In this document: piece by piece, positions 1 to 64,000 of the stretch | Layout of the letters: every line of letters starts with the position of its first letter | How positions within the stretch are numbered: position 1 is the stretch's first letter | Assembly: GCF_004349065.1 (NCBI RefSeq) | Contig: NZ_SMKZ01000031.1 | Coordinates: 1 to 64,000 of the forward strand | DNA length: 64,000 nt | Origin: Jiangella asiatica | GTDB taxonomy: Bacteria; Actinomycetota; Actinomycetes; Jiangellales; Jiangellaceae | Reading direction: 5' to 3' | Notes under the pieces: model-generated | The model's input: the letters and a program-made list of their open reading frames with translations, nothing else | What the model was told of the DNA's origin: nothing | Databases searched by the model: none | Position numbers and translations under genes: made by a program

Positions 1-74
1 GGCGGGACGGGCGTGCCGGCCGCGGCCAGCCGTCGGGCGAACCCGACGAGGTGGTGGGTGATGTCCACGCTCAC
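1..74 (-). CDS. VWA-domain (CoxE-like) protein, N-terminus only
   Basis: Only the first 24 codons are in the window; the gene runs off the left edge. It starts with GTG inside a GTGA overlap with the stop of the upstream MoxR ATPase gene, so the two are translationally coupled. The visible peptide begins VSVDITHHLVGFARRL, which looks like the start of VWA-containing proteins encoded directly after MoxR-type ATPases (CoxE/YehP-like partners). In such pairs the ATPase and the VWA protein work together as a chaperone-like metal-insertion or maturation machine. The assignment rests on context plus this short peptide. The VWA fold and MIDAS motif would lie outside the window. Confidence 0.5.
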   Translation of the reverse strand, partial: MSVDITHHLVGFARRLAAAGTPVP

Positions 75-955
75 GGCCGGCCGACCAGCTCGATCACCTC
101 GCCCAGGACCCGCTCGGTGTCCTCCTGGTACTTGAGGACCGCGCCGAGCGTCCGGGACGCCAGCTCGGGGTCGAGCTCGGTGGCGCCCAGCTCCGCCAGC
201 GCGGCCACCCAGTCGATCGACTCGGCCAGTCCCGGCGGCTTGAGCAGGTCGGCGCCGCGCAGCCGCTGCACCGCGCGAGCGACGTCGCCGGCCAACCGCT
301 CCCCCACACCCGGCAGCCGGCGCCGGATGACGGCCACTTCACGCTCGAACGTCGGGTGCGCCAGCCAGTGGTAGAGGCAGCGCCGCTTGAGCGCGTCGTG
401 GACCTCGCGGGTGCGGTTGCTGGTGACGACGACGACCGGCGGCGTCGGCGCGCGGATGGTGCCGATCTCCGGGATCGAGATGGTGAAGTCCGACAGCACC
501 TCCAGCAGGAACGCCTCGAACTCGTCGTCGGCACGGTCGACCTCGTCGACCAGCAGCACCGACGGCGACGTCTCCAGCGCGCGCAACAGCGGCCGCGCGA
601 GCAGGAACCGACGGTCGTACAGCTCGTGCTCCAGCCGGTCGACGTCGGTGACGCCGGCAGCCTCGGCGGCACGCAGGTGCAGCAGCTGGCGCGGGAAGTC
701 CCAGTCGTAGAGCGCCTGCGCGGCGTCCACGCCCTCGTAGCATTGCAGCCGGATCAGCGGCGCGTCCAGCACCGTCGCCAGAGCCTGCGCCAACGACGTC
801 TTGCCGACCCCGGCCTCGCCCTCCACGAACAGCGGCCGGCCCATCCGCAGCGCGAGGAAAGCCGCCGTCGCCAGGCCCTCGTCGGCCAGGTAGCCGGCCG
901 CGTCCAGACGCACGGCCAGGTCGTCGGGCGAGGAGACGCCGTCGGTGTCAACCAT
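71..955 (-). CDS. MoxR-family AAA+ ATPase
   Basis: 294-residue cytoplasmic AAA+ ATPase of the MoxR branch, the usual size for the family. Walker A is GEAGVGKT at residues 46-53 and Walker B is VLLVDEVD at 133-140. The segment after Walker B (ADDEFEAFLLEVL) is typical of MoxR/CoxD proteins. The stop overlaps the GTG of a VWA-type gene, the canonical MoxR-VWA arrangement in which ATP hydrolysis remodels or activates a client, often a metalloenzyme. No dehydrogenase or other obvious client gene is visible on this side, so the substrate is unknown. The start ATG lies 60 bp from a divergent MFS gene. Confidence 0.88.
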   Translation of the reverse strand: MVDTDGVSSPDDLAVRLDAAGYLADEGLATAAFLALRMGRPLFVEGEAGVGKTSLAQALATVLDAPLIRLQCYEGVDAAQALYDWDFPRQLLHLRAAEAAGVTDVDRLEHELYDRRFLLARPLLRALETSPSVLLVDEVDRADDEFEAFLLEVLSDFTISIPEIGTIRAPTPPVVVVTSNRTREVHDALKRRCLYHWLAHPTFEREVAVIRRRLPGVGERLAGDVARAVQRLRGADLLKPPGLAESIDWVAALAELGATELDPELASRTLGAVLKYQEDTERVLGEVIELVGRP

Positions 956-1015
956 GGCCCAACGCTACGCCGCGCCGGCTTGTGCACGCAGCGGCGATGA
1001 CCCATCCTCGTCCTC

Positions 1016-2329
1016 GTGCCCAGCGACGACGGGGAACGGGTCGCCGCCGACAACGACCGTCGTGGCGCGGACACGAGCGACGACGGGGAACAGCGCGGCG
1101 CCGCTCGGCTGCTGCGCGAGGACTCGGCGTTCCGGTCGTTGTTCGTGGCTCGGACCGTGTCGTTCCTGGGCGACTCGCTGAGCCTGGTCGCGCTGATGCT
1201 GCACGTGGCGCAGACCGCCGGGCAGGCGATCGCGGTCTCCTTGCTGCTGTTGGTCGGCGATCTCGCGCCGGCGCTGCTGAGCCCGTTCACCGGGGCGTTG
1301 AGCGACCGGTTCGACCGGAAGCGGGTCATGATCGCCTGCGAGGTGCTCCAGGGCGCGCTGCTCGCGGCGATCGCGCTGTCGTTGCCGCCCTTGCCGCTGC
1401 TGCTGGTGCTGGTCGGCGTGCGGGCGGTGGCCGGTCAGGTCTTCCTGCCGGCGTCGCGGGCCGCGGTGGCCACGCTCGTGCCGGCGCGGGACCAGGCGAC
1501 GGCGAACTCCGTCCTGGGCCTGGCGACGAACGGCGGCGAGGCGGCCGGACCGCTCGTCGCCGCGGCGCTGTTCCCCCTGGTCGGGGTCGCCGGTGTGCTG
1601 CTCGTGGACGCGGCGACCTTCCTGCTGTCGGCGGCGCTGCTGGCCACGCTGCCTCGGCTCCCGCCGTCGTCGACCCCCGGGACCGGCGGCGCGACGGTCG
1701 CCGGCGACGCGACGCTGACCGGCGACGCGAAGGCCGGCCTGGCGCTGATCTGGCGCACCCCGGCACTGCGGATCGTGGCGCTCGGGTTCTGCGCGGTCGT
1801 GGCGTTCAACGGCATCGACGACGTCGCGCTGGTGGTGCTGGCGAGCGACACCTTCGACGCCGGCGACTCCGCCGTCGGCGTGCTGCTGGCCGCGGTCGGG
1901 ATCGGGTTGTTCGCCGGCTACGCGCTTCTGGCCCGCTCCGCGCACCGGTGGTCGATGGTGACGCTGCTGGTGACCGGGTTCGCCGTCAGCAGCGTCGGCA
2001 ACCTGCTGACCGGACTGGCCTGGGCAGTCGCGGCGGCGTTCACGCTACAGACGGTGCGCGGCCTCGGCATCGCCGCCATGGACGTCGCCACCAACACCCT
2101 GCTGCCCCGGCTGGTGCCCGCGACGATGCTGGGCCGCGTCTTCGGCAACCTCTACGGCGCCATCGGTCTCGCCGCCGGGGTGTCGTACCTGGCCGGTGGG
2201 CTGCTGCTGGACGCGACGTCCGCGCCGGCGACGTTCGCCATCGCCGGCGCGGGCGGCACGGTGGCCACCGTCGTCGTCGCCGTGGCGCTGCCCCGGGCGA
2301 TGCGCCGCGGCGGCGACGGTCAGCCCTGA
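1016..2329 (+). CDS. MFS transporter (EntS-like exporter family)
   Basis: 437-residue integral membrane protein with about 12 hydrophobic segments. It carries the MFS loop 2-3 signature in the form GALSDRFDRKRV near residue 100, followed by paired transmembrane segments. The sequence style (FLGDSLSLVAL early, then LAPALLSPFTGALSDR) matches the MFS group that includes EntS-like and macrolide-type exporters. The first 30 residues are hydrophilic and poorly supported; no clear ribosome binding site precedes the GTG at 1016, so the true start could be downstream. The gene ends 2 bp from the convergent AHSA1 gene. The substrate cannot be read from sequence. Confidence 0.82.
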   Translation: MPSDDGERVAADNDRRGADTSDDGEQRGAARLLREDSAFRSLFVARTVSFLGDSLSLVALMLHVAQTAGQAIAVSLLLLVGDLAPALLSPFTGALSDRFDRKRVMIACEVLQGALLAAIALSLPPLPLLLVLVGVRAVAGQVFLPASRAAVATLVPARDQATANSVLGLATNGGEAAGPLVAAALFPLVGVAGVLLVDAATFLLSAALLATLPRLPPSSTPGTGGATVAGDATLTGDAKAGLALIWRTPALRIVALGFCAVVAFNGIDDVALVVLASDTFDAGDSAVGVLLAAVGIGLFAGYALLARSAHRWSMVTLLVTGFAVSSVGNLLTGLAWAVAAAFTLQTVRGLGIAAMDVATNTLLPRLVPATMLGRVFGNLYGAIGLAAGVSYLAGGLLLDATSAPATFAIAGAGGTVATVVVAVALPRAMRRGGDGQP

Positions 2330-2331
2330 GG

Positions 2332-2814
2332 TCACTGTGCCAGCAGGTCGGCGAGCCGCTCGAACTGCTCGATGATGCCCTTGGCCATGCCGGCGGAGAT
2401 GGCGAACTCCAGCACTTCCGCCGACGGGAAGCGGGTCACCCAGTGCACCCGGGTGCCGCCCTCGACCTCCTCGAACGTGATGGTCTCGACGGCGGGCGGC
2501 CCGGCCGGTCCGTCTTCGGGCGCCGTCGTCCGCACCAGCCGGGTCGGCGGCTCGACCTCGAGGTACTCCCCCGCGAACGTGACGCTGCCGCCGTCGTACT
2601 TGTTGATCCACTTCCAGCCGCCGCCGGGACGGACGTCCATCTCGACGACCTCGGTGGTGGTGCCGTGTGGGCCGATCCACCGCGCGAGGTGCTCCGCCGA
2701 GGTCATGGCCGCCCACACCAGGTCGCGCGGTGCGGCGAAGGTCCGCTCGATGAGCAGCTCGTCGTTCTCGGCGACGACCTTCGTCGCCTCGTTGCCCAGG
2801 TCCTGCTTCGTCAT
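2332..2814 (-). CDS. SRPBCC / AHSA1-domain protein
   Basis: 160-residue protein of the AHSA1 (activator of Hsp90 ATPase homologue 1-like) branch of the START/SRPBCC fold. It shows the family pattern: IERTFAAPRDLVWAAMT near the N-terminus, WIGPHG around residue 45, and FEEVEGGTRVHW in the C-terminal half. The ATG overlaps the stop of the upstream ArsR-type regulator (ATGA), so the pair is co-translated. ArsR-AHSA1 pairs are common in actinobacteria; the protein probably binds a small hydrophobic ligand, but no ligand is established. A longer reading frame upstream is only the regulator gene read in another frame. Confidence 0.88.
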   Translation of the reverse strand: MTKQDLGNEATKVVAENDELLIERTFAAPRDLVWAAMTSAEHLARWIGPHGTTTEVVEMDVRPGGGWKWINKYDGGSVTFAGEYLEVEPPTRLVRTTAPEDGPAGPPAVETITFEEVEGGTRVHWVTRFPSAEVLEFAISAGMAKGIIEQFERLADLLAQ

Positions 2815-3230
2815 GGTGTCTCTCCGTTCGGTTCGGTCTTCTCGGGGACGTCGCGATGGTCGGCCGCTGCGGGTCGCTCGGGCACGTCGTTGTGTTGGGG
2901 CCCGGCGCCTTGCAGCTCGGCGAGGTAGCCGTCGAGCCGGTCGAAGCTCACACCGAGGAACTCCCGGTACCGGGTCATCCACGCCACCACCTCTCGCAGC
3001 GGCTCCGGCCGCAGCCGGCACGGGCGCCACTGGGCCTGTCGACCCTGTTCGACGAGCCCGGCGTTCTGCAGCACCTTCACGTGCTTGGAGATGGCCGGCA
3101 GGCTCACGTCGAACGGCTGGGCCAGCTCGCCCACCGTCGCCTCGCCGTCAGCCAGCCGAGCGAGGATCGCCCGGCGCGTGGGATCGGCCAGCGCCGCGAA
3201 CGTCGTGCTGAGGTGATCGACTCGGCTCAT
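2811..3230 (-). CDS. ArsR/SmtB-family transcriptional regulator
   Basis: 139-residue winged-helix repressor. The HTH region is clear: FAALADPTRRAILARLADGE, then LAQPFDVSLPAISKHVKVLQ as the recognition part. The C-terminal tail is acidic and proline-rich and probably disordered. No metal-binding cysteine pair is seen, as is usual for the ArsR subfamily paired with AHSA1 proteins. ATG at 3230 is preferred over the GTG one codon earlier because the AGGGAAA ribosome site is better spaced from it. The gene is translationally coupled to the AHSA1 gene downstream. It probably represses its own promoter through the palindrome just upstream. Confidence 0.88.
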   Translation of the reverse strand: MSRVDHLSTTFAALADPTRRAILARLADGEATVGELAQPFDVSLPAISKHVKVLQNAGLVEQGRQAQWRPCRLRPEPLREVVAWMTRYREFLGVSFDRLDGYLAELQGAGPQHNDVPERPAAADHRDVPEKTEPNGETP

Positions 3231-3243
3231 CACTTTCCCTAAC

Positions 3244-3292
3244 GGTTAATTAACCTTCTTGGAAACTACGGGCCATCCGCATGGGTTGTCAA
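3244..3292 (-). promoter_or_regulatory. arsR promoter with 12-bp palindromic operator
   Basis: On the minus strand a -35 TTGACA (3287-3292) and a -10 TAGTTT (3263-3268) are separated by exactly 18 bp, and the predicted start point falls on a perfect 12-bp palindrome GGTTAATTAACC at 3244-3255. An AT-rich palindrome is striking in this GC-rich DNA. An operator at the start point of an arsR gene is the usual arrangement for autorepression. The promoter geometry is seen directly; the repressor assignment is inference. Confidence 0.65.
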
Positions 3293-3697
3293 GAGGGCTG
3301 AACCGAAGAGCGACGGCGGGCGTCCAAGAAGCACGGGCCGGATCGTCGAGGGACGTCCGGAGGCGGGTTTCCGGGGCCGCTGATCGCGGTGACGGCGCCG
3401 CCGGCGCGCGGTGCCCGTGGTGACACCTCTCCGTCACGGGACGCTGGGGCCGACGACCGTGCGTGCGCCGCACGCGTGAGCGCCGGGTGACCTCCGACGA
3501 TCCGGCCCGCCCACGCCACGAATGACACCGTCGACGCCGGGGCCGTGAACCGCGGCGCCGAGCTCTATCCGCGCCACCGCTCCGTGCCGGCCCACACTCG
3601 AATTTCTTGCGCATGCCCCGGCTTCTGGCTCATATGACGCCGATATCGACCCCGTGCGCCAGAAATCCGAGCGTCCGCAAGCGAAGCGAGCATCAGC
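3293..3697. other. Intergenic stretch with no supported feature
   Basis: About 400 bp between the arsR promoter and the def terminator. A 122-codon open frame on the minus strand has no ribosome site, no recognisable domain and a composition like random GC-rich DNA, so I do not call it. I see no repeat or RNA element here. Confidence 0.5.
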
Positions 3698-3743
3698 CCA
3701 CCTGACCCGCGCGGGGTTGGCGGGCTACGGCTGGGTCAGGTGG
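3698..3743 (-). terminator. Hairpin over the def stop codon
   Basis: Perfect 11-bp inverted repeat ccacctgaccc / gggtcaggtgg (3698-3708 with 3733-3743) around a 24-nt loop. The right arm contains the def stop codon. No U-tract follows on the minus strand, as is common for actinobacterial terminators. Likely an intrinsic-type terminator or mRNA 3'-end stabiliser for def. Confidence 0.55.
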
Positions 3744-4281
3744 CGCGGCCGAAGGTGGCGTGCGGCGACTCGCGGATCGCCGGGGCGTCCTCACCGGCCC
3801 AGGCGGCCTCGCGGATGGCCTTCATCGCGGCCTTGCGGGCGTCGCGGTCGAGCTTGTCGATGAAGAGGATGCCGTCGAGGTGGTCGGTCTCGTGCTGGAT
3901 GGCGCGGGCCAGCCGCTCACTACCCTCGATGGCGACCGGGTCGCCGTACATGTTGAAGCCGTGCGCCACGACGCGCAGCGCCCGGCGGCAGTCGTACTCG
4001 AGGCCGGGCAGCGAGAGGCAGCCCTCCGGGCCGAACTGCTCCTCCTCGGACAGTTCGAGGACTGGGTTGATCAGGTGCCCGACGACGTCGTCGACGTCAT
4101 AGGTGAACACGCGCAGGGAGACACCGATCTGGGGCGCGGCGAGACCGGCGCCGGGTGCGTCCAGCATGGTGTCGGTGAGATCGTTGACCAGGGCGCGCAG
4201 CTCGCGGTCGAAGTCGACCACCGGCTCTGCCGTGGTGCGCAGCACCGGGTCGCCGAACAGCCGGATCTGACGGACGGCCAA
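3736..4281 (-). CDS. def: Peptide deformylase
   Basis: 181-residue metalloenzyme that removes the N-formyl group from nascent proteins. All three diagnostic motifs are present: GAGLAAPQIG at residues 44-53, EGCLS at 86-90 with the metal-binding cysteine, and HETDH at 130-134 with the two metal-binding histidines and catalytic glutamate. A TTG start at 4281 gives the usual N-terminus (MAVRQIRLFGDPVL) and sits 4 nt after GGGGGAG; the open frame continues 12 codons further without similarity. The gene lies 54 bp after the HAD gene of the suf block and may be read through from it. The stop codon lies in a terminator stem. Confidence 0.95.
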   Translation of the reverse strand: MAVRQIRLFGDPVLRTTAEPVVDFDRELRALVNDLTDTMLDAPGAGLAAPQIGVSLRVFTYDVDDVVGHLINPVLELSEEEQFGPEGCLSLPGLEYDCRRALRVVAHGFNMYGDPVAIEGSERLARAIQHETDHLDGILFIDKLDRDARKAAMKAIREAAWAGEDAPAIRESPHATFGRAT

Positions 4282-4335
4282 GGTACTCCCCCTCTGTGAT
4301 CGTTCCGGCCGCGCCACGACGGCGCCACCTTCAGG

Positions 4336-4941
4336 TTAGCCGGACAGCAGGCCCAGCCGGCGCAGGTCGGCTCGGAGCCGGTCCGGGCCGGTGAAGTGCA
4401 GCGCGGTCATGCCGAGCTGCGCGGCGGCGGTGACGTTCGGCGGGTTGTCGTCGATGTACACGGTGGACGCCGCGTCTAGGCCGTAGCGGTCCAGCAGCAC
4501 CTGGTAGATGCGCGGGTCCGGCTTGACCATCCTCTCGGTGCCGGAGACGACGATGCCGGCGAACCACGACAGCCACTCGAACCGTTCGACGGCAAGCGGG
4601 AACTTCTCCGCCGACCAGTTGGTCAGCGCGTACAGGCCCACGCCGTCCGCCCGCAGCTCGCGCAGGATGTCGACGGTGCCCTCGATCTGCCCGCCGATGG
4701 TCTCGATCCAGCGAGTGTCGTATGCGGCGATCAGCTCGGAGTGCTCGGGGAACCGGTCGGTGAGCGTGGCGACCGCGTCGGCCCAGGTGCGGCCCGCATC
4801 CTGCTGGGCGTTCCACTCCGACGTCGTGACCTCGGCCAGGAAGCGCTCGACCGCGTCGTCGTCGGAGAGCAGAGTGCGGTAGAGGTAGCGCGGATCCCAG
4901 TCGACGAGAACGCCGCCGAGATCGAACACGACGGCTTTCAT
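4336..4941 (-). CDS. HAD-superfamily (HAD-IA) hydrolase
   Basis: 201-residue HAD-IA phosphatase-like protein. Motif I is VVFDLGGVLVDWD near the N-terminus, where the first Asp is the nucleophile and the usual second Asp is replaced by Gly (DxG), as in many YihX-like members. Motif II is LTNWS, motif III the Lys in MVKPDPRIYQ, and motif IV YIDDNPPNV. The ATG overlaps the sufT stop by 4 nt, so it is translated with the Fe-S cluster genes. The substrate is unknown. Placement suggests a housekeeping or repair phosphatase carried with the suf operon rather than a defined Fe-S step. Confidence 0.88.
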   Translation of the reverse strand: MKAVVFDLGGVLVDWDPRYLYRTLLSDDDAVERFLAEVTTSEWNAQQDAGRTWADAVATLTDRFPEHSELIAAYDTRWIETIGGQIEGTVDILRELRADGVGLYALTNWSAEKFPLAVERFEWLSWFAGIVVSGTERMVKPDPRIYQVLLDRYGLDAASTVYIDDNPPNVTAAAQLGMTALHFTGPDRLRADLRRLGLLSG

Positions 4942-5252
4942 ACGTTGAAGCCGAGCGCGCGCAGCTGCTCCCGCCCCTCGTCGGTGATCTTGTCCGGCCC
5001 CCACGGCGGCATCCACACCCAGTTGATGCGCAGCTCGTTCACCAGGCCGTCGGTGGCGGCCGCCGCCTGCTCCTCGATGAGGTCGGTCAGCGGGCAGGCC
5101 GCGCTGGTCAGCGTCATGTCGACGGTGGCGACGTTCTCCTCGTCGACGGTGACGCCGTAGATGAGGCCGAGGTCGACGACGTTGATGCCCAGCTCGGGGT
5201 CGACGACGTCGCGCAGCGCCTCCTTGAGGTCCTCGATGTCGGTGGCGGTCAT
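4938..5252 (-). CDS. sufT: MIP18-family metal-sulfur cluster assembly factor (SufT-like)
   Basis: 104-residue DUF59/MIP18 protein. It shows the core pattern DVVDPELGINVVDLGLIYG near residues 16-34 and the conserved TSAACPLTDLI stretch with the reactive cysteine. SufT-type proteins help mature Fe-S proteins downstream of the SufBCD scaffold. Both ends overlap neighbours by 4 nt (sufU before, HAD after), which ties it to the suf operon. The family also includes PaaD-like proteins, but the suf context and length argue for SufT. Confidence 0.9.
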   Translation of the reverse strand: MTATDIEDLKEALRDVVDPELGINVVDLGLIYGVTVDEENVATVDMTLTSAACPLTDLIEEQAAAATDGLVNELRINWVWMPPWGPDKITDEGREQLRALGFNV

Positions 5253-5713
5253 CGCCTCTCCTCCTCAGCAGCAACAACTGGCGATCCGACGGCCCGCGCG
5301 GTGGCGTCCTTGAACGCCATCCAGGACAGCAGCGCGCACTTGACCCGGGCCGGGTACTTGGCGACGCCGGCGAACGCGATGCCGTCGCCCAGCACGTCCT
5401 CGTCCGGCTCGATCTGACCCTTGCCCTGCATCAGCTCGACGAACGACTGCTCCACCGCCATGGCGTCGGTGATAGTGGAGCCGGTCAGCAGCTCGTGCAG
5501 CACGCTCGCCGAGGCCTGGCTGATGGAGCAGCCCTGGCCCTCGTACGAGACGTCGACGACCTTCTCGCCGTCCAGGGCGACCCGGACGGTGATCTCGTCG
5601 CCGCAGGTGGGGTTGACGTGGTGGGCCTCGGCGTCGAACGGCTCGCGCAGCCCGCGCCCGTGCGGGTGCTTGTAGTGATCCAGGATGATCTCCTGGTACA
5701 GGCTGTCGTTCAC
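5249..5713 (-). CDS. sufU: SufU-type Fe-S assembly protein (Zn-dependent sulfurtransferase)
   Basis: 154-residue SufU that accepts persulfide sulfur from SufS and passes it to the SufBCD scaffold. The zinc site is complete: Cys37 and Asp39 (NPTCGDE), Cys62 (GQGCS) and Cys126 (RVKCAL). The insert around residues 80-110 that separates SufU from IscU is present. The GTG start lies in a GTGA overlap with sufS, and the end overlaps sufT. No IscU, IscA or HscAB genes are visible in the window, in line with Suf being the main system in actinobacteria. Confidence 0.94.
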   Translation of the reverse strand: MNDSLYQEIILDHYKHPHGRGLREPFDAEAHHVNPTCGDEITVRVALDGEKVVDVSYEGQGCSISQASASVLHELLTGSTITDAMAVEQSFVELMQGKGQIEPDEDVLGDGIAFAGVAKYPARVKCALLSWMAFKDATARAVGSPVVAAEEERR

Positions 5714-6996
5714 CCGAAGAACCTCTTCACATGCTGGACGCCGGCGGCGAGCGCGTCGATCTCGTCGGTACTGGTGTACAGGTAGAACGACGCTCGCGTG
5801 GTCGCCGGTATTCCGTACCGGACGCAGACCGGCCGGGCGCAATGGTGCCCGACCCGCACCGCGACGCCCTGCTCGTCCAGCACCTGGCCGACGTCGTGCG
5901 GGTGGATGCCGTCGACGGTGAACGAGATGGTGCCGCCGCGCAGCTCCGGGGTGTCCGGGCCGATGATCTTCACACCGTCGATGGCGTGCAGCTTCTCCAG
6001 CGCGTACGCGGTGATGGCGTGCTCGTGGTCGTGGATGCGCTCCATGCCCACCGCGCAGAGGTAGTCGACCGCCGCGCCCAGCCCGACGGCCTGCGCGATC
6101 GGCGGCGTCCCGGCCTCGAACTTGTGCGGCACCGGCGCGAACGTGGAGCCCTCCATGGCCACGGTCTCGATCATCTCGCCGCCGCCGAGGAACGGCGGCA
6201 GCCCGTCGAGCACCTCCCGGCGACCCCACAGCACGCCGATCCCCGTCGGGCCGACCATCTTGTGCCCGGTGAAGGCCATCAGGTCCACACCCAGCGCGGT
6301 GACGTCGACCGGCAGGTGCGGCACCGACTGCGACCCGTCCAGCAGCACCAGCGCTCCGACCTCGCTGGCCCGCGCGAGGATGGTCTCGACGTCGTTGACG
6401 GTGCCGAGGATGTTCGACTGATGCACCAGCGAGACGATCTTCGTCCGCGGGTTGATCAGCTCGCCGAGCGTGGACAGGTCCAGACGGCCTTCGTCGGTCA
6501 GCCCGATCCAGCGGAACCGGGCGCCGGTGCGCCGGGCGGCCAGCTGCCACGGAACGATGTTCGAGTGGTGCTCCATCTCGGTGACGACGATCTCGTCGCC
6601 GGGTCCGAGCCGGTACCGCGGGTTCTCCGCCAGGCCGCTGGCCAGCGTGTTCGCCACCAGGTTGAGCGCCTCGGAGGCATTCTTGGTGAAGATGATCTCG
6701 TCCCGGCTGGGCGCGCCGATGAACGCGGCGATCTTGTCGCGGGCGCCCTCGTAGGCCGCGGTGGCCTCCTCGCCGAGCTGGTGCACCGCCCGTGCGACGT
6801 TGGCGTTGTGCCGGGTGTAGTGGTCGGCCAGCGCGTCGAGGACCGCGGTCGGCTTCTGCGACGTGTTGGCCGAGTCCAGGTACACCAGCGGTCGGTCACC
6901 GGCCAGCCGCCGATCGAGGATCGGGAAGTCCTTGCGGACCCGCTCCACGTCCAGCGGGCTGTTCGCTCCGACGCTCACGGCGGGCTCCTCACTCAT
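5710..6996 (-). CDS. sufS: Cysteine desulfurase SufS
   Basis: 428-residue PLP enzyme that converts cysteine to alanine and leaves a persulfide for SufU. The PLP lysine is K246 in FTGHKMVGP, and the sulfur-carrying cysteine is C386 in RVGHHCARP, the class II (SufS) form of the loop. GAGGGA lies 5 nt before the ATG. It is the first gene of the sufS-sufU-sufT-HAD run, joined by 4-nt overlaps. A 123-bp gap with a strong inverted repeat separates it from sufC, so its expression may be set apart from sufRBDC by that structure. Confidence 0.96.
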   Translation of the reverse strand: MSEEPAVSVGANSPLDVERVRKDFPILDRRLAGDRPLVYLDSANTSQKPTAVLDALADHYTRHNANVARAVHQLGEEATAAYEGARDKIAAFIGAPSRDEIIFTKNASEALNLVANTLASGLAENPRYRLGPGDEIVVTEMEHHSNIVPWQLAARRTGARFRWIGLTDEGRLDLSTLGELINPRTKIVSLVHQSNILGTVNDVETILARASEVGALVLLDGSQSVPHLPVDVTALGVDLMAFTGHKMVGPTGIGVLWGRREVLDGLPPFLGGGEMIETVAMEGSTFAPVPHKFEAGTPPIAQAVGLGAAVDYLCAVGMERIHDHEHAITAYALEKLHAIDGVKIIGPDTPELRGGTISFTVDGIHPHDVGQVLDEQGVAVRVGHHCARPVCVRYGIPATTRASFYLYTSTDEIDALAAGVQHVKRFFG

Positions 6997-7007
6997 CGGT
7001 GTCCCTC

Positions 7008-7095
7008 AAATGATCACGTTCAGCAGGATCACCCGAGCCTCACCATGCTTGCGAGCATGGTGCGACACGAGATTTCGTGCTGAACGTGATCATTT
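7008..7095. repeat. Nested inverted repeat between sufC and sufS (family B, copy 1)
   Basis: A perfect 18-bp inverted repeat (7008-7025 with 7078-7095, outer half aaatgatcacgttcagca) encloses a second 9-bp hairpin, caccatgct / agcatggtg (7041-7049 with 7054-7062). The right-hand half reappears on the minus strand near 50.66-50.72 kb and a related core lies near 58.35 kb. It sits between sufC and sufS, both read leftward, so it could act as terminator, attenuator or processing site. It is non-coding in both directions as far as I can see. Confidence 0.85.
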
Positions 7096-7119
7096 CGGGG
7101 TCTCGGTACGGTCAGGGGA

Positions 7120-7878
7120 TCAGGCGCTGGCGCCGGCGTAGTCGACGTAGCCCTTCTCCTCCAGCTTGTCGGCCAGCTCCGGCCCGCCCTCCTCGGCGAC
7201 CCGGCCGCCGACGAACACGTGCACGTAGTCCGGCTTGATGTAGCGCAGGATGCGCGTGTAGTGCGTGATCAGCAGCACGCCCTTGTCGCCGCTGGAGGTG
7301 AACCGGTTGACGCCGTCGGCCACGACGCGCAGCGCGTCGATGTCCAGGCCGGAGTCGGTCTCGTCCAGCACCGCGAACTTCGGGTTCAGCAGCTCCAGCT
7401 GCAAGATCTCGTGGCGTTTCTTCTCACCGCCGGAGAAACCGGTGTTGAGGTCACGCTCGGCGAAGGCGTCGTCGATGGACAGCCGGTCCATCGCCCCCTT
7501 GACATCCTTGACCCACGTGCGCAGCTTGGGCGCCTCGCCGTCGACTGCGGTCTTGGCGGTGCGCAGGAAGTTCGACACCGACACGCCCGGCACCTCGACG
7601 GGGTACTGCATGGCCAGGAACAGGCCGGCCCGGGCGCGTTCGTCGACGGTCATGGCCAGCACGTCCTCGCCGTCCAGCAGCACTTCGCCGCTGGTGACGG
7701 TGTACTTCGGGTGCCCGGCCAGCGAGTAGGCCAGCGTGGACTTGCCCGAGCCGTTCGGGCCCATGACCGCGTGCGTCTCGCCACTGCGGACCGTGAGGTC
7801 CACGCCGCGCAGAATCTCCTTCGGGCCGGACTCGGTCTCGACGGAGACGTGCAGGCCGCGGATCTCCAGGGTACTCAT
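7120..7878 (-). CDS. sufC: Fe-S assembly ATPase SufC
   Basis: 252-residue ABC-type ATPase of the SufBCD scaffold complex, cytoplasmic and not a transporter. Walker A is GPNGSGKST at residues 40-48, the signature is FSGGEKKRHEILQ (the KK/RH form typical of SufC), and Walker B is FAVLDETDSGLD. The gene follows sufD by 10 bp. ATP hydrolysis drives the rearrangement of SufB-SufD during cluster building. Confidence 0.96.
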   Translation of the reverse strand: MSTLEIRGLHVSVETESGPKEILRGVDLTVRSGETHAVMGPNGSGKSTLAYSLAGHPKYTVTSGEVLLDGEDVLAMTVDERARAGLFLAMQYPVEVPGVSVSNFLRTAKTAVDGEAPKLRTWVKDVKGAMDRLSIDDAFAERDLNTGFSGGEKKRHEILQLELLNPKFAVLDETDSGLDIDALRVVADGVNRFTSSGDKGVLLITHYTRILRYIKPDYVHVFVGGRVAEEGGPELADKLEEKGYVDYAGASA

Positions 7879-7888
7879 CTCGGTTGCC

Positions 7889-9166
7889 TCAGTTCTTCGC
7901 TTCGGTGGTCTCGTGGTCAGTTCTCGACGGTGCGGTCACGGCCGCGCTCGACGACGCGGCCGGCAGGCCCTCGCCGATGGCCAGCTCGCGCTCGACGGTG
8001 GCGGACAGCCGATCGGCGATCTCCGGAACGCCGATCTTGTTGATCAGCTCGGTGAAGAAGCCGCGCACGACCAGCCGGCGGGCCTCATCGGCCGAGATGC
8101 CCCTGGCCATCAGGTAGAACAGCTGTTCGTCGTCGAACCGGCCGGTCGCGCTGGCGTGGCCGGCGCCCTCGATCTCGCCGGTCTCGATCTCCAGGTTCGG
8201 CACCGAGTCGGCGCGGGCGCCGTCGGTCAGGATCAGGTTGCGGTTGAGCTCGTAGGTGTTGATGCCCTCGGCCTCGGGCCGGATGAGCACGTTGCCGATC
8301 CACACCGTGTGCGCCTTCGCACCCTGCAGCGCGCCCTTGTACAGCACGTTGCTGCGGCAGTTGGGCCGGTTGTGGTCGACGAACAGGCGCTTCTCCAGGT
8401 GCTGGCCGCTGTCGGCGAAGTAGAGGCCGAGCAGCTCGGCGTCGCCCCCGGGCGCGGCGTAGTCCAGCGTCACCGACGTGCGCACGAGGTCGCCGCCGAA
8501 GCTGACGACGGCGTGCTTGACGACGGCGTCGCGCCCCACCCGCACGTGGTGGTGCGACAGGTGTACGGCGTCGTCGGCCCAGTCCTGCAGGCTGACGACG
8601 GTGAGCCGGGCGCCGTCGTGCGTGACGACCTCGATGTTGTCGACGAACAGCGCCGAGCCCTCGTGCTCGAGGACGACGACGGACTGGCTGAACCGCTCGG
8701 CGGTGATGACGACGTGCCCGGCGGCGGCCTTCTCGGCGCCGAGGCCGCGCAGCCGCACGATGGTGGGTCGCTCCGTCTGGACCTCGGCCGGGATGGTGAT
8801 GGCCAGCGTCGTGTCGGCTTCGGCCCATGCCCGCGCGCTGGGGCGGTCGACCGGGACGTACCCGGACGATCCGCGGACCGCGGCGGAGCGGGCGTCGGTG
8901 ACCTCGATGGTCTCGACGACGACGCGCGGGTCGGCGTCGACGCCGACCTCGTAGTCGTTGCCGTCCAGCGGGGTGTCCACGTGCAGGTCGCGCAGCCGCG
9001 CCATCGGCGTGAAGCGCCACGCCTCGTCGCGCCCGCGCGGTACCGGGTGCGCGTCGACGTCGAACGACGCGACGGTGTTGAACGCGCTGCCGCCGTGGCC
9101 CTTGGCCTCGGCACCAGCGCCGTGCGAGTGCTCGGTCAGACCGTGCTGGACCGTGTCGCTAGTCAT
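7889..9166 (-). CDS. sufD: Fe-S assembly protein SufD
   Basis: 425-residue scaffold subunit that pairs with SufB and SufC. The C-terminal half has the SufBD beta-helix core and its usual ending (HASATGRFDDEQLFYLMARG, then EARRLVVRGFF). The first 30 residues are poorly conserved and histidine-rich. ATG at 9166 follows a purine-rich GAGAGAG; an in-frame GTG at 9202, 4 nt after the sufB stop, is the alternative start. The gene belongs to the sufR-sufB-sufD-sufC unit. Confidence 0.94.
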   Translation of the reverse strand: MTSDTVQHGLTEHSHGAGAEAKGHGGSAFNTVASFDVDAHPVPRGRDEAWRFTPMARLRDLHVDTPLDGNDYEVGVDADPRVVVETIEVTDARSAAVRGSSGYVPVDRPSARAWAEADTTLAITIPAEVQTERPTIVRLRGLGAEKAAAGHVVITAERFSQSVVVLEHEGSALFVDNIEVVTHDGARLTVVSLQDWADDAVHLSHHHVRVGRDAVVKHAVVSFGGDLVRTSVTLDYAAPGGDAELLGLYFADSGQHLEKRLFVDHNRPNCRSNVLYKGALQGAKAHTVWIGNVLIRPEAEGINTYELNRNLILTDGARADSVPNLEIETGEIEGAGHASATGRFDDEQLFYLMARGISADEARRLVVRGFFTELINKIGVPEIADRLSATVERELAIGEGLPAASSSAAVTAPSRTDHETTEAKN

Positions 9167-9206
9167 CTGCTCTCTCTCGTGATGGTCGTTCGGGTTCGAC
9201 ACGGCG

Positions 9207-10619
9207 TCAGCCGACGGCGCCTTCCATCTGCAGCTCGATCAGCCGGTTGAGCTCCAGCGCGTACTCCATGGGCAGCTCGCGTGCGATCGGCTCGATGAAG
9301 CCACGCACGATCATGGCCATGGCCTCCTCCTCGGTCAGCCCTCGGCTCATCAGGTAGAAAAGCTGGTCCTCACTGACCTTGGAGACCGTGGCCTCGTGGC
9401 CCATCGAGACGTCGTCGTTGCGGATGTCGACGTACGGGTAGGTGTCCGACCGCGAGATGGTGTCGACCAGCAGCGCATCGCAGCGCACCGTGCTGGCGCT
9501 GTGGCTGGCACGTGGCATGACCTGCACCAGGCCCCGGTACGACGTGCGACCGCCGCCGCGCGCGACCGACTTGGAGACGATGGAGCTGGACGTGTTCGGC
9601 GCCAGGTGGACCATCTTGGACCCGGAGTCCTGGTGCTGGCCCTCACCGGCGAACGCCAGCGACAGCGTCTCGCCCTTGGCGTGCTCGCCCATCAGGTAGA
9701 TGGCCGGGTACTTCATGGTGATCTTGGAGCCGATGTTGCCGTCGATCCACTCCATGGTGGCGCCCTCGGCGGCCGTCGCCCGCTTGGTGACCAGGTTGTA
9801 CACGTTGTTCGACCAGTTCTGGATGGTCGTGTACCGGGCGCGGGCGCCCTTCTTCACGACGATCTCGACGACGGCGCTGTGCAGCGAGTCGGTCGAGTAG
9901 ATCGGCGCGGTGCAGCCCTCGACGTAGTGGACGTAGGCGTCCTCGTCGACGATGATCAGCGTCCGCTCGAACTGGCCCATGTTCTCGGTGTTGATGCGGA
10001 AGTAGGCCTGCAGCGGGATCTCGACGTGCACGCCCTTCGGCACGTAGATGAAGCTGCCACCGGACCACACGGCCGTGTTCAGCGCGGAGAACTTGTTGTC
10101 GCCAGCCGGGATGACCGAGGCGAAGTACTCCTTGAACAGCTCCGGATGCTCCCTGAGGCCGGTGTCGGTGTCGAGGAAGATGACACCCTGCTCCTCGAGG
10201 TCATCACGGATCTTGTGGTAGACGACCTCGGACTCGTACTGCGCGGCGACGCCGGCTACGAGGCGCTGCTTCTCCGCCTCCGGGATGCCGAGCTTGTCGT
10301 AGGTGTTCTTGATGTCCTCAGGCAGCTCCTCCCAGGACGCGGCCTGCTTCTCCGTCGAGCGCACGAAGTACTTGATGTTGTCGAAGTCGATGGTCGAGAG
10401 GTCGGCGCCCCACGTGGGGATCGGCTTCTTCTCGAACAGCCGCAGGGCCTTGAGCCGCGTCTGGAGCATCCACTCCGGCTCCCCCTTGAGCGCGGAGATC
10501 TCGCGCACGACATCCTCGTTGAGGCCGCGCTTGGCCGCGGCGCCGGCGGTGTCGGCGTCGGCCCAGCCGTACTCGTACCGGCCAAGGCCCTCGAGCTCGG
10601 GGTGAGCGGTGGTGGTCAT
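9207..10619 (-). CDS. sufB: Fe-S assembly scaffold SufB
   Basis: 470-residue main scaffold of the Suf system, on which the nascent cluster forms. Clear SufB landmarks include [38 protein letters not shown] with the conserved cysteine, and [20 protein letters not shown] near the end. The start [19 protein letters not shown] is the usual actinobacterial form; longer upstream frames lie inside sufR. It begins 2 nt after the sufR stop, so regulator and scaffold share a transcript. Confidence 0.97.
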
Positions 10620-10621
10620 AT

Positions 10622-11425
10622 CTAAGAGATCCTCTCCGCGGATGCGTCGGGTCGTGCCTGGTGCGCTTGCGGTGGCTGGTGAGCTTGCGGTGCCGGGTGG
10701 ACGGCGTCGCCCGCGGGACCGCCCCACGGTATGTGGGTGGTGCAGACGCCCTCGCCGTGCGCGATCGTGGCGATGCGCTGGACGTGGGTGTCGAGCAACC
10801 GGGCGAAGGCCTCGGTCTCGGCCTCGCACAGCTGCGGGAACTGCTCGGCAACGTGCGCGACCGGGCAGTGGTGCTGGCACAGCTGCTCACCGGTGACCGG
10901 CGAGGCCACGGCCGAGGCGGCGTAACCGTCGGCGCTCAGCGCGTCGGCCAGGGCAGTGGCCCTGTCCTCCGGCTTCGCCGCTTCGATGATAGGCCGGTAG
11001 CGCTCCTCGAGGTCGGCGATCCGCCGACGAGCGAACTCGGCGACGAGGTCCTCGCCTCCAGTCTCGGCCAGGAACCGCAGCGCGCCGACGGCGAGGTCGT
11101 CGTAGGCCTGCTCGAACGCGTCCCTACCGGCCGCGGTCAGGACGAACACCTTGGCCGGGCGGCCGCGACCGCGCTGGCCGTAGACTCGCTCCTCGCGGGC
11201 CTCCAGCATGCCCTCGGCCAGCAGCGTGTCCAGGTGCCGCCGCACCGCCGCCGGGGTCAGCCCGAGGCGCTCACCGAGGGCGGCCGCCGTCGACGGGCCG
11301 TTCTCGAGGATGGACCGGGCCACCCGCTCGCGGGTGCGGGCGTGCGCGTCGTGAACGCGGGCGTGTGCGTCCTGACCACCGGGGAAGGGCCCCGTGGTTG
11401 CTGCCGCGTCACGCACCTTTTTCAC
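10622..11425 (-). CDS. sufR: SufR-type Fe-S-sensing regulator of the suf operon
   Basis: 267-residue winged-helix regulator. The N-terminal HTH is around residues 35-75 ([20 protein letters not shown]). Four cysteines lie in the C-terminal half: C183, C187 and C200 ([18 protein letters not shown]) and C228, suited to bind a [4Fe-4S] or [2Fe-2S] cluster. SufR homologues repress suf when the cluster is intact and release DNA when iron or redox stress destroys it. It is the first gene of the leftward suf operon, 2 nt before sufB, and therefore autoregulated if it acts as in mycobacteria. The proline/alanine-rich tail after residue 235 is not conserved. Confidence 0.92.
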
Positions 11426-11484
11426 AACACCATCGTGCTCTTTTTCCGGGCTCGACTCAACCTCCTGTCCGTGCGATGCGTCAC

Positions 11485-11503
11485 GCAGGACAGGCTTACC
11501 TCA
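11485..11503. promoter_or_regulatory. Candidate IdeR/DmdR-like iron box upstream of sufR
   Basis: The 19-mer gcaggacaggcttacctca matches the IdeR/DtxR consensus TWAGGTWAGSCTWACCTWA at 14 of 19 positions, with the right half nearly perfect (AGGCTTACCT). It lies about 60 bp upstream of the sufR start, where an iron repressor could govern the suf promoter. The left half is weak, so this is a candidate only. Confidence 0.35.
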
Positions 11504-11585
11504 CCGGAAGGGCGCAGGCGGCGGGCCCGACAGCGGGTAGCCGAGCCCCCACTGGGTAGTCGTGAAGACGGAAGGTGGTGCGCCG

Positions 11586-12260
11586 ATGGAAGCGCTCGTG
11601 GTCCTCCTGTTCGCGGCGCTGGCCGGCGCCGTCGTCGTCGGAGTGCGCATCTCCCAGTACACCGCGCGGGGGCGCGGCGCAGCGTTGCACGAGGCCGCCC
11701 GCGCCCACGGCTGGCGAGTCACCGCCGACGGCGGCAGCCGGACACTGCGCTGGAGCGGTCCGCCGTTCCGCCCCGGCAGCGGTGCCGCACGCACCGTCGT
11801 CAGCGGGGAGCATCGCGGCCGGGAGTTCGTCGCCTTCGAGTACGTCGACGAGGCCAAGCCCACGCCCCACGCCAAGACCGCGATCCCGCACCGGTTCATG
11901 GTGGTCACGATGACACTGCCGGCCGCGGTGCCGGAGCTGTCGGTCATCCGCCGCGACCCGGTCGAGTCCGTGCTCACGCGGGCGCTGGACGTGCCGATGC
12001 TCGACGTCGGCGACGACGAGTTCAGCGCGCGGTCCGCGGTCACCAGCACGGACCCGCTGTTCGCGACGACGGTCCTACAGCCGCTCGTCGTCGATCACCT
12101 CAAACGGCAGCCGCGGTGGAACTGGCGGTTCGACGGGGCCACGATGCTCGCCTGGGACAAGGGCCGGCTCGAACCGGACCGGCTGACCGCCCGCCTCACC
12201 GCGATGGCCGAACTGCTCGACCGTGTCCCCGCCGAGGCCTGGCGCCATACCGCGTCGTGA
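11586..12260 (+). CDS. Membrane-anchored protein of unknown function
   Basis: 224-residue protein with one N-terminal transmembrane segment (residues 2-22, LVVLLFAALAGAVVVGV) and a soluble remainder. The soluble part has features seen in DUF3137-like actinobacterial proteins: an early WSGPPFRPG segment, RGREFVAFEY in the middle and WNWRFDGATMLAW near the end. ATG at 11586 follows GGAAGGTGG; the frame is open to 11562 but without an equally good ribosome site. It is divergent from sufR and sits just before a small stress-type membrane gene. No enzymatic motif is visible, so function is unknown. Confidence 0.7.
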   Translation: MEALVVLLFAALAGAVVVGVRISQYTARGRGAALHEAARAHGWRVTADGGSRTLRWSGPPFRPGSGAARTVVSGEHRGREFVAFEYVDEAKPTPHAKTAIPHRFMVVTMTLPAAVPELSVIRRDPVESVLTRALDVPMLDVGDDEFSARSAVTSTDPLFATTVLQPLVVDHLKRQPRWNWRFDGATMLAWDKGRLEPDRLTARLTAMAELLDRVPAEAWRHTAS

Positions 12261-12264
12261 GCCT

Positions 12265-12290
12265 GTTTGGTGAATATCCGCCCCGGGTAC
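12265..12290 (+). promoter_or_regulatory. Sigma-B-like promoter of DUF6458 gene 1
   Basis: GTTT at 12265-12268 and GGGTAC at 12285-12290, spaced 16 bp, match the actinobacterial sigma-B/sigma-F consensus (GTTT, 14-16 bp, GGGTAY). The predicted start point is only a few bases before ATG 12300, implying a leaderless or nearly leaderless mRNA. The same elements precede the paralogue at 18.4 kb. Confidence 0.6.
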
Positions 12291-12299
12291 GGACCCGGC

Positions 12300-12515
12300 A
12301 TGACGCTGGGTCGCGGCATCTTCCTCATGACGATCGGGCTCATCCTGGCGCTCGCGGTGCGGGACCGGGTGGGCACGTTCGACCTGAGCATGATCGGCTG
12401 GATCCTGACCGGAGTGGGCCTGCTCGTCTTTACCCTGTCGTTCCTGGTCGGACCGGCCCGGACGGCGCACGAACCCGACGTCGTCGACGAGCCGGACGAC
12501 GTCGACGAGGTCTGA
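12300..12515 (+). CDS. Small membrane protein, DUF6458 type (paralogue 1)
   Basis: 71-residue protein with two transmembrane segments (about residues 4-19 and 28-48) and an acidic C-terminal tail rich in DVVDEPDD. The core pattern GIFLMTIGLILALAVRDRV followed by DLSMIGWILTGVG fits the DUF6458 family of small actinobacterial membrane proteins of unknown role. It is clearly paralogous to the gene at 18405-18629. ATG 12300 is chosen because the sigma-B-like promoter ends at 12290; a GTG 33 nt upstream would lie inside the promoter. A general stress function is inferred from the promoter only. Confidence 0.75.
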   Translation: MTLGRGIFLMTIGLILALAVRDRVGTFDLSMIGWILTGVGLLVFTLSFLVGPARTAHEPDVVDEPDDVDEV

Positions 12516-12553
12516 GCGCGGGCGACGTCGGACCGCGTGGCAGACTCGCCTGA

Positions 12554-13618
12554 GTGAGCGCCCCGCCAGCCGTCGAGATCTCCGCACTGGTGAAGCGCTA
12601 CGGCCCCGCCACCGCCGTCGACGGGCTCACGTTCACCGTCGCGGCCGGCACCATCACCTCGGTCCTGGGCCGCAACGGCGCCGGCAAGACCACCACCATC
12701 GAGACCTGCGAGGGCTTCCGGCGACCCGACGCCGGCACCGTCCGCGTCCTCGGCCTGGACCCGCTGCGCGACGGCGCCCGGCTGCGGCCCCGCGTCGGCG
12801 TGATGCTGCAGGAGGGCACCGGTTTCTACCCGGGAGCCCGGGCCGCCGAGCTGCTCACGCACCTGGCCCGCCTGCACGCGCACCCGCTCGACGTCGGCCC
12901 CCTGGTCGACCGGCTCGGCCTGGCCGGCTCCGGCCCGACCCCGCTGCGTCGCCTCTCCGGCGGCGAGCGGCAACGGGTCGCGCTGGCCGCAGCCCTGGTC
13001 GGCCGGCCCGAGCTGGTGTTCCTCGACGAGCCGACGGCCGGCCTGGACCCACAGGCCCGGCGCGACACTTGGGACCTGCTGACCGAGCTGCGCGCCGACG
13101 GCGTCACGGTCGTGCTGACCACCCACCTCATCGACGAGGCCGAGCGGCTCTCGGACCACGTCGTCATCATCGACGCCGGCCGGCTGCTGGCCGAGGGCAG
13201 CCCGCAGGAACTCACCGCCGGCGCCGCCGATGACATCATCCGGTTCGGCGGCCCGCCCCGGCTCGACCTGGCCTCGCTGCGGGCGGCCCTGCCGGCCGCC
13301 GCCCAGGTCCACGAGGTCGCGCCGGGCACGTATGAGGTGGCGGCCGTGGTCGACCCTCGGCTGCTGGCCACGCTGACCTCCTGGTGTGCCGCGAACGACA
13401 TCCTGGCCGAAGGGCTACAGGTCGGCCACCGGACGCTCGAGGACGTCTTCCTCGAGCTGACCGGCCGGGTCGAGGGCTCCGGATCGGGGCCGGCGCGGGG
13501 GCCGGGGCGGCCGGCGCGGGAATCTGGGCCGGCGGACGGCTGGCCGGGTCGAGGGGAACGACCGGCGGACGGCTGGCCGGCCGACGGGGCGGCCGGCGGG
13601 ACGGGGCCGCGGTCATGA
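12554..13618 (+). CDS. ABC-2 type transporter ATP-binding subunit
   Basis: 354-residue ATPase of the DrrA/CcmA-like export branch. Walker A is GRNGAGKTT near residues 39-47, the signature is LSGGERQR near residue 136, and Walker B is LVFLDEPTAGLDP. Residues 210-305 form the usual C-terminal domain ending TLEDVFLELTGR. The last 45 residues are an unusual low-complexity Gly/Pro/Asp/Trp tail with an 11-residue direct repeat (PADGWPG). The stop overlaps the ATG of the permease. Position near sufR and ctaA is typical of actinobacteria; the substrate is unknown. Confidence 0.92.
   Translation: MSAPPAVEISALVKRYGPATAVDGLTFTVAAGTITSVLGRNGAGKTTTIETCEGFRRPDAGTVRVLGLDPLRDGARLRPRVGVMLQEGTGFYPGARAAELLTHLARLHAHPLDVGPLVDRLGLAGSGPTPLRRLSGGERQRVALAAALVGRPELVFLDEPTAGLDPQARRDTWDLLTELRADGVTVVLTTHLIDEAERLSDHVVIIDAGRLLAEGSPQELTAGAADDIIRFGGPPRLDLASLRAALPAAAQVHEVAPGTYEVAAVVDPRLLATLTSWCAANDILAEGLQVGHRTLEDVFLELTGRVEGSGSGPARGPGRPARESGPADGWPGRGERPADGWPADGAAGGTGPRS
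13529..13580 (+). repeat. 19-bp direct repeat in the ABC ATPase tail
   Basis: ccggcggacggctggccgg occurs at 13529-13547 and again at 13562-13580. The 33-bp period keeps the frame, so it encodes two PADGWP units. It probably arose by slippage and expanded the C-terminal tail of the ATPase. Confidence 0.8.
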
Positions 13619-14373
13619 CCTTCTCCCCCGCGCCCGGAGCGGCGCCGGTCGGCCGCATGCTGCTCGCCCAGTCCGTCTTCGAGACCCGCCTGCTGCTGCG
13701 CAACGGCGAGCAGCTGCTGCTGACAGCGGTCATCCCGGTGGTCCTGCTCTGGCTGCTCACCGCCGCGCCGGTCTTCGACACCGGCCGCTACGAGCGGGTC
13801 GAGTTCCTCGTCCCCGGCATCCTGGCGCTGTGCGTGATGTCGACCGCCTTCACGTCACTGGCGATCGCGACCGGGTACGAACGCCGGTACGGCGCGCTGA
13901 AACGGCTGGCCGCGTCGCCGATTCCGCGTTGGACGCTGCTGCTGGCGAAGGCGCTGACCGTGCTCGTGGTCGAGGCGGTGCAGGTGGCGCTGGTGTGCGG
14001 GCTGGGCCTGGCGCTGGGCTGGGAGCCGTCGGGGTCGCCGCTGTCGGTGGCGGCGTTACTGCTGGCCGGGACGCTGGCGTTCGCCGGTCTGGGCCTGCTC
14101 ATGGCCGGGACCCTGCGCGCCGAGGCGACGCTGGCCGCGGCCAACCTCCTGTACCTGCTGCTCCTGGTGCTCGGCGGTGTGGTCATTCCGCTCGACGGGT
14201 TTCCGGACGGGCTCCGGTCGGTCCTGGGGCTGACCCCGACCGGGGCGCTGGCGTCGAGCCTGCGCTCGGTCCTCGCCGACGGCGACGGCCTGCCGTTCGG
14301 CGCCGTGGCCGTCCTGACCGCCTGGGCCGTGGCCGGTCTGGCCGCCGCCGCCCGCTGGTTCCGCTGGGAGTGA
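13615..14373 (+). CDS. ABC-2 type transporter permease
   Basis: 252-residue integral membrane protein with about six transmembrane segments, the partner of the ATPase with which it overlaps by 4 nt (ATGA). It shows the ABC-2 core: FLVPGILALCVMSTAFTSLA near residues 60-80, RRYGALKRLAASP in the next cytoplasmic loop, and a conserved LGGVVIPLDGFP segment near residue 190. This exporter pair next to ctaA is frequent in actinobacteria and is sometimes suspected of a role in heme or respiratory biogenesis, but no substrate is established. Confidence 0.9.
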   Translation: MTFSPAPGAAPVGRMLLAQSVFETRLLLRNGEQLLLTAVIPVVLLWLLTAAPVFDTGRYERVEFLVPGILALCVMSTAFTSLAIATGYERRYGALKRLAASPIPRWTLLLAKALTVLVVEAVQVALVCGLGLALGWEPSGSPLSVAALLLAGTLAFAGLGLLMAGTLRAEATLAAANLLYLLLLVLGGVVIPLDGFPDGLRSVLGLTPTGALASSLRSVLADGDGLPFGAVAVLTAWAVAGLAAAARWFRWE

Positions 14374-14528
14374 GCTCACGAGGCCGCACGTCCGGCTAGC
14401 GGTGGCCGTGCACGCCGAACGGGTCACACCGACGACAACACACCTGCCACGCATGTGCCCCACTCCGAACAGTTCCCTGTCCCGCTGGTCCGGGCGCAGC
14501 GGGTGCGTCCGCCTGCTTGGGCCGAGCG

Positions 14529-16028
14529 TCAGTCCCGGATGAGGAACGGGTCGAGCAGGTCTGGGACTGCCTCGGCGGCGACGTCCAGGATTTCGTGCTC
14601 GTCGGCGTCGATGATGGAGTAGCGACGCGCGCCGGCCGCTGTGGTCGCCGTCACGGTTATCAGCCCGGCGCGCCGCTGGAAGACCGACTGGCTGATCCGC
14701 CAGCCGATGATGCCCTGGCGCTGGAGGAACACCGTCGCCCGCCGGACACTCCCCTGCCGCGCCACGAGGTAGTGCGCGTCGAGGCGATGCCCGAGCGCAC
14801 GGTAGGCGTCGACGGCGGCGGCGACGGCCCCCGCGCAGGTCAGCGCGGCGACGATGGAGAAGACGGCGACCCAGAACCCAGGCAGCGGCGTAGCGGCCGC
14901 GAGCAGCACCACGATGGCGACAAGCACGATGTCGGCGACAACGGCCCACCGCAGCCGCCGGACTCGGGCGGACCTCGGATGCGGGCGCAGTGACGGTTCG
15001 GCGTCGACGCCTGCGACCTGCGCCGTGATCCGGGCGGCCAGCGGCCGCGGCGCCGCGGGCAGCAGCGTGGAGAGATCACTGGTGGGGTCGTTCTTGAGCC
15101 CGGTGGTGACGACGTCGACGCGTGCGGCGCCCGCGCTCCGGACGCCGAGCGGCTCGACGATCTGGACGCCCCGGATGCGCTGTTCCTCCAGGCTCACCGA
15201 CCGCGTCGTGAGCAGGCCGCGCCGGACGCGCAGCGTGCCGCCCGGCTCGCGTTCGAGGCGATAATTCCACCACCCCTCGACGTACACGGCCAGCGTGCCG
15301 ACGACGCCGGCGGTCACGAAGACGCCGAGCGCCAGCCCCAGCGTCGACCATGCGCCGATGTCTTCGGCGATGTCCATGACCACCTCGACCGGCAGGCCGC
15401 CGCGCCCGAACCAGTCCAGCACCTGAAACATCGCGCCGACCGCGAAGGCCGCCAGCGCGAAGGTCCAGAACGACAGCGGCGCGTACCGAATCCAGAACGG
15501 GTCCCAGGTGGCCAGCGTGCTGCCGTCGGGATCGTCCGCCCGCCGTGCGCGGTCGAGCAGGTCCGCGCGTAGGCGCTCGCCCGCGGCCCGGCCGACCGGG
15601 TCGAGCACGATGGTCTGCTCGGTCGGCGAGGAGCCGCCGCCGCTGCGCCCGTCGCCGGTGCCGATGTTCACCTTGACCAGCCCGAACACCCGCAGCACCG
15701 GATTCGCGCTGAGGTCGACGGTCCGGATGCGTTCGCGCGCCAGCGACCGCCGGGTCGTCATCACGACACCCTTGCGCAGCTCCATCAGGTGGTCGGTGAC
15801 CCGGTAGCGGGTGTGCCGCCAGCGCAGGTAGTCGAGCAGGACGGCCCCGGCGACCAGCAGCAGCATCCCCGGCAGCACCCACGCCAGCGCGACTCCGTCC
15901 GACGTCGCCGAGCCGATGCCCACCGCGGTGGGCACCCCGGCCCCGACGGCGACGCCGGCCACCACGATGGCCGTGACCTTGAGCGTGTCGCGGTGCAGCG
16001 ACTGCCAGGATCCGTCGTCCTCACTCAC
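14529..16028 (-). CDS. Bacterial PH-domain (bPH2) membrane protein, YdbT-like
   Basis: 499-residue membrane protein with several hydrophobic pairs separating bPH2-type (DUF304) modules. The recurring pattern of TRYRVTDHLMELRKGVV, later LRVRRGLLTTRSVSLEEQRI, and AHYLVARQGSVRRATVFLQR shows three modules, as in Bacillus YdbT. The GTG start overlaps the stop of the smaller PH-domain gene (GTGA), forming the common YdbS-YdbT pair. In Bacillus these help resist certain antimicrobial peptides; the role here is inferred only. It converges on the ABC permease gene. Confidence 0.87.
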   Translation of the reverse strand: MSEDDGSWQSLHRDTLKVTAIVVAGVAVGAGVPTAVGIGSATSDGVALAWVLPGMLLLVAGAVLLDYLRWRHTRYRVTDHLMELRKGVVMTTRRSLARERIRTVDLSANPVLRVFGLVKVNIGTGDGRSGGGSSPTEQTIVLDPVGRAAGERLRADLLDRARRADDPDGSTLATWDPFWIRYAPLSFWTFALAAFAVGAMFQVLDWFGRGGLPVEVVMDIAEDIGAWSTLGLALGVFVTAGVVGTLAVYVEGWWNYRLEREPGGTLRVRRGLLTTRSVSLEEQRIRGVQIVEPLGVRSAGAARVDVVTTGLKNDPTSDLSTLLPAAPRPLAARITAQVAGVDAEPSLRPHPRSARVRRLRWAVVADIVLVAIVVLLAAATPLPGFWVAVFSIVAALTCAGAVAAAVDAYRALGHRLDAHYLVARQGSVRRATVFLQRQGIIGWRISQSVFQRRAGLITVTATTAAGARRYSIIDADEHEILDVAAEAVPDLLDPFLIRD

Positions 16029-16522
16029 GTGGCGTCGCCTGGCGTCTCATGGGTGATCCGGGTGAGCTCCTCGGACAGGTCGGCGGCCCGCTCGTGGTCG
16101 AGGCCCTCGATCTTGACCGCCCCGGCCGAGGACGCCGTGGTCACCGTCACCGTCGACAGCCCGAACGCTCGCTGCAGCGGCCCGCGCGTGGTGTCGACCG
16201 TCTGGATGCGCGACATCGGCGCCACCCGCCAGGTCTGCCACAGCACGCCGCCGCGGGCGTAGACCGCACGGTCGGTGACCTCCCACCGGTGCAGGCGGTA
16301 CCACCACGGCGGCAACGCGACGACGGCGAGCACGGTGGCGGCGAGGACCACGGCGGCAGGCACGAGCAGCCAGGTCCGGGCCGGCTCGATCAGCACGCCG
16401 AGCACCACCAGCGGAAGGGCCGGGACCGCGCCGGAGACGGCCAGTTGGGCCCTCCACCACGCCCGTGCCCGCCGGTCGAGCCAGTGCCGAGGCGGACGCA
16501 GCCGCGTTCGGCCCTCCGTCAC
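16025..16522 (-). CDS. Bacterial PH-domain (bPH2) membrane protein, YdbS-like
   Basis: 165-residue protein with two adjacent transmembrane segments (about residues 27-45 and 50-70) followed by one bPH2 module (RWEVTDRAVYARGGVLWQTW, then SRIQTVDTTRGPLQRAFGL). The GTG start at 16522 is supported by a strong AGGAGGAG 5 nt away; the frame is open further upstream without similarity. It is translationally coupled to the larger three-module PH protein that follows. Confidence 0.87.
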   Translation of the reverse strand: MTEGRTRLRPPRHWLDRRARAWWRAQLAVSGAVPALPLVVLGVLIEPARTWLLVPAAVVLAATVLAVVALPPWWYRLHRWEVTDRAVYARGGVLWQTWRVAPMSRIQTVDTTRGPLQRAFGLSTVTVTTASSAGAVKIEGLDHERAADLSEELTRITHETPGDAT

Positions 16523-17341
16523 GTGGTCTCCTCCTGGTCGGCTGCTCGCACCGCTGGCGGACGCTGTGGTCGCATCCGTCGCCGCCTCGGCCGATCGATG
16601 CTGTCGTACCCGGGGTGCGGACGCTGCCCACCACGGCACCCGGGCGCGGTCGTGGCGCGCGGTTCGTGGCGTGCCGCCGCCAGGCGACGCACCTCCCCCC
16701 GCGAGGCGCAAGCTCACGCTATCCGAGAGCCCGGCGGCCCGCGACCTACCTCAGCCATGTCGCCCACGTCGCCGACGGTTCGTCGCGTGTAGCGGCAGCC
16801 GCAACGCGACGGCATCCCGACATCACGCCTGGAGGCCGACTCGCGGCCCTCACCGACGATCAGTCCGCTGTCCTGACCCGCCGTCGGTTGACGGCCGTCG
16901 CCGGCGGTCGGTGCTGGGGCCGGCAGGCGCTGCGCCGGCGCACGCACCTGGGCGGATGCCTGGTCGCGAGCAGGTCCCGGCGCCAGCAGACCGAGGACGA
17001 ACACCAGGGCGGCGCACCGCAGCACGATCCAACGCCAACCGCGACGAGCGCCGGAGGCGCCGACGCACGTTGCGCGCGCACCACGGCCGGATCTCGCGCT
17101 GCGGCCACCCGCGCCGTAGCTCCTGCTGGTGTCCAGTCGGTCGATCATGTTACGGACGCTATGCGCGCCGACGTCGGCGCAACAGGTCCGCGCGTTTGCC
17201 CGTTCGCCCGGGCAACTAGCCCGTTTCGGGCTAACGCTTCGTCCGCCCGTACAGGTCGGGCCGGTCGGCAGCCCGGAAGGCGTCGCCTGGCGACGATACC
17301 CCCGCTCAGGCCCTCGACCCGGCGCTCCCTACCATGAGCGG
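16523..17341. other. Long gap between ydbS-like gene and ctaA
   Basis: 819 bp with many overlapping open frames, as expected in DNA of this base composition, but no recognisable domain, RNA or repeat. The only frame with any protein-like character is on the minus strand at 16714-17148 and is listed separately. Just before ctaA, TACCAT at 17330-17335 could be a -10 element placing the start point on the GTG of ctaA, i.e. a leaderless mRNA. Confidence 0.4.
16714..17148 (-). CDS. Doubtful small ORF, possible single-pass membrane protein
   Basis: 144-codon ATG frame with one hydrophobic stretch (about residues 40-56, WIVLRCAALVFVLGLL) preceded by an Arg/Gly-rich N-terminus and followed by low-complexity Ala/Pro sequence. 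That layout could be a signal anchor with a secreted tail. There is no clear ribosome site and no family I recognise, and overlapping frames of similar length exist. It may well be spurious; it is listed because it is the best candidate in an 819-bp gap. Confidence 0.22.
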   Translation of the reverse strand: MIDRLDTSRSYGAGGRSARSGRGARATCVGASGARRGWRWIVLRCAALVFVLGLLAPGPARDQASAQVRAPAQRLPAPAPTAGDGRQPTAGQDSGLIVGEGRESASRRDVGMPSRCGCRYTRRTVGDVGDMAEVGRGPPGSRIA

Positions 17342-18331
17342 GTGACGACGACAGCCCCCCGCACGCCGGCCCCGGCGCCCGCACCCAGCCGGGTCGGCCG
17401 CCTGGTGCGGTGGCTGCCGCTGCCGTCCGAGGCGACCTTGCGGCGGCTCGCGGTGGCTTCGTTGGTCACCCAGGCCGGCATCATCGTGACCGGCGGCGCG
17501 GTCCGTCTCACCGACTCGGGGCTGGGCTGCCCGGACTGGCCGCACTGCACGCAGGGGTCGCTCACAGCCACCCCGGAGATGGGTCTGCACGGCGCCATCG
17601 AGTTCGGCAATCGGCTGCTCACGTTCGTGCTCGGCGCCGTCGCGCTGGCCATGCTCGTCGCGGTCATCCGGACGTTCGACTCCGACCGGCCGCGACGCGA
17701 CCTGCTCGTGCCTGCGGCGTTCCTGCTGGGCTTCATCCCGGCGCAGGCGGTCATCGGCGGCATCACGGTGTGGACCGACCTGAACCCGTGGGTCGTCATG
17801 TTCCACTTCCTGGTGTCCACCGTCCTGGTCGGCGTGGCGACGGTCATGGTGCGCCGGGCGCAGCGGCCGATGGGTGCCGTTCCCGAACGGGTCGGGCAGC
17901 CGTGGCTGCAACGCCTGGGCCTGCTGACGCTCGCCGCGACGGCCGCCGTCATCTATCTCGGGGCGGTGGTCACCGGGAGCGGCCCGCACGCCGGCGACCC
18001 GGACTCCAAGCGGACCGGGCTCGACGTCGCGGTCGTGACACAGGTTCATGCCGACGCGGTGTTGGTGCTGGTCGGCCTCTCGATCGGCCTCTACTTCACC
18101 GCCCGCGCGCTCGGCTCGCCCGGCCGGTCGGCCCGCGCGGCCGCCGTCCTCCTGGTCGTCGAGGCGGCCCAGGGCGTGGTCGGTTTCGTGCAGTACCGGC
18201 TGGAGCTGCCCGAGCTCCTGGTCGGGCTGCACATGCTCGGCGCCGCGCTGATGGTCGTCGCCGCCGTCGACGGGTGGCTGGCGACGCGCTGGCTGCCGTC
18301 GGACCGGAGTGTTCCACAGCCCGCACGCTGA
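17342..18331 (+). CDS. ctaA: Heme A synthase (COX15/CtaA)
   Basis: 329-residue membrane protein with eight hydrophobic segments that oxidises heme O to heme A for aa3-type cytochrome oxidase. It has the paired cysteines in the first outer loop (GLGCPDWPHC) and four heme-ligand histidine regions: GLHGAIEFGNRL, VMFHFLVS, VTQVHADAVL and VGLHMLGAAL. The first 35 residues are Pro/Ala-rich and cytoplasmic. The GTG at 17342 may be leaderless. Its functional partner ctaB (heme O synthase) lies 2.2 kb away on the opposite strand. Confidence 0.94.
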   Translation: MTTTAPRTPAPAPAPSRVGRLVRWLPLPSEATLRRLAVASLVTQAGIIVTGGAVRLTDSGLGCPDWPHCTQGSLTATPEMGLHGAIEFGNRLLTFVLGAVALAMLVAVIRTFDSDRPRRDLLVPAAFLLGFIPAQAVIGGITVWTDLNPWVVMFHFLVSTVLVGVATVMVRRAQRPMGAVPERVGQPWLQRLGLLTLAATAAVIYLGAVVTGSGPHAGDPDSKRTGLDVAVVTQVHADAVLVLVGLSIGLYFTARALGSPGRSARAAAVLLVVEAAQGVVGFVQYRLELPELLVGLHMLGAALMVVAAVDGWLATRWLPSDRSVPQPAR

Positions 18332-18338
18332 CCCGCAC

Positions 18339-18363
18339 GTTTGCCGCACCAGCCGCCGGGTAC
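18339..18363 (+). promoter_or_regulatory. Sigma-B-like promoter of DUF6458 gene 2
   Basis: GTTT at 18339-18342 and GGGTAC at 18358-18363 are spaced 15 bp, again matching the sigma-B/sigma-F consensus. The predicted start point is about 35 bp before ATG 18405, leaving room for the GGGAGG ribosome site at 18389-18394. It starts 8 bp after the ctaA stop, so this gene has its own promoter. Confidence 0.6.
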
Positions 18364-18404
18364 GCACTGGACGCAACCCTGCCGAAGTGGGAGGTGTGTC
18401 CGAT

Positions 18405-18629
18405 ATGAGCATCGGCCTTGGGGTCTTCCTGATGGCGCTGGGCCTGATCCTGGCGCTCGGGGTCCGGGACCGGCTCTCCGACTTCGACCTCAGCGTGATC
18501 GGCTGGGTGCTGACCGGCGTCGGCGCACTGGCGATCATCCTGTCGATGATGATCGCCTCGATGCGCAACCGGGGTCGCACCCGCAGCGCCGAGTACGTGG
18601 AGCGGCGCGACGACATCGACCCGCTCTGA
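18405..18629 (+). CDS. Small membrane protein, DUF6458 type (paralogue 2)
   Basis: 74-residue protein with two transmembrane segments (about residues 2-18 and 27-48) and a charged C-terminus ending RRDDIDPL. It shares the core VFLMALGLILALGVRDRL and DLSVIGWVLTGVG with the paralogue at 12.3 kb. ATG 18405 follows GGGAGG by 10 nt. The role of the family is unknown; the sigma-B-like promoter suggests it is made under stress or in stationary phase. Confidence 0.82.
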   Translation: MSIGLGVFLMALGLILALGVRDRLSDFDLSVIGWVLTGVGALAIILSMMIASMRNRGRTRSAEYVERRDDIDPL

Positions 18630-18647
18630 CCGGCACGGCCGGCCGGC

Positions 18648-19469
18648 TCAGACGAGCTGGCCGGCCTCCAGCCGCCGTACGGCCGCGTCAGACGCCAGTT
18701 CGTCGCGGTCGCCCGGGCGGCCGACGTAGTACAGCAGGCCGTGATAGACGAGAACGGGGTCGTTCACCAGCCGCCCGCACGGCACGAGCACTTGGTCGGG
18801 CAGGTCGCTCGGCTGCCTGACGCCGATGACGATCAGGTTCTGGACGGCCGCGCGAGCCCCGACGGGAATCACGGCGGAAGTCGCCGTGACGCTTTCGATC
18901 TCGGCCCACGGGATGTCGCTGCGTCCGTGACCGGTCTCGACGAGCACGTGCCGCGGCGTGAGGTCGACGGCGTTGTTCGTGCGCTTCGACGACAGCGCGG
19001 CGATGCCGCCGAGCAGCAGCACCAGCCCGGGGACTCCGACGACGACGCCGCCGATCAGGAACCGCGCCTCGCCGCGCGTCACCACGAGCACGAGCATCGC
19101 GACGACAGCGGCCAGCAGCGCCACGCCACCGGCCACCAAGCCGAGGCCGAGCAGGACGGTCCCGGGTCGGACGGCGAAGCGCACCGCCCGCTCCTGGACC
19201 CCGTCGACCTCGACGGTGACCGGCCCCACCACCTGGCGCCGCGGCCGTCGCGGCCGAGCCAGCACGCCGATGGTCCCAACCACGACGGCGACAGCGCCCA
19301 GGCCGGCGGCAACGCGCGGCTCGCTGTCGACGAGCGCGACGCCGCACGCCAGGGCCATCGGAACGACGAGCACGCCGCACAGCACGGTGAGGCGCCAGCC
19401 GCCGAGCGGCGGGCGCCTCCATGCCGACGGCCACGGGAGCGGCGCCGGGCCGCGGTCCTGGTCGACCAC
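18648..19469 (-). CDS. Membrane protein of unknown function
   Basis: 273-residue protein with four hydrophobic segments in two pairs (roughly residues 27-70 and 103-160) and a soluble C-terminal part. The segment after residue 165 (VDLTPRHVLVETGHGRSDIPWAEI in shortened form: LTPRHVLVET...IPWAEIESV) resembles a PH-like/DUF304 module, in which a strand leads into a Trp-containing turn. That similarity is weak and I do not name a family. It starts 39 bp after the MerR gene and is read in the same direction, so they may be cotranscribed. Confidence 0.7.
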   Translation of the reverse strand: MVDQDRGPAPLPWPSAWRRPPLGGWRLTVLCGVLVVPMALACGVALVDSEPRVAAGLGAVAVVVGTIGVLARPRRPRRQVVGPVTVEVDGVQERAVRFAVRPGTVLLGLGLVAGGVALLAAVVAMLVLVVTRGEARFLIGGVVVGVPGLVLLLGGIAALSSKRTNNAVDLTPRHVLVETGHGRSDIPWAEIESVTATSAVIPVGARAAVQNLIVIGVRQPSDLPDQVLVPCGRLVNDPVLVYHGLLYYVGRPGDRDELASDAAVRRLEAGQLV

Positions 19470-19508
19470 CGCCGAATCCTCTCATGCGGTCCGGGCACCG
19501 CGGTCAGA

Positions 19509-20486
19509 TCACCCGGCCGCGCCGGCACCGGCCGAGGCCAGCAGCGCCGCGGCGAACCATTCCATCGTCGCCACACCGCCGGAGCGGACTTGGCCTGTCG
19601 GCCAGCCGTTGATGTCGCTGACGAGCTCCCAGTACCGCTCCACCCGGGTGTCGGAGAACAGCGCGATCCGCTCCCCCAGCTCGCGCCGGAAGCCGGCTCC
19701 GTCGTCGGTACCGCCGGCCGCGGCGAACGACGGTGCGAGCTGATCGACGACGAACCGGCCGTCGGCGGAGTCCGGCTCGACCCCGGCCGACCGCAGGGGC
19801 TGGACCAACTGCGCCACCCGCTCGTAGAGCCCCAGCTCCGCCGTCGACGGTCCGGCCTCGCTCGAACCCGCGCGGGCGCCCGCCTCCGCCATCTGCCGCA
19901 CCCGTGCCCGGTAGCCGGGGTCCTGCACCAACTCGGCCAGCTCCACCCAGGCGGCCACCTGCTCGGGTGTCGGGTCGTCGGGAAGGTCGATCCGGACCGA
20001 GCGCATGCGATCGGCGAAAGCGGGGTCGGTGTGGAGGCCGGCGAAGGTCTCGTCCCAGTAGTCGTCGATGATCTGCTGCCGCTCGGCGGCGGACAGCTTG
20101 GCCAGGCGATTCATCAGGTCCAGCTCCTCGTGGTCGTCGATCCCCGCGGCCGCCACCGCCCGCAGCACCGACCGCCGGGTCCGCAGGAGCCGGATCTGCG
20201 CGTCCAACGCGGCCGCGTGCGCCGCGGCCATCTGCGCCAGCGTCAGGTCGCGGTCCAGGACCCGGCGGACGGTGGCCAGGTCGAGGTCCAGCTCACGCAG
20301 CGTCCGCACCAGGTCGAGCCTGGCCATGGCGACGGTGTCGTACAGGCGGTAACCGGCCGGGGACCGGTCGGTCGGCGGCACCAGGCCGATGTCGGCGTAG
20401 TACCTGATCGTCTTCACCGGGAGTCCGGTGCGCCGGGCCAGGTCGCCGATCGTCAGCAGGGTGCCGTGGTCGTTCACGGAAGCCAC
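19509..20486 (-). CDS. MerR-family transcriptional regulator with long C-terminal domain
   Basis: 325-residue protein. Residues 10-80 are a MerR HTH (LTIGDLARRTGLPVKTIRYY, then GYRLYDTVAMARLDLVRTLR), followed by the dimer helix. The remaining 220 residues form a helical domain resembling TipAS-like or MerR C-terminal sensor domains, without metal-binding cysteines. The GTG at 20486 has GGAGG 7 nt upstream. It lies 58 bp after ctaB in the same direction. The effector cannot be told; a small organic ligand is more likely than a metal. Confidence 0.88.
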   Translation of the reverse strand: MASVNDHGTLLTIGDLARRTGLPVKTIRYYADIGLVPPTDRSPAGYRLYDTVAMARLDLVRTLRELDLDLATVRRVLDRDLTLAQMAAAHAAALDAQIRLLRTRRSVLRAVAAAGIDDHEELDLMNRLAKLSAAERQQIIDDYWDETFAGLHTDPAFADRMRSVRIDLPDDPTPEQVAAWVELAELVQDPGYRARVRQMAEAGARAGSSEAGPSTAELGLYERVAQLVQPLRSAGVEPDSADGRFVVDQLAPSFAAAGGTDDGAGFRRELGERIALFSDTRVERYWELVSDINGWPTGQVRSGGVATMEWFAAALLASAGAGAAG

Positions 20487-20544
20487 GATGAAGCCTCCAG
20501 CGACGGGAGAGTCAAACCCAACCTGCCGCGGCTTCGAGGCGTCG

Positions 20545-21495
20545 TCAGCCGAGGACGAGGATGTCGGCCATGACGGCGACGAAGACCACGGTCAGGTAGG
20601 TGATGGAACCGTGGAACAGGCGCATGGCGGTGAGCCCGGCGCCGTCGCCGGCACGCCGCGCCCGGCCGTACAACCGGTGCGCCTCGATGAGGAACCAGGC
20701 GCCGGTGAGTACTGCGGCCAGGCCGAAGATCCAGCCGAGGTCGGCGACCGGCCACAGCACGAGCGTGGTGGCGACCATGGCCCACGAGTACAGGAGGATC
20801 TGCAGCGCGACGGTGCGTGACGACGCCACCACGGGCAGCATTGGGATACCGGCGCGCGCGTAGTCGTCGCGGTACCGCATGGCCAGCGGCCAGTAGTGCG
20901 GCGGCGTCCAGAAGAACACGACCAGGAACAGGAGCACCGGCGGCCAGTCCAGCGTCCCCGTCACGGCGGCCCAGCCGATCAGGGTGGGCACGCAGCCGGC
21001 CACGCCGCCCCAGACGATGTTCTGCGACGTCCGTCGCTTGAGCAGCATGGTGTAGACGAGGACGTAGAACAGGTTGGCCGCGATGGTCAGCGCGGCGGCC
21101 AGCGCGTTGACCCACGCCAGCATGATGGCCACCGAGGCCGCCAGCAGGACCGACGCGAAGGCGAACGCGGGGTAGGGCCCGACGACCGACCGCGCCACCG
21201 GGCGGCGCCGGGTGCGGTGCATGACGGCGTCGATGTCGCGCTCGAGCACCTGGTTGAAGGCGTGGGCACTTCCACCTGCGAGGGTTCCGGCCACCAGGGT
21301 GGCCGCCACCAGGCCCAGCGACGGCAGCCCGCGCTCTGCCAGCACCATGGCCGGCAGCGTCGTGATGAGCAGCAGCTCGACGACCCGCAGCTTCATGAGC
21401 GAGACGTAGGAGGCCACCACGTCGCGGACCCGTGCCAGCCGCGACGGCGTCGGTACGCGGCGCCTATCGACGGGGCTCGGCTCGACGGACGTCAA
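20545..21495 (-). CDS. ctaB: Protoheme IX farnesyltransferase (heme O synthase)
   Basis: 316-residue UbiA-family prenyltransferase with about nine transmembrane segments that adds the farnesyl group to heme B. The first polyprenyl-diphosphate site is HAFNQVLERDIDAVMHRT, with the NxxxxxDxD pattern; the second conserved loop is YTMLLKRRTSQNIVWGG. FWTPPHYWPLAMRYRDDY is diagnostic of CtaB. The start is TTG at 21495 after GAAGGTG. It is divergent from tkt, the standard actinobacterial arrangement. It works just before CtaA in making heme A. Confidence 0.95.
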   Translation of the reverse strand: MTSVEPSPVDRRRVPTPSRLARVRDVVASYVSLMKLRVVELLLITTLPAMVLAERGLPSLGLVAATLVAGTLAGGSAHAFNQVLERDIDAVMHRTRRRPVARSVVGPYPAFAFASVLLAASVAIMLAWVNALAAALTIAANLFYVLVYTMLLKRRTSQNIVWGGVAGCVPTLIGWAAVTGTLDWPPVLLFLVVFFWTPPHYWPLAMRYRDDYARAGIPMLPVVASSRTVALQILLYSWAMVATTLVLWPVADLGWIFGLAAVLTGAWFLIEAHRLYGRARRAGDGAGLTAMRLFHGSITYLTVVFVAVMADILVLG

Positions 21496-21705
21496 CGTTC
21501 ACCTTCGTGTGGTCGAAGAGACAGGCGGGACGGAAACATCCGCCATGCATGGCCTGTTGAGTCTAACCGTGGGCCCAAAGGACCGATCGGCCGGGCAAGC
21601 CTCGATCGCACGTCGATACGCTCGAACGTGCGGGAGTCGTCCGCCGACGGCGACCGTAGTGCGAGCCCGACCGGATCCGTACCGCCTGAGAGGAACGCCA
21701 CGCCG

Positions 21706-23799
21706 GTGAACACGACACCCGCAAACCCCACATCGTTCGAGTGGACCGAGCTGGACGACCGGGCGGTCGACACCGTGCGGCTGCTCGCCATGGACGCCGT
21801 CGAGAAGGCCGGCAACGGGCACCCCGGCACGGCGATGAGCCTCGCCCCCGTCGCCTACACGCTCTATCAGCGGGTGCTCCGGCACGACCCGTCGGACCAG
21901 CTGTGGCTGGGCCGCGACAGGTTCGTGCTGTCGGCGGGGCACAGCAGCCTCACCCAGTACATCCAGCTCTACCTGTCCGGGTACAACGTCACGCTCGACG
22001 ACCTCAAGGCGTTCCGCACGTGGGGTTCGGCCACCCCGGGGCATCCGGAGTACCGCCACACCGACGGCGTCGAGGTCACCACGGGCCCGTTGGGTTCGGG
22101 CTTCGGGACGGCGGTCGGCATGGCCTTCGCGGCCCGGCGCATCCGCGGCCTGCTCGACCCCGACGCCGCACCCGGCGAGAGCGTCTTCGACCACCACGTC
22201 TACGTCATCGCCTCCGACGGCGACCTCGAGGAGGGCGTGACCAGCGAGGCCAGCTCGCTCGCCGGCACGCAGGAGCTGGGCAACCTCGTCGTCATCTGGG
22301 ACGACAACCACATCTCCATCGAGGACGACACCAACATCGCCTTCACCGAGGACACCGTGGCCCGTTACGAGGCCTACGGCTGGCACACCCAGGTGGTCGA
22401 CTTCACCGCCGGCGGCGACTACAAGGAGGACCCGCGGGCCGTCTACGAGGCGCTGGAGAACGCGAGGGCCGTCACCGACCGGCCGTCGTTCATCGCCGTG
22501 CGCACCATCATCGGCTGGCCGTCGCCGAACAAGCAGAACACCGGCGGCATCCACGGCACGGCCATGGGTCCCGAGGAGGTCGCGGCCACCAAGAGCGTCA
22601 TGGGCGCGGACCCGGAGAAGAGCTTCGACGTCGCCGACGACGTGCTCGCGCACGCCCGCGAGATGACCGAGCGCGGCCGGGAGCTGCGCAGCGAGTGGGA
22701 CCAGCGCTTCGCCGCCTGGCGCGAGGCCGAGCCCGAACGAGCCGCGCTACTCGACCGGCTGCAGAAGCGCGCGCTGCCCGACGGCTGGACCGACGCGCTG
22801 CCGGTCTTCGAGGCCTCGGAGAAGGGCCTGGCGACCCGGGCCGCGTCCGGCAAGGTCATCAACGCCGTCGCGCCGGTGCTGCCGGAGCTGTGGGGCGGCT
22901 CGGCCGACCTCGCCGGCTCGAACAACACCACCATCGAGAGCGAGCCGAGCTTCCTGCCGGAGAAGCGCTCCAGCAAGATGTTCCCGGGCCACCCGTACGG
23001 CCGCACGCTCCACTTCGGCGTCCGCGAGTTCGCCAGCGGCCTGATCAACAACGGCATCGCCCTGGCCGGCCTCACCCGTCCCTACGCCGCCACGTTCCTC
23101 GTGTTCAGCGACTACCAGCGGGCCGCGGTGCGGCTGGCGGCGCTGCAACAGGTGCCGGCGACGTTCGTGTGGACGCACGACTCCATCGGCCTGGGCGAGG
23201 ACGGCCCAACCCACCAGCCGGTCGAGCACCTGTCGGCGCTGCGCGCCATCCCCGGCTTCGACGTCGTCCGGCCGGCCGACGCCAACGAGACCGCCGTCGC
23301 CTGGCGCACCATCCTGGAGCGCGCCCACCCGGCCGGTATCGCGCTGACCAGGCAGAACGTCCCCACGTTCGACCGCGACACGTACGCGTCGGCCGAGAGC
23401 ACCGCACGCGGTGCCTATGTCTTCGCCGAGGCCGAGGGCGGCGATCCGCAGCTCATACTGATGGCCACCGGCTCGGAGCTGCAGCTGGCCGTCGAGGCCC
23501 GGGAGCGGCTGCAGGCCGACGGCGTACCGACCCGCGTCGTCTCCTTCCCCTCGCAGGAGTGGTTCGAGGAGCAGGACGCCGAGTACCGCGAGTCGGTCCT
23601 GCCCGCGGCCGTCAAGGCTCGGGTCTCCGTCGAGGCGGGTGTGGCCATGAGCTGGTACCGCTACCTCGGCGACGCCGGCCGAGCGGTCAGCCTGGAGCAC
23701 TTCGGGGCGTCGGCGGACTACAAGACCCTGTACCGCGAGTTCGGCCTCACGGTTGACGCCGTGGTCGCCGCTGCCCGCGACTCCATCTCGCACGCCTAA
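21706..23799 (+). CDS. tkt: Transketolase
   Basis: 697-residue ThDP enzyme of the non-oxidative pentose phosphate pathway, of standard length. Landmarks: [18 protein letters not shown] near the N-terminus, the ThDP/Mg site in [15 protein letters not shown], and [15 protein letters not shown] in the pyrimidine domain. A GTG at 21706 with AGAGGAA upstream gives the usual start; the much longer open frame upstream lies over ctaB on the other strand and is not coding. It is the first gene of the tkt-tal-pgi-zwf-opcA-pgl operon. Confidence 0.97.
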
Positions 23800-23811
23800 G
23801 GGGAGATCACC

Positions 23812-24924
23812 ATGAGTGCAACCGAACCGCTCGCCCGGCTGAGCGAGGAGGGCGTCGCCATCTGGCTCGACGACCTCTCGCGCGACCGGCTCACGACCGG
23901 AAACCTGCAGGCGCTGATCGACGGGCAGCACGTCGTCGGCGTCACCACCAACCCGTCGATCTTCCAGGCCGCCATGTCCAAGAGCAGCCTGTACGACGAC
24001 GACCTGCGCCGGCACGCCGCGCAGGGGTCCGACGCCGCCGCGGCGGTACGCGACCTCACCACCGACGACGTCCGCGCGGCGGCCGACCTGTTCGCGCCGA
24101 TAGCCGAGCGCAGCACCAAGGGCGACGGACGGGTGTCCATCGAGGTCGACCCGCGGTTGGCCCACGACGCCGACGCGACGATCGTCCAGGCCCGCGAGCT
24201 GTGGGACGAGGTCGACCGGTCCAACCTCTTCGTCAAGATCCCGGCGACGAAGGCCGGGCTGCCGGCCATCACCGCGACGATCGCCGCCGGCATCAGCGTG
24301 AACGTCACGCTGATCTTCTCGATCGACCGCTACCGTGAGGTCATGGATGCCTACCAGGCCGGCCTCGAGCAGCGGTTGGCCGCCGGCGGGTCGCTGGAGG
24401 GCATCGCCTCGGTCGCGTCCTTCTTCGTCAGCCGGGTCGACACCGAGATCGACAAGCGGCTGGAGGCGGTCGGGACCGATGCGGCGCTGGCGCTGCGCGG
24501 GAAGTCCGCGATCGCCAACGCCCGGCTGGCCTACGCCGCCTACGAGGAGGTCGTTTCGGCCGAGCGCTGGCAGCGTCTCGAAGCCGCCGGTGCCCAGCGC
24601 CAGCGCCCGCTGTGGGCGTCGACGTCGACGAAGAACCCCGACTACGACGACACCATGTACGTCGCGCAGCTGGTCGCGCCGGACACCGTCAACACCATGC
24701 CGGAGGCCACCATCGAGGCGGTCGCCGACCACGGCGTCATCAGCGGCGACACGGTGCGGCCGTTCTACGACGACGCCCGCGCGACGCTCGACGCGGTCAG
24801 CGCCGCCGGCGTCGACCTGGACGATGTCAGCGCCGTGCTCGAGCGTGAGGGCGTGGAGAAGTTCGAGACGAGTTGGAACGACCTGCTGGAGTCCGTCGAC
24901 GCCAAGCTGGAGGCGGCGAAGTGA
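23812..24924 (+). CDS. tal: Transaldolase
   Basis: 370-residue transaldolase of the long actinobacterial/cyanobacterial type. The Schiff-base lysine is in [16 protein letters not shown], and [14 protein letters not shown] is the N-terminal signature. GGGGAG lies 6-7 nt before the ATG, and the gene follows tkt by 12 bp. Its stop overlaps the GTG of pgi. It exchanges dihydroxyacetone units between sugar phosphates, connecting the pathway to glycolysis. Confidence 0.97.
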
Positions 24925-26528
24925 CCGCACTGGCCGTCACCACGCACGGCGTCGACGTGGACGCCGTCGTCGATGCTCTCGTCGGCGAGAAGGTCGCCTC
25001 ACGCATCGCGGCAAAGGACGCCTCTCTATGGGGTCCGGAGGCCGAGCCCGAGGCGTCCATCCGGCTGGGCTGGACGGACCTGCACGAGACCTCGCGGCCG
25101 CTGCTGGCCGAGATCGAGGCGCTGTCGGCGCAGCTGCGCGACGAAGGCCTGGACCGCATCGTCCTGGCCGGCATGGGCGGCTCCTCGCTGGCGCCGGAAG
25201 TCATCACCCGCACCGCCGGGGTCGAGCTGACGGTCCTCGACACCACCGACCCGGGCGCGGTGCGGCGGGCGCTGGCCGACAGGCTCGACCGCACGGTGAT
25301 CGTCGTCTCCAGCAAGTCCGGCTCGACGGTCGAGACCGACAGCCAGCGCCGCGTGTTCGAGGCGGCGTTCACGGCGGCCGGCATCGACGCGGCCAGCCGC
25401 ATCGTCGTCGTCACCGACCCCGGCTCGGGCCTGGCGGACCTGGCCGAGAAGAGCGGCTACCGCAAGGTCTTCCTCGCCGACCCCGACGTCGGCGGGCGCT
25501 ACTCGGCGCTGACGGCGTTCGGCCTGGTCCCGAGCGGGCTGGCGGGTGCCGACATCGCCGCGTTGCTGGACTCGGCGAGCGCCGTCGCCACCCTCCTCTC
25601 CGGCGACGTCCCGGACAATCCCGCGCTGCGCCTGGGCGCCGCGCTCGGCGCCGGAAAAGTACACATCGAGGCCGCGGCTGCCTATGACAAAGTCGCCATC
25701 GCCGACGCCGGCTCCGGCATCGCCGGGTTCGCCGACTGGGCCGAGCAACTGATCGCCGAGTCCACCGGCAAGCAGGGCACCGGCGTCCTGCCGATCGCCG
25801 CCGGCAGCCTGGACGACCCCGAGGTCGCCCACCCTGCCGACGACGTGCTCCCGGCGCTGGTCGGCTCGCCCGCGCAGCCGCCGGCCTTGGGGGTCGTCGT
25901 CCGAGGTGAGCTCGGCGCGCAGTTCCTGCTCTGGGAGTACGCGACGGCGGTCGCCGGGAAGCTGCTGGGCATCAACCCGTTCGACCAGCCAGACGTCGAG
26001 AGCGCCAAGGCCGCCGCCCGCGGCCTGCTGGACGCGACGCCGGGGCCGCAGCCGCCGGCGTTCGTCGACGGCGGGGTCGAGGTCCGCGGCTCGGCCGGCC
26101 TGCTCGACGGTGTCGACTCGCTGGCCGGCGCCGTCGAAGCGCTGCTGGGAGGGCTGGAGCCGAACGGCTACCTGGCCGTCATGGCCTACCTCGACCGCGA
26201 GGGCGCCGACGCCGTCCTGGCCGACGTGCGGGTGCCGCTGGAGCAGCGGACCGAGCGGCCGGCGACGTTCGGCTGGGGGCCGCGGTTCCTGCACTCGACC
26301 GGCCAGTACCACAAGGGCGGCCCGGCCCGGGGCGTGTTCCTGCAGATCACCGGGACGGCTGTCGAGGACCTGCCGATCCCGGACCGCCCGTTCACGTTCG
26401 GCCAGCTCATCGCCGCGCAGGCGGCCGGTGACGCCCAGGTGCTCGCCGACCTCGGCCGGCCGGTGCTGCGGCTCCACCTGACCGACCGCGCGGCCGGCGT
26501 CCAGACCCTGAGAGGCGTTCTTCGGTGA
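24921..26528 (+). CDS. pgi: Glucose-6-phosphate isomerase
   Basis: 535-residue sugar isomerase with SIS domains. Recognisable parts: [11 protein letters not shown] and [11 protein letters not shown] for phosphate binding, [13 protein letters not shown] in the middle, and the C-terminal [10 protein letters not shown] segment. This pgi form, found in actinobacterial pentose-phosphate operons, differs from the classical E. coli enzyme. It is linked by GTGA overlaps to tal before and zwf after, so the operon can cycle hexose phosphates back into the oxidative branch. Confidence 0.94.
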
Positions 26529-28054
26529 GTGTGCAGAACCCGTTGCGGGACAAGCGCGACAAGCGCCTGCCCCGCATCGCCGGGCCGTGCGGCGTGGTGA
26601 TCTTCGGCGTCACCGGCGACCTGGCCCGCAAGAAGCTGATGCCCGCGGTGTACGACCTCGCCAACCGCGGCCTGCTGCCGCCCGGCTTCTCCCTGGTCGG
26701 GTTCGCCCGGCGGGACTGGGCGACCCAGGACTTCGGCAAGATCGTGCACGACGCGGTCAAGGAGCACGCCCGCACGCCGTTCCGGGAGTCCACTTGGCGC
26801 CAGCTCGCCCAGGGGTTCCGGTTCGTGCCCGGCGACTTCTCCGACGACGAGGCGTTCGACCGGCTGGCCGAGACGGTCCACGACCTCGACCGCCAGCAGG
26901 GCACCGGCGGCAACTTCGCGTTCTACCTGTCCATCCCGCCGTCGTTCTTCGACGTGGTGTGCAAGCAACTGGCCCGCTCAGGGCTGGCCACGCCGGAGAA
27001 CGAGGACCAGTGGCGGCGGGTCATCATCGAGAAGCCGTTCGGCCACGACCTGGCCAGCGCCCGTGAGCTCAACGCCACCGTCGAGAGCATCTTCCCGCCC
27101 GACTCGATCTTCCGCATCGACCACTACCTGGGCAAGGAGACGGTCCAGAACATCATGGCGCTGCGGTTCGCCAACCAGCTGTTCGAGCCGATCTGGAACG
27201 CTCACTACGTCGACCACGTGCAGATCACGATGGCCGAGGACATCGGCATCGGCGGGCGGGCCGGGTACTACGACGGCATCGGCGCGGCGCGCGACGTCAT
27301 CCAGAACCACCTGCTGCAGCTGCTGGCGCTGGTCGCGATGGAGGAGCCGGTCTCCTTCGACGCCGCCGACCTGCGCGCGGAGAAGGAGAAGGTGCTCTCC
27401 GCGGTCCGGCTGCCACTTGACCTCGACGCCTACACCTCTCGAGGCCAGTACGCCGCGGGCTGGGCCGGCGGCGTCCCGGTCAAGGCCTTCCTCGAGGAGG
27501 ACGGCATTCCGCCGGCGTCGACGACGGAGACGTACGCGGCCGTCCGCCTCGACATCGACACCCGCCGCTGGGCCGGCGTCCCGTTCTACCTGCGCACCGG
27601 CAAGCGGCTGGGGCGTCGCGTCACCGAGGTCGCCATCGTGTTCAAGCGGGCGCCGCACCTGCCGTTCGAGTCCACCGCTACCGAGGAGCTGGGCGAGAAC
27701 GCGCTGGTCATCCGGGTCCAGCCGGACGAGGGCGTGACCATCCGGTTCGGCTCCAAGGTGCCCGGCACGGCCATGGAGGTCCGCGACGTCACGATGGACT
27801 TCGGCTACGGCTACGCCTTCACAGAGGAGAGCCCGGAGGCCTACGAGCGGCTCATCCTCGACGTGCTGCTCGGCGACCCGCCGCTGTTCCCCCGGCACGA
27901 GGAGGTCGAGCTGTCGTGGAAGATCCTCGATCCGATCGAGGAGCACTGGACCGCGAGCGGCTCCAAGCCCGAGCAGTACCTGCCCGGTGGCTGGGGACCG
28001 GAGGCCGCCGACGCCATGCTCGCCCGCGACGGCCGCGGCTGGCGCCGGCCGTGA
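26525..28054 (+). CDS. zwf: Glucose-6-phosphate 1-dehydrogenase
   Basis: 509-residue NADP-dependent dehydrogenase, the first oxidative step of the pathway. The dinucleotide-binding fingerprint is FGVTGDLARKKLMPA near residue 30, the substrate motif with the active-site histidine and lysine is RIDHYLGKETVQNI, and IIEKPFGHDL precedes it. It starts in a GTGA overlap with pgi. In actinobacteria its activity depends on OpcA, encoded 21 bp downstream. Confidence 0.97.
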   Translation: MSVQNPLRDKRDKRLPRIAGPCGVVIFGVTGDLARKKLMPAVYDLANRGLLPPGFSLVGFARRDWATQDFGKIVHDAVKEHARTPFRESTWRQLAQGFRFVPGDFSDDEAFDRLAETVHDLDRQQGTGGNFAFYLSIPPSFFDVVCKQLARSGLATPENEDQWRRVIIEKPFGHDLASARELNATVESIFPPDSIFRIDHYLGKETVQNIMALRFANQLFEPIWNAHYVDHVQITMAEDIGIGGRAGYYDGIGAARDVIQNHLLQLLALVAMEEPVSFDAADLRAEKEKVLSAVRLPLDLDAYTSRGQYAAGWAGGVPVKAFLEEDGIPPASTTETYAAVRLDIDTRRWAGVPFYLRTGKRLGRRVTEVAIVFKRAPHLPFESTATEELGENALVIRVQPDEGVTIRFGSKVPGTAMEVRDVTMDFGYGYAFTEESPEAYERLILDVLLGDPPLFPRHEEVELSWKILDPIEEHWTASGSKPEQYLPGGWGPEAADAMLARDGRGWRRP

Positions 28055-28075
28055 CGGCCGGAGACTGGAGCTGAC

Positions 28076-29032
28076 ATGATCATCGACATCCCGTCGACGA
28101 CGGCGGGCGGCGTCGGCAAGCGCCTGGTCGAGCTGCGCGAGAAGCACGGCGCGGTGGCCCTCGGCCGCGTGCTGACGCTGGTCATCGTCGTCGACGAGGC
28201 CGACGCCGAGGATGCCATCGAGTCTGCCAACAAGGCCAGCCACGAGCACCCGTGCCGCATCATCGCCATCATCCGCGGCACGTCCCGCGGCTCGGCGCGC
28301 CTGGACGCCCAGATCCGGGTCGGCGGCGACGCCGGTGCCAGCGAGGTGGTGGTGCTGCGCACGTTCGGCCCGCTGACCGGACACCAGGAGTCCATCGTCG
28401 TCCCGCTGCTCCTACCGGACAACCCGGTGGTGGTGTGGTGGCCGGCCGAGGCGCCCGAGGCGCCGTCGGAGGACCCCATCGGCAGCCTGGCGCAGCGGCG
28501 CATCACCGACGTGGCCGCCTGCAAGCGCCCGATCGCGGCGCTGCACGACCGCGTCGAGGGCTACAGGCCGGGCGACACCGACCTGACGTGGACCCGGCTG
28601 ACACTGTGGCGGGCGCTGCTGGCCGCGGCACTGGACCAGCCCCCGTACGAGTCGGTCAGCGCGGCGCGCGTCGTCGGCGGACCGGACAACGCCAGCGCCG
28701 ACCTGCTGGCCGGGTGGCTCGCGAAGTGCCTGGACGTCCCGGTCACCCGCACCAAGGCCTCCGGCGTCGACGGCCTGCTCAGCGTGCGCCTGGACCGCGA
28801 GTCCGGGCCGATCACGATCGAGCGCCCCGACGACGAGAACGCCGTCCTCACCGTCCCCGGGCGGGCCGAGCGGCGAGTGTCGCTCCCCCGCCGCACCGCG
28901 GCCGAGTGCCTGGCCGAGGAGCTGCGCCGGCTCGACCCGGACGAGATCTACGGCGAGGTCATCAGGGAGGGCCTGAAGCGGCAGCACGAGACCGGCAAGA
29001 CCACCCGAACGAAGGCGAAGGTCCGGCGATGA
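28076..29032 (+). CDS. opcA: OpcA, glucose-6-phosphate dehydrogenase assembly protein
   Basis: 318-residue OpcA, the allosteric or assembly partner of Zwf in actinobacteria and cyanobacteria. Conserved stretches include RVLTLVIVVDEAD, the PCRIIAIIRG segment, VPLLLPDNPVVVWWPAEAP and YRPGDTDLTWTRLTLWR. The ATG lies 21 bp after zwf, and the stop overlaps the pgl ATG. The lysine/arginine-rich C-terminus is not conserved. Its presence next to zwf confirms the actinobacterial type of this operon. Confidence 0.95.
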   Translation: MIIDIPSTTAGGVGKRLVELREKHGAVALGRVLTLVIVVDEADAEDAIESANKASHEHPCRIIAIIRGTSRGSARLDAQIRVGGDAGASEVVVLRTFGPLTGHQESIVVPLLLPDNPVVVWWPAEAPEAPSEDPIGSLAQRRITDVAACKRPIAALHDRVEGYRPGDTDLTWTRLTLWRALLAAALDQPPYESVSAARVVGGPDNASADLLAGWLAKCLDVPVTRTKASGVDGLLSVRLDRESGPITIERPDDENAVLTVPGRAERRVSLPRRTAAECLAEELRRLDPDEIYGEVIREGLKRQHETGKTTRTKAKVRR

Positions 29033-29802
29033 CCCCTCCCACCGTCGTCATCCACCGCGACGCCGAGACCCTGGTCCAGGCCGTCGCGGCCCGGCTCGTC
29101 ACCAGGCTCGTGGACGCCCAGGCCGCGCACGGCGATGCGTCCGTGGTGCTCACCGGCGGCACGGCCGGCATCGCGACCCTCCGGGCGGTGGCGGCGTCGC
29201 CGGCCAGGGGCGCCGTCGACTGGGACGCGTTGTCGGTCTGGTGGGGCGACGAGCGTTTCCTGCCGCCCGGCGACCCCGACCGCAACGAGACGCAGGCCCG
29301 GTCTGCCCTGCTCGACCACGTCCCGGTCGACCCCGCCCGGGTCTTCCCGATGCCGGCCGCCGTCGGCGACCTCACCCCGGAGGACGGTGCCGAGCAGTAC
29401 GCGCAGGCCTTGGCCGCGCAGACGGCGAAGCGGGCACACTCCGGCGCGCCGGTCTTCGACGTGCTGCTGCTGGGCGTGGGGCCGGACGGCCACGTCGCGT
29501 CGCTGTTCCCCGAACACCCCGCCCTGCACGACGACCGCCCCGTCGTCGGCGTGCGTGGCGCGCCCAAGCCGCCGCCCCTGCGGATCAGCCTCAGCATGCC
29601 GGTCATCCGCTCCGCCGACGAGGTCTGGCTGGTCGTGGCCGGTCCGGACAAGGCCCCGGCGGTCCGGATGGCGCTGGAAGGGTCCGGGCCGGTCCAGGTC
29701 CCGGCCGCCGGCGCGAACGGCGAGCGGGCCACCCGGTGGCTGCTCGACCGCGCGGCGGCCGCGGAGCTGCCCGCCGACCTCGCCCGCGTCGCCTCCCCCT
29801 GA
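29029..29802 (+). CDS. pgl: 6-phosphogluconolactonase
   Basis: 257-residue member of the NagB-like lactonase family that hydrolyses the product of Zwf. Key parts are VVLTGGTAGIATL near residue 40, WWGDERFLPPGDPDRNETQAR, and LLLGVGPDGHVASLFPEHPAL with the catalytic histidine. It overlaps the opcA stop by 4 nt and is the last gene of the operon. No 6-phosphogluconate dehydrogenase gene is visible here; it would lie elsewhere. Confidence 0.95.
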   Translation: MTPPTVVIHRDAETLVQAVAARLVTRLVDAQAAHGDASVVLTGGTAGIATLRAVAASPARGAVDWDALSVWWGDERFLPPGDPDRNETQARSALLDHVPVDPARVFPMPAAVGDLTPEDGAEQYAQALAAQTAKRAHSGAPVFDVLLLGVGPDGHVASLFPEHPALHDDRPVVGVRGAPKPPPLRISLSMPVIRSADEVWLVVAGPDKAPAVRMALEGSGPVQVPAAGANGERATRWLLDRAAAAELPADLARVASP

Positions 29803-29855
29803 CCAGCCGCCTTCCCCGGCCACCGGCGGCGTGGTCGCGGCCGGGCTGCCCGAGG

Positions 29856-29936
29856 GACACCCTGCGCGAGCTGAGCATCCAGCTGACCCTGCTGAACCAC
29901 CAGGCCGGGAGCCACGTCCAGCTCACCGACGCCTGA
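29856..29936 (+). pseudogene. Remnant of a MarR-family regulator N-terminus
   Basis: Reading frame 29856-29936 encodes DTLRELSIQLTLLNHQAGSH, then VQLTDA and a stop. This is very like the start of actinobacterial MarR-family regulators, whose opening segment runs LRELSIQLTLLNHQVG and is followed by a DLDCLD segment and the winged helix. Here no start codon lies in frame nearby and the helix-turn-helix is absent. It is therefore probably the relic of a deleted gene between pgl and the accessory patch. The family match is from memory and was not searched. Confidence 0.45.
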
Positions 29937-29948
29937 GCCGAGCCCCAC

Positions 29949-30887
29949 TCATCCGCCGACCGAGCGCAGGTAGGTCGCGACCTCGCCGTGCCCGTAGTAG
30001 TCGGCCCAGCCGGCCGGCGGCAGCTGGAACCGGTCGTCGACGGCGTCCGTGTCGGCGCCGTGCTCCACCAGCAGCCGGACGACGTCCAGGGCACCGGCCG
30101 CGGCCGCGTAGTGCAGCGCACCGGTGACGCCGCCGTTCACGTCGAAGCCGTGCCGCACGAGGGCACGCACCACGTCCCAGTGCCGCAGCCCCGCCGCCTC
30201 GGCGACCAGCGGCCGCACGGTGGCACCAGCGCCGGCCCCGCCACCGCCCGCCAGCCGCTCCACCTCGGCGCCGTCGCCACGCAGCACCGCCACCACCAGC
30301 GGGTCCTCTCGGTCGCGGTGGGCCCGGTACAGGTCGCGCAGCAGGCAGATCTCCGCACCGTGCGCCATCACCTCGCGGTTGACATGCAGGACCAGTGCCG
30401 CCATGGGATCCGCCGCGTACGGGCCGCCCTTCGGGCCCAGCGGCCGGCGCGACGTCTCGTCGTCGAGGGCGGCGACGCCGTCTCGCCAGAGCCCGTAGGC
30501 GCGCTCCAGGAGCTCCAGGGCGTCGGCGGCCGTGGTCGGCGGCGGCTCCGGCCAGTAGCGGTCGTCGTACATGACGACGTCGTCCGGCACCGGTACGCCG
30601 CCGGGCACGGAGTCCGGCGCGAAGAACGCCCGCGCGCGTTTGCCCAGCACGTCCCGGCCGATGTGGACCACGCGCCAGGCGATCGTGGTGACCGGCGGGA
30701 TTGGCGGCTCCGGCTCCAGGCCGTCCAGCACCCAGGCACCGTCCCTCTCCCGGGGCGGACGCAGGCTCCACCCGCCGTCGACCGGCTCCCACAGGTACTC
30801 GTCGTCGGTCAGGCCGGCCAGCCGCGGCCGGAGATGGAAGGTCCAGTAGAAGTCCAGCTGTCCGGCGAGATCCTCGGTCCACGTCAT
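29949..30887 (-). CDS. DinB-like domain fused to ankyrin repeats
   Basis: 312-residue cytoplasmic protein. The first 180 residues match the DinB/YfiT four-helix type: QLDFYWTFHLRPRLAGL, then YLWEPVDGGWSL, with a conserved His in AWRVVHIGRDVLG and another in LHVNREVMAHGAEI, which could bind a metal. Residues 195-312 form two to three ankyrin units (DVVRALVRHGFDVNGGVTGA, then ALHYAAAAGALDVVRLLVEH). DinB proteins are often thiol-dependent metalloenzymes; ankyrin repeats mediate protein contacts. The fusion suggests an enzyme-like domain with a binding module. The divergent WYL regulator shares its 50-bp promoter region. Confidence 0.82.
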   Translation of the reverse strand: MTWTEDLAGQLDFYWTFHLRPRLAGLTDDEYLWEPVDGGWSLRPPRERDGAWVLDGLEPEPPIPPVTTIAWRVVHIGRDVLGKRARAFFAPDSVPGGVPVPDDVVMYDDRYWPEPPPTTAADALELLERAYGLWRDGVAALDDETSRRPLGPKGGPYAADPMAALVLHVNREVMAHGAEICLLRDLYRAHRDREDPLVVAVLRGDGAEVERLAGGGGAGAGATVRPLVAEAAGLRHWDVVRALVRHGFDVNGGVTGALHYAAAAGALDVVRLLVEHGADTDAVDDRFQLPPAGWADYYGHGEVATYLRSVGG

Positions 30888-30913
30888 GCCACCGCACGCT
30901 AGCGGCGAAATAG

Positions 30914-30926
30914 GACATCGTCTGTC
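30914..30926. promoter_or_regulatory. GACA-N5-TGTC operator between DinB-ankyrin and WYL regulator genes
   Basis: The inverted repeat gacatcgtctgtc is centred in the 50-bp space between the two divergent starts. Sites of this kind are expected for YafY/WYL regulators, which bind as dimers in shared promoter regions. CATATT just after it (30926-30931) could be the -10 of the regulator gene, which would then be leaderless. Confidence 0.5.
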
Positions 30927-30937
30927 ATATTTGGAGG

Positions 30938-31927
30938 GTGCGTGCCGAACGGCTGGTCCAGATCGTGCTGCTGCTGCAGTCGCACGGGCGGCTGACCGCG
31001 GGCGAGCTGGCGCGACGGCTCGAGGTCTCCCCGCGCACCGTCCAGCGCGATCTCGACGCGCTCAGCGGCGCCGGGTTCCCCGTCTACGCCGACCGCGGCC
31101 GATCCGGCGGCTGGTCGCTGGCCGCGGACTACCGGACCCGGCTCACCGGCCTCAACCCCGCCGAGACCGCCGCCCTCTTCGTCGCCTCCACCACGCACGT
31201 CCTCGCCGACCTGGGCCTGGACGACGCCGCCGCGACCGCCACCGCGAAGCTGCTGGCCACCGTCCCGGCGCACGCCCGCCGCGACGCCGACCTCGCCCGT
31301 GAACGCGTCCTGGTCGACCATACGGATTGGCAGGAGCTGCGCGAGGACTCGCCGTGGCTGCCGGTGCTGCAGCGCGCGGTGTGGGACGAGCACCGGCTGC
31401 GGCTGCGCTACGGCAGCGCGCCGGACCCCGTCGTCGTCGAGCCCTTGGGCCTGGTGGCGAAGAAGCGGTCGTGGTACCTGGTGGCGCGGCGCACCGACCT
31501 CACCGTCGAAACCGACGCCACCGCCGACGCCGACGACACCACCGGCTACCGCACCTACCGGACCGCCCGCATCCAGCACGCCGACGACACCGGCGAGTCG
31601 TTCACCCGGCCGGACGGCTTCGACCTGGCCGCGCACTGGGAGCGCACCGCCGAGCGGTTCTTCGCCGGGTTGCGCCGCTACCCGGTACGGCTGCGGGTGC
31701 GTAGCCGGGCCGCCCCGCGGCTGCGCTGGGCGCCGAACGCCGTCGTCGACGAGGTGATCGAGCGGCCGGACGGGTGGTACGACGTGGCCATGACGTTCGA
31801 GTCGGCCTACGAGACCAGGGTGTACCTGCTCGGCCTGGCCGGCGACGTGGTGGTAAGCGAACCTGCCGAACTACGCGCGGACATGGTGCGGGCCGCCCGG
31901 GGCTTCCTGGAGCACCACCCGGACTGA
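30938..31927 (+). CDS. YafY-type HTH/WYL-domain transcriptional regulator
   Basis: 329-residue regulator. Residues 1-60 are a DeoR-like HTH (LTAGELARRLEVSPRTVQRD, then LDALSGAGFPVYADRGRSGG). Residues 135-235 form the WYL domain, here with the core KRSWYLVARR, and the C-terminal WCX-like extension runs to the end. WYL domains sense ligands, often nucleotides or small metabolites. It is divergent from the DinB-ankyrin gene, which it probably controls. The start GTG is set by the conserved beginning (RAERLVQIVLLLQSHGRLT); the GGAGG touching it is too close to serve as a ribosome site, which suggests leaderless translation. Confidence 0.9.
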   Translation: MRAERLVQIVLLLQSHGRLTAGELARRLEVSPRTVQRDLDALSGAGFPVYADRGRSGGWSLAADYRTRLTGLNPAETAALFVASTTHVLADLGLDDAAATATAKLLATVPAHARRDADLARERVLVDHTDWQELREDSPWLPVLQRAVWDEHRLRLRYGSAPDPVVVEPLGLVAKKRSWYLVARRTDLTVETDATADADDTTGYRTYRTARIQHADDTGESFTRPDGFDLAAHWERTAERFFAGLRRYPVRLRVRSRAAPRLRWAPNAVVDEVIERPDGWYDVAMTFESAYETRVYLLGLAGDVVVSEPAELRADMVRAARGFLEHHPD

Positions 31928-31941
31928 CGACCCGGCTGGGT

Positions 31942-32283
31942 TCAGAGGCTGCGGCGCTTGCGCAGCGCCTGCAGCGCCTCCTCGAGGATGGCCGCGCCGT
32001 CCTCGTCGCTGCGCCGCTCCTTCACGTACGCGAGGTGGGTCTTGTACGGCTCGATGCGTGGCGCCGACGGCGGGTGCTCGCGGTCCTGGCTGGCCGGAAG
32101 GCCGCACCGGATGCAGTCCCACGAGTCGGGGATGACCGCTTCGGCGGCGAAGCTCGGCGAGCTCTCGTGGCCGTGCTCGCAGTAGTACGTCACCTTGCGG
32201 CGAGGCGCGGCGTCGCCCCGTTCCGCCTCCCCCATGGGTCCGGCGCCCACCCGGCTTCCACGGATCGCGTTGCCTCCGACCAC
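31942..32283 (-). CDS. rbpA: RNA polymerase-binding protein RbpA
   Basis: 113-residue actinobacterial transcription factor that binds RNA polymerase and the principal sigma factor and stabilises open promoter complexes. The core domain has C35 in YYCEHGHE and the pair C57/C60 in DCIRCG, followed by the basic linker and the sigma-interaction domain (THLAYVKERRSDEDGAAILE). An N-terminal GNAIRGSRVGAGPMGEAERG segment is the usual tail. It is the last gene of the leftward glycolytic block, 21 bp after secG, and converges on the WYL regulator. Confidence 0.96.
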   Translation of the reverse strand: MVGGNAIRGSRVGAGPMGEAERGDAAPRRKVTYYCEHGHESSPSFAAEAVIPDSWDCIRCGLPASQDREHPPSAPRIEPYKTHLAYVKERRSDEDGAAILEEALQALRKRRSL

Positions 32284-32304
32284 GGTGCGTCCTCCCTCGA
32301 CGAA

Positions 32305-32535
32305 CTAGCTGGCGCGCAGCAACCCGAGTGCGATGATGGCGGCCGCCCAGATGAGCCCGAGGGCGACGGTGAGACGGTCGAGGTTGCGCTCGGCCACCGA
32401 AGAACCACCCAGCGAGGACGAGACGCCGCCGCCGAACATGTCCGACAGGCCGCCACCCTTGCCCTTGTGCATCAGCACCAGCAAGATCAGCAGCCCGCTG
32501 GTGACGACGAGCAGAATCGAGAATGCCAGTTCCAC
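32305..32535 (-). CDS. secG: Preprotein translocase subunit SecG
   Basis: 76-residue membrane protein of the SecYEG channel. It has two hydrophobic segments (about residues 3-21 and 54-74) around the conserved cytoplasmic loop KGKGGGLSDMFGGG. The position between tpiA and rbpA is the standard actinobacterial one. A strong GC hairpin in the 129-bp gap before it may separate its transcription from tpiA. Confidence 0.95.
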   Translation of the reverse strand: MELAFSILLVVTSGLLILLVLMHKGKGGGLSDMFGGGVSSSLGGSSVAERNLDRLTVALGLIWAAAIIALGLLRAS

Positions 32536-32629
32536 GGTGGTCAGCCTTGTCCTTTCGGATCAGCGTGCTCGGCCGGTGCCGGCAGCCGCTCCAAGACTAC
32601 GCGTTCGAGCCTGTCGTGCCGAATGTTAC

Positions 32630-32657
32630 CCCGCCCCGGCGCGGGCGCCGGGGCGGG
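32630..32657 (-). terminator. Hairpin between tpiA and secG
   Basis: Perfect 12-bp inverted repeat cccgccccggcg / cgccggggcggg with a 4-nt loop, just 7 bp after the tpiA stop on the minus strand. No U-tract follows, so it is a probable actinobacterial-type terminator or attenuator closing the gap-pgk-tpiA transcript. Confidence 0.65.
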
Positions 32658-32664
32658 TGATCGC

Positions 32665-33450
32665 TCACGGGTTTCGGTGGTACCGGGCTATCAGCGCGAA
32701 CTCCTGCGCGTCCAGGCTCGCGCCGCCGACGAGGGCGCCGTCGACGTCGGTCCGCTCCATGATCGGCTTGATGTTCGAGGACTTCACCGAGCCGCCGTAG
32801 AGCACCCGGACGGCCTTCGCGACCTCGGCGTCGTACAGCTTGCCGAGCCGCTCGCGGATGGCCGCGGCCATCTCCTGCGCGTCGTCCGGGGTGGCCACCT
32901 CGCCGGTGCCGATGGCCCACACCGGCTCGTACGCGACGACGACGGTGGCCGCCTGCTGCGCCGTCAGCCCGTCCAGGCCACCGTCCAGCTGGGCCAGCGT
33001 GTGCTCGACATGACGGCCCTCCTGCCGGACCTCCAGCGGCTCGCCGATGCACAGGATGGGGGCCAGCTCGTGCTCGAGAGCCGCCTTCACCTTCGCGTTG
33101 ACCAGCGCGTCGTCCTCGTGGTGGTACTGCCGCCGCTCGGAGTGGCCGGCGACGGCGTACGTGCAGCCCAGCTTCGCCAGCTGTGCACCGGAGATCTCGC
33201 CCGTGTAGGCGCCGGCGACGTGCTGGGAGAGGTCCTGCGCGCCGTAGCCGATGTTGAGCTTGTCCGCGTCGACGAGGGTCTGCACCGAGCGGATGTGGGT
33301 GAACGGCGGGAGCACCACCACCTCGACCTTCTCGAGGTCGTCGTCGGTGAGGGAGAAGGCGAGCTTCTGCACCAGCGCGATGGCCTCGAGGTGGGTGAGG
33401 TTCATCTTCCAGTTGCCGGCCATCAGCGGCCGGCGCGCGGTGGTCGCCAT
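32665..33450 (-). CDS. tpiA: Triosephosphate isomerase
   Basis: 261-residue TIM-barrel enzyme interconverting glyceraldehyde-3-phosphate and dihydroxyacetone phosphate. All catalytic parts are visible: GNWKMN (Asn and Lys), the His in [11 protein letters not shown], and the Glu in [13 protein letters not shown] followed by the phosphate-gripping loop. [11 protein letters not shown] is the C-terminal phosphate site. It lies 3 bp after pgk. Confidence 0.97.
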
Positions 33451-33453
33451 GGG

Positions 33454-34659
33454 TCAGTCCTCCAGCACCGTGAGGCCGGGCAGTTTCTTGCCCTCCAGCA
33501 GCTCCAGCGACGCCCCGCCGCCGGTCGAGATGTGCGTGAACGCGCCCTCGTCAAGCCCGAGCTGGCGCACCGCGGCCGCGGAGTCACCGCCGCCGACGAC
33601 ACTGGTGCCGTCGACCAGAGAGGATATGGCCACCGCGACCTCTCGCGTGCCGCCGGCGAACGGTGTCAGCTCGAACACGCCCATCGGGCCGTTCCATACC
33701 ACCGTCTTCGCGTCGGCCAGGTTGCCGCGGAACAGCTCGATCGTGGCCGGGCCGATGTCGAGGCCCTTCTGGTCGGCCGGGATGGCCGACGCGGGCACGA
33801 CGGAGGTCTGCGCGTCCGCGCTGATCTCGGCCGCTACGACGACGTCGACCGGGAGCACCAGCTCGACACCTCGATCCGCCGCGCGCTCGATGTAGCCGCG
33901 CACGGTGTCGATCTGGTCGCGCTCGAGCAGCGACCCACCGACCTCGTAGCCCTGAGCGGCCAGGAACGTGAACGCCATCCCGCCACCGATGAGCAGCCGG
34001 TCGACCTTGTCCAGCAGGTTGTCGATGACGCCCAGCTTGTCCGAGACCTTCGACCCGCCGAGGACGACGACGTACGGCCGCTCGGGCTCGTCGAGCACCT
34101 TCGAGAACGCCCGCACCTCGGCCAGCACCAGCTGACCGGCCGCGTGCGGCAGCAGCGTGGCGACGTCGTACACGCTGGCCTGCTTGCGGTGCACGACACC
34201 GAACCCGTCGGACACGAACACGTCCGCGAGTTCGGCCAGCTCACGCGCGAACGCCTCGCGCTCGGCGTCGTCCTTGCTGGTCTCCCGCGCGTCGAAGCGC
34301 AGGTTCTCGAGTAGGGCGACGTCGCCGTCGTTCAGCGAGGCGACGGTCTTGCGGGCGCTCTCGCCGACGGTGTCGGTGGCGAAGGCGACCTCGGCGCCGA
34401 GCAGCTCGGACAGCCGCTTGGCCACCGGGGCGAGGGAGTACCTGGCGTCCGGCGAGCCCTTCGGCCGGCCCAGGTGGGCGACGACGACGACGCGCGCGCC
34501 GGCGTCGCGCAGGGCCTGGACGGTCGGGACGGAGGCGCGGATGCGGCCGTCGTCCGTTATCACGGAGTCACCGGCCTCGCCTTCCAACGGCACGTTGAGG
34601 TCTGAGCGCAGGAGCACCCGCTTGCCGCGCGGGTCCCCCAGCTCGTCGATACCCTTCAT
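33454..34659 (-). CDS. pgk: Phosphoglycerate kinase
   Basis: 401-residue two-domain kinase of glycolysis, of normal length. Signature segments are [11 protein letters not shown] near the start, [38 protein letters not shown] in the hinge region, and [11 protein letters not shown] with GGGDSAAAV in the nucleotide domain. ATG 34659 gives the normal start, 5 nt after the gap stop; the frame is open farther upstream inside gap. Confidence 0.97.
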
Positions 34660-34664
34660 CGCGC

Positions 34665-35690
<1,026 letters not shown>

Positions 35691-35836
35691 TCAGGGTGTG
35701 TAGCTCGGTGGCGGCCGAGGCAGTGGGCGCCGGGGCCGCGTCGTCGCGGCCGAGGCCGCCGATCGGTCGTCCCACCCCGTCGTGGTGACCCAACGGAAAC
35801 ATTAGGGCATCGCTGCCGGAAACATCTGCCTGCCCG

Positions 35837-36646
35837 TCACCACCATGCTAAAGCCGTCGTCGTACCCGGTTCGACCTCGGTCAGTCCCCCGTCGCGCACG
35901 ACGACGCGCGCCCGCGCCGTGGCCGCCGCCCACTCGTGCGGGCGCACCGGGGCGAGCCGGGTCACGAACCGGCCGGCGGCCCACGCACGGCGCCGGCCGG
36001 CGGGCATGGCGTGCCAGGCCAGCTGCGCGGCGTGCCCGACCTGAGCGGCCGCCTTCCCGGCGGTCATGGTGACGGTCGGGTTGACGGCGACGACGAGCGC
36101 CGCGGGTTCCACCGCCGCGAACTCGACCACCGCGGCTGCGGGACCGGCTGCCGTGGGTTCGGTGACGGCGTCGGGCTCGTCGGCGACCTCGGTACCGCCG
36201 ACCTGCAGCTTGCGGACGGCGTCCGGCAGGGCGTCGACGGGTCCGGGCACCAGCGCGCGCACCCGCGCGGCACCGTGCTCGACGCTGACACCCGGCACGT
36301 CGGCCGTCCGCCGCCAGCCGATGCCGCGGGCGCGCCGGACCACCTTGCGGATCCAGCCGTCCTCGTACTGCCGCAGCGCCGCCACCCAGGCGGGGTCGGC
36401 GTCGTCGGCGTATCCGGCGTCGATCAACCCGGCGACGGCGGCGGCGACGGCTTCGAACAGCTCGGACCGGGTGGGCGGCTCGCCCTCCGGCGACCCCGAC
36501 CGAGGCAGGTGGACGACGATCTGCATCGCCCAGCCGGAATCCGGCTCCTCCGCGGCCGCACCGCCACGCGCCGTCGCGCCCACCGCGTCCGCCGCGTCCG
36601 CCGCCTCCGCCGTACCCGGTTCGGCGCCCGGGTCGGGCAGCGTCAC
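35837..36646 (-). CDS. PTH2-like peptidyl-tRNA hydrolase
   Basis: 269-residue protein. The final third carries the PTH2 pattern: [20 protein letters not shown] then GHAAQLAW, close to the family signature in which a Lys-containing helix precedes AAQxxHA. PTH2 enzymes release peptides from peptidyl-tRNA. The N-terminal 160 residues are an actinobacterial extension with an acidic Ala-rich start and no clear domain. The GTG overlaps the whiA stop by 4 nt. The position between whiA and gap is conserved in many actinobacteria. Activity is inferred from the motif. Confidence 0.75.
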
Positions 36647-37623
36647 GGCGCCAGCATCTCCGGGGTGAGGCTCGCCTCGGTGTCGGGGACGCCTTCATCG
36701 GCCGCCTTGCGGTCGGCCATCGCGAGCAGCCGGCGGATGCGGCCGGCGACGGCGTCCTTCGTCATCGGCGGATCGGAGAGCTGACCGAGCTCCTCGAGGC
36801 TGGCCTGCTTGTTCTCCAGGCGCAGCAGCCCGGCCGAGCGCAGGTGGTCGGGGACGTCGTCGCCGAGGATCTCCAGCGCCCGCTCGACCCGGGCACCCGC
36901 GGCGACGGCGGCTCGGGCGGAGCGACGCAGGTTGGCGTCGTCGAAGTTGGCCAGCCGGTTCGCCGTGGCGCGCACCTCGCGGCGCATCCGGCGCTCCTCC
37001 CAGGCCAGCACGCTGTCGTGGGCGCCGAGCCGGGTGAGCAGTGCGCCGATGGCGTCGCCGTCGCGCACGACCACCCGGTCGGTGCCGCGCACGTCGCGCG
37101 CCTTGGCCTGGATCTCCAGCCGCCGGGCCGCGCCGACCAGCGCCAGCGCCGCCTCCGGGCCGGGGCAGGTGACCTCGAGCGCGGACGACCGGCCGGGCTC
37201 GGTGAGCGAACCGTGCGCGAGGAACGCGCCGCGCCAAGCGGCCTCGGCGTCGTGGTCGGCGCCGTTGACCACCTGCGGCGGCAGCCCGCGGACGGGCCGG
37301 CCGCTGCCGTCGATCAGTCCGGTCTGGCGCGCCAGCCGCTCGCCGTCGCGAACCACCCGCACGACGTAGCGGCTGCCCTTGCGCAACCCCCCGGCAGAGA
37401 CGACAGCAACGTCGCTCTCGTGGCCGAACACCTCCGCAATGTCACGCCGCAACCTGCGGGCCGCGACCCCCGTATCCAGCTCGGCCTCGATGACGATCTT
37501 CCCGCTGACGATGTGCAGGCCGCCGCCGAAGCGCAACAGCGACGACACCTCGGCCTTGCGGCAGCACGTCTTGGTCACCTCGAGGCGAGCCAGCTCGTCC
37601 TTCACGGATGCTGTCATCGCCAT
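36643..37623 (-). CDS. whiA: Sporulation/cell-division regulator WhiA
   Basis: 326-residue DNA-binding protein combining an N-terminal LAGLIDADG-like fold with a C-terminal HTH. It starts [20 protein letters not shown], has [20 protein letters not shown] next, then the [15 protein letters not shown] part; the C-terminus has [20 protein letters not shown] in the HTH. It controls division and developmental genes in actinobacteria. The order yvcK-whiA-pth2-gap is conserved. A 119-bp gap with a strong hairpin separates it from yvcK. Confidence 0.95.
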
Positions 37624-37677
37624 GCGCTCGATCCTGCCACACTACGGACCCGCCGGCGGCCGGCTCTCAACCGTCGC

Positions 37678-37733
37678 CCATGATCATCAACGGTTGGCGA
37701 CGTCACAGCGTCGCCAACCCTTGATGATCATGG
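37678..37733. repeat. 25-bp stem inverted repeat between yvcK and whiA (family A, copy 1)
   Basis: Arms 37678-37702 and 37709-37733 (outer half ccatgatcatcaacggttgg) pair over 25 bp with one C-C mismatch and a 6-nt loop. A near-identical element lies at 62363-62420. Both copies sit 9-19 bp beyond the stop of a leftward gene (here yvcK). This could be a terminator working in both directions, or a dispersed palindromic repeat. Confidence 0.9.
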
Positions 37734-37742
37734 AAAACGCGG

Positions 37743-38756
37743 TCAGCGCCAGGGGCCGATGCCGCCCCGGCCCAGGGTGTCGGCGAACGCGCGGCCCAGC
37801 CGGTCGGGGTCGTGCCGCGCGGTGCCGTCGCCGACCGCGACGTCGGTGACGACCAGCTCGGCGCCCATCTCGCCGGCGATCCGGCGCAGCAGCTTCTCGT
37901 CGCGGCACGCCGACCGCTCGGCGATGACGAGGTCGATGCGCAGGTCGGGCGCGTACACGCCGAGCACCTCCAGGTGCATCTCAGGGGTGAAGCCGGTGGT
38001 CTCGCCGCCCTCCTCGGAGATGTTGAGCGTGACCGCCCGCCGCGCCGGCGCGGACACCAACGCGTCGCGCAGCTCCGGTACCAGCAGGTGCGGCACGACG
38101 CTGCTGAACCACGAGCCCGGCCCGAGCACGATCCAGTCGGCGTCGGCGATGGCGTCCAGCGCCTCCGGGCAGGCCGGCGGGCTCTCCGGGACCAGGCGGA
38201 CCGCGACGATGTCGCCGTCGACGGTGGCCACCGCGTGCTGGCCGGAGACGGTGGTGATCTCGCGCGGGGCGCCCGGACGGCCGGGCCGGCCGACCAGCGC
38301 CTCGATGTTCAGTGGCAGCAGCGACATGGGCAGCACCCGACCCTGGGCGCCGAGCAGCCGGCCCACCCAGTCCAGGCCCTCGACGTGCCCGCCCAGCAGC
38401 TCCCACAGTGCCACGATGAGCAGGTTGCCGGCGGCGTGGTTGTGCAGCTCGCCGCCGCTGGCGAACCGGTGCTGGAGCACCCGCGCCCAGGTGCGCCCCC
38501 AGTCGTCGTCGCCGCACAGCGCCGCCAGCGCCATCCGCAGGTCGCCAGGGGGCAGCACTCCCAGCTCGGAGCGCAGCCGCCCGCTGGACCCGCCGTCGTC
38601 GGCGACGGTGACGACGGCCGTCAGCCGCCCCGCCATGCGGCGCAGCGCCGCCAGCGACGCCGCCAGCCCGTGCCCGCCGCCGAGCGCGACCACCTTGGGG
38701 CCGGCCAGCCGGGGAGCCGTGCCGCGCCGGGCCGGGACCGGTGGCAGCGCGGTCAT
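37743..38756 (-). CDS. YvcK/CofD-like gluconeogenesis factor
   Basis: 337-residue protein of the CofD/YvcK family, which binds UDP-sugars and affects carbon source use and cell shape. It begins with the glycine-rich KVVALGGGHGLAASLAALR, followed by TVADDGGSSGRLR, ELHNHAAGNLLIVAL and ADWIVLGPGSWFSSVVPHLL, all family hallmarks. The ATG overlaps the rapZ stop. The order uvrC-rapZ-yvcK-whiA is typical for actinobacteria. It ends 10 bp from the family A hairpin. Confidence 0.93.
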   Translation of the reverse strand: MTALPPVPARRGTAPRLAGPKVVALGGGHGLAASLAALRRMAGRLTAVVTVADDGGSSGRLRSELGVLPPGDLRMALAALCGDDDWGRTWARVLQHRFASGGELHNHAAGNLLIVALWELLGGHVEGLDWVGRLLGAQGRVLPMSLLPLNIEALVGRPGRPGAPREITTVSGQHAVATVDGDIVAVRLVPESPPACPEALDAIADADWIVLGPGSWFSSVVPHLLVPELRDALVSAPARRAVTLNISEEGGETTGFTPEMHLEVLGVYAPDLRIDLVIAERSACRDEKLLRRIAGEMGAELVVTDVAVGDGTARHDPDRLGRAFADTLGRGGIGPWR

Positions 38757-39646
38757 TCCCGGCCGAGGTCCCGATGCACGACGAGGGTCTCGATGCCCTG
38801 TTTGCGCAGCCGCTGGGCCAGCGCCTCCGTCATCGCGACACTGCGGTGCTTGCCGCCGGTGCAGCCGATGCCGAGCGTCACGAACCGCTTGCCCTCTCGC
38901 AGGTACCCCTGCGAGACCATCTCGACCAGCTCGCTGTAGTGGTCGAGGAACTCCTCCGCGCCGGGCTGGGCCAGGACGTAGTCGCTGACCTCGACGTCGG
39001 TGCCGTTCTGCACGCGCAGGTGCGGCACCCAGTGCGGGTTGGGCAGGAACCTCATGTCGGCGACCATGTCAGCGTCCACCGGGAGACCGTACTTGAAGCC
39101 GAACGAGACGACGATGGCCCGCAGCCCCACTTCCGGCCCGGAGAACGCGGCCCGGACCCGGGCGCCCAGCTCGTGCACGTTCAGCAGCGAGGTGTCGACG
39201 ACGACGTCTGCGGCCACCCGCAGCGACGCCAGCTCCTCGCGCTCGCGCTCGATGGCCTCCAGGACCCGGCCACCGGCCTGCAGCGGGTGCGGGCGGCGGG
39301 CGGACTCGAACCGGCGGACCAGTGCCTCGTCGCTGGCCTCCAGGAACAGCACCGTCGGGCGGATGCCCTGCTCGCCCAGGAGGTCCAGCGCGCCGCGCAG
39401 CTCGGAGAAGAACACGCCTCCCCGGACGTCGGCGACGACGGCGACCCGGCGCAGGTCGGTGCGCGTGGTGACGGTGGTGACGAGGTCCATGAGCAGCGAC
39501 GGCGGGAGGTTGTCGACCACGAACCAGCCGATGTCGTCGAGTGCCGCGGTGGCGGCCGTCTTGCCGGCGCCGGACATCCCGGTGACGAGCAGGAGCTCCA
39601 GCCTGTCGGTGGTCTGCGCCTCGGACGACCGGCCCTGGTCGTTCAT
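38753..39646 (-). CDS. rapZ: RNase adapter RapZ
   Basis: 297-residue P-loop protein. Walker A is GMSGAGKT at residues 23-30. Further landmarks are DNLPPSLLMDLV, DVRGGVFFSELRGAL, FGFKYGLPVDADMVADMRFL, and the C-terminal GIGCTGGKHRSVAMTEALA. In enterobacteria RapZ guides RNase E to the GlmZ small RNA; in actinobacteria the role is less clear, but the gene stays linked to yvcK. ATG 39646 gives the usual length; the frame is open further upstream. It is coupled to yvcK by a 4-nt overlap. Confidence 0.94.
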   Translation of the reverse strand: MNDQGRSSEAQTTDRLELLLVTGMSGAGKTAATAALDDIGWFVVDNLPPSLLMDLVTTVTTRTDLRRVAVVADVRGGVFFSELRGALDLLGEQGIRPTVLFLEASDEALVRRFESARRPHPLQAGGRVLEAIEREREELASLRVAADVVVDTSLLNVHELGARVRAAFSGPEVGLRAIVVSFGFKYGLPVDADMVADMRFLPNPHWVPHLRVQNGTDVEVSDYVLAQPGAEEFLDHYSELVEMVSQGYLREGKRFVTLGIGCTGGKHRSVAMTEALAQRLRKQGIETLVVHRDLGRE

Positions 39647-39695
39647 CGTTACCCATCCCCCTCGTGCGTTGCGAGTCGGCACCAACCGGTGCTGA

Positions 39696-41651
39696 TCATG
39701 ATTCGAGCACCTCACCGGTGGCGGTGTTCACGGCCGGTGCCGCCGGCCGTGCGGCCAGCGCGTCCACCACCGCCTGCGCCGTCGCAGGACCGAAGCCGGG
39801 GACCTCCGCGATCTGCTCCATGGTCGCAGCTCGGAGCCGTTTCAGCGAACCGAACCTGGTCATCAGGGCCTTGCGCCGGGCGGGCCCCAGACCGGGCACG
39901 CCGTCGAGCAGGCTGTCGACCATGGAGGTGGACCGGCGCTGCCGGTGGAACGTGATGGCGAAGCGGTGCGCCTCGTCGCGGACCCGCTGCAGCAGGTACA
40001 GGCCCTCGCTGGTCCGAGGCATGATCACCGGGTGGTCGGAGTCGGGCGGCCACACCTCCTCCAGGCGCTTGGCCAGCCCGACGACGGGGATGTCACTCAC
40101 CCCCGCCTCGTCCATGGCCTGCCGAGCGGCGTTGACCTGCGGCTGCCCGCCGTCGACGACGACCAGCCCGGGCGCGTAGGCGAACTTGCGCGGCCTACCA
40201 GTGTCGGGATCGATGCGCGGCCGGGACGGGTCGACGGTGGCCTCGTCGGCCTCCTGCAGCCGGCGGAACCGCCGGGTCAGCACCTCGCGGATGGCCGCGA
40301 CGTCGTCGGTGCCCTGCTCACCGCGGATGGTGAACTTTCGGTACTCGCTCTTGCGCGGCAGCCCGTCCTCGAACACCACCATCGAGCCGACGACCTCGGT
40401 GCCGGCCAGGTTGGAGATGTCGTAGCACTCGATGCGCAGCGGCGGCTCGTCCAGCTCCAGGGCGTCCTGGATCTCCCCCAGCGCCCGGCTGCGGGTGGTG
40501 AGGTCGCTGGCCCGCTTGGTCTTGTGCAGGTTGAGCGCTTGGGCGGCGTTGGCGGCAACGGTCTGCAGGAGCGCGCGCTTGTCGCCGCGCTGCGGGACCC
40601 GCAGGTCGACCCGGCCGCCCTTGAGCTCGGTGAGCAGCTCGTGCAGGGCCTGCGCCTCGTCGGGATCGTCGGGCAGCGCCGGCACCAGGATCTCCCGCGG
40701 CACCGCCTCGCCGCCCAGCTCGCCGTAGAGCTGCAGCAGGAACCGCTCGACCAGCTCGCCGGCCGGCGCGTCGTCGGCCTTGTCGGCCACCCAGCCGCGC
40801 TGGCCGCGGATGCGCCCGCCGCGCACGTAGAACACCTGGACGGCCACCTCGAGCGGGTCGTCGGCGAGGGCGACGACGTCGGCGTCGGTGCCGTCGCCGA
40901 GGACGACTGCGTTGGCCTCCATGGCCCGTTCGAGCGCGGCCAGGTCGTCGCGCAGCCGGGCCGCCCGCTCGAAGTCGAGCTCGGCCGCGGCCGCCTTCAT
41001 CTCCCGCTCCAGCCGCCTGACGTACCCCGCCGTACGCCCCTCGAGGAACGCGACGAGGTCGTCGGCGATGACGCGGTGTTCGTCGGCGTCGACCCGGCCC
41101 ACGCACGGCGCTGAGCACTTGCCGATGTAGCCCAGCAGGCACGGCCGGCCGATCTGCCGCGACCGGTTGAACACGCCCTTGGAGCAGCTGCGGACCGGGA
41201 ACACTCGCAGCAGCTGGTCGAGCGTCTCGCGGATGGCCCAGGCGTGTGCGTACGGGCCGAAGTAGCGCACGCCGCGCTTCTTCGCCCCGCGCATGACCAT
41301 GGCGCGCGGGTACTCCTCGTTCAGGGTGACCGCGAGGTACGGGTACGACTTGTCGTCGCGGTAGCGGACGTTGAAGCGCGGGTCGAACTCCTTGATCCAG
41401 GAGTACTCCAGCTGCAGCGCCTCGACCTCGGTGCGCACGACCGTCCACTCGACCTTGGCCGCCGTGGTGACCATGGCCAGCGTCCGCGGGTGCAGCGCGG
41501 ACAGATCCTGGAAGTACGACGACAGCCGCGCCCGCAAGCTCTTGGCCTTGCCAACGTAGATGACGCGGCCGCTGGAGTCGCTGAAGCGGTACACCCCGGG
41601 CTCGACCGGGATCGACCCCGGGGCCGGGCGGTACGTCGACGGATCGGCCAC
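39696..41651 (-). CDS. uvrC: Excinuclease ABC subunit C
   Basis: 651-residue nuclease that makes both incisions in nucleotide excision repair. The GIY-YIG domain is at the start ([20 protein letters not shown]), the UvrB-binding UVR motif lies near residue 205 ([20 protein letters not shown]), the RNase H-like domain with [12 protein letters not shown] follows, and the end is a helix-hairpin-helix pair ([20 protein letters not shown]). GTG 41651 gives the standard start; TAGGGT 7 nt upstream suggests a leaderless mRNA. It heads the uvrC-rapZ-yvcK run. Confidence 0.96.
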
Positions 41652-41872
41652 GCTGACAACCCTATGCCGGGCCACCGACGGCGTCCTGACGGCCCGCCGC
41701 GCACGGCTCACCCGATTCGTGCCGCCCGACGGATGCCGACCATGTGCCCCCATGTGCCGACAATTCCGCCGGCCGCATTCGAGGAAAGCGCGGGGCAAAT
41801 CGGAATTCCACTGATCGGCACGCCGGCCGGAACTATCTTCGGGGGCACGCGGAATACCGGTAGGAGGCATCG

Positions 41873-42679
41873 ATGCCGACAAACATCAGAACCGACAACT
41901 TCATCGACCAACTCGGTGACTCGTTCACCGATCTCGGCACCGACGTCGGTGAGTTCGTGCCGCGGCTGGTCGTCGCGCTCCTCCTGCTGCTGGTCGGGCA
42001 TTGGGTCGCCAAACTCATCCGCCGGCTGCTCACGGCCGGGCTGGAGAAGGTGGGCGCCGGCCGGCTGACCGAGGCGGCCGGGCTGGAGAACACGCTGCGA
42101 CAGGCCGGGACGTCCGGCGTGGCGTTGATCGGCCAGGTCGTCTATTTCCTCATCTTCATCATTTTCGTGCAGATCGCCGCGGAAGTGCTGGAGATCGATG
42201 AGCTGACATCCATGCTGAATCTGCTCATCGCTTATCTGCCGCTCGTCGCGGTTGCATTGTTGGTGTTGTTCGTGGCCGCCGCGATCGCGAATTGGGCCGC
42301 CGGTGTCGTCCGGCCGTTCGCCGAGAGCCGGAACATGGGCTGGGTCAGCACGACGGTACGGGTCGGCGTCCTGGTGGTCGGTGTCCTGGCCGCGTTCGAC
42401 ACCCTCAACTTCGCACCGTCGGTCACGTCGAAGGTGGAGAACACGCTGCTGCAGTACCTGCCGCTGTCGATCCTGGCCGCCGGCACCATCGCGTTCGGCG
42501 TGGGCGGCATCAAGACCGCGCAGGAGTGGTGGCGGAAGGTCGCGCCGCGCCCCACTGACCGTCCGCCCATGGGTTCCAGCGCGGCAGCCGCGACGTCCAG
42601 CGGTTACCCGTCGCCGTCGTCGGACCCCGGTGACGTCCCACCCACGGAGCCGCCGGCCGACCCGCGGCCTGGGCTCTGA
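41873..42679 (+). CDS. Membrane protein with MscS-like TM-helix repeats
   Basis: 268-residue membrane protein with about five hydrophobic segments, of the conserved TM-helix (PF05552-like) group related to small-conductance mechanosensitive channel N-termini. The pattern [20 protein letters not shown] early, then a second copy at [20 protein letters not shown], shows the repeat. The usual MscS beta domain is missing, so whether it forms a channel is open. AGGAGG lies 6 nt before the ATG. The last 50 residues are Pro/Ser-rich. It is divergent from uvrC, with a hairpin terminator after it. Confidence 0.83.
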
Positions 42680-42735
42680 CCCCCACCGCACGCCGCTGCC
42701 ACCAGTCGCAGCGGATGAGACGCCGCCCCACGGCC

Positions 42736-42789
42736 CCGTCACCCGGCCGGCCACCGGTTCACCCCGTTCGCCGACCGGCCGGGTGACGG
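42736..42789 (+). terminator. Hairpin after the MscS-like gene
   Basis: Perfect 15-bp inverted repeat ccgtcacccggccgg / ccggccgggtgacgg with a 24-nt loop, 57 bp after the stop and about 55 bp before the response regulator start. It is a likely terminator separating the two units. No U-run is seen. Confidence 0.65.
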
Positions 42790-42844
42790 TCCACCCTCGC
42801 GGATTCGCCGAGCGGCCGGCCCGCGCCCGGTACGCTGCCGGACC

Positions 42845-43588
42845 GTGGCGCATCACTCCCAGGCCCGGCAGCGCCCGTTGGTGCTGCTCGCAGACGACGA
42901 GCCCGACGTGCTCGGCGCCGTCGGGCCGTTCCTGACCCGCAGCGGCTTCGACGTCATCACCGCCGCGGACGGCCTGCTGGCGCTCGACGAGGTCGACCGG
43001 CACGAGCCCGACCTGTGCGTGCTGGACGTGCTCATGCCCGGCGCCGACGGCCGCGAGGTGCTGCGCCGGCTGCGCCAGCGCGACGACTGGGTCCCCGTCC
43101 TGCTGCTCACCCAGGTCGGCGAGGCGGTGGAACGGGCGATGGCGCTGGAGGAAGGTGCCGACGACTACCTCAACAAGCCCTTCGACCCGCATGAGCTGGT
43201 CGCCCGGATCCGCGCGGTGCTGCGCCGCACCGGCGGCGGGCGGCAGCCGCTGGCCACGGCGGCGGAGCTGAGCAGCGGAACCCTCCGGCTGGACCGGGTG
43301 GCGCGACGGGCCTGGCTCGGCACCCGTGAGCTGACGCTCACGCCGAAGGCGCTCACGCTGCTGGAGTACCTCATGACGCATCCGGACGAGGCGCTGTCGC
43401 GGCAGCGGCTGCTCGAGGTGCTCTGGGGCTTCGACGACGCGGTCGGGACCCGCGCCGTGGACAACCGGATCGCCGAGCTGCGCCGGGCACTGGGCGACGA
43501 CGCGGCCGACCCGACGTGGATCGACACCGTGCCCGGCTCCGGATACCGGTTCGGCGCTGAGGTGTCGACGCCGCCGAGGACGGGGTGA
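42845..43588 (+). CDS. OmpR-family response regulator
   Basis: 247-residue two-component regulator. The receiver has the acidic pair D17/D18, the phosphoryl site D61 (CVLDVLMPG) and K111 (LNKPFD). The winged-helix DNA-binding domain (residues 145-240) ends TVPGSGYRFGAEV. The GTG is 1 bp-spaced operonic with the sensor kinase that follows. The most likely target is the lipoprotein gene downstream, but no binding site was identified. Confidence 0.94.
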   Translation: MAHHSQARQRPLVLLADDEPDVLGAVGPFLTRSGFDVITAADGLLALDEVDRHEPDLCVLDVLMPGADGREVLRRLRQRDDWVPVLLLTQVGEAVERAMALEEGADDYLNKPFDPHELVARIRAVLRRTGGGRQPLATAAELSSGTLRLDRVARRAWLGTRELTLTPKALTLLEYLMTHPDEALSRQRLLEVLWGFDDAVGTRAVDNRIAELRRALGDDAADPTWIDTVPGSGYRFGAEVSTPPRTG

Positions 43589-43589
43589 C

Positions 43590-44456
43590 ATGGACCAGAC
43601 ACTCGTCGTCACCACGTCACTCGCCGGGGCGATCGGCCTGGCCGCACTCACCGCGGCGCTGATCGCCGGCGTCGTCGTGCTCACCACGCGGGCGCACCGC
43701 CGTGCGCTCGAGCACGCGCGGGCAGCCGCGCGGGCTGAGGCGGCCGAGGCCGCCGCCGCGTCCCGGGCGCGGCTGCTGATCCGTCTCGACCACGAGCTCA
43801 AGAACCCGCTGACGGCGCTGCGGACGGCAGCCGCGTCCGCCCAGCAGCTCCTGGCCGGTGAGGAGCGGTCCGCCGAGGTCGAGCAGGCGGTCGCCACGAT
43901 CGGCGGCTCCTCGCGCCGCATCGCCCGGCTCCTCGCCGACCTGCGCAAGCTCGCCGACGTGGAGACCCGGGAGATCGACCGGCGCCCGGTCGACCTAGCC
44001 GCGCTGCTGGAGCTGGTGGTCGACGACGCCCGCACCGCGCCCGGCGCCGAGGACCGGATGTTCACGACCTCGGTGCCGCGCGCGCCGTGGCCACTTCCCC
44101 AGGTCCGCGGCGACGAGGACCTCCTGCACACGGCGCTGCTCAACCTGGTGACCAACGCCGTCAAGTACTCCGCCGACGGCGACACCATCGAGGTGCGCGC
44201 CAGCGAGGAGGCCGGCGCCTGGGTGGCGATCGAGGTCGCCGACACCGGCCGCGGCATCGCCGAGGACGACCAGCGGGTGGTGTGGGACGAGCTGTCGCGG
44301 GGCAGCGACGTGCGGTCCATCCCCGGCAGCGGCATGGGGCTCGCCCTGGTGAAGGCGATCGCGCTGCGCCACGACGGCCGGGTGGAGCTGCGCAGCCGGC
44401 CACGCGAGGGCACGTCGGTGCGGGTGCTCATCCCGGCGATCGGCCCCGCCCGGTGA
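43590..44456 (+). CDS. Sensor histidine kinase without extracytoplasmic sensor domain
   Basis: 288-residue kinase. One or two hydrophobic segments occupy residues 8-32, leaving virtually no outer domain. The phospho-acceptor is H68 (LDHELKNPLTALR), followed by the N box NLVTNAVKYS, G1 DTGRGI and G2 GSGMGLALVKAI. With no sensor domain it must read the membrane state or a partner protein; the lipoprotein encoded next is a candidate partner. It starts 1 bp after the regulator's stop codon. Confidence 0.92.
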   Translation: MDQTLVVTTSLAGAIGLAALTAALIAGVVVLTTRAHRRALEHARAAARAEAAEAAAASRARLLIRLDHELKNPLTALRTAAASAQQLLAGEERSAEVEQAVATIGGSSRRIARLLADLRKLADVETREIDRRPVDLAALLELVVDDARTAPGAEDRMFTTSVPRAPWPLPQVRGDEDLLHTALLNLVTNAVKYSADGDTIEVRASEEAGAWVAIEVADTGRGIAEDDQRVVWDELSRGSDVRSIPGSGMGLALVKAIALRHDGRVELRSRPREGTSVRVLIPAIGPAR

Positions 44457-44621
44457 CCGTGGTCGTCCCGGGTGTCACCGGACCGGTGCGCGGTGTCGCG
44501 AACCTGCGACATCGCCGGGACCGCTGCGACGCGGCGCCTCCCTAGCGTCGGGAGCACGATCAAGCGCTCGGCGCCCCGACGAGGTCGCACCGGCGCGCCG
44601 ACCACCCGAAAGGTGAAGACC

Positions 44622-45470
44622 ATGACGAGCTCCACGACCCGCCGCACCGCCGTCGCCGTCGCGCTGGCCGGCTTCCTCGCGCTCGGTGCCTGCTCCGCCG
44701 AGCTGCGCGACGACGCGGACACCGTCGCCACCCAGGAGGACGCCGGCACCGACAGCACCGGCCCGGACGACGCCGCCACCGACCAGCCGTCGGACGAGCC
44801 GGCCGACGAGCCGGCAGACGAGTCCGAGGCGTCCGACCAGCCGTCCGAGGACAGCGACAGCACGGGGGACGTGTCCGCCTTCGACCCGGACCCGGTCCTC
44901 GACGGCCTCACGATCAAGGCACTGCCCGACAGCGGCGAGATCCAGGCCGTCGGGGCCTTCGACTGCGGCGGCCAGCCGGTGACCGTCTCGGCGGCGGTGG
45001 ACCCGGCCATCCTGGTCGGCGACTGTCCGGAGGTGACGATCACCGCCTCCGGCGCCCGGGTGTTCCTCGACTCCGAGGTGCCGGCCGACCTCGTCGTCGC
45101 CGCGGACGACACCGAGGTGCTGACCGGCCGGAGCGGGAGCGTCCAGGTGGACGGCAACGCCAACGCCCTCGGCTTCGGTCCCGCCGACACGGTCGAGGTG
45201 GCCGGCACGGACAACCGGGTCGCGTTCAGCCGAGCCCAGAGCGTGGCGGTCCCGGCCGGCGCCACCGGTAACCAAATCATCTTCCTGGAGTCCGGCGGCA
45301 TCACCGTCGACGGCGACGCGAACGCGCTCGGCTACGGTGGCGGCCCCGCCCCGGCCGACAACGGCGCTGACAACCAGTTCGCCAGCGGCGACGAGGTCGG
45401 CGAGGCCGTCACCGAGGAGCTCACCACCCTGCAGGAGCAGTTCGAGGAGCTCGCCGCCGCGCTGCGCTGA
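44622..45470 (+). CDS. Secreted lipoprotein with DUF3060-like beta repeats
   Basis: 282-residue lipoprotein. Residues 1-24 are a signal peptide with lipobox LGAC. Residues 30-80 are an acidic linker of repeated DEPADEPAD type. The remainder contains repeated VDGNANALGFG / VDGDANALGYG units of the DUF3060 kind, a short beta-solenoid found in actinobacterial cell-surface proteins. It lies 165 bp after the kinase on the same strand, so it may be a target or partner of the two-component system. Function unknown. Confidence 0.85.
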   Translation: MTSSTTRRTAVAVALAGFLALGACSAELRDDADTVATQEDAGTDSTGPDDAATDQPSDEPADEPADESEASDQPSEDSDSTGDVSAFDPDPVLDGLTIKALPDSGEIQAVGAFDCGGQPVTVSAAVDPAILVGDCPEVTITASGARVFLDSEVPADLVVAADDTEVLTGRSGSVQVDGNANALGFGPADTVEVAGTDNRVAFSRAQSVAVPAGATGNQIIFLESGGITVDGDANALGYGGGPAPADNGADNQFASGDEVGEAVTEELTTLQEQFEELAAALR

Positions 45471-45490
45471 CCGGCCACCACGTCATTGAT

Positions 45491-45531
45491 CATGATCGCT
45501 CGCGGTCGGTGGGAGACCGCGAGCGACCATG
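45491..45531. terminator. Bidirectional hairpin between convergent lipoprotein and Rieske genes
   Basis: Arms catgatcgctcgcggtc and gaccgcgagcgaccatg pair over 17 bp (one G-U type mismatch) around a 7-nt loop. It sits exactly between two convergent genes, 5-20 bp from each stop, the classic place for a shared terminator. The catgatc ends resemble family A repeats. Confidence 0.75.
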
Positions 45532-45536
45532 ACGTT

Positions 45537-46157
45537 TCAGCTGGCGAAGATCTCGTCGCCCTGGACGACGATGGCCACCGGCTCCAAGGGCTGCTCGGCA
45601 GGGCCCTGCTGCACCGACCCGTCGGCCACCGAGTACTGGCTGCCGTGGCACGTGCAGGTGATGAGGCCGTCGGCGACCTCGGTGACCGCGCAACCCTGGT
45701 GGGTGCACGTGCTGCTGAACGCCACGAACTGGCCGGTCGCCGGCTGTGTCACCACCACTCCGGCGCCGTCCAGGATGACCCCGCCGCCCACCGGGACCTC
45801 CGCCGTCGTCGTCAGTGCCTCCGCTGCCGGGGGCTCCGCCGGCGGCGTGCTCAGGGTCTCGGCCGGGGTGCTCGGCGTCTGCGCGGGCTCCGACGGCGTG
45901 GAGGGCGAGCTCGGCTCGGCGGAGTCGGCCGGCGCGCCCCCGCTGGCGTCGGAGTCGGAGTCGCCGCCGCAGGCCGCGAGCAGGCCGGCCACCCCGACCG
46001 CGCCCATGCCCATCAGGGCGGCCCGCCGGCCGACGCACCGGTGACAGCTCGCGTGGCCGGCGCCCGGCCCTGCCGCAGGGTCCGCGGCTCGGTCGACCCC
46101 GGCAGCGGCGGAGCCGGGGGCCGGGCTATGGACGTGATCGCGCAGACGGGTCTCCAT
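45537..46157 (-). CDS. Rieske [2Fe-2S] lipoprotein, Tat-type signal
   Basis: 206-residue exported protein. Twin arginines precede a hydrophobic stretch (GRRAALMGMGAVGVAGLLAAC) ending in a lipobox LAAC; an N-terminal extension of about 45 residues with two cysteines precedes it, so the true start may be further in. After a Ser/Pro/Thr linker the Rieske domain shows both cluster motifs, CTHQGC and CTCHGSQY. It probably acts as a periplasm-side electron carrier. It lies between uvrA and the lipoprotein; a link to the cytochrome bc complex is not evident. Confidence 0.88.
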   Translation of the reverse strand: METRLRDHVHSPAPGSAAAGVDRAADPAAGPGAGHASCHRCVGRRAALMGMGAVGVAGLLAACGGDSDSDASGGAPADSAEPSSPSTPSEPAQTPSTPAETLSTPPAEPPAAEALTTTAEVPVGGGVILDGAGVVVTQPATGQFVAFSSTCTHQGCAVTEVADGLITCTCHGSQYSVADGSVQQGPAEQPLEPVAIVVQGDEIFAS

Positions 46158-46201
46158 GACTTCTTTCTACGTGCCGATGGCTCGGATGGATTGCGTCCAC
46201 G

Positions 46202-49066
<2,865 letters not shown>

Positions 49067-49229
49067 GAGACCCCGTGGACTCCGGTATCGGCGATGTGGC
49101 GGTGGACAGACGTACGGTTCGAGCATCGTAGGCCTAGGGTCCGACAAGGTCGGCGTCTCGACGACGGTGGCTGGCCGGAGAACGCCGACACAGTCGCAGC
49201 GACGGCCGATGCGGGCTAGGTTCGAACCC

Positions 49230-49982
49230 GTGCCAACCGTCAACGCCGAACCGATGTCTCATGATTCCGGCGGCGAGCCGACCGCCGGACCGGTGACCGC
49301 CGCGAGCGACCGCCTCATCGCGACCGCTGCGACCCTGGACGACGCCGGCCTGACCGCCGCAAGTCTATGTCCGGGATGGACGCGCGCCCACGTCCTCACG
49401 CACGTCGCCCGCAACGCCGACGCGCTGACCAACCTGCTCACCTGGGCCCGCACCGGACGCGAGTCGCCCATGTACCCCAGCCGCGAGGCCCGCGACGCCG
49501 ACATCGAGGCCGGTGCCGACCGGTCGCTCGAGGACATCCTCGGCGACCTGCGGACCACGGCCGAACGCTTCGTCCGGGCCGTCATGGAGATGCCCGACGA
49601 CGGCTGGGAGCGCCAGGTCCGCCGTGGTCCAGGCGCCACCGGCGACCCTCTGCCCGGCCGGCGCGTCCTCTGGCTGCGACTGCGCGAGCTGGAGGTCCAC
49701 CACGTCGACCTCGACGCCGGCTACACCCCCGCCGACTGGCCGGACGCGTTCGTGCGGCGGGCCCTGGGCGAGACCGTGCGCGCGTTCACCCGCCGCGATG
49801 ACGTCCCACCCGTCACCCTGGACGTCGACGGCGTCGGCGTCGAGCACCTCGGCGCGGAGGCACCGGTCACCGTCAGCGGCTCCCCAGCGGCGCTGCTGGC
49901 CTGGCTGACCGGCCGCTCCCCCGGCTCCGACCTGCGCGTCGACCCCGCCGGCGGCCTGCCGGTGCTGCCGGCCTGGCTGTAG
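49230..49982 (+). CDS. Mycothiol-dependent maleylpyruvate isomerase-like protein
   Basis: 250-residue protein of the MDMPI/DinB superfamily. The signature [21 protein letters not shown] near residue 55 supplies one metal-binding histidine and [13 protein letters not shown] around residue 155 supplies others; the C-terminal MDMPI domain ends with the WLTGR segment. Such proteins use mycothiol as cofactor, fitting an actinobacterium. GTG 49230 lies 7 nt after TAGGTT, suggesting a leaderless mRNA; ATG 49254 is the alternative. Together with the MBL-fold gene 11 bp later it may act in thiol-dependent detoxification. Confidence 0.85.
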
Positions 49983-49993
49983 CGGGAGGTGCC

Positions 49994-50653
49994 GTGGGCT
50001 CCTACACCGGACACGTGCGGCCGGGCGGGACCCCGGGTGTGCACGAGCTGGCTCACCTGATCATGACGAAGCTGTCCGTCGGCGGCTCCTGGGACAACAA
50101 CGTCTACCTGCTGCGCTGCCGCTACTCCGGCGACCAGCTCGTCGTCGACGCCGCCGCCGAGCCCGAACGCATCGTGGCCACCTGCGGCGACGGGCCCGTT
50201 CGGTACATCGTCACCACCCACAGGCACGCCGACCACTGGAGGGCGCTGTCCGCCGTCGCCGCCGGCACCGGCGCCACCACCGTGGCCCACGGTGACGACG
50301 CGCCCGCCATCGCCGTGCCCACGGCGCAGGAGGTGCGCGACGGCGACCTGCTGCGGTTCGGCGACGTCGAGCTCGAGGTGATCCACCTGGCCGGCCACAC
50401 ACCAGGCGGCATCGCCCTGCTCTACGACGACCCCACCGGCCCGCCGCACCTGTGGACCGGCGACTCCCTCTTCCCCGGAGGTGTGGGTAAGACGGGTTCG
50501 CCCGAGGAGTTCGCGTCACTGCTCGCCGAGGTCACACACAAGCTGTTCGACCGGCTGCCGGACGAAACCTGGGTGTACCCCGGCCACGGCGACGACACCA
50601 CCATCGGCCGCGAACGGCCGCACCTGGCGCAGTGGCGCGCCCGCGGCTGGTAA
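49994..50653 (+). CDS. MBL-fold metallohydrolase (glyoxalase II-like)
   Basis: 219-residue metallo-beta-lactamase fold hydrolase. The metal motif is THRHADHW (HxHxDH), with further ligands in HLAGHTPGGIAL, the bridging Asp in WTGDSLFPGG, and the final His in YPGHGDDTTI. This suits a glyoxalase II or thioester hydrolase. It follows the MDMPI-like gene by 11 bp, likely in one operon; a mycothiol thioester substrate is a reasonable guess but only inference. Confidence 0.9.
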   Translation: MGSYTGHVRPGGTPGVHELAHLIMTKLSVGGSWDNNVYLLRCRYSGDQLVVDAAAEPERIVATCGDGPVRYIVTTHRHADHWRALSAVAAGTGATTVAHGDDAPAIAVPTAQEVRDGDLLRFGDVELEVIHLAGHTPGGIALLYDDPTGPPHLWTGDSLFPGGVGKTGSPEEFASLLAEVTHKLFDRLPDETWVYPGHGDDTTIGRERPHLAQWRARGW

Positions 50654-50655
50654 GG

Positions 50656-50717
50656 CGCCCGAAAATGATCACGTTCACCACGACATCTCGTGTCGCACCA
50701 CCCTTGTAAGCCTGGTG
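50656..50717 (-). repeat. Family B repeat, copy 2
   Basis: Read on the minus strand this stretch closely follows the right half of the sufC-sufS element: both contain ggtgcgacacgagat, then tcgtg and tgaacgtgatcattt, with about five in six positions equal over roughly 60 bp. A 5-bp hairpin remains (cacca 50696-50700 with tggtg 50713-50717). The outer arm present in copy 1 is missing here. It lies 3 bp beyond the stop of the MBL-fold gene. Confidence 0.8.
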
Positions 50718-50815
50718 GAGCGTGGAGAATCCTGGTGCGGCGCGGCTCAGCTGCTCGCCGAAGCCGACATGAGCCACCACCGGCACCGGCCTTGAGCCGG
50801 TGCCGGCGGTGAGCG

Positions 50816-51958
50816 TCAGCGGCGATGGTCCTCCGCCGGCTCGCCGGCGCGCTCCGTGTCGCCGTCGCGACCGGCGGCGTCGGACTCGGCACCCGTGTCC
50901 TGAGTACCGTCGACGGCGGCCGGCTCGTCGGTGGTGGCGGCCGAAGCGTTGGCTCCGCCGCCCACGGCCTCGGCCTTGCGCTCGTCGCTGCGCGACTTGA
51001 GCAGGCTGGCCGCCGTCGTGACGAGCAGCGTTCCGACGATGACCGCCAGCGACAGCCAGATCGGCACCTCAGGGATGCCGTGCATCGGCTCGCCGCCGTT
51101 GATGAACGGCAGGTTGTTCTCGTGCAGGGCGTGGAGCACGAGCTTGACGCCGATGAACGCCAGGATGACCGCCAGCCCCGCGGACAGGTAGACCAGCCGT
51201 TCCAGCAGGCCGCCGATGAGGAAGTACAGCTGGCGCAGACCCATCAAGGCGAAGATGTTCGCGGTGAAGACGATGAACGCCTCCTGCGTCAGCCCGAAGA
51301 TGGCCGGGATCGAGTCGACGGCGAACAGGAGGTCGGCCGAGGCGATGGACAGGAAGACGATGACCATCGGCGTGTAGAGGCGCTTGCCCTCGACCTGGAT
51401 GCGCATCTTGATGCCGTGGTACTCCTGCGTCATCGGCAACACCCGCTGGGCCCGCCGGACGACCGCGTTCTCGTACTCGTCGTCGTGTTCCTCGTGGTGC
51501 ACCTGCTGGTTGGCCAGCCTGACCGCGGTGTAGATGAGGAACGCGCCGAACAGGTAGAACACCCAGGCGAACTGGTTGATCAACGCCGCGCCGAGCAGGA
51601 TGAAGACGCCACGCATCAGGATGGCCGTCAGGATGCCGAACATCAGCACCGACTGCTGGTACTGCCGGGGCACCCGGAACTGGGCCATGATGATGACGAA
51701 GATGAACAGGTTGTCGACGCTGAGGCTGTACTCCGTGAGCCAGCCGGCGAAGAACTCACCCGATGCCTGTCCATGACCGACGAACATCAGCACGATGCCG
51801 AACACGACGGCCAGGCCGACGTAGAACGACACCCAGAGCCCGGCCTCCTTCATGGACGGAGCATGCGGCCGGCGGGTGACGATCAGCAGATCGACGACGA
51901 GGAGCAGGGTCAGAACGACGAACGTTCCGACTTCGAACCAGACAGGCAGGTTCAACAC
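50816..51958 (-). CDS. TerC-family membrane protein (likely manganese exporter)
   Basis: 380-residue integral membrane protein with about nine transmembrane segments. The TerC hallmarks TEYSLSVDNLFIF and SIASADLLFAVDSIPAIFG supply conserved acidic residues in the membrane. Homologues (Alx/MntX/YkoY) protect against manganese. The C-terminal 60 residues are hydrophilic and acidic. The GTG at 51958 lies 11 nt after GGAGAGG. A yybP-ykoY riboswitch occupies the leader, so expression should rise with Mn2+, which strengthens the transporter call. Confidence 0.93.
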   Translation of the reverse strand: MLNLPVWFEVGTFVVLTLLLVVDLLIVTRRPHAPSMKEAGLWVSFYVGLAVVFGIVLMFVGHGQASGEFFAGWLTEYSLSVDNLFIFVIIMAQFRVPRQYQQSVLMFGILTAILMRGVFILLGAALINQFAWVFYLFGAFLIYTAVRLANQQVHHEEHDDEYENAVVRRAQRVLPMTQEYHGIKMRIQVEGKRLYTPMVIVFLSIASADLLFAVDSIPAIFGLTQEAFIVFTANIFALMGLRQLYFLIGGLLERLVYLSAGLAVILAFIGVKLVLHALHENNLPFINGGEPMHGIPEVPIWLSLAVIVGTLLVTTAASLLKSRSDERKAEAVGGGANASAATTDEPAAVDGTQDTGAESDAAGRDGDTERAGEPAEDHRR

Positions 51959-51969
51959 GAAGACAGAGT

Positions 51970-52134
51970 CCTCTCCGGTGAGCTGACCGCACAGCGGATG
52001 CTGCGCGCAACCGGAGGTCTCGTCCGCCCGGGATCACCGGGCCGGCGGCACCGGGAAGCCCCCCGGGTAGGGAGCATCCGTGATGACGATGCCACCGCGT
52101 CGGGAGTACTCCCCTCCACGCCGGACCCAGTATA
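51970..52134 (-). promoter_or_regulatory. yybP-ykoY (Mn2+) riboswitch with promoter and expression platform
   Basis: The leader RNA of terC has the yybP-ykoY pattern on the minus strand: GGAGGGGAGTACTCCC (52117 down to 52102), then a hairpin loop with ATCGTCATCACG, and the closing GAGACCTCC (52021-52013). P1 pairs GGAGG with CCTCC. The -10 TATACT is at 52134-52129. Downstream, CTCCGGT (52016-52010) can instead pair with ACCGGAG (51979-51973), which overlaps the ribosome site GGAGAGG (51976-51970). Ligand binding that holds P1 would therefore free the ribosome site and switch translation on. Confidence 0.82.
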
Positions 52135-52169
52135 TTTCACCGCCCCCCGGGGGGACGCAATCTCGCAGG

Positions 52170-52550
52170 TCACAGCCGGCCGTGGGGCGGTGCGGTGCCG
52201 CGCGACGGCCCCACAGCGGGGCGGTGGCGCTTGGGGAGCTTGGCGACCACGGTCTCGTAGGACTCGTCGATGGCCAGGCGGAGCTCGTCGTCCGGGATGG
52301 CGCCGCCGACGCGCAGGGTGTTCCACCCGGAGCGGCCGATGTAGGCCATGACGGTTGCGTCGTCCGGATACCGGGCCAGCCATTCGTCGGCATCGTCGCG
52401 GTCGCGGCCGCATTTGACGCCGATGCTCTGCTGGCTGGTGCCGAAGAAGGCGAAGATCTTGTCGCCCACCTTCGCGACGACGTCACCCTCCCAGGGCTCG
52501 TCGCGCCAGGCACCGGGCTTGGCCAGGCTGTAGGCCAGGAAGTCGGTCAT
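52170..52550 (-). CDS. MmcQ/YjbR-family protein
   Basis: 126-residue small protein of the MmcQ/YjbR double-wing fold. It runs FLAYSLAKPGAWRDEPWEGD, then KVGDKIFAFFG, VKCGRDRDDADEWLARYPD, GRSGWNTLRVGGAIPDDELR and the closing SYETVVAKLPKR, all typical. ATG 52550 gives the usual family start. The role is unknown, though DNA-binding or cyclic-nucleotide-like ligands have been proposed for relatives. It sits between uvrB and the terC riboswitch; its stop is about 35 bp from that promoter. Confidence 0.88.
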   Translation of the reverse strand: MTDFLAYSLAKPGAWRDEPWEGDVVAKVGDKIFAFFGTSQQSIGVKCGRDRDDADEWLARYPDDATVMAYIGRSGWNTLRVGGAIPDDELRLAIDESYETVVAKLPKRHRPAVGPSRGTAPPHGRL

Positions 52551-52659
52551 CGCCCTGCCCCGGCCGCCGCCGCCCCGCGCGCCCGTCCCCACACCCGGCA
52601 CAGCGCGCCCGGTCCCGGCGCACCAGAGCAAAGCGGACCCACGCCGAGCGCGCCCGGGC

Positions 52660-54795
<2,136 letters not shown>

Positions 54796-54839
54796 CGACA
54801 ACGTCCTCCTGGCGTCGACACGGCACCGCTACGCTGCAC

Positions 54840-56348
54840 GTGATCCCGCCCCCAGACTCGGAGCGCCTCATGGACGACGAGATCCGACGGTTCGCGACGA
54901 CGTTCCGCACCTTCCTCGATCAGGTGGTGCACCAGGTCGCACTGGACGGCGGCGACGGCGAGCCGCTCTTCGCAGCGCTCGAGGCCCACCTGGGCACCGA
55001 CCCTCGGCGGTTGCCCGTCGTCGTCGAACCACTCACCGTCTTCCGCTATGCCGATGCCGACATCGCCCTGGAAACCCTGGCGCAGCACCACGGCGGCCGT
55101 CGCCTCGCCGGTCTCGGCGGCGGCGAGCAGCGTCGGCACTCGTCGTTCGGAGAGATCGTGGAGCGTGCTGCGACCTTCGGTCGCTACCCGTTGGGCGCGG
55201 TCGACTACATCCGGCTCCCCACCGGTCCGGGCTCCAGCCGCAACGTGGTGTCCTTCGGGCTTCACCTCCTGCGCTATCGCGACACGCCGGTGGCCATCCT
55301 GCAGCGGGCCGTGCAGCGGCAGTTCGGCCGCGAGCGGCCGGAGCTCGAGGTCATGGCCGGCGACGACACAGTCGTATCGGCCTTGCTGGCCGAGGTCCGT
55401 CGCTTGATGGCCGAGCACAGCGTCCTGCGCGGCAAGGTGATCGCGCTCAACCCGTCGGAGTTCGGCCCGTCCTCCGAGGAGGTGACGTACCTGCCGCGTC
55501 CGGAGGTGCCCGCCGACCACGTCATCCTGCCGGACGGACTGCTCACCAGAATCGAGCGCCACCTCGTCGGCATGGACCGGCACCGTGACGTCCTGCGGGC
55601 GGCCGGTCAGCACCTCAAGCGCGGCATCCTGCTGTTCGGCCCGCCCGGCACCGGCAAGACCCACACCATCAACCATCTGATGTCGGCCAGCCCGGGCACC
55701 ACCGTCATCGTCCTCACCGGCCGCGCGTTCCGGCTGATCCAGGTGGCCGCCGAGACGGCGCGCGCACTGGCTCCCGCGGTGGTGGTCCTCGAGGACTGCG
55801 ATCTCATCGCGGAGGACCGAAGCCTCTCGCGCGGTCCGCAACCCCTGCTGTTCGAGATGCTCGACGCGCTCGACGGGCTGGCGGCCGACGCCGACGTGGC
55901 GTTCGTGCTGACCACCAACCGGCCCGACCTGCTCGAACCTGCTCTGGCGCAGCGGCCGGGTCGGGTGGACCTCGCGGTCGAGATCCCGCTGCCCGACCTC
56001 GAAGCCCGCCGCCGCCTCAATCGCCTCTACGCGCGCGACCTGCCGCTCAGCCCGGCAGCGCTGGACGCCGCGGCGGAGCACGCCGAGGGAACCACCGCGT
56101 CCTTCGCCAAGGAGCTGATCCGCCGTGCGGTCCTGGTCGCGGCCGAGCTGGGCTCCACCGTCAGCGACCAACACCTCGCCACGGTGCTGGACGAGCTGCT
56201 CAGCGACTCCGAGGCGCTGACGCGCAGCCTGCTCGGCAACAACCAGCCCGGCGACGGAGGCCCCGCGGGCCACACCGCCGCCTATCCCGGTGCCGGCAGC
56301 GCCGGTTCGACCGAGGTCCGTCGGATCACCCGCCGGGACTGCGACTGA
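54840..56348 (+). CDS. AAA-family ATPase with unique N-terminal domain
   Basis: 502-residue protein. Residues 1-230 have no family I recognise. The AAA core follows: Walker A GPPGTGKT at 267-274, Walker B VVVLEDCD at 314-321 (the ED form seen in BCS1-like AAA proteins), sensor 1 FVLTTNRPD, and an arginine-finger region in ALAQRPGRVDLAVEI. The C-terminal lid is helical. A GTG at 54840 is used; ATG 54870 is possible. It is divergent from uvrB and convergent with coaE. It may be a substrate-unfolding or remodelling ATPase; partner unknown. Confidence 0.85.
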   Translation: MIPPPDSERLMDDEIRRFATTFRTFLDQVVHQVALDGGDGEPLFAALEAHLGTDPRRLPVVVEPLTVFRYADADIALETLAQHHGGRRLAGLGGGEQRRHSSFGEIVERAATFGRYPLGAVDYIRLPTGPGSSRNVVSFGLHLLRYRDTPVAILQRAVQRQFGRERPELEVMAGDDTVVSALLAEVRRLMAEHSVLRGKVIALNPSEFGPSSEEVTYLPRPEVPADHVILPDGLLTRIERHLVGMDRHRDVLRAAGQHLKRGILLFGPPGTGKTHTINHLMSASPGTTVIVLTGRAFRLIQVAAETARALAPAVVVLEDCDLIAEDRSLSRGPQPLLFEMLDALDGLAADADVAFVLTTNRPDLLEPALAQRPGRVDLAVEIPLPDLEARRRLNRLYARDLPLSPAALDAAAEHAEGTTASFAKELIRRAVLVAAELGSTVSDQHLATVLDELLSDSEALTRSLLGNNQPGDGGPAGHTAAYPGAGSAGSTEVRRITRRDCD

Positions 56349-56355
56349 CGGACGC

Positions 56356-57534
56356 TCACGGCCGCCAGCCGGTGCGCTCTGCCCACTCCTCGGCCCGGGC
56401 GAGCGCCTCGTTGATCCACGGCGTCTTCGTCTGGGCGTAGACGTCGACGGAGTCGTGCGGCCGGGCCGCCAGCTCCCGCTTGAGCGCCGCGTACTCGTCG
56501 ACGGCGTCGGCGTGGGCCCGCAGCCAGTCGCGCAGCAGCAGGCCGTCGCGCCAGGCCGGCGACGACCGCTGACGGATATGGCAGTTCACGGCGCGGCCGG
56601 GGTCGGCGTTGCAGGCCATCGCCTTGTCGCGCTCGACGCCGTCGCGGTCGACGTCCCACCAGCGGTCCGGCGCCCGGACGAGGCCGGCCTCGACGAGGTC
56701 GTCGGCGACGGCGGCCGCCGTCGGCAGGTCCTCGACCACGACCTGCAGGTCGACGACGTCCTTCGCGGCCAGCCCGGGAACCGACGTCGAGCCGGTGTGG
56801 TCGACCCGCACCGCGCGGTCGCCGGCCGCCCGCCGGACCCGCTCGACCAGCCGCCGGCCCTGCTCGGCCCAGGTGGGGTCGGGGTCGGCGATGATCGCGT
56901 GCGCCGGCCGGGGTGCGCGCGTCCCCGCCCGCAGGTTGGCCGCGAACGGCCGCAGCCGCCGCTCCCACAGCCGGTCGACGACTGCGTACGTGGCCGCCAC
57001 GTCGCCGGAATTGTCGATCCACACGTCGGCGGCGGCGCGCCGCTGATCGTCGGTGGCCTGGGCACGGATGCGGGCCAGCGCATCCGTCTCAGTCATGCCG
57101 CGGTCGGCGACCAGCCGCCGCAGCCGTGTGTCCTCCGGTGCGTGCACGACCAGAACCAGCGGGAACCCGCTCGTGAGGCCGTTCTCGACCAACAGCGGGA
57201 TGTCCTCGACGACGACGGCGTTCGCGCCGGCCCGCGCCACGAGCTCCTGGCGGCGCCCCGCCACCAATGGGTGCACGATCGCGTTCAGCGCCCGCCGTCG
57301 TTCGTCGTCGGCGAAGACGATCTTGCCCAGCGCGGGTCGGTCCAAAGCGCCGTCCGGCGTCAGCACCTGCGCCCCGAACTCCGCCACGACGGCTTCCAGC
57401 CCTGGCGTGCCCCGCTCGACGACCTCGCGCGCGAGCACGTCAGCGTCGATGACCGTCGCGCCCCGCTCGGTCAACCGCCGCGCGACCACCGACTTGCCGG
57501 CTCCGATGCCGCCGGTCAGCCCGACTCTCAGCAC
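56356..57534 (-). CDS. coaE: Dephospho-CoA kinase fused to GrpB/UPF0157 domain
   Basis: 392-residue fusion. Residues 1-200 are CoaE, the last step of coenzyme A synthesis: P-loop GGIGAGKS at 8-15, ATVIDADVLAREVVERGTPG after it, and DIPLLVENGL in the core. Residues 215-392 are a GrpB/UPF0157 nucleotidyltransferase-like domain, with DHTGSTSVPGLAAKDVVDLQ carrying the GS-D-D pattern. The fusion is well known in actinobacteria. GTG 57534 gives the normal CoaE start. In mycobacteria the second domain influences folding or activity of the kinase. Confidence 0.94.
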   Translation of the reverse strand: MLRVGLTGGIGAGKSVVARRLTERGATVIDADVLAREVVERGTPGLEAVVAEFGAQVLTPDGALDRPALGKIVFADDERRRALNAIVHPLVAGRRQELVARAGANAVVVEDIPLLVENGLTSGFPLVLVVHAPEDTRLRRLVADRGMTETDALARIRAQATDDQRRAAADVWIDNSGDVAATYAVVDRLWERRLRPFAANLRAGTRAPRPAHAIIADPDPTWAEQGRRLVERVRRAAGDRAVRVDHTGSTSVPGLAAKDVVDLQVVVEDLPTAAAVADDLVEAGLVRAPDRWWDVDRDGVERDKAMACNADPGRAVNCHIRQRSSPAWRDGLLLRDWLRAHADAVDEYAALKRELAARPHDSVDVYAQTKTPWINEALARAEEWAERTGWRP

Positions 57535-57544
57535 GGAGGTGACC

Positions 57545-58243
57545 TTATCCGGTCGGCGTGGGGGTGGCGGAAGCACCGAGCAGGTGCGCGGCGAGGTCGA
57601 CCAGCACTACCGGCTCGGCCGCCGCCGGGACGACACCGTGCCGCAGCGTGATGACGTACGTGCGGACGTCGTCGGCGGCCACGAACGAGATGTCCTCGGC
57701 GTCGGACAGCAGGAAGCCGTCGCGGCCGGCGACCGGCTGCGCCTGCACGGTCCCACCGGCGGCCTGCGCGGCGTCGACGGTCGGGTCGATGCGGCCGGCC
57801 GCGGTCTCGGCGTCGACGTAGCCGCTGACGGAGATCTGCAGCGGCACCGGCGGCGGTGTCGGCGGCGCGCTCTGCCCCGGCGGCACCTCCGGCACGCCGT
57901 AGCTGCAGGTGAGCCGCCCAGTCCGGCCGGAGTCGGGCAGGAACTCGTCGTTGTAGACGCGGACCGTCTCGCCCTGCATGGGCGCCTGGAGGATCTGCGC
58001 GACCTCGCCGGCGCTGGCGAGGTCACCGCATTCCTCCGGGACGCCGGTGGTGGACCCGGGCGACGGGGTCGGGTCGCCGGCCTGCGTCGGGTCGCCCGTG
58101 CCGTCGGCCCCGGTGGACCCGCCCGGTGTCGGCACGACCGGCACCTCGGGGTCGTCGTCGTTGGAGCAGCCGGCCAGCAGGAGCATCAGCGGCACGGCCA
58201 CGGCCAGGGCGGCCGCCCGGTGGTGTCTGCTCGTCACGAGCAC
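57545..58243 (-). CDS. Secreted lipoprotein of unknown function
   Basis: 232-residue lipoprotein. A signal peptide with lipobox LLLAGCS ends around residue 25, followed by a Pro/Gly/Thr-rich linker and a globular domain from about residue 75 with two cysteines (ECGDLAS and LTCSYG) that could form a disulfide. The pattern resembles DUF3558-like actinobacterial lipoproteins. The start could be GTG 58243 or GTG 58237; there is no clear ribosome site. It lies 10 bp before coaE on the same strand. Confidence 0.75.
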   Translation of the reverse strand: MLVTSRHHRAAALAVAVPLMLLLAGCSNDDDPEVPVVPTPGGSTGADGTGDPTQAGDPTPSPGSTTGVPEECGDLASAGEVAQILQAPMQGETVRVYNDEFLPDSGRTGRLTCSYGVPEVPPGQSAPPTPPPVPLQISVSGYVDAETAAGRIDPTVDAAQAAGGTVQAQPVAGRDGFLLSDAEDISFVAADDVRTYVITLRHGVVPAAAEPVVLVDLAAHLLGASATPTPTG

Positions 58244-58342
58244 ACCGTAACGCCCGGCGCTGCCCCGATCACGCAGGCGAACCGGTGCCGCGACGCGCGG
58301 CGTCATGCCGTCGTCGTCCCGCTCTCCCCCATTGATCCGCGA

Positions 58343-58390
58343 CACCACCAGGCGTTCTCGCGCTCCACCAGGCTTGCAGGCATGGTGGAG
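58343..58390. repeat. Family B repeat, copy 3 (core hairpin)
   Basis: Contains the hairpin ctccacca / tggtggag (58363-58370 with 58383-58390) around ggcttgcaggca. The stretch caccaggcgttctcgcgctc followed by caccaggcttgcagg aligns with minus-strand copy 2 (caccaggattctccacgctc, then caccaggcttacaagg). It lacks the tgaacgtgatcattt tail. It sits between rpsA and the lipoprotein gene. Confidence 0.65.
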
Positions 58391-58489
58391 CACTCACAAT
58401 CCTCGTGATGAGGCGCCCGGTGACGGCCGGACCATGGGCAGCAGGGCGACGGCGAACCCCTTCACCGCGAGTGAGGCAGGGGAACGCGG

Positions 58490-58530
58490 AACGGCCCCGG
58501 TGCCGTCCTGTGGACGGGACCGGGGCCGTT
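58490..58530 (-). terminator. rpsA terminator hairpin
   Basis: aacggccccggt (58490-58501) pairs with accggggccgtt (58519-58530), and the inner ccgtcc with ggacgg extends the stem to about 18 bp with one mismatch and a 3-nt loop. It lies 28 bp after the rpsA stop. Very stable, without a U-tract. Confidence 0.8.
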
Positions 58531-58557
58531 GCCGTTCGTTCAGCTGCCGGCGGGACC

Positions 58558-60036
58558 TCAGTTGCCGGTGAGCTTCTCCCGCAGCGCCTGCAGCGCCTCG
58601 TCGGACGCCAGCGTGCCGGCGCCTTCCTCGGGCTGGGCGGAGGAGTACGAGGACGGGCTGTCGACCTTCGCCTCGGCGTCGGCCTCCTGCGCGTTCTCGA
58701 TCTGGGACTTGTGCGCCTCCCAGCGAGCGTGGGCCTCGGCGTACTGCCGCTCCCACTCCTCGCGCTGCTTCTCGTACCCTTCGAGCCAGTCGTTCGTCTC
58801 GGGGTCGAAGCCCTCGGGGTACTTGTAGTTGCCTTGGTCGTCGTAGTCGGCGGCCATGCCGTACAGCGTCGGGTCGAAGTGCTCGGCGACGTGCGCGGCG
58901 GTGTCGCCCTCGTTGGCCTGCTTCAGCGACAGCGAGATGCGGCGACGCTCGAGGTCGATGTCGATGACCTTGACCATCACGTCCTTGCCGACCGTGACGA
59001 CCTGCTCGGGCACCTCGACGTGGCGCTCGGCCAGCTCGGAGATGTGCACCAGGCCCTCGATGCCGTCCTCGACGCGGACGAACGCGCCGAACGGGACGAG
59101 CTTGGTGACCTTGCCGGGCACGATCTGGCCGATCTGGTGGATCCGGGCGAACTGCTGCCACGGGTCCTCGAGGGTGGCCTTGAGCGAGAGGGACACCCGC
59201 TCGCGGTCCATGTCGACGTCGAGCACCTCGACGGTGACCTCCTGGCCGACCTCGACCACCTCGGACGGGTGGTCGATGTGCTTCCAGGACAGCTCCGAGA
59301 CGTGCACCAGGCCGTCCACGCCACCGAGGTCGACGAACGCACCGAAGTTGACGATCGAGGAGACGACACCGGAGCGGATCTGGCCCTTCTGCAGCGTCTG
59401 CAGGAAGGTGGAGCGCACCTCCGACTGCGTCTGCTCCAGCCAGGCACGGCGGGACAGGACCACGTTGTTGCGGTTCTTGTCCAGCTCGATGATCTTGGCC
59501 TCGATCTCCTTGCCGACGTACGGCTGGAGGTCGCGGACCCGGCGCATCTCGACCAGCGACGCGGGAAGGAAGCCACGAAGACCGATGTCGAGGATGAGGC
59601 CGCCCTTGACGACCTCGATGACGGTGCCGGACACGACCCCGTCGGCCTCCTTGATCTCCTCGATCTTGCCCCAGGCGCGCTCGTACTGGGCGCGCTTCTT
59701 GGACAGGATCAGGCGTCCCTCCTTGTCCTCCTTCTGCAGGACGAGGGCCTCGACGTCGTCACCGACGGACACGACCTCGTTCGGGTCGACGTCGTGCTTG
59801 ATTGACAGCTCACGCGAGGGGATGACGCCCTCGGTCTTGTAGCCGATGTCGAGCAGGACTTCGTCCCGGTCGACCTTGACGACGGTACCGGAGACGATGT
59901 CGCCGTCATTGAAATACTTGATGGTCTCGTCGATCGCGGCGAGGAAGGCTTCCTCGGACCCGATGTCATTGACCGCGACCTGCGTGGTCCTGGGGGCCGT
60001 CGAGGTAGGCGTCTCGGCCTCGATGCTGCTCGTCAT
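58558..60036 (-). CDS. rpsA: 30S ribosomal protein S1
   Basis: 492-residue S1 with four S1/OB domains (about residues 40-110, 125-190, 210-280 and 295-365), each with the VxGxVxxxxxxGxxVxL type pattern, e.g. GVVSSIVNFGAFVDLGGVDG and GKVTKLVPFGAFVRVEDGIE. A long acidic, Trp/Glu-rich C-terminal tail follows, as in other actinobacteria. ATG 60036 is preferred, with GGAG 11 nt upstream. It brings mRNA to the ribosome. A leader of about 160 nt precedes it. Confidence 0.96.
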   Translation of the reverse strand: MTSSIEAETPTSTAPRTTQVAVNDIGSEEAFLAAIDETIKYFNDGDIVSGTVVKVDRDEVLLDIGYKTEGVIPSRELSIKHDVDPNEVVSVGDDVEALVLQKEDKEGRLILSKKRAQYERAWGKIEEIKEADGVVSGTVIEVVKGGLILDIGLRGFLPASLVEMRRVRDLQPYVGKEIEAKIIELDKNRNNVVLSRRAWLEQTQSEVRSTFLQTLQKGQIRSGVVSSIVNFGAFVDLGGVDGLVHVSELSWKHIDHPSEVVEVGQEVTVEVLDVDMDRERVSLSLKATLEDPWQQFARIHQIGQIVPGKVTKLVPFGAFVRVEDGIEGLVHISELAERHVEVPEQVVTVGKDVMVKVIDIDLERRRISLSLKQANEGDTAAHVAEHFDPTLYGMAADYDDQGNYKYPEGFDPETNDWLEGYEKQREEWERQYAEAHARWEAHKSQIENAQEADAEAKVDSPSSYSSAQPEEGAGTLASDEALQALREKLTGN

Positions 60037-60200
60037 GTGGAAGGGGACTCCGGACAAGGGTTGGTTCTAGCTCCATTGCGCCAGGACCCTTGGATCGCTG
60101 TGCCATCACCGACCAGGACCTGAATACCTGTGCCGCCATCCGACAGTAACGAGCGCGAGCCTGCTCCGTCCGAGGTCGCACAGGCCCACAGCGCACACAT

Positions 60201-60230
60201 AGGCTACCCGGCCGTCCCGACCAGGGTCAA
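60201..60230 (-). promoter_or_regulatory. Candidate rpsA promoter
   Basis: TTGACC (60225-60230) and TAGCCT (60201-60206) on the minus strand are spaced 18 bp, a good actinobacterial housekeeping promoter. The start point near 60194 leaves an untranslated leader of about 160 nt before ATG 60036. Nothing else is seen between this promoter and the next gene at 60348. Confidence 0.55.
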
Positions 60231-60347
60231 TCGAGATGAGGTCGCGGATTGATCACGACCGCTCTGGTCGCATCCAGCATACCGATCCCCGCGCAACGGT
60301 GTGGTCGGCCGGTCCCGCACCCGTCCGGCCCACGACGTCGCCGCTGG

Positions 60348-62216
60348 TCAGTAGCGATGCACAGGGCCAGTGGAGTGGCCGTCCTCGTCGAACTCGTCGA
60401 AGACGTCATCGTCGTCGTCGCGGCCAGCGCGGGCCGGACGGGGCTCCGCCGCGGGCGGTCCGTGCTGCTCGGTGCGCGGTGCGGGCCGCCTCGGCTCGTC
60501 CTCCGGAACCGGCTGCGGCGCCGCGACAGGGCCCTGCTGTGGCTGTGGCTGTGGCTGTGGCTGCGGCTGCGGCTGCGGCTGGACCACCGGCCGCCGTGGG
60601 TCCTCCTCCGTCGGCGGCCACGCCAGTGGTTGCCCTACGTCTGGCTGACCTGGTCGCGTGGCCGGCTGAGGAGTGGGCGCCGGCTGAGCGTCCTGCTCGG
60701 CCGGCCGAGCTCGGCGCGTCGGTCGCGCCTGCGGCCGAGCCCGGCGCGCCGGTCGCGTCTCCGGCCGTGCGGCGGGCGCCTCCTGGACGGCAGGCGCCGC
60801 ATCCTCGGCAGGCACCGCACGAGCGGCCGGCAAAACCTCAGCGGCCGGCACCGGCTGCGCCGTGGGCGGCTGCGCCGTGGGCGCCTGCGCCGTGGGCGGC
60901 TGGGCGATGAGCGGCTGGGCCGCCGGCTGCGGTCGCTGCGCGAGACCGCGTCGTTGCAAGGGCGTGCGCTCGTCGGGCGGCCGGGAGACCGCCGCTGGCG
61001 CAGCGGCCTCAGTGGCGCGCCCTCCGGCCGGCTCGGCGTCCCGCCGCCCGGCCGGCTCGGCGTCCCGCCGCGCGACCGGCTCGGCGTCCCGTCGTGCCGG
61101 CGCCTGCGGCTCCCGGCGCGCGTACGCCTGGAGGTCCCGCCGACCGTCCGGCTCCGCGCCGTGGGCCGATACGTACGCCGCCGGTTCACCCATCCCGCCG
61201 CGGGTCGCAGCCGGCGCCGCGGGCCCGTCGGCATCGGCCGCCTCGAGCAGCGCGCGGCGCCGGCCCCGGTACGTCCGGCGCGCCAGCACGAAGCCGAGGA
61301 CGACGAGGGCGGCACCAGCCGCGAGCGCCGCCACCGGCCCCGTCGTGCGCACGATCTGCAGGGTGCGAGCCGTGCCCCTGTACTCGTCGACGTTGGCCGT
61401 GACCTGCTCGGGCGTGTAGCCGATGGTGCCTTCGACGATGCTGGGTCCCGGCTGGCCCTCGTACTCCAGGTAGCTGTGCTGTTCCTCCTGGCTATCGATG
61501 ATGGCGCCGGTGCGCGGCTCCACCCACAGCGTGCGCGTGTTGGAGTAGACGCGGTCGGCGACGACGGCGCCGCCGACGCCGAACAGATAGCCGGGTACCT
61601 CGAGCGCAGCGACCGGCGTGGGCTCGATCTCCTGCACGAACCGGTACACGTCGAGGCCCTCGATCGTGGTCTCGCCGTCGAACTCCAGCGGCCGGGTGTC
61701 CTGGATGGCGGAGTCCCAGAAGTCGTAGTCGCGCTGCTCGGTGCCGAAGGGGAGCTTGAAGAACTGGCCGGTGTGATCGACCTCGACGCGGTCGGCCCGC
61801 TCGCCGCTGGGGGTGTAGAACTGCCCGTGCCCGTCGACGGCCTCGCCGGAGAAGCGGTCGAAGGCGACCCGCTCCTCGAGGTAGGACAGCACGTTCTCCT
61901 CGGGGGTGGCGCCCTGGCCCAGCTCGTCGTAGGTGGTGACGCTGGTCTCCCAGACGGCGACGTCGTCGGTGCCGGCGCTGGTGTCGGGGACGATGCGCCG
62001 CACCGAGCGAACGTCGGTGGTGAGCTCGATCTGCCCCTGCTGCGACAGCACGGCGCCGAGGTCGAGGACGGCGACGTCGGTGCCGGCGGAGACGCGCTCA
62101 GCGGACTCGTCGGGCACCACGGCCATCCGCGGGTAGGCGTACCAGCGGGACAGCGGCGCCAGGACCAACAACAACACGCCCAGTCCGACCAGGACCAGGC
62201 CGATCGAGCGCCGCAT
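60348..62216 (-). CDS. DUF3068-type membrane protein with long low-complexity tail
   Basis: 622-residue protein. Residues 1-22 are a signal anchor, residues 25-315 form an external domain of the DUF3068 kind (GQIELTTDVRSVRRIVPDTS, FDFW-like FWDSAIQD and YRFVQEIEPTPV), and a second transmembrane segment follows near residue 318. Such proteins, sometimes called PorA-like, are found in actinobacteria. The final 290 residues are cytoplasmic, rich in Arg/Ala/Pro/Gln, with repeats of RRDAEPA and a (QP) run. Function unknown; the tail is probably disordered. It stops near the rpsA promoter. Confidence 0.82.
   Translation of the reverse strand: MRRSIGLVLVGLGVLLLVLAPLSRWYAYPRMAVVPDESAERVSAGTDVAVLDLGAVLSQQGQIELTTDVRSVRRIVPDTSAGTDDVAVWETSVTTYDELGQGATPEENVLSYLEERVAFDRFSGEAVDGHGQFYTPSGERADRVEVDHTGQFFKLPFGTEQRDYDFWDSAIQDTRPLEFDGETTIEGLDVYRFVQEIEPTPVAALEVPGYLFGVGGAVVADRVYSNTRTLWVEPRTGAIIDSQEEQHSYLEYEGQPGPSIVEGTIGYTPEQVTANVDEYRGTARTLQIVRTTGPVAALAAGAALVVLGFVLARRTYRGRRRALLEAADADGPAAPAATRGGMGEPAAYVSAHGAEPDGRRDLQAYARREPQAPARRDAEPVARRDAEPAGRRDAEPAGGRATEAAAPAAVSRPPDERTPLQRRGLAQRPQPAAQPLIAQPPTAQAPTAQPPTAQPVPAAEVLPAARAVPAEDAAPAVQEAPAARPETRPARRARPQARPTRRARPAEQDAQPAPTPQPATRPGQPDVGQPLAWPPTEEDPRRPVVQPQPQPQPQPQPQPQQGPVAAPQPVPEDEPRRPAPRTEQHGPPAAEPRPARAGRDDDDDVFDEFDEDGHSTGPVHRY
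60541..60582. repeat. Hexanucleotide tandem repeat (GGCTGT/GGCTGC)
   Basis: Seven 6-bp units (ggctgt three times, ggctgc three times, then ggctgg) encode the Gln-Pro run in the DUF3068 tail. It is a slippage-prone site that could vary in length between strains. Confidence 0.85.
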
Positions 62217-62362
62217 GAATCACCTTTCTCGTCCGCTGCTCCGCCGCGAGCACACCAACGGACGGCGGCCCGCCCTGCTCACGCCTCAGCGTGAACCTAC
62301 TCCGGGACCGGGACGGAAAAAAGCGATCCGGCAACATCGCCCGAGATCACACCCGGCCATAC

Positions 62363-62420
62363 CCCATGATCATCAACTGTTGGCGACGCTATGACGTCGC
62401 CAACAGTTGATGATCATGGG
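62363..62420. repeat. 26-bp stem inverted repeat downstream of DJ-1 gene (family A, copy 2)
   Basis: Arms 62363-62388 and 62395-62420 pair perfectly over 26 bp with a 6-nt loop (ctatga). It matches the yvcK-whiA element except for the loop and one base pair, where G-C in copy 1 is T-A here (62378 with 62405), plus correction of the C-C mismatch. It lies 19 bp after the stop of the DJ-1 gene and 147 bp before the DUF3068 start. Confidence 0.9.
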
Positions 62421-62438
62421 CGGGGCGGGGCGGGACGC

Positions 62439-63014
62439 TCACGACGTCGCCGCGGCCTGCGCGGGATGCATGCCCTCGGCGAACTCCTCGATCATCTTGG
62501 CGCAGAACGCCGGCAGGTCGTCGGGCTTGCGGCTGGTCACCAGGCCGTGGTCGGTGTGGACCTCCTCGTCGACCCAGGTGCCGCCGGCGTTGCGGATGTC
62601 GCTCTGCAGGCTCGGCCACGACGTCAGCGTGCGGCCCCGCACCACGTCGGCCTCGACGAGTGTCCACGGCGCGTGGCAGATGGCGGCCACCGGCTTGCCG
62701 GCGGTGAAGAACGACCTTGCGAACGCGACCGCCTCCGGGACCATGCGCAGCTGGTCCGGGTTGGCCACGCCGCCGGGCAGCATAAGAGCGTCGTAGTCGT
62801 CGGGGTCCGCGTCGGCGACGGCGTGGTCGACAGGGAACGCGTCGGCCTTGTCGAGGTGATTGAAGGCCTGGACCCGGCCGCCCTGGGGCGCGACGAGCTC
62901 CGCGCGGCCGCCGGCGTTCACGATCGCCTTCCACGGCTCGGTCAGCTCGATCTGCTCGACCCCCTCGTTCGCGACGAGGACCGCGACCCTCGTGCCGTCG
63001 ATGCGCTGGTCCAT
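62439..63014 (-). CDS. DJ-1/PfpI-family type 1 glutamine amidotransferase-like protein
   Basis: 191-residue protein. The nucleophile elbow is AAICHAPWTLVEA, with the reactive Cys next to His, and the conserved Glu lies in EQIELTEPWKA. LMLPGGVANPDQLR precedes it. The PfpI branch includes stress-induced deglycase- or protease-like proteins. ATG 63014 follows GGGAGGAG by 2-3 nt. Its first 24 codons overlap the end of the upstream membrane protein frame by 73 nt, an unusually long overlap. Confidence 0.92.
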   Translation of the reverse strand: MDQRIDGTRVAVLVANEGVEQIELTEPWKAIVNAGGRAELVAPQGGRVQAFNHLDKADAFPVDHAVADADPDDYDALMLPGGVANPDQLRMVPEAVAFARSFFTAGKPVAAICHAPWTLVEADVVRGRTLTSWPSLQSDIRNAGGTWVDEEVHTDHGLVTSRKPDDLPAFCAKMIEEFAEGMHPAQAAATS

Positions 63015-64000
63015 GTCTCCTCCCTTCGCGGTTCGGACGTGCCTACCGTCGGCCGGTACCCGGAGCGGTGCGTCCCATTCGGGGCAGGGCCGGACTGGTC
63101 GGGGCCGAACATGGAATCGATGGTCACGAACTGCTCGTCGTCGACGACGGTGCCCGGCCGCTGCCAGGCGACCGCGCCGATGACCGCGATCGCGACCGCC
63201 ACGAGCACGAGCACCTGCGCCGTGCCGGAGTGGGCGCCGGGATCCGGTCCCGGCCAGGGCCGCAGCGCGACCACGAATCCGGCGAGCAGGACGGCGACGG
63301 CGGCCAGGGCGGGCGCCAGCCGGGTCAGCCACGGCCGCCGCGGCCCGGCGAGCAGGACCGCGGCACCGACGGCCGCGGCCAGCACGCCCGCGACGCCGCC
63401 CAGCAGGAACAGCGCCGCCGTACCGACGACGATCACGGGTGCGGCGCGCTGCCTGCGGTGCCGCGCCGGGTAGGCGCCCGCACGCTGCGCGGGGATCGCC
63501 GACGGCACCGGCGGAACCCGGGTGCCGCGCCAGGCCGCGAGCGCCACGAGGAGCACGCCGAGCGGGCCGGCGGCCAGGGCGAGCCGGTACGGCTGGTCCG
63601 GCGCGTACGTCAGCTCGACGACGCCGGCCGGCCCGACCGGCAGCACGAAGCCCTGCGCCCAGCCGTCCAGCCGGACCGGCCGCAGCGACCGCCCGTCCAG
63701 CGTCGCCTCCCACCCGGGGTTCAGGTTCTCGGCGACGGCCAACACGGCCGGGGTCTCGCGGGCGGCGACGGCGACCTCGCGGCTGGTCGGCTCCCACGAC
63801 TGGACGGCCACGTCGGGCGCGTCGGGTGCCGGGGCGGGCTCGTCGAGCGGGCGCAGCGTCACCGACTCCGGCCGGGTGTGCGCGGTGGCCTCCAGGGTGA
63901 TGTCGTGGCTGCCCTCGTCCAGGGCGATGACGTCGTCGTCGCATGGCACCGCCTCGAGCCGGCGCCCGTGCAGCAGGTCACCCACCGTCGCGGCCACCCT
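62942..64000 (-). CDS. Arabinofuranosyltransferase (AftD-like) C-terminal part, partial
   Basis: C-terminal 352 codons of a larger protein that begins beyond the right edge. The external domain has LTPGW-type features, here VAENLNPGWEATLDGRSLRP and VRLDGWAQGFVLP, followed by four transmembrane segments, as seen at the end of DUF3367/AftD-like alpha-(1,3)-arabinofuranosyltransferases that build cell-wall arabinan. The last 40 residues are Ser/Arg-rich and overlap the DJ-1 gene by 73 nt, so the real end may differ. Family call is moderate because the catalytic part is not visible. Confidence 0.65.
   Translation of the reverse strand, partial: RVAATVGDLLHGRRLEAVPCDDDVIALDEGSHDITLEATAHTRPESVTLRPLDEPAPAPDAPDVAVQSWEPTSREVAVAARETPAVLAVAENLNPGWEATLDGRSLRPVRLDGWAQGFVLPVGPAGVVELTYAPDQPYRLALAAGPLGVLLVALAAWRGTRVPPVPSAIPAQRAGAYPARHRRQRAAPVIVVGTAALFLLGGVAGVLAAAVGAAVLLAGPRRPWLTRLAPALAAVAVLLAGFVVALRPWPGPDPGAHSGTAQVLVLVAVAIAVIGAVAWQRPGTVVDDEQFVTIDSMFGPDQSGPAPNGTHRSGYRPTVGTSEPRREETWTSASTARGSRSSSRTRGSSRSS

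Follow-up and report, generated by a model that had tools for sequence, protein, structure and literature searches.

Two DUF6458 genes behind candidate SigB/SigF-type promoters

The window, i.e., the whole 64-kb stretch of Jiangella DNA that was analysed, contains two genes for small proteins of the DUF6458 family (PF20059), each preceded by a putative SigB/SigF-type promoter (Table 1). Both products exceed the Pfam gathering cut-off of 27 bits, in line with the preliminary description, which had placed two-TM proteins of 71–74 residues behind both sites. The two proteins, DUF6458-I and DUF6458-II, share 51% identity, and no further copy was found in the genome. Members of this family comprise two hydrophobic helices, a short polar turn and a charged tail, with invariant glycines at alignment columns G4, G13, G33 and G40. 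An AlphaFold2 model of DUF6458-I, of moderate confidence (pLDDT 75.5; pTM 0.40), placed the helices at residues 3–23 and 29–57, and the positive-inside rule implies that both termini should be cytoplasmic. Relatives with a solved structure were not convincing (best E-value of 0.12 by sequence, none below 1 by fold), as would be expected of a helical hairpin. In the literature searched, we found no paper on the function or regulation of DUF6458/PF20059.

Table 1 Features of the DUF6458 loci in the window.
Feature	Coordinates	Strand	Remarks
SigB/SigF-type promoter of DUF6458-II (putative)	12265..12290	+	-35 GTTTGG, -10 GGGTAC; GTTT-N16-GGGTAC; kept in Jiangellales type II genes
DUF6458-II, 71 aa	12300..12515	+	PF20059, 60.1 bits; ATG 9 nt past the -10 box; predicted leaderless mRNA
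ABC transporter ATPase	12554..13618	+	PF00005; 38 nt downstream of DUF6458-II, co-oriented
SigB/SigF-type promoter of DUF6458-I (putative)	18339..18363	+	-35 GTTTGC, -10 GGGTAC; GTTT-N15-GGGTAC; kept in 17/17 leadered Jiangellales genes
GGGAGG, likely ribosome-binding site of DUF6458-I	18389..18394	+	In the predicted leader; similar GGAGG in relatives
DUF6458-I, 74 aa	18405..18629	+	PF20059, 61.2 bits; predicted two-helix membrane hairpin with charged C-terminal tail

Both motifs were recovered at the positions previously assigned to them. They combine a -35 element (GTTT/GNNT) with a -10 element (GGGTA(C/T)) at a distance of 12–15 nt between hexamers, as is characteristic of SigB/SigF-type promoters. 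The two sites do not occupy the same position relative to the paralogous genes, as had been claimed: the interval between the last base of GGGTAC and the ATG measures 9 nt for DUF6458-II (start at 12300) and 41 nt for DUF6458-I (start at 18405), a difference that is paralogue-specific and conserved in relatives. Neither a plain sigma-70 promoter nor an intrinsic terminator was found in the region 11400–19600, an Rfam search of the window returned no match, and no plasmids were found.

Might both matches reflect chance resemblance in a high-GC genome? Across the 7.03-Mb genome, GTTT-N15/16-GGGTAC occurred six times as compared to five times for a control pattern read backwards. The strict pattern is thus not over-represented and is weak on its own at genome scale; location and conservation carry the argument. 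Two of these six matches, however, are the sites adjoining the only two DUF6458 genes. Given the genome-wide count, 8.5e-5 matches would be expected in two chosen 100-nt upstream stretches, so the probability of finding one match at each of the two genes, P(≥2), is ~4e-9. Within the window, the more permissive GTTT-N14-17-GGGTA likewise returned two occurrences, namely these two sites, against a mean of 0.06 in shuffled sequences (0/100 shuffles reached two). Together with the conservation of the motif in homologues—upstream of all 25 Jiangellales genes despite diverged spacers, and enriched phylum-wide (see below)—these values agree with the earlier judgement that chance is an unlikely cause. 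The enrichment upstream of DUF6458 homologues rules out chance resemblance, to which we accord practically no probability.

Genomic neighbourhood

The block around the DUF6458 genes comprises sufB/sufD, a SufR-like regulator, an ABC exporter, COX15/CtaA (PF02628) and bacterial PH-domain proteins, with the suf gene names being putative assignments from sequence reading and gene order. Genes for two bacterial PH-domain (bPH_2) proteins occupy 14529–16717 of the minus strand, between the ABC exporter and COX15/CtaA. Linkage of suf, ABC, ctaA and ctaB genes was rejected as a functional clue outside the order, with no CtaA, CtaB or Suf in 97 other loci (1–1.5 kb on each side). In Jiangella and one MAG, DUF6458-II and its promoter are situated between the gene for a 232-aa protein and the ABC ATPase gene; they are missing from this place in Phytoactinopolyspora (loci L109–L112 vs L113–L117).

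DUF6458-II and the co-oriented ABC ATPase gene stand in this order in four Jiangella loci and the MAG, and transcripts from the DUF6458-II promoter may extend into the transporter gene. The short intergenic distance would also be compatible with a promoter at 12265 that mainly serves the transporter, with DUF6458-II as a passenger. However, the Phytoactinopolyspora ABC gene, which lacks an adjacent DUF6458-II, had no such motif within 330 nt, indicating that the promoter goes with DUF6458 rather than with the transporter. Moreover, DUF6458-I has its promoter without having an operon partner. We therefore deem a primary role in transporter expression highly improbable.

Conservation within Jiangellales

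To the order Jiangellales, our sample contributed 22 genomes, 17 of which carried DUF6458, with 25 genes in total. GTTT-N14..16-GGGTA was present upstream of every one of these 25 genes. Pairwise identity reached 0.98–1.00 in the -35 and -10 boxes, as opposed to 0.35–0.58 in the spacer and flanks; near-invariant boxes amid diverged surroundings constitute a classical promoter footprint. The same loci were present in Jiangella and Phytoactinopolyspora relatives.

Inspecting the distance between motif and start codon separated two types of gene. In type I (MSIGLGVF and relatives), the -10 box lies 35–64 nt before the start and is accompanied by a GGAGG-type ribosome-binding site. In type II (MTLGRGIF), GGGTA precedes the ATG by 10–11 nt in 8/8 Jiangella genes, including DUF6458-II, from which we predict that the Jiangella type II mRNA should be leaderless. 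For the lone type II gene found outside Jiangella, that of the MAG, this distance is 32 nt. The 75 motif-bearing loci showed a bimodal distribution, with distances of either 10–11 nt (11 loci) or 32–83 nt and none between 12 and 31 nt. Further Jiangella genes with the motif, encoding WhiB, an SDR, a DUF5709-like protein and a 163-aa membrane protein, have GGGTA 7–11 nt from the start codon. This spacing suggests a preference for leaderless mRNAs in the putative Jiangella motif regulon.

Conservation across Actinomycetota

DUF6458 was detected in 79 of 396 sampled Actinomycetota genomes, that is, in about a fifth. Scanning the regions upstream of other DUF6458 genes, a check proposed in the preliminary description, revealed the motif to be enriched beyond Jiangellales. 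In Streptomyces, GGGTA was located at 25–100 nt in 36/36 cases (background 2.2%) and the full GNNT-N14-16-GGGTA in 30/36 (background 0.2%). Among SigBFG-positive genes outside Jiangellales and Streptomyces, 20 of 53 had GNNT-N14-16-GGGTA within 110 nt, as compared to 0.26% of background windows; the link between motif and DUF6458 is therefore not universal. Where genomes had no SigBFG sigma factor, the motif was found in 0/8 DUF6458 loci (two families; Fisher p 0.019, not corrected for phylogeny). SigBFG sigma factors were present in 69/79 genomes with DUF6458 vs 164/317 of the others (Fisher 1.7e-9, likewise without phylogeny correction). The lineages devoid of SigBFG keep DUF6458 without a SigB-type promoter (eight loci).

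To guard against circularity, we scored the upstream regions with a matrix derived only from 24 mapped SigB-family promoters of S. coelicolor (PMC8346170, Table 2). A region counted as positive if its score passed the 99% quantile of its controls, for which 4,646 windows were drawn from the same loci. This threshold was exceeded by 25/25 Jiangellales genes and 22/46 genes from other classes, but by 0/8 in genomes lacking SigBFG. Only 5/36 Streptomyces genes surpassed it, with a (G/A)CATGG variant of the -35 element scoring poorly. This variant, combined with a 13-nt spacer and GGGTAC, is shared by about half of the DUF6458 promoters in Streptomyces (within loci L077, L084–L091 and L139–L167), which depart from the S. 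coelicolor type in reading GCATGG/ACATGG-N13-GGGTAC. By sequence, they possibly form a sub-class of SigB-type promoter.

The sites resemble promoters of characterised systems. S. coelicolor possesses nine cross-recognising SigB homologues acting on promoters of the GNNT-N14-16-GGGTAC/T type (PMC8346170), and Jiangella type I, GTTTGC-N13-GGGTAC, is one spacer base apart from SCO3557p, GTTTGC-N14-GGGTAC (PMC8346170, Table 2). The SigF consensus of M. smegmatis, GTTT-N14-19-GGGTA (PMC4694148), also given as GGWWT-N16-17-GGGTAY, has the same two boxes and spacing as the Jiangella sites, while the target genes overlap only in part. M. smegmatis SigF promoters have short leaders, with some located 8–9 nt from the start codon (PMC4694148, PMC7693655).

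Conserved bipartite elements can also be operators, and the motif could in principle be a transcription factor site or another conserved non-promoter element. Several properties render this very doubtful: the half-sites are unrelated, forming neither inverted nor direct repeats; the hexamers are mostly spaced by 13–15 nt and match mapped SigB-family promoters; the distances to start codons are promoter-like, including exactly 10–11 nt in leaderless cases; and the motif is missing before DUF6458 in the sampled genomes that lack the sigma family.

Candidate sigma factors and a predicted regulon

The SigB/SigF/SigG family comprises the general-stress, partner-switching sigma factors of Actinomycetota. 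The Jiangella genome encodes four SigBFG sigma factors that score over the TIGR02980 cut-off, and we infer that one of these candidates drives DUF6458. Directly upstream of the best-scoring SigBFG gene lies an RsbW-like gene (HATPase_c_2, PF13581), whose match of 21.9 bits is below the cut-off of 27.4; with this caveat, the arrangement is that of the mycobacterial usfX/rsbW-sigF operon (PMC7693655). As to autoregulation, the four sigma gene loci had no strict GTTT-type motif, nor a relaxed match shortly upstream. One of the three SigB-like sigma genes (locus L035, G000:C57:31489-35154) is located downstream of a gene for a thiamine-pyrophosphate enzyme, and the promoter motif also precedes a relative of this enzyme gene in a different Jiangella (L240). 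DUF6458 was not matched in the sampled genomes that appear Mycobacteriaceae-like, the family name being a guess, although these encode SigBFG sigma factors.

With respect to further targets, GTTTG-N14/15-GGGTA occurred 107 times in 12 Jiangella genomes vs 15 times for the reversed pattern, and most sites precede recurrent orthologue groups. These encode WhiB (PF02467), Rv2632c-like proteins (PF08962), PEBP, a stress-type SDR, release-factor-like baeRF and small membrane proteins; one hemerythrin and one thiamine-pyrophosphate enzyme are single cases. In several of them, the motif again lies 10–11 nt before the start. The position of the motif before conserved stress-type genes implies that it marks a regulon. 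The SigF regulon of M. smegmatis, too, includes hemerythrins (PMC4694148). In seven loci, the motif precedes a conserved gene whose product, MNTATRVAAAAATGYVLGRRKKLKLAIAVGS..., has no Pfam match; it looks like a further uncharacterised member of the stress regulon.

With four factors over the cut-off, the term 'general stress regulon' might claim too much, and the sites might instead serve a SigB-like factor of a narrower, osmotic or developmental, programme. In keeping with this, the nine S. coelicolor homologues share promoters, and the GTTT-type -35 element is better conserved for SigF/H/N, associated with sporulation (PMC8346170). Yet, the co-marked genes—WhiB, PEBP, a GSP39-like SDR, hemerythrin and Rv2632c-like—resemble a general stress set, and cross-recognition among SigB homologues is broad (PMC8346170), so that a dedicated sigma factor is not needed. 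A narrower programme thus strikes us as rather unlikely, albeit the most credible of the alternatives, and we favour an assignment to the general stress response.

DUF6458 as a probable part of the general stress response

The initial reading of sigma-B-type promoters and membership in the general stress regulon is supported by the conservation data (25/25 in Jiangellales; 36/36 and 30/36 in Streptomyces; 20/53 elsewhere vs 0.26% of background; 0/8 in the absence of SigBFG) and by the co-marked stress-type genes. We consider it highly likely that both sites are genuine SigB/SigF/SigG promoters; the positions of the transcription starts, the acting sigma factor, the stress that induces it and the role of the proteins at the membrane are our inferences. 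Given the same promoter before relatives across much of Actinomycetota, DUF6458 very probably is a SigB/SigF-regulon, i.e., general stress, gene family in this phylum.

In the mechanism we propose, stress would free the sigma factor from an RsbW-type anti-sigma factor, upon which the RNA polymerase holoenzyme would bind GTTT(G) and GGGTA and transcription would start a few bases past the -10 box. The DUF6458-I transcript would begin with a short leader that contains a Shine-Dalgarno sequence, and that of DUF6458-II would be essentially leaderless. The predicted products are small two-helix inner-membrane proteins, which most likely serve the envelope branch of the general stress response. They may oligomerise via their conserved glycines, supporting membrane integrity. 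In our view, stress-induced membrane support would be the most likely role of DUF6458. More speculatively, DUF6458 might be a widely conserved SigB/SigF envelope component in several classes, with the hairpin protecting the membrane or the respiratory chain under stress, and the combination of leaderless and Shine-Dalgarno starts might ensure that one paralogue is still translated if leadered initiation is impaired; we put forward this extended proposal tentatively, as less likely to hold than to fail.

The promoter type itself is already well known. The probable placement of DUF6458 in the general stress response provides a first functional handle on a family of unknown function, and it names a small predicted Jiangella regulon. 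CsbA of Bacillus subtilis is a small membrane protein controlled by SigB. As a short membrane protein under a stress sigma factor, CsbA offers a lead as to how DUF6458 may work, with no relation in sequence being claimed.

Follow-up and report, generated by a model that had tools for sequence, protein, structure and literature searches.

What maintains the two long palindromes that stand about 25 kb apart in the window, the whole stretch of 64,000 nucleotides of Jiangella asiatica DNA analysed here? A sequence-only reading described both as a 25-bp stem with a 6-nt loop, differing at one paired position, and concluded that the hairpin rather than the primary sequence is maintained. Both elements were found in place (Table 1), and the differing pair was borne out at stem position 15, which is G-C in copy 1 and T-A in copy 2. 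The common geometry held in part: the 25-bp stem of copy 1 is 96% complementary, with a previously unreported C opposite C at stem position 14, whereas copy 2 has a 26-bp stem with no mismatch and the same 6-nt loop length. A third copy on the same contig, ~4.1 kb beyond the window end (C59:68149-68200), has a further compensated pair, C-G against T-A in the others. Folded on either strand, both window copies lie below dinucleotide shuffles with z of -9.6 to -11.6, and they are the longest and strongest near-perfect inverted repeats within the window. Three hairpins in the window combine arms of 20 or more with no more than two mismatches, against none in five shuffles, and the half-site ATGATCATCAA occurs there in four exact matches and one with a single mismatch, where 0.09 would be expected. 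Across the whole window, no match to an Rfam RNA family scored above its gathering score. Two more near-perfect hairpins, of unrelated sequence, lie at 58490-58530 and 45490-45532 (19- and 18-nt arms, respectively).

Table 1. Positions of the two palindromes and of the genes beside them in the window.
Feature	Position	Strand	Description
Solo palindrome copy 1	37678..37733	.	25-nt arms 37678-37702 and 37709-37733, loop tcacag, one C-C mismatch, GGTTGGCGACG type
Solo palindrome copy 2	62363..62420	.	26-nt arms, loop ctatga, perfect, GGTTGGCGACG type
yvcK (CofD-like)	37743..38756	-	Stop ~10 bp from copy 1; context only
whiA	36643..37623	-	Same-strand gene on the far side of copy 1; context only
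ORF with C-terminal DJ-1/PfpI domain (true start uncertain)	62439..63944	-	Stop ~19 bp from copy 2; context only
PorA/PgfA-like gene	60348..62216	-	Same strand, far side of copy 2; context only

The genome-wide search that the earlier reading proposed rules out that only two copies exist. In the genome of the window (G000; 7.03 Mb in 134 contigs), 44 sites match the strict pattern ATGATCATCAA-N-TTGATGATCAT and 95 the relaxed pattern TGATCAT-N34-38-ATGATCA, with no match to the reversed-pattern control in either case. Fifty listed places of the relaxed 95 were classified by reading, giving 35 with the GGTTGGCGACG inner arm, 12 with GATCTCGGGTG, one resembling GATCTCGGGTG, one with GTTCCCT and one chance match. 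The strict pattern is present in 16 of 22 genomes of the family Jiangellaceae and in all 12 of the genus, and the named records among the matches listed belong to Jiangella, Haloactinopolyspora and Phytoactinopolyspora. One copy lies at a contig end in a metagenome bin labelled Gammaproteobacteria (L092; JAOUIH010000136.1, 6-58), reflecting either transfer or a binning error. The element is ~56 bp long and its ends read CCATGATCATC...GATGATCATGG; the outer arm CATGATCATC is nearly fixed, and the inner arm occurs in many unrelated versions, which nonetheless pair.

Three close palindrome pairs, in three genomes and at unrelated places, enclose the same gene, of ~1 kb. Its product is ~313-350 residues long and carries an N-terminal AbiEi_4 winged helix, and PADLOC, like Pfam, names this part by AbiEi models. 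For single close members, the match to DUF559 is no more than weak (E 0.046 and 0.1). When 44 members were scanned one by one at E no higher than 0.1, AbiEi_4 was matched by 39, DUF559 by 27, MTES_1575 by 20 and Vsr by two, and none of the 44 matched a transposase family, including the IS200/IS605-type Y1 (HUH) families. The profile built from these 44 members matches 9hlo_A (AbiGI) and 6y8q_A (abortive phage infection protein) in its N-terminal part and 3hrl_A, an endonuclease-like protein, in its C-terminal part (E 4.6e-10); it also matches 3r3p_A, a mobile intron protein (E 0.0066) which we take to be I-Bth0305I. Among 106 aligned members, D229 is kept in all 106, E240, H247 and E198 in 105 each, S195 in 103, R258 in 102, D255 in 98 and D242 in 97. 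The C-terminal part is thus predicted to be an EDxHD/Vsr-like nuclease domain in which the putative catalytic residues (D229, E240, H247, D255 and R258) are retained, as judged from these alignments and the matches to 3hrl_A and 3r3p_A. An AlphaFold model from two sequences reached a pLDDT of 42, too poor for use.

The full unit spans ~1.1-1.2 kb and runs palindrome, DnaA-box-like site, one gene, palindrome. With the relaxed detector, palindromes were found on both flanks in 41 of the 63 loci of close homologues, compared with 0 of 3000 reversed windows; at the other 22, one or both palindromes were missed by the detector, some being degenerate by eye and some loci having broken genes. A motif-free alignment of the upstream against the downstream flank gave a score of at least 40 in 49 of 58 close homologues, 11 of 20 distant same-family homologues and 9 of 27 phylum-wide homologues. 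The corresponding figures are 0/54, 0/19 and 0/21 when the flanks are shifted by 700 bp, and 77/568, 7/184 and 1/258 for shuffled partners. Distant members have palindromes unrelated in sequence to those of the window; in G037, from elsewhere in the phylum, a different palindrome stands in exact copy on either side of the gene and has about a dozen further sites (control 0). Five other close palindrome pairs (L003, L004, L019, L061 and L197) have no homologue of the nuclease gene, with sizes of 558, 925, 1032, 1284 and 1495 bp.

The type of palindrome goes with the type of gene. In G000 there are two close copies of the gene, one for each abundant palindrome type. Over 40 units, protein distance and palindrome distance are correlated (Mantel r 0.66, 0 of 2000 permutations), and in 30 of the 40 the unit's own downstream palindrome is nearest or joint nearest to the upstream one. 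On the protein tree of 57 units, with palindrome types labelled by hand, the 17 types need 19 changes, where the minimum is 16 and the shuffled mean 44.2 (0 of 200 shuffles). For the 42 rows at shared sites, the tree needs 13 changes for eight site labels compared with 12 for 12 palindrome types, so that the gene retains its type of palindrome and switches site. Taken together, these comparisons show palindromes that match each other within a unit, differ between units and follow the protein phylogeny. A lone GTTCCCT-type palindrome lies at G000:C63:13554-13602 (L325), and no gene of GTTCCCT type was found in G000. Its position is not orthologous to that of the GTTCCCT units, the alignment being confined to the palindrome.

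The gene-bearing units have a further, nearly constant part. Within 200 bp upstream of the gene, the 9-mer TTGTCCACA or TTATCCACA occurs exactly in 38 of 57 units and with at most one mismatch in 55 of 57, with none in the control stretches; it sits just inside the upstream palindrome, mostly at a spacing of 3 or 17 bp. The 9-mer accompanies 19 of 20 distant homologues (controls 2 and 1) and 6 of 28 phylum-wide ones (controls 0 and 1), against a background of two matches in 626,659 bp. Solo elements have such a site within 60 bp in 1 of 128 cases. In Streptomyces coelicolor and Mycobacterium tuberculosis, TTGTCCACA is reported as the DnaA box of high affinity (PMC4285127). Pairs of TTGTCCACA were tried as a marker of the origin and rejected, with just three tight pairs in G000 and none visibly at dnaA; the DnaA-box reading therefore rests on that published box. 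From this motif, we infer that the element may be under the control of DnaA. At L326 (G000:C35, ~124105), one of the three tight pairs stands upstream of a distant AbiEi/nuclease gene, which adjoins a cysteinyl-tRNA-synthetase-like gene (named by reading).

Comparison of genomes gave a picture of units that change at fixed sites. Grouping the 63 loci by position gives 23 sites, of which 13 are represented by one locus each. At the metG site, the region is present in 19 genomes and the unit in six, with the gene broken in G009, and the six genomes divide equally between the two orientations of the unit. In G010 the flanks are as in G000, which holds the unit, but a single degenerate palindrome is present (found by eye and missed by the detector); in G017 there is one palindrome, and the remaining eleven genomes gave no detector hit, with degenerate or shorter palindromes seen by reading in G020, G019 and G002. 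At this site G014 has 18 bp where G005 has the 1.1-kb unit, between flanks that are 95% and 99% identical. At another site the flanks of G005 and G014 are 97% identical and the units are of different type. When seven solo palindromes of G005 were compared with G014, three were cleanly missing, one (L293) was present and three could not be clearly read. No target-site duplication is evident at the three clean presence/absence sites, where the flanks differ by small indels. By comparison of the same site among genomes, units are present, absent, inverted, reduced to one palindrome or exchanged.

These observations suggest an answer to the question raised by the window. We consider it likely that its palindromes represent a mobile selfish element in its short, non-autonomous form, and that the full form carries the gene for the AbiEi winged helix and EDxHD/Vsr/DUF559-type nuclease. 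The association of gene and palindrome, their co-divergence and the dynamics at sites are all shown by comparison of sequences; from these, we infer cutting and dimerisation by the nuclease protein. The protein, probably as a dimer, would recognise its own ~56-bp palindrome, either double-stranded or folded into a hairpin that is extruded as the DNA replicates, and would nick or cut this cognate target. Repair from another copy could then spread the palindrome alone, giving solo copies, or the whole unit, which would home into a palindrome already in place. If the two palindromes of a unit recombine with each other, the gene may be deleted, with one palindrome left behind, or may be inverted, and through the DnaA-box-like site the element's expression or action may be coupled to replication. 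Since free cutting of ~95 chromosomal sites would be lethal, cutting must be restricted somehow; our guess is that it is confined to hairpins extruded at the fork, which would suit the DnaA-box-like site. As part of the same likely account, the two window copies would be solo elements that came to rest, without harm, directly after stop codons. Several observations count against the selfish-element account: no obvious target-site duplication was seen at the three clean sites, the flank test is passed by only nine of the 27 phylum-wide homologues, the detector missed one or both palindromes in 22 of the 63 loci, and some palindrome types, such as the GTTCCCT copy in G000, were found without a resident gene. 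In addition, the single palindrome at metG in G010, being degenerate, might be what a deletion left behind to decay and not a target.

The compensated change that first drew attention to the two window copies is genuine but, taken by itself, weak evidence. In 45 distinct copies of the window type in G000, 95.2% of cells are paired, and the covariation score of 0.050 compared with 0.030 is reached by 0 of 500 shuffles. The covariation alignment proposed by the sequence-only reading is favourable on this score, but pairs with both sides changed number two against 2.6 expected (445 of 500 shuffles are as high), and at those two pairs there are 11 both-changed cells versus 19 broken ones. Compensation within a palindrome type is real but modest, and one compensated pair cannot carry the conclusion that the hairpin is what is maintained, although that conclusion gains from the comparison between gene-linked types, in which the inner arm is fully replaced yet still pairs. 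Pairing also extends at least 8 bp into the locus-specific flank in 7 of 170 distinct elements, compared with ~0.6 for shuffled flanks, and runs of 10 bp occur in 4 of the 170 where 0.04 would be expected. This points to DNA-level templated copying between the arms as one source of matched changes. Templated palindrome repair, or the copying of a mobile element, would also yield matched changes without selection at the RNA level, so that compensated changes in bacterial palindromes need not imply such selection. It is even conceivable, if rather unlikely in our view, that strand-switch copying in the course of replication, or templated quasi-palindrome repair, produced the compensations, with no part for selection on the structure or for any enzyme. 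The flank pairing and the modest covariation both favour this explanation, which accounts for matched arms but not for dispersal, cognate gene types or unit swaps; as it concerns the compensations only, it may hold together with the selfish-element account.

A different view would be that the nuclease moves nothing. The palindromes would then be operators or terminators of an AbiE-like defence gene, the units would travel by horizontal transfer and homologous recombination, and the solo copies would be remnants of deletion. The AbiEi calls of PADLOC and Pfam for the N-terminal part agree with such a gene, the single palindrome of G010 where G000 has a unit agrees with deletion, and inversions are explained by recombination between palindromes. 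The numbers speak otherwise: G000 holds ~95 palindromes and two close gene copies, and the DnaA-box-like site of the units accompanies almost none of the solos, so that the typical solo does not resemble what a unit would leave behind. There are also sites whose flanks are nearly identical and between which an element has left no trace, and we regard this view as improbable.

The position of the window copies raises the possibility that the hairpins are bidirectional transcription terminators or stabilisers of mRNA 3′ ends, which also border the nuclease gene and spread passively. The sequence-only reading had each element just past the stop of a leftward gene, and this was confirmed for yvcK and for the DJ-1/PfpI ORF. 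The context of 26 distinct G000 copies, assigned with a simple gene caller, was convergent for eight, co-directional for 13, divergent for four and unclear for one; none lies inside a gene, and most have one or two gene 3′ ends within 40 bp. The hairpins are very stable, and the TRIT elements of M. tuberculosis, species-specific repeat terminators, offer a precedent. Against this, neither window hairpin gave a terminator-like call (stem plus T-run), and some copies lie between divergent genes, the raw count of four including window copy 2, which the caller misassigned and which is actually co-directional. Presence at the same gene end is not conserved either: among 17 genomes read, the yvcK-whiA gap has the window-type palindrome in G000 alone, and the nearest relative, G010, has no palindrome between these genes. 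The terminator role implied by the sequence-only reading is thus not upheld, and a conserved terminator was rejected as a full account given the missing T-tract, the variable presence and the divergent contexts. Palindrome types specific to a gene would also stay unexplained, and overall we find the terminator explanation decidedly improbable. It is highly improbable that the palindromes are MITE-like relics that owe their movement to a conventional transposase with its gene elsewhere: they are short, dispersed, palindromic, intergenic and polymorphic in presence, but the gene that recurs between paired copies is the nuclease (a count that is biased, as most paired loci were fetched for that gene), and the three clean sites, whose flanks differ by small indels, show no obvious target-site duplication.

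By reading, several other genomes have palindromes of two other families in the yvcK-whiA gap. One is a family of ~72 bp, GTTGATCTTGGAG...CTCCAAGATCAAC, seen in this gap in G006, G008, G011, G012 and G015 (L204, L206, L208, L209 and L212) and found in 12 of 22 family genomes with up to 91 copies each, seven of them in G000. A phylum-level homologue with a DUF559-type gene (L262, G225) is flanked by GATCTTGGAGG / GGATCTTGGAGG palindromes that resemble this family. The third repeat, CCGTCCCCCTGATAGCTGCCCGTTCT, recurs at several sites in different relatives, with examples in the gap of G009 and G013 (L211 and L202) and in the flank of L291.

How far the selfish-element account extends beyond the family is a separate matter. 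We propose tentatively, at somewhat less than an even chance, that there is a phylum-wide class of elements in Actinomycetota in which an AbiEi winged-helix and EDxHD/Vsr-type nuclease replaces the known transposases or recombinases. Such an enzyme would act on lineage-specific palindromes of ~45-60 bp, perhaps as hairpins at the fork, and spread them in dozens of solo copies, while homing units swap at sites and a DnaA box ties the element to replication. Were this class real, many genes labelled 'AbiEi antitoxin' or 'DUF559' would be selfish elements. If the account given for the window is right, a widespread and misnamed AbiEi/DUF559 family would supply the enzyme for selfish elements of a group so far undescribed, and a cause would be found for many palindromic repeats in actinobacteria that now lack an explanation. 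The REP/RAYT life style would have been reached with an unrelated nuclease. Dozens of enzyme-palindrome pairs would become available, with a co-divergence from which recognition could be read, and the link between a mobile element and DnaA would be testable.

Finally, we compared the Jiangella element with known systems. TRIT likewise has copies of a hairpin at the ends of actinobacterial genes, but the Jiangella palindrome has no T-tract, is bound to a nuclease gene and is present or absent at the same gene end. The N-terminal winged helix resembles that of the AbiE antitoxin AbiEi (AbiEi_4 39/44, PADLOC, 6y8q_A and 9hlo_A); unlike AbiEi, the protein has a C-terminal nuclease domain, and the unit holds one gene only, so it has no AbiEii partner within it. 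Domain matches and the conserved acidic and histidine residues are shared with the Vsr, DUF559 and MTES_1575 nucleases, which differ in that the Jiangella gene has the added AbiEi-type N-terminal domain and palindromic ends, with no methyltransferase seen inside the unit. The EDxHD homing endonuclease I-Bth0305I belongs to the same nuclease superfamily by profile, and unit swaps with presence or absence at fixed sites are comparative hints of homing. I-Bth0305I is reported to dimerise on DNA over a length of nearly 60 bp (PMC3943268), which is similar to the 56 bp of the palindrome, and by analogy such a long dimeric target would fit recognition of the palindrome described here. Unlike genes of the I-Bth0305I type, the Jiangella gene is free-standing, in neither an intron nor an intein, and is bracketed by two copies of its putative target in addition to dozens of solo targets.

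The closest likeness in life style is to REP/RAYT systems (REPtrons and REPINs). These comprise many intergenic palindromes, often near gene 3′ ends, and a gene family flanked by its cognate palindromes, with repeat-specific gene types in genomes that have several families (PMC3733652, PMC3116915), and a REP repeat has a GTAG (or CGTC) tag at one end (PMC3733652). The Jiangella element likewise combines many intergenic palindromes with a gene of its own flanked by cognate ones and with repeat-specific gene types. In contrast to REP/RAYT, its gene encodes an AbiEi winged helix with an EDxHD/Vsr/DUF559-type nuclease and no IS200/IS605-type tyrosine transposase, its palindrome of ~56 bp has CATGATCATC arms and no terminal GTAG/CGTC tag, and a DnaA-box-like site belongs to the unit. 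An association of these palindromes with a nuclease gene was not found described in the open-access literature. What emerges from the comparison is a REP/RAYT-like selfish system that looks previously undescribed in actinobacteria and that would be built on a non-homologous, homing-endonuclease-like enzyme.
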